Of a stretch of 32,368 nt of DNA, positions 1-32,368 are shown piece by piece. The DNA lies in NCBI GenBank assembly GCA_015296085.1, contig DVDT01000009.1, positions 1-32,368 on the forward strand, written 5' to 3'. Source of the DNA: Trichormus sp. M33_DOE_039 (lineage in GTDB: Bacteria > Cyanobacteriota > Cyanobacteriia > Cyanobacteriales > Nostocaceae). The notes under the pieces are model-generated. The model saw nothing but the letters and a program-made list of their open reading frames with translations, made no database searches and was not told where the DNA came from. Both the position numbers and the translations under genes were made by a program. Each line of letters opens with the position of its first letter. The first letter of the stretch is position 1.

Positions 1-1
1 A

Positions 2-679
2 ACTCTGGCTAGTAGTAGTGAGGATGAGACAGTCAAACTGTGGGATGTGCGGACTGGGGATTGTTGCCTGACTCTGGCTGGTCATGAGAGTTCGGTTTAC
101 TCAGTAGCCTGGAGTGGGGATGGTCTGACTTTGGCTAGTGGTAGTAATGATAAAACAGTCAAACTGTGGGATGTGCGGACTGGGGATTGTCGTCTGACTC
201 TGGCTGGTCATGAGGGTTCGGTTAACTCAGTGGCCTGGAGTGGGGATGGTCTGACTTTGGCTAGTGGTAGTGGTGATGGGACAGTCAAACTGTGGGATGT
301 GCGGACTGGGGATTGTCGTCTGACTCTGGCTGGTCATGATGATTGGGTTTGGTCGGTAGCCTGGAGTGGGGATGGTCTGACTTTGGCTAGTGGTGGTGAT
401 GATGGGACAGTCAAACTGTGGGATGTGCAGACTGGGGATTGTCGTCTGACTCTGGCTGGTCATGAGAATTGGGTTAGGTCAGTAGCCTGGAGTAGGGATG
501 GTCTGACTTTGGCTAGTAGTAGTGATGATGAGACTGTGAAACTGTGGGATGTGCTGACTGCTGAATGTATTGCTACTTTCAGCCATCAGTTATATGCGGG
601 GTTGAAGATTAAGGGGGTGAAGGGGTTGACCCAGGCGGAGATATTAAGTTTGAAGGCGTTGGGGGCTGAGGAGGATTAG
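2..679 (+). CDS. WD40 repeat protein, C-terminal part (5' end outside window)
   Basis: The reading frame is open from the first bases, so this is only the 3' end of a longer gene. It encodes about five WD40 blades ending in the VKLWDV motif, with a period of exactly 126 bp (42 codons; the shared 'agtcaaactg' core recurs at 31, 157, 283 and 409). Blades are almost identical apart from a few codons after the GH dipeptide (ESSVY, EGSVN, DDWVW, ENWVR) and before the blade-closing Thr (NDK, GDG, DDG, DDE). After the last blade comes a tail with IKGVKGLTQAEILSLKALGA, a type of ending I associate with cyanobacterial NB-ARC/STAND-WD40 proteins. Family knowledge: WD40 propellers are protein-interaction platforms. 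Inference: this is the sensor end of a STAND ATPase or WD40 protein; the effector and ATPase parts cannot be seen. Confidence 0.9.
   Translation, partial: TLASSSEDETVKLWDVRTGDCCLTLAGHESSVYSVAWSGDGLTLASGSNDKTVKLWDVRTGDCRLTLAGHEGSVNSVAWSGDGLTLASGSGDGTVKLWDVRTGDCRLTLAGHDDWVWSVAWSGDGLTLASGGDDGTVKLWDVQTGDCRLTLAGHENWVRSVAWSRDGLTLASSSDDETVKLWDVLTAECIATFSHQLYAGLKIKGVKGLTQAEILSLKALGAEED
31..555 (+). repeat. 126-bp tandem DNA repeats inside the WD40 gene
   Basis: Four to five head-to-tail copies with period 126 bp are near-identical at nucleotide level, including synonymous positions. This implies recent amplification or gene conversion. Differences cluster in the codons that face the upper propeller surface. 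Confidence 0.9.
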
Positions 680-695
680 AGGGATAAAGTCATAT

Positions 696-721
696 CACGC
701 AGAGACGCAGAGGCGCAGAGA
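696..721. repeat. Short G/C-rich Nostoc-type intergenic repeat
   Basis: The stretch between 'cacgcagagac' and 'gcgcagaga' is an imperfect reiteration of GCAGAGRC just downstream of the WD40 stop codon. I recognise this motif as common between genes in Nostocales; no function is inferred. Confidence 0.6.
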
Positions 722-867
722 GTAGGGGAGTGATAAGGCTGATTAGCAAAAATTCTTGGTTGGGCGTTTCTCGGTGCTTGATTTTATTTAAACTAATGCA
801 ATACTTTAGCCGTATTACACCACTATTTTGAATAAGAGTATTTCAACATTGTTTGTGGAAGGTCAGT

Positions 868-1074
868 TTGCTTAAGCAGCGACTCGATACTCTATTAGTA
901 GAGTTAAATTTATGTACTTCTCGCGCCTTAGCGCAGAGGCTAATTCAGGCGGGGGAAGTAATGGTGAATGACCAGGTAATTGATAAGCCTGGATGTGAGG
1001 TTGATGTTGCTGCTCAAATTAAAGTTAAAGAGCGATCGCCTATTAACTACCAAAGAAGCGATCGCAATTTTTGA
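868..1074 (+). pseudogene. Truncated duplicate of tlyA (S4 domain only)
   Basis: From about 871 to the HIP1 octamer at 1032-1039 this matches the 5' end of the intact tlyA at 1728-1897, with roughly 90% nucleotide identity and the first ~55 bases identical. It encodes the S4 RNA-binding domain (KQRLDTLLVELNLC..., AGEVMVNDQVIDKPG). Immediately after the GCGATCGC the similarity stops and the frame ends after about 11 unrelated residues at TGA 1072-1074. The methyltransferase domain is absent. A TTG at 868 with GGAAGG upstream (857-862) could still start translation of a ~68-residue S4 fragment. I call it a pseudogene made by partial duplication; an expressed S4-only peptide is possible but unsupported. 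Confidence 0.85.
1037..1065. repeat. Left copy of a ~30-bp direct repeat bounding the DUF4160/DUF2442 pair
   Basis: It reads cgcctattaa-ctaccaaag-aagcgatcgc. The right copy at 1642-1671 differs only by one substitution and one inserted base. The right end is a HIP1 octamer. Confidence 0.85.
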
Positions 1075-1350
1075 CTAGGTTTTGGCAATTTGATAATTAC
1101 TGATTGCTTCTCCAGTTATTTCAGCATAAAGTACATCGGGGTCAAAATCTGCGCCGTTTTCCCAGTAGATAGTTCCCCATTCGGGGTTGATTTTTACTTG
1201 TTTGAAATAGTCAATATTTTGTAGCGGTGCAAAAACCCCTGTAAAAGAAATTAATTTACTAATATCAATAACGCCTTGTTGGTTGTCTTCAAATTTGATG
1301 TATAGTTGATAACCTTCTCTCGGTTCAACTGCAATAATATCTTTGAGCAT
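1075..1350 (-). CDS. DUF2442 domain protein
   Basis: This is a 91-residue small acidic protein with the DUF2442 pattern: an N-terminal strand region (VEPREGYQLYIKFEDN), a central GVIDISKLI stretch and a C-terminal WENGADFDPDVLY motif. DUF2442 genes commonly sit beside DUF4160 genes in cyanobacteria and other bacteria, in an arrangement like a toxin-antitoxin pair; this is established as genomic association more than biochemistry. Here it follows the DUF4160 gene with a 3-nt gap on the same strand, so the two are surely co-transcribed. Its stop is next to the stop of the convergent tlyA fragment. Inference: second gene (antitoxin-like or partner) of the pair. Confidence 0.85.
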   Translation of the reverse strand: MLKDIIAVEPREGYQLYIKFEDNQQGVIDISKLISFTGVFAPLQNIDYFKQVKINPEWGTIYWENGADFDPDVLYAEITGEAISNYQIAKT

Positions 1351-1353
1351 GAC

Positions 1354-1614
1354 TTACTCCAGTGGTTCGATTTTCTCTACAGGATCATTGACTCTAGCTT
1401 TTTCCCAATTATTCATCAATTCTGTTTTATGTAAGTTTGCCCATTCAACTACCAGTGCTAATACCCTGGAGGAGAGTTTACCTTCTAGTATTGATAAGGT
1501 TTCGATATCAATAATTGCTTTTTGTTGATTATAGCGAACGTGAAAATGTGGTGGTGGATGATCGTTATAATACATGGTGATAATAATTCCGAAAAAACGG
1601 CTAATTTCTGGCAT
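1354..1614 (-). CDS. DUF4160 domain protein
   Basis: This 86-residue protein has the DUF4160 signature: PEISRFFGIIITMYYNDHPPPHFHVRY near the N-terminus, with the conserved HxPPHFH block, then a WANLHKTELMNNWEKA helix. The start ATG at 1614 is preceded on the minus strand by AGAGGTGA, a good ribosome binding site. It is the first gene of a two-gene unit with DUF2442. Family knowledge: DUF4160/DUF2442 pairs are widespread and mobile; a toxin-like role has been proposed from context. The function of this pair is not known to me. The unit is bounded by ~30-bp direct repeats (1037-1065 and 1642-1671) and sits between two copies of the tlyA 5' end. Confidence 0.87.
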   Translation of the reverse strand: MPEISRFFGIIITMYYNDHPPPHFHVRYNQQKAIIDIETLSILEGKLSSRVLALVVEWANLHKTELMNNWEKARVNDPVEKIEPLE

Positions 1615-1641
1615 TAGATCACCTCTATGACTAGCTGATCA

Positions 1642-1671
1642 CGCCTATTAAAATACCAAAGAAGCGATCGC
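1642..1671. repeat. Right copy of the ~30-bp direct repeat
   Basis: cgcctattaa-aataccaaag-aagcgatcgc, nearly identical to 1037-1065. Together the copies enclose the DUF4160/DUF2442 unit. Confidence 0.85.
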
Positions 1672-1723
1672 TATACAAAAATTTCAAAAAATTTATTTGT
1701 CAACAACAGGAGAATCAAGTTAA

Positions 1724-2539
1724 TTGGTTAAGCAGCGACTCGATACTCTATTAGTAGAGTTAAATTTATGTACTTCTCGCGCTTTAGCACAGAGGCTAAT
1801 TCAAGCGGGGGAGGTAATGGTTAATGAACAGGTAATTGATAAACCTGGAACGGAGGTTGATGCTGCTGCTCAAATTAGAATTAAGGAGCGATCGCGTTTC
1901 GTTTCCCGTGGTGGTGATAAACTCGCTAAGGCATTAGAACTATTCGCTATTCCTGTAGCTGGTCGGGTTTGCTTGGATGGGGGGATTTCTACAGGCGGCT
2001 TTACTGACTGTTTACTCCAAGCTGGGGCGAAATTAGTTTACGGTATTGATGTTGGTTACGGACAAACTGATTGGGGTTTACGCAATAATCCCCAGGTTGT
2101 GTTGCGGGAACGTACCAATTTACGACAACTACAACCGGGGGATTTATATGGTGAAGATGACCCGATTCCTGATTTGGCGGTGGTGGATGTCTCCTTTATT
2201 TCCTTAACCAAGATTTTGCCTGCTGTTTGGCGATTAACTCAACCCCCGCGTGAAGCCGTGTTACTGGTCAAGCCTCAGTTTGAGGTGGGTAAATCTCGTG
2301 TGGGTAAAAAAGGTGTGGTACGCGACCCTCAAGACCAAGCTGATGCGATTTTTCAGGTGTTGCGAGTCGCTAATGAACTAGGTTGGCGATACAAAGGTTT
2401 AACTTGGTCGCCAATTACAGGCCCGGCGGGAAATATTGAATATCTCTTGTGGTTAGGGACAGAAGGAGAGGAAACACCACCGCCTGATTTAAGTGCGATT
2501 CAACAAATGACGCAATCTGCTGCTGCTGATTTGCAATGA
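1724..2539 (+). CDS. tlyA: TlyA family rRNA methyltransferase/hemolysin-like
   Basis: This 271-residue protein, the usual length for TlyA, has an N-terminal S4 RNA-binding domain (residues ~3-62) followed by an FtsJ-like Rossmann methyltransferase. Visible motifs are the SAM loop (GGISTGGFTDCLLQAGA), VVDVSFISL, LVKPQFEVGK and GNIEYLLWL, which supply the K-D-K-E type residues of this fold. Family members 2'-O-methylate 16S and/or 23S rRNA; older annotation calls them hemolysins. The start is TTG at 1724, with AGGAGA at 1708-1713 giving a 10-nt spacing; no ATG fits. The region upstream of the start appears to have been replaced, because a second truncated copy of the same 5' end lies 860 bp upstream. 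It converges on the CP12 gene with a 20-nt gap. Confidence 0.92.
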   Translation: MVKQRLDTLLVELNLCTSRALAQRLIQAGEVMVNEQVIDKPGTEVDAAAQIRIKERSRFVSRGGDKLAKALELFAIPVAGRVCLDGGISTGGFTDCLLQAGAKLVYGIDVGYGQTDWGLRNNPQVVLRERTNLRQLQPGDLYGEDDPIPDLAVVDVSFISLTKILPAVWRLTQPPREAVLLVKPQFEVGKSRVGKKGVVRDPQDQADAIFQVLRVANELGWRYKGLTWSPITGPAGNIEYLLWLGTEGEETPPPDLSAIQQMTQSAAADLQ

Positions 2540-2559
2540 AAACAGTCAACTGTCAACAC

Positions 2560-2826
2560 TTAAACATCATAAATTAAGCATTCTAAAGCATCTGGGTGCA
2601 TTTCACAGTAGTCATCTAGGGATGTTCTGTATTTGAGGGCTTGTTGTTGGTGGGATTTTTCGGCTTGTAATTCTTCTACGATATCCCAAGCTACAGCGCA
2701 ATTGGGGGAGTTTTCGCCGGTTTGCTCACAGGTGAGGCGGGCTTCGGCGATCGCTGCTAAAATAGCTTGCTCTAAGGTTGTATTAGAGTTAACGGAATTT
2801 GAGCCTACGTTAAAAGTTGCTGTCAT
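2560..2826 (-). CDS. cp12: CP12, Calvin-cycle redox switch protein
   Basis: CP12 is an intrinsically disordered protein that, when oxidised, ties GAPDH and phosphoribulokinase into an inactive complex, shutting off CO2 fixation in the dark. This 88-residue protein has both cysteine pairs (Cys33/Cys43 and Cys74/Cys83), the core AWDIVEELQAE (residues 46-56) and the C-terminal hook CEMHPDALECLIYD. The last residue after YD is Val, where Asp/Glu/Asn is usual. There is an N-terminal extension of about 12 residues rich in Asn/Ser. The ATG has only a weak purine-rich stretch upstream (GAGGCGATAAAG). It is monocistronic, with 271 bp to the next gene. Confidence 0.95.
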   Translation of the reverse strand: MTATFNVGSNSVNSNTTLEQAILAAIAEARLTCEQTGENSPNCAVAWDIVEELQAEKSHQQQALKYRTSLDDYCEMHPDALECLIYDV

Positions 2827-3097
2827 GATCTTTATCGCCTCTGTTTACTGAGATCAAGATGTCATTAGGAAGTGATACTCCTAGTCTAGATAGGCTTCCC
2901 AAAAGTTGTAGTAGTGAACACCGTCCGAGTTTTCAACACTTCTTATTGGGAATTCCTTTCTGGTCATGAGTTAATAATTGCCATTTCTTTTATGTTGCAC
3001 TCAAAATCAGATTTGTGGGCGATTATCAGAGGAATTTGATGTAAATTGACAAACTATCAATAACTGCAACAATTTAGCAAATATTTTTTATTTATTT

Positions 3098-4444
3098 TCA
3101 AGATTTCATCCCTAATTCTTGTTGCAGGCGATACAGAATTGTATTTTTATCGACTTGCGAGAGAATTTCTTGAATCACAGTATCAGCACCCAATTGTCCC
3201 CAAGTGCAGCCTTTTGCTAAATAGACTTGGGCAGCTTTCCCTACAGAGTATGCACCATAACCAGCAATTCCAGCTTGAGCGATCGCACTACCAGCAAAGG
3301 CAGTAATATTAATGGGGTTATCACCACTAGCTAAAGCAGCTGTACTCTTTCCTAATCCTAATAGAAAACCGCTACCTAATTCACCTAATAATAAACCGCC
3401 AGAACTCAATAAAATTGTTTTGAAAATTTTCCCAGCTTCATAGCTAGTCATGGGTAAACCATACAATCTAGCTAAAGCGCGAATTAAGGCTAAATCAGCC
3501 ACTGTTCCGCCGATGATATCTAACACAGCCACGGGATTTAACCCGACTGCTAAGGCTTTATATTTAGTAAATTGCCAGATGATATCTTCCGCTTCTTGTT
3601 CGCGGATGTCAATAGTTTTTTCGGCGATCGCGGCTTCTGCATCTCGTGCTTGAATCAGTGCATTTAATGCTAGGAGCGATCGCCCTTCGCGGTTGAGAAT
3701 ATTTAAAATAGTTTGTTTAAGTTCGTCTACCTGTGGTGGTGGTGTTTCCCATTCATAACTCACCGTACCATCAGGCCATTCTACCCGGACTTCCATTGGT
3801 GCAGGTTCAGCCGCCACCATGACGATTTCATCAGGTAATAAAGGTTGGGTGTGAGGATTAGCTGCACCCAGTTGTTGTAAATTTTGATATATTGTGGCTC
3901 TGTCTGTATCTGGGTATAAATCGATTTTATTAAACACTAAAATCAGGGGTTTTTGTGCTTGCCGTAATTCTAAAAGTGCTTGGTATTCAGTACGAGTGAT
4001 ATCTCCAGACACCACAAACAAAATTAAATCAGCTTGACGCGCCACATCTTTTGCCATTTGGGCGCGTGACTCCCCCTGAATTTCATCGAGTCCAGGGGTA
4101 TCAATTAACTCTACTATGACTTTTTCCCCTGGTTGCCAACGTACAGAACGCGGCCACTGAGTTACACCATTGAGAGGGCCAGTTTGTAAAATTTTGCTTC
4201 CCAACACAGCATTTAGTATCGCAGACTTGCCACGACTCACTAAACCAAAAACGGCTATTCTAATGACATTAGAGTCCAGTTTGCTGAGTGTAGAGGTTAA
4301 AGTTTCTAATTCTGGTTTGACTAAAGCTGCTAATTCTGGGTTAGATGCTGAATGTCCTGGTTTACGAAGATATCCATACCAAGACAGTGCTTGTCTGAGA
4401 CTAGCACGAGCGCGGTTGAGGTGAGTTTCTTGCAAATTACGCAC
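3098..4444 (-). CDS. Era/dynamin-like GTPase with C-terminal DUF697-type hydrophobic region
   Basis: This is a 448-residue GTP-binding protein. The G1 P-loop is GLVSRGKS (residues 67-74), G3 is DTPGLDE and G4 is NKID, followed by hydrophobic Gly/Ala-rich segments after residue ~290 (KALAVGLNPVAVLDIIGG, SGGLLLGELGSGFLLGLG, AFAGSAIAQAGIAGYG). These resemble the DUF697/YcjF membrane-associated region. The N-terminus (1-60) is helical and basic. Such proteins are common in cyanobacteria and are presumed to be membrane-associated GTPases; the exact process is unknown. There is no operon partner: the next minus-strand gene upstream ends 600 bp away beyond a terminator. Confidence 0.85.
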   Translation of the reverse strand: MRNLQETHLNRARASLRQALSWYGYLRKPGHSASNPELAALVKPELETLTSTLSKLDSNVIRIAVFGLVSRGKSAILNAVLGSKILQTGPLNGVTQWPRSVRWQPGEKVIVELIDTPGLDEIQGESRAQMAKDVARQADLILFVVSGDITRTEYQALLELRQAQKPLILVFNKIDLYPDTDRATIYQNLQQLGAANPHTQPLLPDEIVMVAAEPAPMEVRVEWPDGTVSYEWETPPPQVDELKQTILNILNREGRSLLALNALIQARDAEAAIAEKTIDIREQEAEDIIWQFTKYKALAVGLNPVAVLDIIGGTVADLALIRALARLYGLPMTSYEAGKIFKTILLSSGGLLLGELGSGFLLGLGKSTAALASGDNPINITAFAGSAIAQAGIAGYGAYSVGKAAQVYLAKGCTWGQLGADTVIQEILSQVDKNTILYRLQQELGMKS

Positions 4445-5044
4445 GGAGTTCGGTTGATTTAAGTTTGCGAAATAATAGGCTATGTTTCTATTTTGAGCTA
4501 AAAAATAATCTGTCTGTGTTATCTGTCAACTTAAAGCAGAGTTAGAGTTGATTGAGAGAGGAGCATGATACCATTTCACGAAAAACCTGATACAGATGTA
4601 AACCCTGAAAGTTTTGCTGCATCTCAGTTTTTTAATTGCGAATTGCGTTAGTGAAGCGGGGCGTTAGCCCATTGCGAATTGTGAATTGGTATGAGTATTT
4701 GATTTTTAAACTTTTTTAGTTGAATTAAACACAAGAATTTCTAGCGCGCAATTACAGGCATAGGATTGAGAAGAGTAAAAATAAAGTAATTGTTGAATAT
4801 TCTCTGTGATGTTTTACCTAAACCGCTACAAGGTAATTGACCAAATATTGAGGAGTTAATGGATTAAAAAACTCCATCCAGGGGAGGATGGAGTTTTCTG
4901 GGTATGGGGAATGGGGTAGGCAGTGCGGTATTGGGTTTTTCCCAAGTGGGGCAACTGCCGTCATGGGGAATGGGGAAGAATTTACCATTACGCCCCTAAA
5001 ATATATTAATGTGTTGGGAAGATTTTTTGACAAGAATCACAGAT
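4445..5044. other. Non-coding spacer with degenerate repeats and a terminator
   Basis: It holds the promoter side of the GTPase gene, a short GC-rich patch (4636-4680: gcgttagtgaagcggggcgttagcccattgcg) of the kind dispersed through Nostoc genomes, the hairpin at 4868-4897, and a G-rich repeat at 4900-4980 in which tggggaatgggg occurs twice around a ggcagt...actgcc inverted repeat. Small frames here (4818-5073) have no coding character. Confidence 0.6.
4868..4897 (-). terminator. Intrinsic terminator of the permease gene
   Basis: A perfect 12-bp stem (aaaactccatcc / ggatggagtttt) has a 6-nt loop. Read on the minus strand, the stem runs into TTTTTAA. It lies about 150 nt downstream of the permease stop. 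Confidence 0.8.
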
Positions 5045-6340
5045 TTAATTGTACTGGAATAGCGATCGCCTGATTTTATGCCAAACTAATCCAGCCACAA
5101 TTAATCCTAAACCGACTTGCCAAATCGCAGACTCCACCCAAAAAGCCAGGAATAGACAAGATAACAAGCCTAACCAACCTATCCACACAGGATACAGGCG
5201 TTCTGAAGCAGGCATTCTTAAAGCGGCGAAATTGGTGATGGCGTAGTAAATCAAAACGCTAAAGGCACTAAACGACCATGTGGTTTTGACATTGCCTAAT
5301 AATACTAGAAGCGCGATCGCAATTCCCACAACTATCACAGCCGCAGAAGGTGCTGTTTGTGCTTGATTCAAACGGGCTAAAAATTTGGGAGCATCTGCAC
5401 GTCTACCCATTGCTAATAAGACGCGAGATAATCCTAAAATTAAGTTTAACAACACGCCCAACATCGCAGCGATCGCACCTACGGCTAAAACTACAGCAGC
5501 ACCTGTACCACCTACACTCCGGGCTACAACTTCCAACGGCGCGGCTTTTGTCTGTCCCGTTGCATTAGCTAAAGTCCCCACACCTACAGCCCCAATTCCC
5601 ACCGTCGCCACAGTGATGTATAACAACATCGTCAGCAGCAAACAAACAATCATCGCTTTGGGAATTGTTTCCCTCGGAGAACGCGCTTCTTCCCCCATAG
5701 TGGCAATGCGTCCGTAGCCTGTGTAAGCCACAAACATCAAAGCACTAGCATGAAGCACATCCCCCCAAGAACTACTAAAAAAAGGCGTTAAATTGTTAAC
5801 TCCTTGAGTCACCGCACGCGGTAGACAAATCAAAATAAAGACAGATAAAGATAACAGCGTGACTGAGACAATGACGATATTAGTCAGATTAGAACGTTTA
5901 ATCCCAGTCAGAACCACCAAAGTCATAATTACTACAGCCAAGACAGCTACAGGAATTACCCAATTGGAACTCACACCCAAGAGATTGAGTAAGTAACCTG
6001 CAAACCCCAAAGCAGCCGTCGCCGCCGAAGCCGTCTTAGCGACTAAAAACATCCAACCTGCGCTGAAACCAAAAGCCGGGGTGAGATATTTGTAACCATA
6101 TTCATAACTACCACCACTAACTGGATGATTAGCTGCTAGCTGCGCGCTATTGAGTCCGTTACAAGTAGCGACAATTGCTCCAATGGCTACGGCTAAAATG
6201 ACTGCTGGCCCTGCAATACCAGCCGCGATACCAATGCTGACAAATACACCCGTACCAACAATCGAACCCAGTCCCATGAGTGTCGCACCGAAAACCCCTA
6301 ACTCTCGTTGGAGTTGGGGTGGTGAATTGGTGACAGACAT
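5045..6340 (-). CDS. APC-superfamily amino acid permease
   Basis: This 431-residue, very hydrophobic protein has about 12 predicted membrane helices. The first helix carries the APC signature GATLMGLGSIVGTGVFVSIG; a later segment has the conserved GYGRIATMGEEARSPRETIPKA loop. It imports or exchanges amino acids or related compounds at the inner membrane; the substrate cannot be read from sequence. The start ATG at 6340 has GGGAGA 8 nt upstream on the minus strand. It lies 121 bp downstream of the P450 gene in the same direction and could be the third gene of a coq4-like / P450 / permease transcription unit, or have its own promoter in that gap. Confidence 0.9.
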   Translation of the reverse strand: MSVTNSPPQLQRELGVFGATLMGLGSIVGTGVFVSIGIAAGIAGPAVILAVAIGAIVATCNGLNSAQLAANHPVSGGSYEYGYKYLTPAFGFSAGWMFLVAKTASAATAALGFAGYLLNLLGVSSNWVIPVAVLAVVIMTLVVLTGIKRSNLTNIVIVSVTLLSLSVFILICLPRAVTQGVNNLTPFFSSSWGDVLHASALMFVAYTGYGRIATMGEEARSPRETIPKAMIVCLLLTMLLYITVATVGIGAVGVGTLANATGQTKAAPLEVVARSVGGTGAAVVLAVGAIAAMLGVLLNLILGLSRVLLAMGRRADAPKFLARLNQAQTAPSAAVIVVGIAIALLVLLGNVKTTWSFSAFSVLIYYAITNFAALRMPASERLYPVWIGWLGLLSCLFLAFWVESAIWQVGLGLIVAGLVWHKIRRSLFQYN

Positions 6341-6461
6341 TTTGCATATCTCCCTATTTATCTGAACACATCATTGCAGATAAATTGGTTTGAGGGAATA
6401 GGGGTATAATTAACATCTAATATCCAAAATACCTTTCATTCTATACCCCACTCCCGTACTG

Positions 6462-7844
6462 TTATTTCTTCTCCTTCACCATTAAATTTACGCCACCATT
6501 CGGAGCAAATACAATCCCACGACGAACAGGTTGGAGAGGAACTTTATCTAGCAATTCTAGAGAGTAATTTAAGAGGATGTTTGCTAATACTAGCTTCATT
6601 TCAAACAGTGCAAATGCCATGCCTAAACAGCGACGATTGCCACCACCAAAGGGAATAAATTCATAGGGGGAAAACTGACGTTCTAAGAAACGTTCTGGCT
6701 GAAATTTTTCAGGTTCGGGATAAATATCTGGGCGATGATGCGTCAAATAAATACAAGGAGAAATACTCATGCCTTTGGGTAAATCATAACCCATGAATTT
6801 CATCGGTGCTTTGAGAATACGAGAGAAACTAAAGAAAGCTACCGGATAAATTCTCAGTGTTTCTGAGCAAACAGCATTTAAATAGGGTAATTGAGTAATA
6901 ATTGAGGGGTCTGTATTGGCTATATCAATGGAGTTGAGTTCTTGAAGTAACTTTTCTCGGACTTCAGGGAGATAATGAACCCAATATAATGCCCATGATA
7001 AAGCGATCGCAGTTGTTTCATGACCAGCAAATAGCATAGTCATCAATTCATCCCGTAATTCAATATCAGTCATGGGTTGACCATCTTCATCCCGTGCCGA
7101 CAATAACAAGCTCAGAATATCTTCACCTTGAGTCTCAACTTGAGAGCGACGTTCATGAATTTCTTGGTACAGCAATTCATCCAGTAACTTTCTGCGGCGG
7201 ATAAATCTTCCCCAAGGAGTCCACGCACCTAAATCTCGTTGCAACGTTTTGAAAAATAAGAAAACTGCACTCAAAGGATAATTAAAAGTATCCAACAATT
7301 CTACTAAAACTCGCTTGATTTGTTGGTAACGTTCACCTTCTTGCAACCCAAACACGGTGCGTAAAATTACTTGCAGCGAAATATCCTGCATACTAGTACG
7401 AGCGACAAATGGCTGATTAATCTGCCACTTGCTAGTTACTTGGTCAGTGATATCACGGATTACTTGACTATAAGCTCGCATCCTTTCCCCGTGGAAAGGG
7501 GGCATTAACAGTTTACGCTGTCTTAAGTGGCGATCGCCATCCAATAAAATCAACGAATTAGCCCCTACCAACGGTTGAATTATATAATTACCTTCACCCG
7601 AATCAAATAATTGAGCATCAGCAGTAAAAAGTTCTTGAATAGCTTGGGGATTACTAATAACTAGTTGTGCGGGAAAGCTACTAAATTCTGAGATAAATAT
7701 ATCTCCATATTCCTGTTGTGTTTTTTCAAGATAATATAGCGGATTAATTAGACCTCTTAAAGTTTGTAGCCATCTAGGTATATGGGGTTTAACTGGTAAT
7801 TTAGGGAGACTTTGATGAGTCGAATTTTCTGGGGTTTTAATCAT
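6462..7844 (-). CDS. Cytochrome P450, CYP110-like
   Basis: This is a full-length 460-residue bacterial P450. The heme-binding loop FGGGNRRCLG puts the thiolate ligand at Cys406. The I-helix has AGHETTAIA (oxygen activation), the K-helix has SETLRIYP (ExxR), and a PERF-type motif (FQPERFLERQ) is present. The N-terminus (LPKLPVKPHIPRWLQTLRGL...PLYYLEK) resembles cyanobacterial CYP110 enzymes, several of which hydroxylate fatty acids, alkanes or terpenes; subfamily assignment is from memory. AAAGGAAT upstream of the ATG is the ribosome binding site. The Coq4-like gene ends 70 bp upstream on the same strand, suggesting joint expression. No dedicated ferredoxin or reductase gene is adjacent, so it probably uses general cyanobacterial ferredoxins. 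Confidence 0.93.
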   Translation of the reverse strand: MIKTPENSTHQSLPKLPVKPHIPRWLQTLRGLINPLYYLEKTQQEYGDIFISEFSSFPAQLVISNPQAIQELFTADAQLFDSGEGNYIIQPLVGANSLILLDGDRHLRQRKLLMPPFHGERMRAYSQVIRDITDQVTSKWQINQPFVARTSMQDISLQVILRTVFGLQEGERYQQIKRVLVELLDTFNYPLSAVFLFFKTLQRDLGAWTPWGRFIRRRKLLDELLYQEIHERRSQVETQGEDILSLLLSARDEDGQPMTDIELRDELMTMLFAGHETTAIALSWALYWVHYLPEVREKLLQELNSIDIANTDPSIITQLPYLNAVCSETLRIYPVAFFSFSRILKAPMKFMGYDLPKGMSISPCIYLTHHRPDIYPEPEKFQPERFLERQFSPYEFIPFGGGNRRCLGMAFALFEMKLVLANILLNYSLELLDKVPLQPVRRGIVFAPNGGVNLMVKEKK

Positions 7845-7914
7845 GATTAATATTCCTTTTCTCAGTTTTTAGATAGAATTCAGACTAATCACAATTATTA
7901 TTTAATTTTTATAT

Positions 7915-8511
7915 TTATAGTCCTAACTGCTTTCTCAATTTATCAATAGGTTCTTGCCAGTATTCTTCAAAGCGATAACTTAACAAGCAATCTGCTGATT
8001 TTCCCAGTTTTTCACCTTTGCTGACATTAGCGAAAATCATTTGAGTTTGCTGGGGAGCAAGTAGAGGATAAAGCCATTTGGCTATTTGTAAACTAATTTT
8101 TAGAGAATAACTATAATTTTGCTGGGCAGCGAAGGCTAACACGCCAATTTCTCCGGCGTAGGTAGTATCAAAGCCGAGTAAAACATGAAAAATATCGTGG
8201 GTGACAACGTAGCGTAAAGCAAACACATTACGCCTAGCTACATCCTCAAATTCTGGACTCACGGTGATTGCTTGGAGATGGTGAGCTTGCATATGTTCTG
8301 CATATTCTCGTCCGAATGTGCCTAGGGGATATTGACTTAATTTTTCTACATCAATCGGCGGATGATATCCCTCTAAAGGTTGTAATTTAGCGGCTATTTG
8401 GGGCGCGACTTTAGCACCGAAGAAATCAGATTTGAGAATAGCAAAATCACCAAATCTACCTAATTTTTTAGCTGTCAATAGAGCCTTGAGTGTTTGTAAT
8501 TTTTTGAACAT
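7915..8511 (-). CDS. Coq4-family protein
   Basis: This is a 198-residue protein with the Coq4 metal motif HDxxHx11E seen exactly: His105-Asp106-x-x-His109 and Glu121. Upstream are the family features GTFGREYAEHM and a Pro-Leu-Gly turn. In mitochondria and proteobacteria Coq4 acts in ubiquinone biosynthesis, with evidence that it replaces the C1 carboxyl group of the head-group precursor by a hydroxyl. Cyanobacteria make plastoquinone, not ubiquinone, so the substrate here must differ or the role is unknown. No signal peptide is visible. It sits directly upstream of the P450 on the same strand with a 70-nt gap. Family assignment is firm; function is inferred only from the family. Confidence 0.88.
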   Translation of the reverse strand: MFKKLQTLKALLTAKKLGRFGDFAILKSDFFGAKVAPQIAAKLQPLEGYHPPIDVEKLSQYPLGTFGREYAEHMQAHHLQAITVSPEFEDVARRNVFALRYVVTHDIFHVLLGFDTTYAGEIGVLAFAAQQNYSYSLKISLQIAKWLYPLLAPQQTQMIFANVSKGEKLGKSADCLLSYRFEEYWQEPIDKLRKQLGL

Positions 8512-8642
8512 AACAACTTTGCCATCTCCTCGCTCAACTACTCATTATTGATAGGTTGAGTCGCCGATGCAATTGGTAGGAGTCAACTTGTAGCGGCGGG
8601 TAGTTATTGGGGTGGAAGTTCGCGTTTTGAGTTTCACAGTGT

Positions 8643-9202
8643 TACCGCACAATTGCTGGACACAAGAACTGGGTGTGGTGGGTAGCGTTTAGTCCTAATG
8701 GCCGCACTTTTGCCGCTGGTAGTGCTGTGGAGAGAATCATTAAACTTGGGAGATCCAAACTAGAGAATGTCTCCACGCATTACAAGGACATCAAGATATG
8801 CTGTGGGCGATCGCCTTTAGCCCTGATGGTAAGATATTGGCTAGTACCAGCAGTGACAACACCATCAAACTCTGGGAAGTAGCCAGTGGTAACTGTCTTA
8901 CCACCTTTAAAGGACATGACACTTGGGTAATGTGCGCTGTCTTCAACCCTGAAGGTAATATGTTGGCAGTTGGCGATGGCTACGCTGCAATCACAATTTG
9001 GGATATAGACACAGAACAGCGGATCAAAACATTCAACGTTGAACAGATTTACGAACAAATGAACATCTATGCAGTAACAGGTTTAACCACACCACAAAAA
9101 TCAGCCTTGCTCACTTTAGGATGCTTCTTGCTAAACCCCTCTTGCTCTTCCTACTGTACAAACTTCACAGAGAAAAGAACAATTAACACTTGCGATATTT
9201 GA
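8643..9202 (+). pseudogene. Decayed WD40 repeat gene (C-terminal remnant)
   Basis: Two frames carry consecutive parts of one WD40 protein. From about 8648 to 8760 a blade reads GHKNWVWWVAFSPNGRTFAAG; then, in another frame from about 8767, ECLHALQGHQDMLWAIAFSP, NTIKLWEVASGNCLTTFKGH and NMLAVGDGYAAITIWDIDTE follow. A frameshift near 8755-8767 joins them. The end (EQIYEQMNIYAVTGLTTPQK, then SALLTLG) is the same type of tail as in the WD40 gene at the left edge, but it runs on past the usual end into unrelated residues to a stop at 9200-9202, overlapping the 3' end of the DUF4360 gene. No start or 5' part is visible. It is a relic of a STAND/WD40-type gene. Confidence 0.8.
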
Positions 9203-9803
9203 TGTGATAAACCAAACCACGGTGTGCAAGGTCAAATGAGTCAACAGTTGCTATTCCTGAGCCACTGGCTGTCATCGCAGCATTTACCCGCATATTTATA
9301 CTGTCACCACAGCGAGACCAAACATCAGCCACAGTTGCTAATTCGTGTCGAACGTTATAGTTGCTTTCACCTCTAAATGTTTTAGCAAATACAGGCCCAC
9401 GCTGACCAGCAAAAAAGTATTCTGCTCTTAAATTACCGCTTGTACCGGGAGCAACATAACCCCGAAAATCAGCATCATAGAAAGAAACTTGAAAACCTTG
9501 GGGAACTTTAATCGGAATGCTCATATTACAGCTTTTGCGTCTTTCTGAACGCTGGCTTGCGTCAGCGACAAATTCATCAAATAGAATAGTTAGCTCTTGA
9601 CCATCAGGACTAACGCTCACACTAGCAGTTCCGCCAGGACAACCATTACCGCCGTAATTTGCACCGAGAATTTGCACACTAGTGGTATTGGCAAAAGCAG
9701 GATTAACAAAAGCAGGGCCAACCGAAGCAGTCATAAGTGTAGCCGCAGCCATGACAGATTGAGCAAACTTAACAGATGTTTGCTTGAAGTTTTGACTCTT
9801 CAT
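9183..9803 (-). CDS. Secreted DUF4360 protein
   Basis: This 206-residue protein has an N-terminal signal peptide: Lys near the start, a hydrophobic core around residues 14-32 and a likely AFA/N cleavage near 39. The mature part has the DUF4360 hallmarks GGNGCPGGTASVSVSPDG, a LTILFDEF strand, SCNMSIPIKVPQGFQV and DFRGYVAPG. Four cysteines (in GNGCP, KSCNM, SRCGD and the C-terminal RKC) suggest two disulfides in an exported beta-rich domain. The family is common in fungi and scattered in cyanobacteria, function unknown. The gene stands alone between a WD40 pseudogene and a non-coding region. Confidence 0.87.
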   Translation of the reverse strand: MKSQNFKQTSVKFAQSVMAAATLMTASVGPAFVNPAFANTTSVQILGANYGGNGCPGGTASVSVSPDGQELTILFDEFVADASQRSERRKSCNMSIPIKVPQGFQVSFYDADFRGYVAPGTSGNLRAEYFFAGQRGPVFAKTFRGESNYNVRHELATVADVWSRCGDSINMRVNAAMTASGSGIATVDSFDLAHRGLVYHIKYRKC

Positions 9804-10435
9804 AACTCACCTTATATGGGTATATTTAACAATGTTGTTGGAAAATTTTGAACTCAGCCGAGTACGTCAATTTTCGTAGTTTCCATGACTAGGCGGAGTG
9901 TAAATTTGTTTCCTGATTAAACAAACTTCGTTTTTTTAGAAGAAACTTAACTAAATATAGGCAGTTTAACGTCATCAAGCTGAGAAATGTGACTTAGTTA
10001 AAAATTACTCACAATCCTTGTCTAATCTACGTTATGAGCCAAGCAAAGAATATAAACCCATCTTCACTAAGATGTCAGTAGAACTACTACAGCCCAGAGA
10101 GCAATGCAAAAATCTTAAAGAAAGTTGTAATATCAATTCAAAATAGCCTACGGCGTTGTGTAGCAAAGGCTTGCGCATCCTACAAAATTCAAAATTAAGA
10201 AAGCCAGATTTGGCAAGGGCTTTTAAGTTTATATCTGTTGCCGAATTTAGGATAATTGGTATAAGGAAGCAGAAGAGGTAGAAGCCAAAGGCATTAATTT
10301 CCTTTCCCAACACCCAATGCCCGATACCCCTTTACAAAAAACCATTAAACTTCGTTGCAAATTAAGAAGCTGAGTAAAACAACATGATAAGTTTCTATGA
10401 TGTGAAGCAACAGCACTAGAGATAAGGAGAATACA
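9804..10435. other. Non-coding region between DUF4360 gene and a small gene
   Basis: It contains a 7-bp hairpin (tttgttt/aaacaaa, 9905-9925) followed by seven T residues at 9931-9937 on the plus strand; a small dispersed repeat at 10131-10196 in which an 'attcaaaat' motif flanks cctacggcgttgtgtag...gcatcctac; and no convincing gene. An open frame on the minus strand at 10032-10313 has no recognisable domain and I leave it out. Confidence 0.5.
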
Positions 10436-10642
10436 GTGGCAATGGAATCAAATTTATCCCAGAGCGCGTCTTTAACAAAAGAAGATATTAGTGAATACGT
10501 TGCCCATCTACAGTTGCACATGACTCTGCAAGCTCGCAATCTGGTTCCAACCCTCAAGCCCACACAGGAAGACAGTCGAGAACAATTGTTACATCAAACC
10601 CAAGCCACCTTTGAAAAGCTGGTTTCTCGTCAGGGTTTGTAG
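10436..10642 (+). CDS. Small conserved-looking protein of unknown function
   Basis: This is a 68-residue, Gln/Leu-rich, probably helical protein (LTKEDISEYVAHLQLHMTLQ, ending ATFEKLVSRQGL). I do not recognise its family. It looks real: GTG at 10436 follows AAGGAGA with a 7-nt spacing, and a strong terminator hairpin lies 43 nt after the stop. No signal peptide, membrane segment or cysteine is present. It is monocistronic. An internal ATG two codons later is an alternative start. Confidence 0.7.
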   Translation: MAMESNLSQSASLTKEDISEYVAHLQLHMTLQARNLVPTLKPTQEDSREQLLHQTQATFEKLVSRQGL

Positions 10643-10684
10643 TTAAGAAAAAATATAATTAACAAAAAAAGCAAATAAAATGGA

Positions 10685-10737
10685 AGCAGATTCTGTTGAG
10701 TGAACCTCAAAAGTTGACTCAGCAAGTCTGCTTTTTC
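10685..10737 (+). terminator. Intrinsic terminator after the small gene
   Basis: A stem of about 15 pairs with one bulge (agcaga...ttgagt / actcagcaa...tctgct) has a 15-nt loop and is followed by TTTTC. Confidence 0.85.
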
Positions 10738-10849
10738 TAATTTTTAAGTATCTTAGTGACCAAAATCACCCTTTTGGAGCAATGGCAAAGAACGGAAAGC
10801 CGTTAAGATAATTGCAGCAGTTCCTCTGTTCCCAGTTAGTTAAGGCTAC

Positions 10850-12106
10850 ATGGCAGCCCACATTAAAATGAATTCCTTACTTCCCCAAAACCTCAGCGTT
10901 GTCATCCGGCCAGTCCAATACCGGGATCTGGATGGAATTGAGCGCATATCTCAAGAGTCTTTTGCCGCCTTGTCTCCTGAAGGGGCTAACTTTGTCAACC
11001 AGCAAATGCAATCGCTGCATCGCTGGTATGGCTTAATCAGATTTTTGAGTTGGTTTCCCAACCCGCTACAATATCGTTTCTGTGCCTATGTAGCCGAACA
11101 GGGGCGAATGCTATTAGGAATGATTCAAGTATCACCGTTTAATCGAACACGCACCACTTGGCGCGTTGATCGGGTGATGTTGGATCGGGGTGCTGATAAG
11201 CAAGTAATTGGTTCGCAACTCTTACGCCACTGTTTCGAGTCAATTTTAGAAGCTCGGACTTGGTTATTAGAAGTTAATGTCAATGATCTAGAGGCGTTGG
11301 CATTGTATCGCCAAAATGGATTCCAGCGTCTAGCAGAAATGACTTACTGGGAAATAGGGCCGGAACTGCTCACCGAACTAGCGCAAGCTGAACCAGACTT
11401 GCCTAATCTCCTACCTGTAAGCAACGCTGATGCTCAGTTACTCTATCAGCTAGATACAGCCTCAATGCCACCGCTAGTGCGTCAGGTGTTTGATCGCAAT
11501 AACCGCGACTTTAAAACCAGCTTGTTTGGTGCATTGGCCGATGCTGTCAAACAATGGATAACAAAAACTGAAGTAGTCAGTGGCTATGTGTTTGAACCCC
11601 AACGCAAAGCCGCCATAGGTTATTTTCAGGTACAACTTGATCGCAAAGGCGAAAATCCCCACGTTGCTACCCTCACTGTTCACCCTGCCTATACTTGGTT
11701 GTATCCAGAGTTATTAGCGCAGTTGGCTCGCATTGCCCAAGATTTTCCCCAACAAGGATTAAAACTTGCTTCTTCTGACTATCAGCCAGAAAGAGAAGAG
11801 TATTTAGAACAGATTGGTGCAAAACGCATAGAACATACATTAATCATGTCGCGCTCCGTTTGGCACAAACTCCGAGAATCCAAATTTGTCTCCTTAGAGG
11901 GAATTCAATGGACTGACGTATTGCAAGGCTTACAGCCAGCTCGTAAACCCATACCTGGCGGCATGTCCTGGGCAGAAGTCAGACAGCAACAAGCCACCGA
12001 AATTCCCATCAAGCACCAATCAGAATCAGTAACATTTGGCAGCAAAAATGGTCACATCGAGCCAGTTTGTCATCAGGAATTGACAGATGAACAGCAGGAG
12101 AATTAA
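10850..12106 (+). CDS. GNAT-family N-acetyltransferase
   Basis: This 418-residue protein has an N-terminal GNAT fold: IRPVQYRDLDGIERISQESF for the first strand and helix, a central RFCAYVAEQGRMLLGMIQVS, and ARTWLLEVNVNDLEALALYRQNGF, the typical motif B with the ALALYRQNGF helix. The second half looks like a further degenerate acetyltransferase-like region (GYFQVQLDRKG...ATLTVHPAY). The C-terminal ~60 residues are polar and Gln/Glu rich. The substrate is unknown. ATG at 10850 has AAGG 5 nt upstream; ATG at 10868 is an alternative. Downstream is ruvX, 164 bp away across a repeat-containing spacer. Confidence 0.85.
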   Translation: MAAHIKMNSLLPQNLSVVIRPVQYRDLDGIERISQESFAALSPEGANFVNQQMQSLHRWYGLIRFLSWFPNPLQYRFCAYVAEQGRMLLGMIQVSPFNRTRTTWRVDRVMLDRGADKQVIGSQLLRHCFESILEARTWLLEVNVNDLEALALYRQNGFQRLAEMTYWEIGPELLTELAQAEPDLPNLLPVSNADAQLLYQLDTASMPPLVRQVFDRNNRDFKTSLFGALADAVKQWITKTEVVSGYVFEPQRKAAIGYFQVQLDRKGENPHVATLTVHPAYTWLYPELLAQLARIAQDFPQQGLKLASSDYQPEREEYLEQIGAKRIEHTLIMSRSVWHKLRESKFVSLEGIQWTDVLQGLQPARKPIPGGMSWAEVRQQQATEIPIKHQSESVTFGSKNGHIEPVCHQELTDEQQEN

Positions 12107-12140
12107 GGACTGGGGACTGGAGGAGCAGGAGAGGAAAAAT

Positions 12141-12240
12141 CCAATGACGGCAGTTGCTACAAGTCGGGAAACCCGCCGACACTTGCGACAAGTCGGGCAT
12201 TGCCCGCCCAACGCAGTGTCTCCCCAACGCACTGCCTCCC
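12141..12240. repeat. Dispersed GC-rich Nostoc intergenic repeat
   Basis: It contains two 'caagtcggg' units followed by small hairpins (cgggaaacccg; cgggcattgcccg) and the tract aacgcagtgtctccccaacgcactgcctcccc. It is typical of mobile-looking spacer repeats in Nostocales and has no coding content. Confidence 0.65.
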
Positions 12241-12270
12241 CAATGCTCAAGACCATTGACTAATTAACTA

Positions 12271-12732
12271 ATGACCACCAAATATATATCAGCATTGGGA
12301 TTAGATGTAGGTCGCAAACGTATCGGTATTGCGGGGTGCGATCGCACAGGATTAATCGCTACAGGAATCACTACTCTGGAGAGGACATCCTTTGAGCGAG
12401 ATGTGGCGCAAATCCTCAACTTAGTTAATGAGCGTCAAGTGCAGTTACTAGTTGTGGGTTTACCTTATTCAATGGATGGTTCTTTGGGGTTTCAGGCTCG
12501 TCAGGTACAAAAATTTGCCAATAGACTCTCTAAAGCTTTACAACTGCCAATAGAGTACGTCGATGAGCGATTAACTTCTTTTCAAGCCGAGCAACTACTG
12601 ATAGCAGAAAATCGCTCGCCCTCACGTCATAAAGGATTAATAGACCGCAAAGCCGCAGCTATAATTTTGCAGCAGTGGTTAGACAGTAAACGAGCTATTA
12701 TTCACAGTTCAGAGATAGCCTTAGAGTATTGA
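12271..12732 (+). CDS. ruvX: RuvX/YqgF pre-16S rRNA nuclease (Holliday junction resolvase-like)
   Basis: This is a 153-residue RNase H-fold protein of normal family length. Conserved motifs are LGLDVGRKRIGIA (first acidic residue), VVGLPYSMDGS, YVDERLTSFQAE (second acidic residue) and DRKAAAIILQQWL (third). The family matures 16S rRNA and was earlier proposed as a Holliday junction resolvase. The start ATG lies inside an ACTAATG heptamer, overlapping an upstream TAA as TAATG, and I see no Shine-Dalgarno sequence. The following gene encodes a DUF3727 protein, as in other cyanobacteria. Confidence 0.94.
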   Translation: MTTKYISALGLDVGRKRIGIAGCDRTGLIATGITTLERTSFERDVAQILNLVNERQVQLLVVGLPYSMDGSLGFQARQVQKFANRLSKALQLPIEYVDERLTSFQAEQLLIAENRSPSRHKGLIDRKAAAIILQQWLDSKRAIIHSSEIALEY

Positions 12733-12872
12733 TACCTTTTAACATGATATTCTGAAAGCTGTTACACAGCAGTTGTATTTAAGTCTAAAGCTATTTGCTT
12801 GACATAATTAGTCATAAAACAGCAAAGCGATTTTCACAACTGTTGGTACTTATCAAGTTTTATCCCTTAGCT

Positions 12873-13445
12873 ATGTTTTCTTCTCCATTTTCTGAAAATA
12901 ACGATCAAGCTCCCACAGGTTCCATCACTTTGACTGATGATAAGGGGCGAACCCTTGAATGTTACATAGAACGTTCGCTTTCAGCAGATGGACAAGAATA
13001 TGTTCTGTTGCTTCCAATCGATTCATCCATCGAAATTTTTGCTTGGGAAGGTGAAGGTGAAGAAGAAGAAGCCGTTCTAGTAGAAGATGATGATATCATT
13101 GACGAAATTTTTAGTACGGCTCAGGCTGTCTTAGCGGAACAGAACTTGGTACTTAAAAATACTGCTTACGCTTTGACCGTGGCTGGTGATTTACCACCCG
13201 TAGAAGAATCAGATCTGTTTACTCTAGAAATCGAAGACGAAGAAGCAGATTTAGAACCGGAGCAGTTGCAATTAATCACTACCTTCTATCACCACGAGCA
13301 GGAATACGCAATCTATACACCCCTTGATCCACTGTTGTTTTTCGCTAGACTATCAAAAACTGGCGAACCTGTACTACTATCTCCGGAAGAGTTTCGGGAA
13401 GTGCAACCACTCTTAGAAGACCAACTTTTTAACGAAGTTGAATAA
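12873..13445 (+). CDS. DUF3727 domain protein (DUF1292-like N-terminus)
   Basis: With the ATG at 12873 (MFSSPFSEN) this is 190 residues; a TTG at 12795 in the same frame is less likely. The first part, SITLTDDKGRTLECYIERSL then EYVLLLPID, reads like a DUF1292 beta-domain; a long acidic middle (EGEGEEEEAVLVEDDD) and a second domain (TTFYHHEQEYAIYTPLDPLL) follow. The protein is very acidic and soluble. Function is unknown. Context: in Bacillus the DUF1292 gene yrzB follows the ruvX homologue yrrK, and here DUF3727 follows ruvX, so the linkage seems old. The gap to ruvX is 140 bp. Confidence 0.87.
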   Translation: MFSSPFSENNDQAPTGSITLTDDKGRTLECYIERSLSADGQEYVLLLPIDSSIEIFAWEGEGEEEEAVLVEDDDIIDEIFSTAQAVLAEQNLVLKNTAYALTVAGDLPPVEESDLFTLEIEDEEADLEPEQLQLITTFYHHEQEYAIYTPLDPLLFFARLSKTGEPVLLSPEEFREVQPLLEDQLFNEVE

Positions 13446-13906
13446 AATGTAAAATTTCTAATTAAAAATTAAAATCTGGTATTTTCTTCATAGGATTTTG
13501 CAATTTTTAATTAAAGATTTTCAATAAAACAGCTAAATTTTAGTCCCAGAGTCAAGCAGTTATCATGGCTCAGGGTCTATTTGTTATGTACATAAGTTTA
13601 AGTTACGCTGGAAATTATACTAGGGCATTGGGCATTGTGAAATTATTAATGACTATTGCCCTTACGGGTAATCTTCCCTTCTCTACGAGAGGCTGCGCCA
13701 ACGGGACGCTCCACGAACGAGAAACTTTCGGGGAATGCCAGTTGCTCATGGGGAAACCACGTCAATTGCTCTAAGTGGGGAAACCCTTTCAGCAGTTCTA
13801 CTCCTCTGGGGAAGCAAGCTACATCGGGGAAACCCCCTTCCATGCGGCACGCTCCTACATCGCTAACGCCACCGTAGTGGCTCCTCTACGTAGCCTTTGC
13901 TGGCTC
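13446..13906. other. Repeat-rich spacer between DUF3727 gene and yqeG
   Basis: It contains an AT-rich segment (13446-13545) with inverted 'aatttttaatt' motifs, then about 250 bp of dispersed repeat (from 13657) including the 52-bp unit at 13669-13720, hairpin-forming segments such as gccaccgtagtggc, and heptamer-like repeats just before yqeG. Frames predicted here are repeat-derived. Confidence 0.65.
13669..13720. repeat. 52-bp dispersed repeat, copy 1
   Basis: It starts taatcttcccttctctacga and ends ccacgaacga. It matches 20307-20358 in 51 of 52 positions, and weaker similarity continues beyond. Copies lie in two unrelated intergenic spacers 6.6 kb apart. Confidence 0.9.
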
Positions 13907-13941
13907 ACTAATAACTATTGACTGATGACTATATAACTATG
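13907..13941 (+). repeat. ACTAATG-like heptamer run ending in the yqeG start codon
   Basis: Five 7-mers (actaata, actattg, actgatg, actatat, aactatg) end exactly with the ATG at 13939-13941. This is the degenerate form of the array upstream of proB. Confidence 0.7.
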
Positions 13942-14478
13942 ACTTGGAACAAGTTCTTACAGCCAGATTTGATTTTGGGTAGTTCTATCTTGAATCTCAC
14001 CCCTGAGATTATTCAACATTATGGACTGAAAGGGCTAGTGTTGGATGTGGATGAAACTTTAGTTCCAATTACGGTAGGAGAAGCTTCGCCAGAACTGAAA
14101 AGCTGGGTGGAGCAGGTACGCACCTACACAGCACTATGGTTGGTAAGCAATAACTTAAGCGAAGTCCGAATTGGTAGCATTGCCCGTTCTTTAAACTTGC
14201 CATATTACCTAGGCGCGGCCAAGCCCTCCCGCAGAAAAATTCGCTCTGCACTCCAGGCGATGGATTTACCAGTGCATCAGGTGGGAATGGTAGGCGATCG
14301 CTTGTTTACTGATGTTTTGGCAGGAAATCGTTTAGGGATGTTTACAATTTTGGTAGAACCCATTGTTCACCCTGATGCTGTCTTGCGTTCTCATCCCATT
14401 CGTAACTTTGAGGTGTGGTTCTCAGAAATATTGGGAGCTTCGATTATTGCCCAGGATACAAAAATTCACAAAGATTGA
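13939..14478 (+). CDS. yqeG: YqeG-family HAD phosphatase
   Basis: This is a 179-residue class III HAD protein. Motif I is LVLDVDETLVP (DxDxT), motif II is WLVSNN, the motif III Lys is in AAKPSRRKI, and motif IV is MVGDRLFTDVLAGNRLG. The YqeG family acts as a phosphatase; a plastid relative is a phosphatidylglycerophosphate phosphatase, so a role in phosphatidylglycerol synthesis is plausible. I choose ATG 13939 (MTWNKFLQPDL) over a TTG at 13918 because homologues start near WNKFLQPD and the heptamer run ends there. It is followed by a small hairpin and then proB. Confidence 0.9.
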   Translation: MTWNKFLQPDLILGSSILNLTPEIIQHYGLKGLVLDVDETLVPITVGEASPELKSWVEQVRTYTALWLVSNNLSEVRIGSIARSLNLPYYLGAAKPSRRKIRSALQAMDLPVHQVGMVGDRLFTDVLAGNRLGMFTILVEPIVHPDAVLRSHPIRNFEVWFSEILGASIIAQDTKIHKD

Positions 14479-14567
14479 TGAATGCTTAAAAAAACTAAAT
14501 CTAAAAAAATAATTAAGAAAGCCGAGGAATTACAAAAAATCGCAGAATATAAGTATTAATAACATCG

Positions 14568-14587
14568 GGGTCAGCAAAAAAAGACCC
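14568..14587 (+). terminator. Weak hairpin after yqeG
   Basis: gggtc/gaccc with a 10-nt A-rich loop lies 90 nt after the stop. There is no T tract, so termination is doubtful. Confidence 0.35.
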
Positions 14588-14616
14588 TAGCGCATAACAA
14601 ACACATATAAACTAGT

Positions 14617-14654
14617 AAAGCGTCAGCCTTCTCTTGTGGAGAGACTGACGCTTT
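14617..14654 (+). terminator. Hairpin upstream of proB
   Basis: A 10-bp perfect stem (aaagcgtcag / ctgacgcttt) has an inner tctc/gaga stem. The T-rich flank is short (gtagttt). It is a likely terminator for yqeG transcripts, or a leader structure for proB. Confidence 0.6.
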
Positions 14655-14699
14655 GTAGTTTAACTATGAGTCAATAGTCCAATGTTGATACTTTGTGTA

Positions 14700-14748
14700 A
14701 CTAATGACTAATAACTAATGACTAATGATTAATGACTAATGACTAATG
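14700..14748 (+). repeat. Seven ACTAATG heptamers, the last containing the proB start codon
   Basis: There are seven exact 7-bp periods from 14700 to 14748 with two single-base variants (actaata, attaatg). The final ATG (14746-14748) is the proB start. Because of the period, an ATG in one heptamer reads ATG-ACT-AAT-GAC-TAA and its stop overlaps the ATG two heptamers on (TAATG). Confidence 0.92.
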
Positions 14749-15855
14749 GCCAAAACAATCGTTGTCAAAATCGGTACATCTAGTCTCACTCAACCTCAGA
14801 CTGGACAACTAGCACTTTCCACGATCGCCACCTTAGCAGAGACCTTGACTTATTTGAGACAGCAAGGTCATCGAGTGATCTTAGTGTCTTCTGGAGCGGT
14901 GGGAGTTGGTTGTGCGCGTTTAGGTTTAACCGAAAGACCCAAAGCGATCGCACTCAAACAGGCGGTAGCAGCAGTTGGTCAAGGGCGATTAATGCGGGTG
15001 TATGATGATTTATTCACGACCTTGCAACAACCAATTGCTCAAGTCTTGCTCACTCGCAGTGATTTAGTCCAACGTAGCCGCTATCTTAATGTCTACAACA
15101 CATTTGGGGAACTACTGGGATTGGGCGTAATTCCGATAGTTAATGAAAATGATACGGTCGCTGTCGATGAACTGAAATTTGGTGACAATGATACCCTATC
15201 AGCATTGGTTGCCAGTCTAGTTGAAGCAGATTGGTTATTTTTGCTTACTGATGTTGATAAGTTGTATTCTGCTGATCCTCGTTCTGTACCCGATGCTCAA
15301 CCAATTTCTTTGGTGACTAGCATGAAAGAACTAGCAGAATTACAAGTGCAAACAGGCTCTCAAGGTTCGCAATGGGGTACTGGTGGGATGTTGACAAAAA
15401 TCTCGGCGGCGAGAATTGCGATCGCCGCGGGAGTGCGTACTGTGATTACACAGGGAAGATTTCCTCGGAACATCGAAAAGATTTTAGCAGGGGAAGCCAT
15501 AGGTACGCATTTTCAACCCCAACCAGAACCAACGTCTGCTCGTAAACGCTGGATTGCCTATGGTCTTGTACCAACGGGAAAATTATATTTAGATACTGGA
15601 GCGATCGCCGCTATTGTAGAAGCCGGAAAATCTTTATTACCAGCTGGGATTAAAGCCGTTGAAGGCGAATTTGACAGCCAAGATGCTGTGCAATTATGTG
15701 ATCTCAACGGTCAAGAAATTGCCAGAGGACTAGTCAACTACAATAGCACCGACCTGCAAAAGATTTGCGGTTATCATTCAAGAGACATTCTCAATATCTT
15801 GGGTTACGTCGGTGCGGAAACCGTCATTCATCGAGATAACTTAGTTCTCACCTAA
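14746..15855 (+). CDS. proB: Glutamate 5-kinase
   Basis: ProB phosphorylates L-glutamate to gamma-glutamyl phosphate, the first and feedback-controlled step of proline synthesis. This 369-residue protein has the amino acid kinase domain ([10 protein letters not shown] at the N-terminus, [54 protein letters not shown]) and a C-terminal PUA domain (~residues 275-369: [25 protein letters not shown]). This is the normal two-domain length. The start codon is the last ATG of a heptamer array and no Shine-Dalgarno sequence precedes it. proA is not adjacent. A hairpin terminator follows directly. Confidence 0.96.
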
Positions 15856-15861
15856 AAAGAA

Positions 15862-15885
15862 AAACCCCGCTAGAGTTCGGGGTTT
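15862..15885 (+). terminator. Terminator of proB
   Basis: A perfect 8-bp GC-rich stem (aaaccccg / cggggttt) with an 8-nt loop begins 6 nt after the stop codon. The T tract is only the three T of the stem. Confidence 0.75.
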
Positions 15886-15965
15886 AGGATAGTTTGGCCG
15901 CATTATGTTCCACTGGTGAGGCTGTATAACCTTATTAAGCTATGTAAATATATGCTTTGAAAAAA

Positions 15966-15981
15966 GGTAGGAAATCCTACC
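15966..15981 (-). terminator. Small hairpin with T tract on the minus strand
   Basis: ggtagg-aaat-cctacc is followed, on the minus strand, by TTTTTTC. It would stop leftward transcripts from the ruvC/array side before proB. No minus-strand gene lies immediately upstream. Confidence 0.4.
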
Positions 15982-16188
15982 CTTGTAAAAAGCTTATCTT
16001 TTAGCCTGCATCAAATATCACACAGGCATTTGACAGAGATATTACAATCCGATGAAATTTCTGTGTAAATATGACTGTGGAGCTTGTACCAATCAGCTTG
16101 AGTCGAACAAGACAAGCGATCGCTGCACGTTTAGAGATGCTATCATGGCGTAAGGAAACTTAGCCTAAATAGCTTCCTAAATTCACCA

Positions 16189-16224
16189 AGTTTGAATTGC
16201 TAAGGTATTCAAACTCGTGAGTTT
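16189..16224 (+). promoter_or_regulatory. Overlapping alternative hairpins just upstream of tRNA-Ser
   Basis: agtttgaat (16189-16197) pairs with attcaaact (16207-16215), while aaact (16211-16215) can instead pair with agttt (16220-16224). Both cannot form together. The block ends 6 nt before the tRNA. Confidence 0.4.
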
Positions 16225-16230
16225 ATACCA

Positions 16231-16315
16231 GGAGAGGTGGCAGAGTGGTTGAATGCGACGCACTCGAAATGCGTTTTGGGGCAACTCAACGGGGGTTCGA
16301 ATCCCCCCCTCTCCG
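16231..16315 (+). tRNA. trnS: tRNA-Ser(CGA)
   Basis: It has an acceptor stem ggagagg / cctctcc with discriminator G, a D arm beginning tggcagagtggttgaatg, an anticodon stem acgca/tgcgt with loop ctcgaaa (anticodon CGA, reads UCG), the long variable arm expected for a class II serine tRNA (ttggggcaactcaa), and a T arm gggggttcgaatccccc. It is 85 nt with no encoded CCA. It stands alone; the small-RNA array starts about 120 bp downstream on the same strand. Confidence 0.96.
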
Positions 16316-16468
16316 TTTAATCTGATTCAGTATACATCTGCACATTTCATTACAGATATAAGATGGGTGAAAGGTTTCAATAGTGGTCACGCAATATCAA
16401 ATTGTGAGAAATTTAAACACATCCCTGAGAGAGATGACCTAAAACAAAAGTAGTTCTAAATTAATCCT

Positions 16469-16522
16469 GGTGTGTCGAATAACTGCTTTCTATGGAGGTT
16501 TAGCACTGGCTAAACCTTTTTT
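16469..16522 (+). ncRNA. Predicted sRNA unit A
   Basis: The promoter is ATGACC (16434-16439), 17 bp, then TAAATT (16457-16462); the transcript start is predicted near 16469. The terminator stem ggtttagc/gctaaacc (16497-16516) has a 4-nt loop and six T. The predicted RNA is about 54 nt. Its promoter block (gatgacctaaa...aaattag/a) closely matches unit F. Confidence 0.75.
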
Positions 16523-16691
16523 ATCGGGAGCGAAATTTTGATATATGATGTGGGGACTATTTGATTATTCACAATGACTGTTAATATTATCAGAATTCAA
16601 ATTACCCTCATCTACTTTTAATACATCTGATGATATATTTACACGCCCATAGATAGATGGACTAAAGTAATATTTAAAATATATTATATAG

Positions 16692-16744
16692 CATATGGTA
16701 AACTCTTGGTATTGATAGGCTTGGTCATTATCCAAGCCTATTTT
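16692..16744 (+). ncRNA. Predicted sRNA unit B
   Basis: The promoter is ATGGAC (16657-16662), 17 bp, then TATATT (16680-16685). The leader carries GTAAACTCTTGGTAT (16698-16712), shared with units D and F. The terminator stem ataggcttgg/ccaagcctat (16715-16741) has a 7-nt loop; the T tract is short (TTTTG). Confidence 0.72.
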
Positions 16745-17037
16745 GTCAGAATCTTCCGAAACATTTGCAAATAGCTTAATCAATATTAATAACACATTGA
16801 ATCAAAAAAATTATACAATTACTATTTAGTTTATAAAAAAACTCAGTCAATCAAGATTCATGGAATTCATGATAAATAATTTTTGATATTGTAAAAATTT
16901 CTCACTCTATTTTCTGCTTATCTCCTACTTCAGAATTCTCTCTAAAACAGTAGTTTTAGTAATTAAATGGCATTGTGATACATTGTATCTTTCCCTAGAT
17001 GGGGGACATCAACTTTCTCAATAGCTATAATTTAACC

Positions 17038-17094
17038 TGTTAATGCCTGAAAAACGTGTGTGTACCCTGGATAAAATTCCAGGGCATTATTTTT
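17038..17094 (+). ncRNA. Predicted sRNA unit C
   Basis: The promoter is GGGACA (17003-17008), 17 bp, then the consensus TATAAT (17026-17031). The terminator stem ccctgg/ccaggg (17065-17084) has an 8-nt loop, followed by cattattttt. It is the most diverged copy in leader sequence but keeps the spacing. Confidence 0.65.
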
Positions 17095-17315
17095 AATTGC
17101 GCCCATCTATGAAATTATTTCTCTCAAAATTACATCTCATAACTCTTGTATAGAAATTTTTTATGTAATTTATCGGAATAAGTCTCTTTCATCTTTGACT
17201 ATTAAAGTTCGCCAAGCTTCACTGGACGCATTCATTATTATTCATAGCCGTATACTTTGAATTATCTGGGTGTTCCATCCCATTAAAATTTAAAAAAATA
17301 CAAATACGCTGGTAA

Positions 17316-17335
17316 GGATTTAGCAATGCTAAACC
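17316..17335 (+). other. Probable decayed sRNA unit between C and D
   Basis: ggatttagcaatgctaaacc resembles the terminator stem of unit A (tttagc/gctaaa), but one base is bulged, no T tract follows and no correctly spaced promoter lies upstream. I read it as the remnant of a seventh copy. Confidence 0.4.
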
Positions 17336-17567
17336 TCTACGAAAAATTTATGTGTATCAGGATTTTATTAAAAAGTTATAAGCAATAATCCAATGAGGTT
17401 CCGTTAAGCATAAAAAGTAAAAATAAAATATAAATCACTGAAATAAATGACTTTATAAAGAAGTTCTATATTGAAATGACTACTGGCAATACATACCAGA
17501 TTTACTCAATTTTGTACACACCTTTTTGATGGATGAATTATGTTTAGATTAGGCATAAATTAATGAC

Positions 17568-17622
17568 ATATGGTAAACACCTGGTATACCTAGAGGCTGA
17601 GTAAAAACTCAAGCCTCTTTTT
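17568..17622 (+). ncRNA. Predicted sRNA unit D
   Basis: The promoter is ATGAAT (17533-17538), 17 bp, then TAAATT (17556-17561). The leader carries GTAAACACCTGGTAT (17573-17587). The terminator stem gaggctgagt/actc-a-agcctc (17593-17617), with one bulged A, is followed by five T. Confidence 0.74.
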
Positions 17623-17763
17623 ACTTTTTATGACTATTTATTATTTCCATGCTATTAATTTTGAGTTAATGTTTTAAAGTTTATTGGTATATCATTTACA
17701 GCCTTATAGTGATACATACTCCAGGAAGATGATATGTAATGGCAGCCAGCTTAAATTATGTTT

Positions 17764-17817
17764 GTACGTTGTTAAGCACAGCAATTACCAAGGTTTGGTT
17801 ATAACCAAACCTTTTTT
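17764..17817 (+). ncRNA. Predicted sRNA unit E
   Basis: The promoter is ATGATA (17729-17734), 17 bp, then TAAATT (17752-17757). The terminator is a perfect 24-nt palindrome (17790-17813: aaggtttggtta and its complement) followed by T residues to 17817. Relative to B and F the stem shows paired changes (ggTttgg/ccaAacc against ggCttgg/ccaGcc). Confidence 0.75.
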
Positions 17818-17912
17818 ATGATTAACTAAATTAGTACATATCAGTTTTTAGATAATTTGTATACACTCTCAAGACAGATGACCTAAAGTAAGAGTGGGTT
17901 TAAATTAGTGTT

Positions 17913-17965
17913 GGTGTAGTAAATGCTTGGTATATATTTAGGCTTGGTATACCCAAGCCTTTTTT
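17913..17965 (+). ncRNA. Predicted sRNA unit F
   Basis: The promoter is ATGACC (17878-17883), 17 bp, then TAAATT (17901-17906). The leader carries GTAAATGCTTGGTAT (17919-17933). The terminator stem aggcttgg/ccaagcct (17940-17960) has a 5-nt loop and six T. It is the last unit before ruvC, whose stop is 200 bp on in the opposite direction. Confidence 0.76.
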
Positions 17966-18094
17966 ATGAAAAACTAGAATAACTTGATATTATTTTAAGT
18001 ATTATTAGTGGTGATATCATATCATTTTATAACCTATACACTGTATTTTTAGAATTCAAAGTTTTAATTAAAATCTGGTATTCCAAAGATTAGT

Positions 18095-18141
18095 TTACTT
18101 CAGTGGGGACTTAACTGAAAAGTATATTTATGCTGAAGTAA
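18095..18141. repeat. Inverted repeat downstream of ruvC
   Basis: ttacttcag (18095-18103) and ctgaagtaa (18133-18141) form a perfect 9-bp stem with a 29-nt loop, about 25 nt after the ruvC stop on the minus strand. It may be the ruvC transcript end, though no T tract follows. Confidence 0.4.
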
Positions 18142-18165
18142 CAACTTTTTTGTCTGCTGATAAAT

Positions 18166-18657
18166 CTACAATTGAAAACACGCAGTTAGAGCCAAAGCCA
18201 AACCATCCGCAGCATCATCAGGCTGGGGTATATCTTCTAAATTCAACTCGCGTGCAACAGCTTCTTGCACTTCTGATTTATCAGCATTGCCATAGCCAGT
18301 CAAAGCTTGTTTAATTTGAGCAGGAGTATATTCTACATAAGGCAGATTGTGTTGTGCCAAGGTTAACATTACTACACCTCTAGCTTGTGCCACTAGTATG
18401 GTGCTTGACATACGATAGAAGAATAGTTTTTCTATTGCTACCAAATCCGGCTGCAAATGGTCGATTAGAGTATGTAAATCATCAAACAAGGTACACAGGC
18501 GTTGTCCCATATCTGTGTCTTTTGAGGTTCTGATGACCCCAAAGTCCAAGATATTGACTGTTGTATCTTTTATGAGGCTTGGGTTTTTTGTGCAGGTGAT
18601 TGCCCCAAATCCTAAAATTGCTAGTCCTGGATCTAATCCTAAAATTCGCTGTTCCAT
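18166..18657 (-). CDS. ruvC: RuvC Holliday junction endonuclease
   Basis: RuvC cuts four-way DNA junctions made during recombination, working with RuvAB. With ATG at 18657 it is 163 residues ([18 protein letters not shown]); a TTG at 18675 in frame would add six residues. The catalytic acidic residues are in LGLDPG, AIEKLFF and the C-terminal [15 protein letters not shown]. The [21 protein letters not shown] block and [16 protein letters not shown] are also typical. It is divergent from the YvcK-like gene. Confidence 0.95.
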
Positions 18658-18815
18658 GTAAGTTGTTGTAACCAAGCCTAGTTATTTGGCAGTATTAACT
18701 GTCTGCCCTTAGTTTAAATACAGCAGAAAATTTCCATTATTTTACACTTGGTGTTAAAACCAGTTAGTGTACATTTTCTGTTAATTATTGTTTGTACCAC
18801 TGTTCCGAATCAGGT

Positions 18816-20186
18816 ATGTCAATCGGTTTTTTCAGACAAGCCCTCCACACCCTGCAACAAAAATCACGCAGCCGAACTTCTCATCGGGTGAACCAGTGGT
18901 TCAAATGGTTATCTCCGGGACTTTCGGTTAAACGTTGGTTTCTGATTAGTGTTGGAGGTGTACTACTGGCAATTTTGGGGTTGGCGATTTGGATTAAGCT
19001 GACCCCTATTTTTTTGATGTTGGAATTACTTAAGGGTTTTTTAAGTGCGATCGCCAACATCTTACCTAACTATATCAGCGGGCCTCTAGTCATACTTTGC
19101 GGTTTATTGCTGGTGTTGTGGGGGCAAACTCGCACAGTTGGTTCGATTACTGAGGTACTCAGACCAGATGCGGAAGAGGAACTTATTGATGTACTATTAG
19201 CCCATCGTCGATTGTACCGTGGCCCCAAGATAGTTGTGATTGGTGGCGGTACAGGGCTATCTACTTTACTCAGAGGATTAAAAACCTATAGTGCGAATAT
19301 TACTGCTATTGTCACGGTTGCTGATGATGGTGGTTCTTCAGGGCGATTGCGCCAAGAGTTTGGAGTTCTACCGCCAGGAGATATTCGTAACTGTCTAGCC
19401 GCCCTAGCAGATGAAGAAAAGTTATTGACAGAATTATTTCAATACCGTTTTCGGGCCGGAGATGGGTTGACTGGCCATAGTTTTGGTAACTTGTTTCTTA
19501 CTGCCATGAGTGATATCACTGGTGACTTAGAAAGGGCTGTTGCAGCTAGTTCAAAAGTCCTGGCTGTGCGGGGACAAGTTTTACCTGCTACCTTAAGTGA
19601 TGTGCGTCTGTGGGCAGAATTAGCTGATGGTCGTCGCATTCAGGGTGAGTCAAACATTCCTAAAGCTGCCGGAAAAATTGTCAAGATTGGTTGCATTCCT
19701 GATAGTCCTCCAGCTTTGCCAGCCGCTATCAAAGCGATCAAAGAAGCCGACTACATTATTATTGGCCCAGGGAGTCTTTATACCAGCATTATTCCTAACT
19801 TATTAGTAACAGAAATTGCAGATGCGATCGCAGAGTCTCAAGCTCCACGTATCTATGTCTGCAACATTATGACCCAACCGGGAGAAACTCAAGGTTATAG
19901 TGTTGCTGATCACATTCGGGCAATTGATGCAGTTTGCGGTCAAAGACAACTGTTTGATGCAGTGTTGGTACATAAAAAATCACCCTCCGCCCAATCACTC
20001 ATCCGCTATGCTCAACAAAATTCCCATCCGGTATTTTTAGATAGAGAAGCTGTATCCCAACTAGGAAGAAGAATTGTTTTGGCTAACGTGATGTACGAAG
20101 ATGAAATTGGCTTTGTGCGCCACAATCCCCAAAAGCTAGCAAAAGTTTTATTAAAGTGGTACAGTGGCGCGCATCATGGAAAGTGA
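18816..20186 (+). CDS. yvcK: YvcK/CofD-like protein with N-terminal membrane anchor
   Basis: This is a 456-residue protein (ATG at 18816, [14 protein letters not shown]; an upstream in-frame TTG at 18792 is less likely). Residues ~130-456 form the YvcK domain: [57 protein letters not shown] and a [19 protein letters not shown] nucleotide-sugar-binding loop. In Bacillus, YvcK (GlmR) binds UDP-GlcNAc and balances carbon flow into the cell wall. Here an added N-terminal region of about 130 residues carries a basic stretch and two to three hydrophobic helices ([34 protein letters not shown]), so the protein is probably membrane-anchored. Confidence 0.92.
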
Positions 20187-20506
20187 GCGGATAGTCCACA
20201 GTCAATAGTCCAAAGTCCATAATTTTGACTGACTACTAAATCAAAAAATATCCCACAACTGAGTCAGCATGGGATAAATCTACTATGGACTGTTGACCCT
20301 TACTAGTAATCTTCCCTTCTCTACGAGAGGCTGCGCCAACGGGACGCTCCGCGAACGAAAACTACTTCAGGGAAGGCCAGTCGCACTCCTCCGGGGAAAC
20401 AAGCTACATGGGGGAGACCCCCTGCGCTAAGAGAGACTTCCGCTAATGCGCCAGTATCTCTTAGAGAAGAACGCGTCGGCTTACTAATGACTATTGACTT
20501 AAGATC
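20187..20506. other. Repeat-rich spacer between yvcK and tsaE
   Basis: It contains a short heptamer-like patch, the 52-bp dispersed repeat (20307-20358), further GC-rich repeat sequence to about 20475 (including agagagacttccgctaatgc), and actaatg-actattg-acttaag immediately upstream of the tsaE start. No gene is seen. Confidence 0.65.
20307..20358. repeat. 52-bp dispersed repeat, copy 2
   Basis: 51 of 52 positions are identical to 13669-13720, in the same orientation. The following ~30 bp are also related. Confidence 0.9.
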
Positions 20507-20962
20507 ATGAAACTTCTTCTTACAGATACACAAGCAACATTAAATTTAGGTATTGTTTTAGGACAAACATTAATTGCCGGCAGTGTCGTCCTACTAGAAG
20601 GTGATTTAGGTGCTGGTAAAACTACGTTAGTACAAGGAATTGGACAAGGTTTAGGTATCACTGATCCTATCGTTAGTCCTACATTCACCCTCATTAATGA
20701 GTATTCAGAAGGACGCTTACCCCTTTACCATCTTGATTTGTATCGCTTAGAACCACAAGAGGTTGCGGGATTAAACCTAGAAATGTACTGGGAAGGTGTT
20801 GAGGTGACTCTGGGTATTGTAGCGATTGAGTGGGCGGAACGAATGCCTTATCAGCCAAGAAGTTATCTCCAAGTGCATTTAACTTATAGCGATGAAGGTC
20901 ATCGTCAAGCCGAAATTACACCCTTCAATTGCACCATCAACAAAGTGATTGCTACTTTGTAA
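20507..20962 (+). CDS. tsaE: TsaE, tRNA t6A-modification ATPase
   Basis: TsaE is the ATPase that drives the TsaB-TsaD complex making N6-threonylcarbamoyladenosine at position 37 of ANN-decoding tRNAs. This 151-residue protein has the Walker A loop LEGDLGAGKTTLVQGI, the family motif SPTFTLINEY, YHLDLYRL and IVAIEWAERM. Its length is normal. The start ATG is preceded by ACTAATG-type repeats rather than a clear ribosome binding site. Confidence 0.95.
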   Translation: MKLLLTDTQATLNLGIVLGQTLIAGSVVLLEGDLGAGKTTLVQGIGQGLGITDPIVSPTFTLINEYSEGRLPLYHLDLYRLEPQEVAGLNLEMYWEGVEVTLGIVAIEWAERMPYQPRSYLQVHLTYSDEGHRQAEITPFNCTINKVIATL

Positions 20963-22170
20963 AAAGCTTTTGTTAAATTTTGGTAAAAAAGCTGTCAATA
21001 CTTCAGTAATATCAGAGTTACTCATACAATACCTTGCATTCTGGTAAATAATTCACCCTCTAATACATTGGTATGTTTCTTGATTTACCAGCACTAACAG
21101 CATAATTACCAATCAATTTTCAGTCCATGACGACACGAAACTATGATTGAGCGATAGTCGAGGGATAATTCTGCACTCGCGCTATCTACCGCTACCACGC
21201 TCATCTAAAAAATTAAATACCATACATTGTCTTCTTTATTCAAAATGGGTGAAATATTGTTCAATTGCACATTGGGTGTATTGACCATCTAATATTTTGT
21301 TAGCTGAATTCAGCTAAATTGCGTATAATCGCGGTCAGTTTAGGATTAGATGGATAAAAAATAGACTCATTTTTTGCAGAAATGCTTTTTTTGGCCTTAC
21401 CTAGCAAGCAATGAGATGTTTTTAATACCTGCTTTTTAAAGAATTAAATTATGGGGAGAACTGACATAAACTTGTCCTTGAGTGAATAATCTTGCTAATT
21501 AGGTTTTGGGAAGACTTCTGTTAACCAGTAAATACTGGTAATATTTTTGCGCCTTCCGCACTGCGGTTGTTACTGTTAGACTATTTCTTAAAAGTCTCTG
21601 TAAACTGATTATTGGGTTGACCTAGACAAATGATATTCATTGTTTATTGTCGTGTTCTGCCCCATAATGCTAAGTTTTTTAGCTAAAGCATTTTTGTTAC
21701 AGTTAGCAATCACAGAGAATAGAAATAGGTTTTAAGCAGGTACAAAATAAGTGCATATAAAATTTTTGTATGTATAAAACATATTTTTCACCGAAATTTA
21801 CCCGTTTACTTAACCCTATTTTTCTCTACAGTTCTTTGCTAAAACATCCGGATAGTTAAACGCAAAAAAGCTAATGGCGGGAAATTAAGTAATTATTAAT
21901 TTCTGTCTTAGCTGTATTAGCCGTCTTCGTACTTAAGTATTCCCAAACTCAGTTCAGGATCTATACAGGTAAAGTTACTAATTGTTAATTTATATATGAG
22001 ATAAACTGATTTTTCACTTTATTGTCAAAAGTTATACTTATATTTATCCAGAGATAGATGAAAATAAAAGTAATTTTTTATAGGGAATTTAATATTTATA
22101 GGAAAAATTTCAGTACAAATACACTGCTATTAGCTAAAAATTTTTGCGTAAAGAACTTTAGGTAAGAATA
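20963..22170. other. 1.2-kb non-coding region between tsaE and the patatin gene
   Basis: It is AT-rich with no convincing protein gene. Visible structure: the 18-bp palindrome with a -10-like box at 21300-21329 and a T-tract hairpin at 21368-21392; a hairpin accagt-aaat-actggt (21524-21539) followed by aatattttt; and agact/agtct repeats near 21580-21597. The rest shows nothing I can name. Confidence 0.5.
21300..21329 (+). promoter_or_regulatory. Palindromic operator-like site overlapping a putative promoter
   Basis: ttagctgaattcagctaa (21300-21317) is a perfect 18-bp palindrome. A TATAAT box follows at 21324-21329, so the palindrome occupies the -35 region. A short hairpin with seven T (21368-21392) about 60 bp on suggests a short transcript. 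Confidence 0.4.
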
Positions 22171-23343
22171 CTAATTAGACATAATAAAAGCCGCGATCGC
22201 ATCCTTGACTTTTGGGCCACAACCATTCCTGGTGTAGTATGTAAACCCCTCTTCAATATATCGGGATGCAGCATCGATAAACTGAGATAACGTCCGAGTT
22301 CTAGCATCATCCATCTCTTCGCTGAGTGGGTTTTGGGTAAACCTGTTAATTCTTTCCTCTCGTTTTAAGAGAGTCCGAGTATCTCTATAGGTTTCCTCTT
22401 CTTTGGCTTGAAACTTCTCATTTAAATCAAACTGAAGCCGCAAGTACCGTTGAGAGTTATTTCCGCCCATGATTTGACGACAAATTGTGTTACTTACCTC
22501 TGAGGTTGGCTCCATGAATATATCTACTAGATGCTGCGCCCAGTTTATACCCCGCCAACTTTGGACTTGCTCAAAGACGAAGGGTTCACCACTTTGACCT
22601 GTACCAATGGAAAGGATGGCAATATCCTCTAAATTGACACCCTCCAAATGATATTTGTGTTTAATTTCCGTTGAAATTGAGGATTGACTCAGCTTCATTA
22701 CTAGACTAAGTGCAGCCAAAGCCGGGTTATTCGCCCCCACACCCCCATCAATATGAGGAAATACCCAGTGACCAAATTTTTCTTTGTTGACTGGCTCTAA
22801 TTTATAAGGTGGAAAGAATGTAGGCGCAGCAGCAGAGGCAGTACATAACTGCCACAAGTAACATTCGTCATACCATCGTGGCCCTACATCTGGATGACAG
22901 TTAGTAAAAAATGTTGTGTTCCGGTACAGAGTATCGTAAGCCAATATTAAAATAATCGGGTTTTCGATGTCCTGTATTCTTTTGTAACCCAACACATTAG
23001 TTAGGACATCCACCAGTCCTTGATGAGAATATTTAGGTGGTGAAAAAGCCTCCAGTAAGGGTTGGATAAAACTGGGGAATTTCCGGTAGCGTTCTTTTTG
23101 CTTGAGGGGAAATATCTGCTGACCTTGTTCTTGATACAGTTGAACTAGCTCGGCACTGTTTCTTCCTACAGCAATGCCGGCGGTTAAAATTGACCCCGTG
23201 GAAGTGCCTGCGATCAGATCAAAATATTCGTGTAGGGACTGACCTTTCAGTTCTTGAATTTGTTGCTCCACTTCTTGAAGAATGCGTGCTGTAATGACTC
23301 CACGTATACCACCACCGTCCAAACTCAAGATTTTGAAGGACAT
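22171..23343 (-). CDS. Patatin-like phospholipase
   Basis: This 390-residue protein has the patatin catalytic dyad: oxyanion loop LSLDGGGIRG (residues 7-15), nucleophile motif GTSTG with Ser48, and Asp199 in IDGGVGANNP. The family hydrolyses acyl chains from membrane lipids. The C-terminal ~100 residues form a cyanobacterial extension (RYLRLQFDLNEKF..., ending VKDAIAAFIMSN). There is no signal peptide. No nucleotide-cyclase or ubiquitin-like gene is next to it, so nothing here points to a CBASS effector. It is a free-standing gene with long non-coding DNA downstream. Confidence 0.92.
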   Translation of the reverse strand: MSFKILSLDGGGIRGVITARILQEVEQQIQELKGQSLHEYFDLIAGTSTGSILTAGIAVGRNSAELVQLYQEQGQQIFPLKQKERYRKFPSFIQPLLEAFSPPKYSHQGLVDVLTNVLGYKRIQDIENPIILILAYDTLYRNTTFFTNCHPDVGPRWYDECYLWQLCTASAAAPTFFPPYKLEPVNKEKFGHWVFPHIDGGVGANNPALAALSLVMKLSQSSISTEIKHKYHLEGVNLEDIAILSIGTGQSGEPFVFEQVQSWRGINWAQHLVDIFMEPTSEVSNTICRQIMGGNNSQRYLRLQFDLNEKFQAKEEETYRDTRTLLKREERINRFTQNPLSEEMDDARTRTLSQFIDAASRYIEEGFTYYTRNGCGPKVKDAIAAFIMSN

Positions 23344-23495
23344 TGCAATTCTCCCTTCCCAAACTAGTCTCCACGAATCACCGTTATTTGTAAGTTCCGC
23401 TCTGATTGAGGCAAAGTTAGACTCAATCAGTCAGAACTTATCTGGTTAAACTATGGTCTATGTTGGTGGTATACGTAAAGTCTAGATGATATTTG

Positions 23496-24815
23496 CTACA
23501 AGAAACTTAAAGCTTGACCCCGCACTTCCATATTCAGTTGACCTTTGTTATAGACAATTTGACCACCGACAATGGTTGTTACTGCCCATCCTGTGAGGTT
23601 CCAGCCTTCAAAGGGACTCCAACCACACTTAGTTAACAATTCTTCTCGGCGGACAGGGCGATATGTGTTTAAGTCTACTAGAACTAAATCCGCATCATAA
23701 CCGGGTGCGATCGCTCCCTTATTGGGGATACCGTAAGCTTCAGCTACAGCCTTAGACATCCAATTGACAACTTGGGCAACACTACACTTACCTTGCATCG
23801 CCGCTGTTAACATTAAAGCCAAAGAAGTTTCTACCCCTGGCATTCCAGATGGAGTATTGGGATATTCTTGGGCTTTTTCCTCTAAGGTATGGGGAGCATG
23901 ATCTGTAGCGATAAAATCAATCACACCATCGCGCAAAGCTTGCCAGAGAACTTCATTATCGTGAGGCGATCGCAACGGCGGATTCATTTGCGCTAAAGTG
24001 CCAATCGTTTCATATGCACTGGTATTCATTAACAAATGTTGGGGTGTCACCTCAGCCGTCACCCAACTAGGTTTATCCTGACGTAGTAACTCTGCTTCCT
24101 CCGCCGTGGACATATGCAAAATATGTAACCTACGTTGATATTTTTTAGAAAGTTTTAATGCCAACTGGGTGGCTAAAAGGGCTGCTTGATTATCTTGAAT
24201 TTGAGAATGAATAGCTGGGTCATGAATGCCTGCAAATTCTTGGCGGCGTTGAAGAATTCTCGCTTGATCTTCTGCATGAACAGCAATTAATCGCTGACCT
24301 TGAGAAAATATTGACTCCAGTACAGTTTCTTGATCAATCAGCAATTGACCGTGCATTGACCCCATGAAAATCTTAATTCCTGGTGTCGGTGATGCTGTCA
24401 GTAAATCTGCAAGATTTTCTGCCGTTGCTCCAATAAAAAAGCCATAATTAACTAAGCACTTATTTGCAGCGCGTTGTAACTTGTCCTCCAGTGCTTGCTG
24501 GGTAGTCGTCAGAGGACGAGTATTGGGCATTTCCAAAAAGGACGTAACCCCACCTTTAGCACAAGCACAACTAGCTGTGAATAAATCTTCTTTATGTTCT
24601 AATCCAGGTTCGCGGAAATGCACCTGCGGATCAATAACTCCCGGCAACAAAGTTAACCCCTGTGCGTCAATCTCTATTGCTGGTGTTGTTGTGACAATTT
24701 CTGGTGCAACTTCTACAATCTGGCGATCGCTTATCAGTACATCCCCTACCATCAATTCACCATTGGGTAATATGATGCGAGCGTGCCGAATTAACATACT
24801 TTGGAGTGATGACAT
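23496..24815 (-). CDS. pyrC: Dihydroorotase
   Basis: Dihydroorotase closes the dihydroorotate ring in pyrimidine synthesis. This 439-residue amidohydrolase has VIDPQVHFREPGLEHKEDL, KGGVTSFLEMPNTRP, GIKIFMGSMHG, HAEDQ, LHILHMSTAEEAELL, TAEVTPQHL and ATDHAPHT. In the first metal motif the usual HxH is QVH (Gln64, His66); the other ligands are recognisable. A similar DxQVHFREPG variant occurs in some other bacterial dihydroorotases, from memory, so the enzyme may be active, but assignment within the amidohydrolase family is slightly less certain. ATG at 24815 and an in-frame ATG six codons later are both possible. Confidence 0.88.
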   Translation of the reverse strand: MSSLQSMLIRHARIILPNGELMVGDVLISDRQIVEVAPEIVTTTPAIEIDAQGLTLLPGVIDPQVHFREPGLEHKEDLFTASCACAKGGVTSFLEMPNTRPLTTTQQALEDKLQRAANKCLVNYGFFIGATAENLADLLTASPTPGIKIFMGSMHGQLLIDQETVLESIFSQGQRLIAVHAEDQARILQRRQEFAGIHDPAIHSQIQDNQAALLATQLALKLSKKYQRRLHILHMSTAEEAELLRQDKPSWVTAEVTPQHLLMNTSAYETIGTLAQMNPPLRSPHDNEVLWQALRDGVIDFIATDHAPHTLEEKAQEYPNTPSGMPGVETSLALMLTAAMQGKCSVAQVVNWMSKAVAEAYGIPNKGAIAPGYDADLVLVDLNTYRPVRREELLTKCGWSPFEGWNLTGWAVTTIVGGQIVYNKGQLNMEVRGQALSFL

Positions 24816-25025
24816 CGAATTAACTATTTTCCCACAAGAAGCTAAATATTAAGTAACTTGGCTGCTATTAGTCCTGATTTTCTGGATTTTTTTACATCAG
24901 GGGAGATCACTACCAAAAAAAACTCATGATCATGACAAATAAATCAAGTTTCTCCCATTAAAATTAACAGATATAGTATCCCTCAAGAGTTAATTACCCG
25001 CAATTTTCCTTACTTCAATAATTTC

Positions 25026-25670
25026 ATGCAAAATCAAGTGTCTGACAACAACTCTAGTCAACAACCCGATAATTCCTGGATCGCAGAACTAGGTAGAACA
25101 GTTGTATTAAGTATCGTTCTAGCCTTAGGGATTCGTACCTTTGTGGCAGAAGCACGCTGGATTCCTTCTGGGTCTATGGAAACAACTCTGCACGGCACTC
25201 CAAACCAATGGGAAGCAGACAAGATTATTGTTGATAAATTGAAGTACAAATTTTCTGATCCACAAAGGGGAGATATTGTCGTATTCTCACCTACTGAAGA
25301 GTTACAAAAAGAACAATATCAAGATGCTTTTATTAAGCGTATCATTGCTTTACCTGGTGAAACTGTTGCCATCAAGAATGGTAAAGTTTATATCAATAAC
25401 CAACCTCTGAAAGAAGATAGATATCTAGTTTCCGCTCAAAATACAGCCATTGACGTTTGTCAATCAGGACAACAACCGCCTTTTTTAGCAAAACCTCAAA
25501 CAATACCCCCTAATTCTTATCTCGTACTAGGTGACAACCGTAATAGTAGCTACGACAGTCGTTGTTGGGGCGTTGTACCTCGTAATAATATCATCGGTCG
25601 CGCCGTACTTCGTTTCTGGCCAATCAACAAGATTGGAGAAATTGATAAGTCACCACTGTATCCCCAATAA
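25026..25670 (+). CDS. lepB: Signal peptidase I
   Basis: This 214-residue type I signal peptidase has a single N-terminal membrane helix (residues ~24-40, TVVLSIVLALGIRTFVA), catalytic Ser50 in IPSGSMETTL and general base Lys104 in FIKRIIALPGE; box E is GDNRNSSYDSRCWG. It removes signal peptides on the outer face of the plasma and/or thylakoid membrane. ATG at 25026 follows an AT-rich leader with no strong ribosome binding site. It is divergent from pyrC with about 210 bp between. Confidence 0.95.
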   Translation: MQNQVSDNNSSQQPDNSWIAELGRTVVLSIVLALGIRTFVAEARWIPSGSMETTLHGTPNQWEADKIIVDKLKYKFSDPQRGDIVVFSPTEELQKEQYQDAFIKRIIALPGETVAIKNGKVYINNQPLKEDRYLVSAQNTAIDVCQSGQQPPFLAKPQTIPPNSYLVLGDNRNSSYDSRCWGVVPRNNIIGRAVLRFWPINKIGEIDKSPLYPQ

Positions 25671-25766
25671 GTAATCTAGTAGAAAATCAATCAACAATTG
25701 AGGCAAACCAAAAAATTTCTCGTCAACCTCCAAAGCTACAAGTTAGAAAGTAGTTCCTATAAAATT

Positions 25767-25874
25767 AAGGTTCACAACTAAAAATGAAAGTTGTCTTGTT
25801 CCCTTCATCTCCGTTGAAGTCAAGAAGGAAGAAGATTGAACTTTCTTTTTCATTGTTAGTGGTTCATGTACCTT
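25767..25874 (+). ncRNA. Candidate structured RNA (nested inverted repeats)
   Basis: Six complementary blocks nest in order: aaggt/acctt, actaa/ttagt, atg/cat, gaaagtt/aactttc, cttg/caag and cttca/tgaag around the loop tctccgt. They give a ~108-nt rod with bulges. A TATAAA box at 25758-25763 would place a transcript start at about 25770, at the foot of the rod. No intrinsic terminator is seen. Orientation is uncertain. Confidence 0.4.
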
Positions 25875-25956
25875 CAGTGTTGCATTTTAATCAACAATTT
25901 GGACAGCAGTAGCCTATGAAGAGTAGTAATGCTGGAGAAGAGGATTTGAGGATTTT

Positions 25957-26015
25957 TTGAATTTTTGGTGAGTGTGCAGCTGCGTTCATCGGCAGTAACC
26001 AACTCAAAAATTCAA
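25957..26015. repeat. Inverted repeat with inner hairpin
   Basis: ttgaattttt / aaaaattcaa (10 bp, perfect) extends inward by gagt/actc after a 3-nt bulge; ctgc/gcag inside can form a further stem. Confidence 0.5.
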
Positions 26016-26232
26016 CAATCATGAACTAACCCTACTAGATTCTGCTTCTTATATGTAAATCAGAATTCTCATCGTTATTAAACCACTAGCTGTTTTTAAT
26101 CATGAGGTAAAAATACTATTAGGTACACAAGACTTTGCATATCTAACTATGTAAATGTTTCAAACAAAAACCCCTACATTGAAAACAATATTTTTTATTT
26201 CGTCAACGATAAAGCTTAGTAAGCTCAACATT

Positions 26233-26384
26233 CTAAAGTAAGTAAGTACGCCCAATTAAATCTAAAATATCAGCTTGTGGAATATTGATAAAATCGTCTT
26301 GGGCTTTATACTAAGTGAGTTTTTAGTTAATTTTATATCTGCTTTAACAATCAACCTATCTTGATAATAAGGGACGGACATCAT
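26233..26384 (-). pseudogene. Frameshifted remnant of an unidentified gene
   Basis: On the minus strand, ATG at 26384 opens a frame reading MMSVPYYQDRLIVKADIKLT then KNSLS. A shift near 26310-26325 leads into KAQDDFINIPQADILDLIG then RTYLL and a stop at 26233-26235. Both parts look protein-like and adjoin, so I read them as the C-terminal end of one decayed gene. I cannot name the family. Confidence 0.4.
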
Positions 26385-27031
26385 ACTTGTAGCAAAAACT
26401 CTGTACACTCAAAAAGTCTGATTTCCTACTCCCCACCTTTTACTCATTCTTTCCAGACTTATATAAATAATTTCTAAAATAAAAACGGATTACTATACTC
26501 AGTGTAAGTATTAGGAAAATTTATTGTATCTTTCTATCAGCAAGATCATTTTGACACATCAGTTGTTTATCCAGAAATTCAACCTAGCAATATTTGTAAA
26601 TAGTTAAAATAATATAGTAATATTTAACACAATTGATACTTGGATGTTCATTAGTTCAATTAGCCATATTTTTCTCATCAAGCGTCTTTGACCATTCTGG
26701 AAATACGCTGTACTCTTTATCTAAGATACGTATTGTGTATTCTCAGGTGATATTGAACAAACTATGGTGTTATAACAAAGCTTGATGTTTCTCTATGGGA
26801 AGATATGTGCTAAAAATTTAAGTAAATTTAAAATATTTGAGTAATTATATATACTGATATTAGTTGGTTGCTTAATTATATTTAGCTATTGTAGTGTTAG
26901 TATTAACCCTGAATATCAATGTAGCTGTTCTGGCTCTAATTCTATACTGTGTTGTATAACTATACACTAGTAAAGCTGTCAGTAATGTAGCCAACAACTA
27001 CCTATAAAGTTGAAGAAAACTATGAATCTCA

Positions 27032-28882
27032 ATGGAACAGATGCAGAATGAATTACCTGTGGTTAGAACCCATAAAAAAGACATTTTAATTATCGATGAT
27101 ATGGTAGATAACTTGCGAGTTTTGTCCTCAATCCTAACAAGAGCAGGGTATAACGTTCGCAAAGCTTTAAACTGGCAGATGGCTTTAACTGCTTGTAAAA
27201 CAGTATTGCCAGATTTAATTTTACTGGACATTATGATGCCAGAAATGGATGGTTATGAAGTCTGCCAGCGTTTTAAAGCTTGGGAACTAACTGCGGAGAT
27301 TCCTGTAATTTTTATTAGTGCTTTAGATGATGTTTTCGATAAAGTCAAGGGGTTTAAAACAGGAGGAGTAGACTATATCACTAAACCATTTGAATTAGAA
27401 GAAGTTTTGGTAAGAGTGCAAAATCAAATAAAATTAAGGACAACGCAACTAGAACTCTTAGCACTCAATTCGGAATTAGAACAAAGGGTAAAACAAAGAA
27501 CTTGGGATTTAGAAAAAGCTTTAGTTAAGCTACAACAGGAAATTACTATCAGCCAATCTCTGCAAAATAAATTATTAGAAATGGCTCTGCATGATGCACT
27601 GACTGGATTACCGAATAGAGTTTTATTTATAAAACGTCTAGAAAAAGCTTTAAACCGTGCAAAACAAGAAGATAATTATCATTTCGCAGTCATGTATTTA
27701 GACTGCGATCGCTTTAAAATGATCAATGATTCTTTAGGGCATTTAGTGGGAGACGAATTACTAATTGCTATTGCCAATCGTATTCAGCTATGTCTCACAT
27801 CATCCGATACTCTCGCTAGGTTAGGTGGTGATGAATTCGGCATTATTTTAGATACTTTAACAGACCTAAATCTAGCTATTCAAATCGCAGAAAATATTTT
27901 GCAAAAATTATCGACTACTTTCAAACTGTCAATATATGAGGTTTTCATGAATGTCAGTATTGGAATTAGTTGGGGTGGTAAAGATTATGAAAAACCAGAG
28001 CATTTATTAAGAGATACTGATACAGCTATGTATCATGCAAAAGCTTTGGGAAGAGCTAGATATCATGTTTTCAACCCAGCTATGTATCAGAATGCTATCC
28101 ATGCCTTAGAAATGGAAAATGACTTACGAAAAGCTATTGAAAGACAAGAATTCGTAATTTATTATCAGCCTATTGTTGCTTTATCTACAGGCAAAATTTC
28201 TGGATTTGAAGCACTTTTACGTTGGCAGCATCCATATCGTGGGTTAATTTATCCTACAGAATTTATTCCCATAGCTGAAGAAACGGGTTTAATTAATCCT
28301 ATCAACACATGGGTATTACAATCAGCTTGTGAACAACTGAGTAGTTGGCAAAATCACCCCGATATCCCCAAAAATCTAACTATCAGCGTGAATTTGAGTG
28401 CGCGCTTATTTTATCAAACCAATTTTATTGCTCAATTTGATCAAGTTCTTTATCACACTAAAGTCGATCCTACTATATTAGAGATAGAAATTACAGAAAG
28501 TGTAATTATGGATAATACAGAAGAAATTAAAGCTATTCTTCAAGAACTAAAACAACGTAAAATCAAACTTATTATGGATGATTTTGGAACAGGCTATTCG
28601 TCTTTAAGCTATTTACATATATTTCCTTTCGATGCTCTAAAAATCGACAAATCTTTTGTTCAGCTTATGCACGCTAATAAAGCAAATATGGGTTTAGTAC
28701 CAGCTATGATTAGTATTGCGGAATCTATGGGAATAGCTGCAATTGCAGAAGGTGTTGAAACTAAAGAACAATTAGCACATCTCAAAGATTTAAATTGTGA
28801 TTTCGCTCAGGGATATTTATTTTCTAAACCTATAGAGCAAAAATCCATAATTGATTTTCTAAAGTCATTACCTCAATGGTAA
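27032..28882 (+). CDS. REC-GGDEF-EAL response regulator (c-di-GMP turnover)
   Basis: This 616-residue protein has a receiver domain (residues ~15-130: acidic pair Asp22-Asp23, phospho-acceptor Asp66 in LILLDIMMPEMDG, Lys118 in ITKPF), a coiled-coil linker (~135-185), a GGDEF domain with intact RLGGDEF (265-269), and an EAL domain (~360-610) with Glu393 (GFEALLRW), Asn454, Asp516/517 in DDFGTGYS, Lys539 and Glu573 (EGVE). Both the cyclase and phosphodiesterase signatures are therefore complete. The RxxD product-inhibition site before GGDEF is absent (TSSD at that place). It probably makes and/or degrades cyclic di-GMP under control of a histidine kinase not encoded nearby. Confidence 0.95.
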   Translation: MEQMQNELPVVRTHKKDILIIDDMVDNLRVLSSILTRAGYNVRKALNWQMALTACKTVLPDLILLDIMMPEMDGYEVCQRFKAWELTAEIPVIFISALDDVFDKVKGFKTGGVDYITKPFELEEVLVRVQNQIKLRTTQLELLALNSELEQRVKQRTWDLEKALVKLQQEITISQSLQNKLLEMALHDALTGLPNRVLFIKRLEKALNRAKQEDNYHFAVMYLDCDRFKMINDSLGHLVGDELLIAIANRIQLCLTSSDTLARLGGDEFGIILDTLTDLNLAIQIAENILQKLSTTFKLSIYEVFMNVSIGISWGGKDYEKPEHLLRDTDTAMYHAKALGRARYHVFNPAMYQNAIHALEMENDLRKAIERQEFVIYYQPIVALSTGKISGFEALLRWQHPYRGLIYPTEFIPIAEETGLINPINTWVLQSACEQLSSWQNHPDIPKNLTISVNLSARLFYQTNFIAQFDQVLYHTKVDPTILEIEITESVIMDNTEEIKAILQELKQRKIKLIMDDFGTGYSSLSYLHIFPFDALKIDKSFVQLMHANKANMGLVPAMISIAESMGIAAIAEGVETKEQLAHLKDLNCDFAQGYLFSKPIEQKSIIDFLKSLPQW

Positions 28883-29272
28883 TTTTTAACAATACTAACT
28901 ATATCAAGTTGGGAAAACACAATAGTATTAAAATGCTATGTCGAACCAATTGATTATTAATGCTTGCTCTTATAGATGTACATAAATTCACAAAGATTTG
29001 AGCCAAGTAGATTAATATTTCTCTTTGTAAGGCATATGAATAAATTATATGAAATCTCTACTAAAAGTTAAATCTAGATCACTGAACACAAAATCTAAAA
29101 TCTTATCTTAACCTAACATATATGATTCTCACGGTCGAGAGTAATCAATTTTTACAAATAAAATATTTGTTTTAAATTAAGTAAATAAATTAAAAACTAG
29201 AATTAACTAACTATGGTTTTTTATTTGAATTTAATGCTTCTATTTTTCGTCATATAGAAGCATAATAGGAAT
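28883..29272. other. Non-coding spacer upstream of ldpA
   Basis: It is AT-rich, with no gene and no strong hairpin seen. It presumably contains the ldpA promoter. Confidence 0.5.
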
Positions 29273-30388
29273 GTGAGTAATTTGTTAACCCCCTTACAAT
29301 CATTAACCAATGGTTGCTGGTTCAAGCTTATATGCGGAGCTAGTTTCCAACACCTACCTACAGTTAGAAGTCTAGCATTAATCTACACTTTGGCTGGAGC
29401 TGACTGTATAGACGTTTCGGCTGATCCAGCAGTCATAATAGCAGTTCAAGAAGCTTTACAAGTAGCTAAGAGTTTAGTGGCAGATGCTCAAATGCGAGGC
29501 TTTAATTACAAAGGTAATTTGCCGTTCTTGATGGTTAGCTTGAACGATGGAGAAGACCCGCATTTTCGCAAAGCTGAATTTAATTATACTGAGTGTCCCC
29601 AAAACTGTCCTAGACCATGTGAAAAAATTTGTCCAGCTCAGGCGATTATATTTGACCGTATACAAGATAATTTTTCGGGAGTTGAATCTCAGAAGTGCTA
29701 CGGCTGCGGACGTTGTTTGCCAATTTGTCCATATGATATAATTTATACAAACTCTTATCTATCAACACCAGCAGCGATCGCACCATTAGTAATATCAACG
29801 GGGGTAGACGCACTAGAAATACACACAAAAGTTGGACGTTTAGCCGAATTTCAGCAATTGTGGCAAGTAATTTCACCGTGGGTAGCACAATTGAAGCTAC
29901 TCGCAATCAGCTGTCCTGATGGAGAAGGACTAGTCGAATATCTTCAGTCTATCTATGACCTGATTTCTCCCCAATGCCAACAAATAATTTGGCAAACCGA
30001 TGGTCGTCCTATGAGTGGTGATATCGGCGATGGTACTACATTAGCAACTGTAAAACTAGGTCAAAAAGTGTTAGCAGCTAATTTACCAGGATATGTACAG
30101 TTAGCAGGTGGCACTAATAGGTATACAGTTGCTAAGTTAAAAGCAATGGGATTGTTAAACAGTGCTAATCAAGCAGAAAAAAATCAGCACTGCATCGCTG
30201 GAGTAGCTTATGGTAGCTATGCTCGTGTATTAATTTCACCCATTATCGAGCAGTTAGAAAGGAAGGAGGTGAATCAGAATCATATTAAGGCAACTACCCA
30301 CCTGGAAGAAGAACCTGAGTTACTCTGGCAAGCGGTAGAGCTTGCACATTCATTGGTTTCCCAGATCAAATCACAGCAAGAGCGATAA
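29273..30388 (+). CDS. ldpA: LdpA, circadian light/redox input protein
   Basis: LdpA is an iron-sulfur protein that conveys redox state (light intensity) to the KaiABC clock and associates with clock input components in Synechococcus. This 371-residue protein has the N-terminal GCWFKLICGASFQHLP typical of LdpA and two 4Fe-4S motifs: Cys108, 112, 116, 120 (CPQNCPRPCEKICP) and Cys142, 145, 148, 152 (CYGCGRCLPICP). The start is GTG at 29273 (within ATGTGA), with TAGGA very close; TTG at 29282 would have better spacing, so the exact start is uncertain. The Ycf45-type ATPase gene follows with a 40-nt gap and is probably co-transcribed. Confidence 0.92.
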   Translation: MSNLLTPLQSLTNGCWFKLICGASFQHLPTVRSLALIYTLAGADCIDVSADPAVIIAVQEALQVAKSLVADAQMRGFNYKGNLPFLMVSLNDGEDPHFRKAEFNYTECPQNCPRPCEKICPAQAIIFDRIQDNFSGVESQKCYGCGRCLPICPYDIIYTNSYLSTPAAIAPLVISTGVDALEIHTKVGRLAEFQQLWQVISPWVAQLKLLAISCPDGEGLVEYLQSIYDLISPQCQQIIWQTDGRPMSGDIGDGTTLATVKLGQKVLAANLPGYVQLAGGTNRYTVAKLKAMGLLNSANQAEKNQHCIAGVAYGSYARVLISPIIEQLERKEVNQNHIKATTHLEEEPELLWQAVELAHSLVSQIKSQQER

Positions 30389-30428
30389 TCGCTCGTTAGT
30401 TATCTCGAAAAACGTCACTATAGAAAGC

Positions 30429-32165
30429 ATGACGATTACAGACGATCTCCAAAAGTTGTTAGAAATTTTGCCCCAAGACCTGCAACAAGTACTAAAGAAT
30501 CATCCCAAAATAGAAACTTTAGTAGAAGTGGTCTTGGATTTGGGTCGTCGTCCAGAGGCTCGGTTTCCTAATCAAGCCGAGTATCTGAGCGAAACGCCAG
30601 TTACTCAAGCGCAGATAGATGATTGTATTCAGAGAGTTGGAACATTTGGTGGAGATAATCGGGCAGGAATTGAGCAAACCTTGCATCGTATTAGTGCCAT
30701 CCGCAATCGCAATGGCAAAATTATTGGCTTGACTTGCCGTGTAGGTCGAGCTGTATTCGGCACAATAGGCATGATACGTGATTTGGTGGAAACGGGTAAA
30801 TCGATTCTCATGTTAGGACGACCAGGTGTAGGTAAGACTACTGCTTTAAGGGAAATTGCTCGTGTATTAGCCGATGAATTGCATAAACGTGTAGTTATTA
30901 TCGACACCTCCAATGAAATTGCGGGAGATGGCGACATAGCTCACCCTGCAATCGGTCGTGCGAGAAGAATGCAGGTAGCTCATCCAGAACTTCAGCATCA
31001 AGTAATGATTGAGGCAGTGGAAAACCATATGCCAGAAGTCATTGTCATTGATGAAATTGGCACAGAACTAGAAGCTTTAGCTGCTCGTACTATTGCCGAA
31101 CGGGGTGTACAATTGGTAGGTACTGCCCACGGAAATCAGATAGAAAACTTAATTAAAAACCCCACACTTTCTGATTTAGTTGGTGGTATCCAAGCTGTGA
31201 CACTGGGGGACGACGAAGCCAGAAGACGAGGTAGTCAAAAAACTGTTTTGGAACGCAAAGCTCCTCCCACTTTTGAAATTGCCGTAGAAATGCTGGAGCG
31301 GCAACGTTGGGTAGTACACGAAAGTGTTGCTGATACAGTTGATAATCTTCTTCGAGGCCGCCAACCTAACCCACAAACAAGAACTGTCGATGAGCAAGGC
31401 AAAGTTGCCATTACACGTCAGTTAGCTGTGGTGAATGGCCGTGGTGGACACTCATCAACATCGGAAGATTCTTTCTCTTCAACCAAACAATCTACTGGTT
31501 GGCGGTCATCAGGACAAATGCTGGCCCTGCCATCCTTACCCTTAGAAAGAGAGCGGGTTGCTAGTTCCAGTGAATTTGACCGATTGTTGGATGAATCCTT
31601 CAATTATTCTGAGAGCATTGACTTCAGTGCCGGCAGACAAGCCGGCCCCAATGGTGAAGATTTACCGTTGCATATCTATCCATATGGTGTCAGCCGCCAT
31701 CAGCTAGAACAGGTAATTAATGTCCTAACTTTGCCAGTAGTCTTGACAAAAGATATTGATAGTGCAGATGCTATTTTGGCATTGCGATCGCACGTTAAAA
31801 ATCATGCCAAACTAAGGCAAATGGCTAAAGCTCGTCATGTTCCAATCCACGTGATTAAATCTAGTACTATCCCACAAATTACTCGTGGGTTGCGGCGACT
31901 GCTCAACATGGATGAACCAGAAATTGCCGATGAGCGAGAACTGCAACTGTTTTTGCATAATGGCAGTGATGACGAAATGGATGCTCTAGAAGAAGCAAGG
32001 CTTGCTGTTGAGCAAATAGTCATTCCCAAGGGACAGCCTGTTGAGTTATTACCTCGTTCTCCTCAAGTTCGCAAAATGCAACATGAGTTAGTAGAACACT
32101 ATCGCCTCAAGTCCCACAGTTTTGGGGAAGAACCGAATAGACGCTTGCGTATTTATCCTGCATAG
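30429..32165 (+). CDS. ycf45: Ycf45-type AAA ATPase with R3H domain
   Basis: This is a 578-residue protein from ATG 30429 (MTITDDLQKLL); an in-frame TTG at 30342 would overlap ldpA and is unlikely. An N-terminal SpoIIIAA-like region (to ~110) leads into an ATPase core with Walker A GRPGVGKT (130-137) and Walker B EVIVIDEIGTE; a Ser-rich linker (~350-400) is followed by a conserved block (LPLHIYPYGVSRHQLEQVI) and a C-terminal R3H nucleic-acid-binding motif (QHELVEHYRLKSHSFGEEPNRRL). Homologues are encoded in red algal plastids as ycf45. The role is unknown, presumably nucleic-acid related. It is downstream of ldpA in the same direction and ends at a strong terminator. Confidence 0.92.
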   Translation: MTITDDLQKLLEILPQDLQQVLKNHPKIETLVEVVLDLGRRPEARFPNQAEYLSETPVTQAQIDDCIQRVGTFGGDNRAGIEQTLHRISAIRNRNGKIIGLTCRVGRAVFGTIGMIRDLVETGKSILMLGRPGVGKTTALREIARVLADELHKRVVIIDTSNEIAGDGDIAHPAIGRARRMQVAHPELQHQVMIEAVENHMPEVIVIDEIGTELEALAARTIAERGVQLVGTAHGNQIENLIKNPTLSDLVGGIQAVTLGDDEARRRGSQKTVLERKAPPTFEIAVEMLERQRWVVHESVADTVDNLLRGRQPNPQTRTVDEQGKVAITRQLAVVNGRGGHSSTSEDSFSSTKQSTGWRSSGQMLALPSLPLERERVASSSEFDRLLDESFNYSESIDFSAGRQAGPNGEDLPLHIYPYGVSRHQLEQVINVLTLPVVLTKDIDSADAILALRSHVKNHAKLRQMAKARHVPIHVIKSSTIPQITRGLRRLLNMDEPEIADERELQLFLHNGSDDEMDALEEARLAVEQIVIPKGQPVELLPRSPQVRKMQHELVEHYRLKSHSFGEEPNRRLRIYPA

Positions 32166-32191
32166 TAATAGAGAAGGAAAATAAGCTAAAG

Positions 32192-32227
32192 CAAAAACAC
32201 CCCTGAAGTAATTCAAGGGTGTTTTTG
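32192..32227. terminator. Strong bidirectional terminator between ycf45 and the 5S rRNA gene
   Basis: caaaaacaccc pairs with gggtgtttttg over 11 bp, with an inner tgaa/ttca stem. Both strands end in T5. It serves the plus-strand ycf45 transcript and the minus-strand rRNA operon. Confidence 0.85.
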
Positions 32228-32237
32228 TAAAAAAAAG

Positions 32238-32356
32238 ACCTGGCGCCGAGCGATTGTGGCGGGAGGCAACCCTCCAACTATCGTAGCCGCAGCAGCGTTT
32301 CACCTCTGAGTTCGGGATGGAATCAGTGTGGTTCCACCGCGCCATAGACACCAGGA
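32238..32356 (-). rRNA. rrf: 5S ribosomal RNA
   Basis: On the minus strand the sequence begins TCCTGGTGTCTATGGCGC and includes the universal CCATCCCGAACTCAGAGGTGAAAC block and the 3' pairing partner GGCGCCAGG. It is about 119 nt, the normal length. In cyanobacterial rRNA operons 5S is last, so 23S and 16S should lie beyond the right edge of the window on the minus strand. The ends are placed by pairing of the terminal helix and may be off by 1-2 nt. Confidence 0.95.
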
Positions 32357-32368
32357 AAAACTGTAGGG

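Follow-up and report, generated by a model that had tools for sequence, protein, structure and literature searches.

The closest described systems to the locus analyzed here are two kinds of small RNA (sRNA) genes of heterocyst-forming cyanobacteria. The NsiR1 genes are transcribed from DIF1 promoters upstream of hetF; 7 of their 12 copies in Nostoc PCC 7120 are identical, and NsiR1 siblings with different targets have been reported (PMC9045159). The second, 4547237r of Nostoc PCC 7120, is a 51-nt sRNA demonstrated by primer extension and Northern blot, which lies 319 nt on from NsiR8 (4547556r) on the same strand. More of this RNA was reported in dense cultures and under prolonged nitrogen deficiency, and homologues were found in 12 of 27 heterocystous genomes and only in heterocystous cyanobacteria (PMC4734099). 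The analysis below expands an orphan Rfam entry, known from a Northern blot but lacking an assigned function, to a multi-gene sRNA family that can be recognized by its promoter.

The window, which is the whole stretch of DNA that was analyzed, comprises 32,368 nucleotides of Trichormus sp. M33_DOE_039 (contig DVDT01000009.1); genomes, contigs, and loci are denoted by G, C, and L numbers. A sequence-only reading of the window had proposed six tandem sRNA units downstream of a tRNA-Ser gene. The spacer between tRNA-Ser(CGA) and ruvC was found to contain six promoter-hairpin units (u1 to u6, 16407-17967), all on the plus strand (Table 1), and the neighbors of the array in the window are proB, tRNA-Ser, and ruvC. 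A test profile of 35 relatives that included no window rows recovered all six units, at 87.8, 73.0, 62.8, 54.6, 54.3, and 20.7 bits, above the best of 50 dinucleotide-shuffled windows (12.0 bits); an additional window match of 12.2 bits was the reverse strand of the u2 hairpin. The six-unit array was hence confirmed in the interval proposed.

Table 1. Features of the array and other parts of the window. Hexamers at -35 were taken at the set 17-bp distance. R1 is the covariance model of the units and R2 the promoter model; RF02596 scores are given as bits and E-value.
Feature	Position	Strand	-35/-10	-10 position	Predicted start	Terminator hairpin	Core	R1 (bits)	Without own class and window rows (bits)	RF02596	Remarks
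tRNA-Ser(CGA)	16231-16315										5' boundary of the array spacer
u1	16407..16524	+	ATGACC/TAAATT		~16468	16497-16516	GTGTCGAATAACTGCTTTC	101.5	41.5	22.6, E 0.13 (chance level alone)	
u2	16630..16746	+	ATGGAC/TATATT	16680	~16691	16717-16739	TATGGTAAACTCTTGGTAT	89.4	40.4	21.9, E 0.19	
u3	16976..17097	+	GGGACA/TATAAT	17026	~17037	17065-17084	TAATGCCTGAAAAACGTGT	46.1	nothing >8	unlisted	divergent; 20.7 bits without window rows; absent from R2 list
Dispersed repeat	17277-17366										unrelated to the units; holds a TTTAGCA...TGCTAAA hairpin; 75-91% identical matches elsewhere in G004, G013, G015, G018, and G021
u4	17506..17629	+	ATGAAT/TAAATT	17556	~17567	17592-17618	TATGGTAAACACCTGGTAT	88.0	38.2	unlisted	
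u5	17702..17819	+	ATGATA/TAAATT	17752	~17763	17790-17813	GTTGTTAAGCACAGCAAT	80.4	29.3	30.8, E 0.0014	below cut-off 35.7
u6	17851..17967	+	ATGACC/TAAATT	17901	~17912	17940-17960	GTGTAGTAAATGCTTGGTAT	114.2	76.4	18.6, E 1.3	
Shared promoter, best example	17855..17908	+									TTTGTATACACTCTCAAGACAGATGACC, 17-bp spacer, TAAATTA; before u6
ruvC	18166-18675										convergent with u6, the last array unit
5S rRNA gene	32238-32355	-									at contig end

Other details of the unit anatomy stood only in part. Each unit had been credited with a -35 element exactly 17 bp from its -10 element; the -10 elements are present, but the -35 hexamers are poor, the 17 bp is a set value and not a measured one, and a generic sigma-70 scan, which returned 15 promoter-like sites vs 12.1 expected (not enriched), recovered u3 alone as described. 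Similarly, a terminator hairpin with a T tract is present in every unit, but it begins 36-40 bp past the -10 start and not within the narrower 39-40 bp. A terminator scan identified four sites vs 0.6 expected, three of them in u3, u5, and u6 and the fourth on the opposite strand. Because the -35 hexamers are poor and the generic promoter scan is weak, the significance of the units rests on conservation.

Kinship among the units was observed when the class of each was withheld from the profile. Five units were recovered without their own class (Table 1), where shuffled maxima ranged from 10.2 to 12.9 bits, and u1, u2, u4, u5, and u6 are therefore paralogues. The remaining unit, u3, was not recovered by the profile lacking its class; it departs from the others in its promoter sequence yet accompanies them in the array, and may be either a distant relative or a separate sRNA. 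In the covariance model R1, constructed from an alignment of 41 units with the hairpin placed by eye, 87.5% of the hairpin cells were paired vs 79.1% in shuffled alignments, and changes on both sides were found in 7 of 9 pairs (41 such cells vs 14.3 shuffled). Further pair types, one of five covariation measures, were not above chance (153/500), and RNAalifold unaided keeps five of the nine pairs.

Comparison of each unit with its relatives showed that the RNA core was kept while the promoter spacer and the downstream sequence drifted, with conservation of 86-95% in the core vs 47-75% in the spacer and 31-63% downstream (68 of 77 rows, those with a core identity of <=75% having been dropped). 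A conserved 5' core characterizes each class and differs from one class to the next. Among 80 named loci, exact cores, counted with the listed variants of each class accepted, were found in 51/51 u6, 63/64 u5, 34/39 u3, and 87/98 u2/u4 units, and in 33/51 u1, 5/11 u8, and 3/18 u9 units; the core itself varies in some classes (u1 and u9).

The distribution of the array was assessed at several taxonomic depths. When 16231-18000 was searched by BLAST in 40 relatives, all 12 other genomes of the genus proved to contain array sequence. The proposed setting between a tRNA and ruvC is true of the window, but tRNA-Ser adjoins the array only in G001, G010, and G012 among the matches listed for those 12 genomes, and the array lies elsewhere in the others. 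The suggested search with a covariance model built from the units did reach related genomes: R1 matched all 13 genomes of the genus with 4-8 copies each (E <=0.001), and at E <=1e-4 it had matches in 59 of the 388 genomes from the order and in 37 of the 386 from the phylum, every one in the family of the window (f1). Twelve f1 genomes in the order set and five in the phylum set were listed without a match.

The 80 named loci (L051-L130; 81 stretches by scan count) came from a pattern scan of named genomes and are biased to u4 and u6, because the scan pattern was derived from these two units. They included the genera Nostoc, Anabaena, Dolichospermum, Nodularia, Aphanizomenon, Cylindrospermum, and similar ones; all the named host genera are Nostocales known as heterocyst formers. 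R1 had 392 matches in these loci at E <=0.1 (the best 300 of 392 listed), and 332 of 350 units could be classed, leaving 18 unclassified. The order of classes u1, u8, u3, u5, u6, and u9 was the same in 317/317 pairs, and u2/u4, pooled because the two intergrade, lay between u1/u8 and u5 in 98/98. Under an alternative labelling with extra u4 core variants, 33/252 neighbors were out of order, all involving u4. No mixed-strand array was present among 104 loci. Two units stand divergently side by side at G149:C1:1579278-1579561 and at G300:C1:1407493-1407780, both in one genus of small genomes, and three CRISPR-DR15 repeats were observed about 240 nt past u6 in G008 (L032, 5610-5792).

For a set of 332 units from the window and the 80 loci, none of 329 classed units had its nearest relative in its own array, and 327 of the 329 had a relative of the same class as the nearest; the latter figure is partly circular, because the core defines the class and sits in the alignment, while the own-array figure is not. 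Mean identity was 57.4% between different units within one array vs 74.6% within a class across loci (20% sample of pairs). In the tree, u1, u3, u5, u8, and u9 each formed a single clade, while u6 (24/52) and u2/u4 (67/99) did not. The unit duplications are older than these genera. The initial view of several tandem sRNA genes, old and under selection, is supported. Of the two roles first considered for the multiple copies, gene dosage is disfavored by the low identity within arrays and by nearest relatives that lie outside the own array throughout, and target diversification is the more likely explanation.

The same data bear on whether each unit represents a mobile or selfish element of the MITE type with promoter-like ends, which appears highly improbable. 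The units are indeed multicopy, their genomic places vary, and a true dispersed repeat is present in the same spacer, but the class order is fixed, recent copies within arrays are absent, the constraint is class-specific, and the copy number per genome is low (4-8 within the genus). Three core patterns each had 0 matches in a viral contig collection, and 23 records of a plasmid collection matched 16231-18000, where the 20 listed match the tRNA alone.

The flanking genes of the array differ between clades. Two-component neighbors were considered as a functional link and set aside, as the largest cluster of flanking ORFs (43, from the flanks of 104 loci) was a mixture of different kinases and regulators from a few clades. 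That the units act in cis, as leaders or attenuators of neighboring genes, or encode tiny proteins would agree with promoter-terminator units near genes and with an ATG in some cores (u6). There is, however, very little probability left for this, since neighbors change between clades for both the array and the free-standing copy described below, u6 is convergent with ruvC, two-base length changes past the u6 core (L031 and L035) would break a reading frame, and the hairpin covaries.

A promoter of one type was identified before most units. In an alignment of 36 promoters, from which u3 was left out and to which the free-standing copy u7 contributed one row, ATTTG-A-ACA-CCT-TAGGAAGATGAAC is shared 5' of the spacer and followed by TAAATTA; besides u6 (Table 1), this type precedes u1, u2, u4, and u5. 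When R2, a model of the promoter alone, was run on the 13 genomes, array units and u7 ranked first, followed by a drop to chance, and the strongest other sites scored 25.0 and 23.2 bits (both in G005) and 20.8 bits (G002). In the genome of the window, five of the six units (not u3) and u7 were listed. The match to the u7 promoter was limited to the upstream half in several genomes and was at chance level in G009. The motif is nearly private to this sRNA family in the 13 genomes and therefore points to a dedicated regulator. With its conserved upstream motif, weak -35, and TAAATTA -10, this promoter type looks activator-dependent.

The seventh unit, u7, stands free on another contig (G000:C98:132140-132261) and scored 66.5 bits with R1, which had been built without it. 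It scores 84.3 bits against RF02596, 'cyano_het_sRNA' (gathering cut-off 35.7), and the orthologous seventh copy is likewise RF02596 in every one of the 13 genomes of the genus. None of the window units reaches that cut-off: u5 comes closest, u3 and u4 were unlisted even at a relaxed threshold, and the scores of u1, u2, and u6 are no better than matches to unrelated enterobacterial families. One unit at or above the cut-off was found in 7 of 24 array loci scanned, namely u5 in L050, L032, L082, and L051, a unit in L087, and u9 in L044 and L123.

The sRNA NsiR8, which reaches its own cut-off in 8 of 13 u7 loci, is a same-strand neighbor of RF02596. The distance from the NsiR8 start to the u7 start was 319 nt in L178 and L181, 318 nt in L174, and 317 nt in L185, and it differed in L132, L175, L179, and L183. 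NsiR8 and RF02596 lie at 4917-5077 and 4645-4700 in L132 and at 1333-1504 and 1652-1708 in L178. The spacing from NsiR8, the size, and the Rfam names suggest that u7 is 4547237r. Contrary to the initial suggestion, the family is hence not wholly undescribed: u7 is RF02596 and, by spacing, probably the published 4547237r (PMC4734099). No published account of the array, the paralogy, or the shared promoter was found in a literature search that covered few subscription journals. The range of RF02596, restricted to heterocystous cyanobacteria, holds for R1 as well, with all matches within f1 (388 + 386 genomes), and five window units (by R2, which has u7 among its 36 rows) have the RF02596-type promoter.

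Apart from NsiR8, the neighbors of u7 change between genomes. In 5 of 13 loci (L178, L179, L181, L183, and L185), a gene read from its sequence as encoding an ABC-type substrate-binding protein is situated upstream of u7, on the strand opposite to it. Placement of 4547237r by its distance to hetF was also attempted within the genus and was uninformative, as gene order is scrambled.

The tandem short sRNAs of a heterocyst former also invite comparison with NsiR1, and a diverged, HetR-dependent, heterocyst-specific NsiR1 array would share that arrangement. RF02399 (NsiR1) had no match in the window at the gathering threshold, nor in 16300-18100 at E <=5, whereas five copies were identified at another locus of the same genome (L166). 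The gene downstream of that array, which encodes a CHAT-domain protein on contig C60, is presumably hetF. R1 in turn found nothing above chance in this array labelled NsiR1 by Rfam (best 7.1 bits, E 1). In the loci examined, the sequence around the units (700 nt on the upstream side, 300 nt on the downstream side) contained no TCCGGA except one in L059. The absence of a DIF-type motif noted in the sequence-only reading holds, and the window units have neither a DIF1 promoter nor a position upstream of hetF. It is scarcely credible, therefore, that the array is a diverged NsiR1 array, and its initial separation from NsiR1 was correct.

Within the NsiR1 array itself (L166, 3000-3890), TCCGGA occurs just at 3064, 3196, and 3906; with three motifs for five RF02399 copies, not every copy seems to own a perfect DIF1. 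NsiR8 was considered as a companion of the array as well and rejected: no TCCGGA is nearby save the one in L059, and NsiR8 adjoins u7 instead.

The evidence makes it likely that the locus is a tandem cluster of six independent sRNA genes, ancient paralogues (u3 possibly excepted) of RF02596/4547237r, that are co-induced and act in trans as antisense RNAs with diverged targets. Each unit, with its own promoter of one common type and its own terminator, would yield an RNA of about 50-57 nt composed of a class-specific 5' pairing region and a terminator hairpin. The units may be induced together by a single signal, which, to judge from the report on the PCC 7120 copy, would probably be stationary phase or prolonged starvation; each RNA may then use its own core to pair in trans with a separate set of mRNAs, mostly close to the translation start, resulting in repression. 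The anatomy, in which an own promoter, a class-specific 5' region, a terminator, and changing neighbors are combined, fits trans-acting antisense sRNAs. The predicted folds leave the 5' part mostly open in u1 and u3 and partly paired in u2, u4, u5, u6, and u7.

Candidate targets were searched in the 13 genomes with the reverse complements of the u6, u5, and u7 cores (<=3 mismatches, own units removed). Target-like sites vs a reversed-pattern control numbered 53 vs 17 for u6, 26 vs 26 for u5, and 18 vs 8 for u7, where related genomes share sites and the reversed pattern has a different dinucleotide make-up. Most of the sites examined were inside or antisense to genes; for example, one u6 site that recurs between genomes faces a gene in antisense orientation, and one recurring u5 site is deep inside a conserved gene. 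Among the distinct sites examined, those in start regions were 1/49 for u6, 1/23 for u5, and 2/18 for u7, by a rule that missed the G004 orthologue of one u7 site. Candidate u6 sites fall in a leader preceding a DppB-like permease gene (G002 and G005) and across the start codon of a gene for an AraC-type regulator (G001). The DppB-like leader, beside a superoxide dismutase-like gene by protein reading, is complementary to the u6 core and conserved between G005 and G002 (reverse strand of both L205, 1501-1519, and L294, about 150 nt 5' of the dppB-like start).

Only one candidate site was retained among orthologues. Ahead of the start codon of a PEP-CTERM-like gene, a stretch of 30 nt would pair with u7 at -30.6 (G002), -37.8 (G004), -30.1 (G005), and -20.4 kcal/mol (G006), as calculated with the u7 sequence of one genome for all four, and 1, 0, 0, and 37 of 300 shuffles, respectively, were as good; these counts are not p-values, because the site was picked after the search. 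The site is thus kept in G002, G004, and G005 and weak in G006. A search of 24 genomes (E <=1e-12) located this gene in 4, and Pfam had no family for the protein, whose C terminus gives the reading of a secreted PEP-CTERM-like protein. Since u7 is far more widespread than this gene, the gene is at best one of several u7 targets.

Alternatively, the RNAs could be expressed but bind or titrate a protein or other RNAs as sponges, with the cores as binding sites. The searches for u5, u6, and u7 yielded no strongly supported mRNA target, and some core-core or self pairings beat shuffles, where u4-u4 and u4-u6 had 0/100 as good (36 pairs, uncorrected). The cores differ between classes, however, and yet each is kept, which suits separate RNA partners over one common protein, and the one candidate u7 site on an mRNA is kept in orthologues; sponges are considered unlikely. 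For the antisense cluster, a broader and more tentative proposal, for which the chances are somewhat short of even, is that RF02596 is one of about nine ancient siblings (u1-u9, with u2/u4 intergrading) under one dedicated promoter type and in fixed order across Nostocaceae, such that one regulator would control many RNA outputs with their own target sets, and that u7 would repress the exported PEP-CTERM-like protein at the start codon where the gene is present. With a recognizable promoter and defined classes, the regulator can be sought by the promoter and the targets class by class, and, as the array is confined to one family of heterocyst formers, it may be asked which program needs it.

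The comparison with known systems places the array closest to RF02596, which the window units resemble in architecture and size as well as in the promoter motif and in part of the sequence; u7 differs in being a single free-standing gene with its own core (GGGATGTTGTTATGCACTGGA), whereas the window units are tandem, carry other cores, and score below the cut-off. NsiR1 likewise consists of short tandem sRNAs, each with its own promoter and terminator, but the copies in the present array are old, all different, at another locus, and unmatched by RF02399. Among other bacteria, the Qrr and PrrF siblings are co-regulated paralogous sRNAs, some of them in tandem, with a largely common pairing region, whereas it is in this region that the classes described here differ. 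The array hence offers a clear case of sRNA paralogues whose pairing regions diverged long ago and have since been stationary, unlike the identical central NsiR1 copies.
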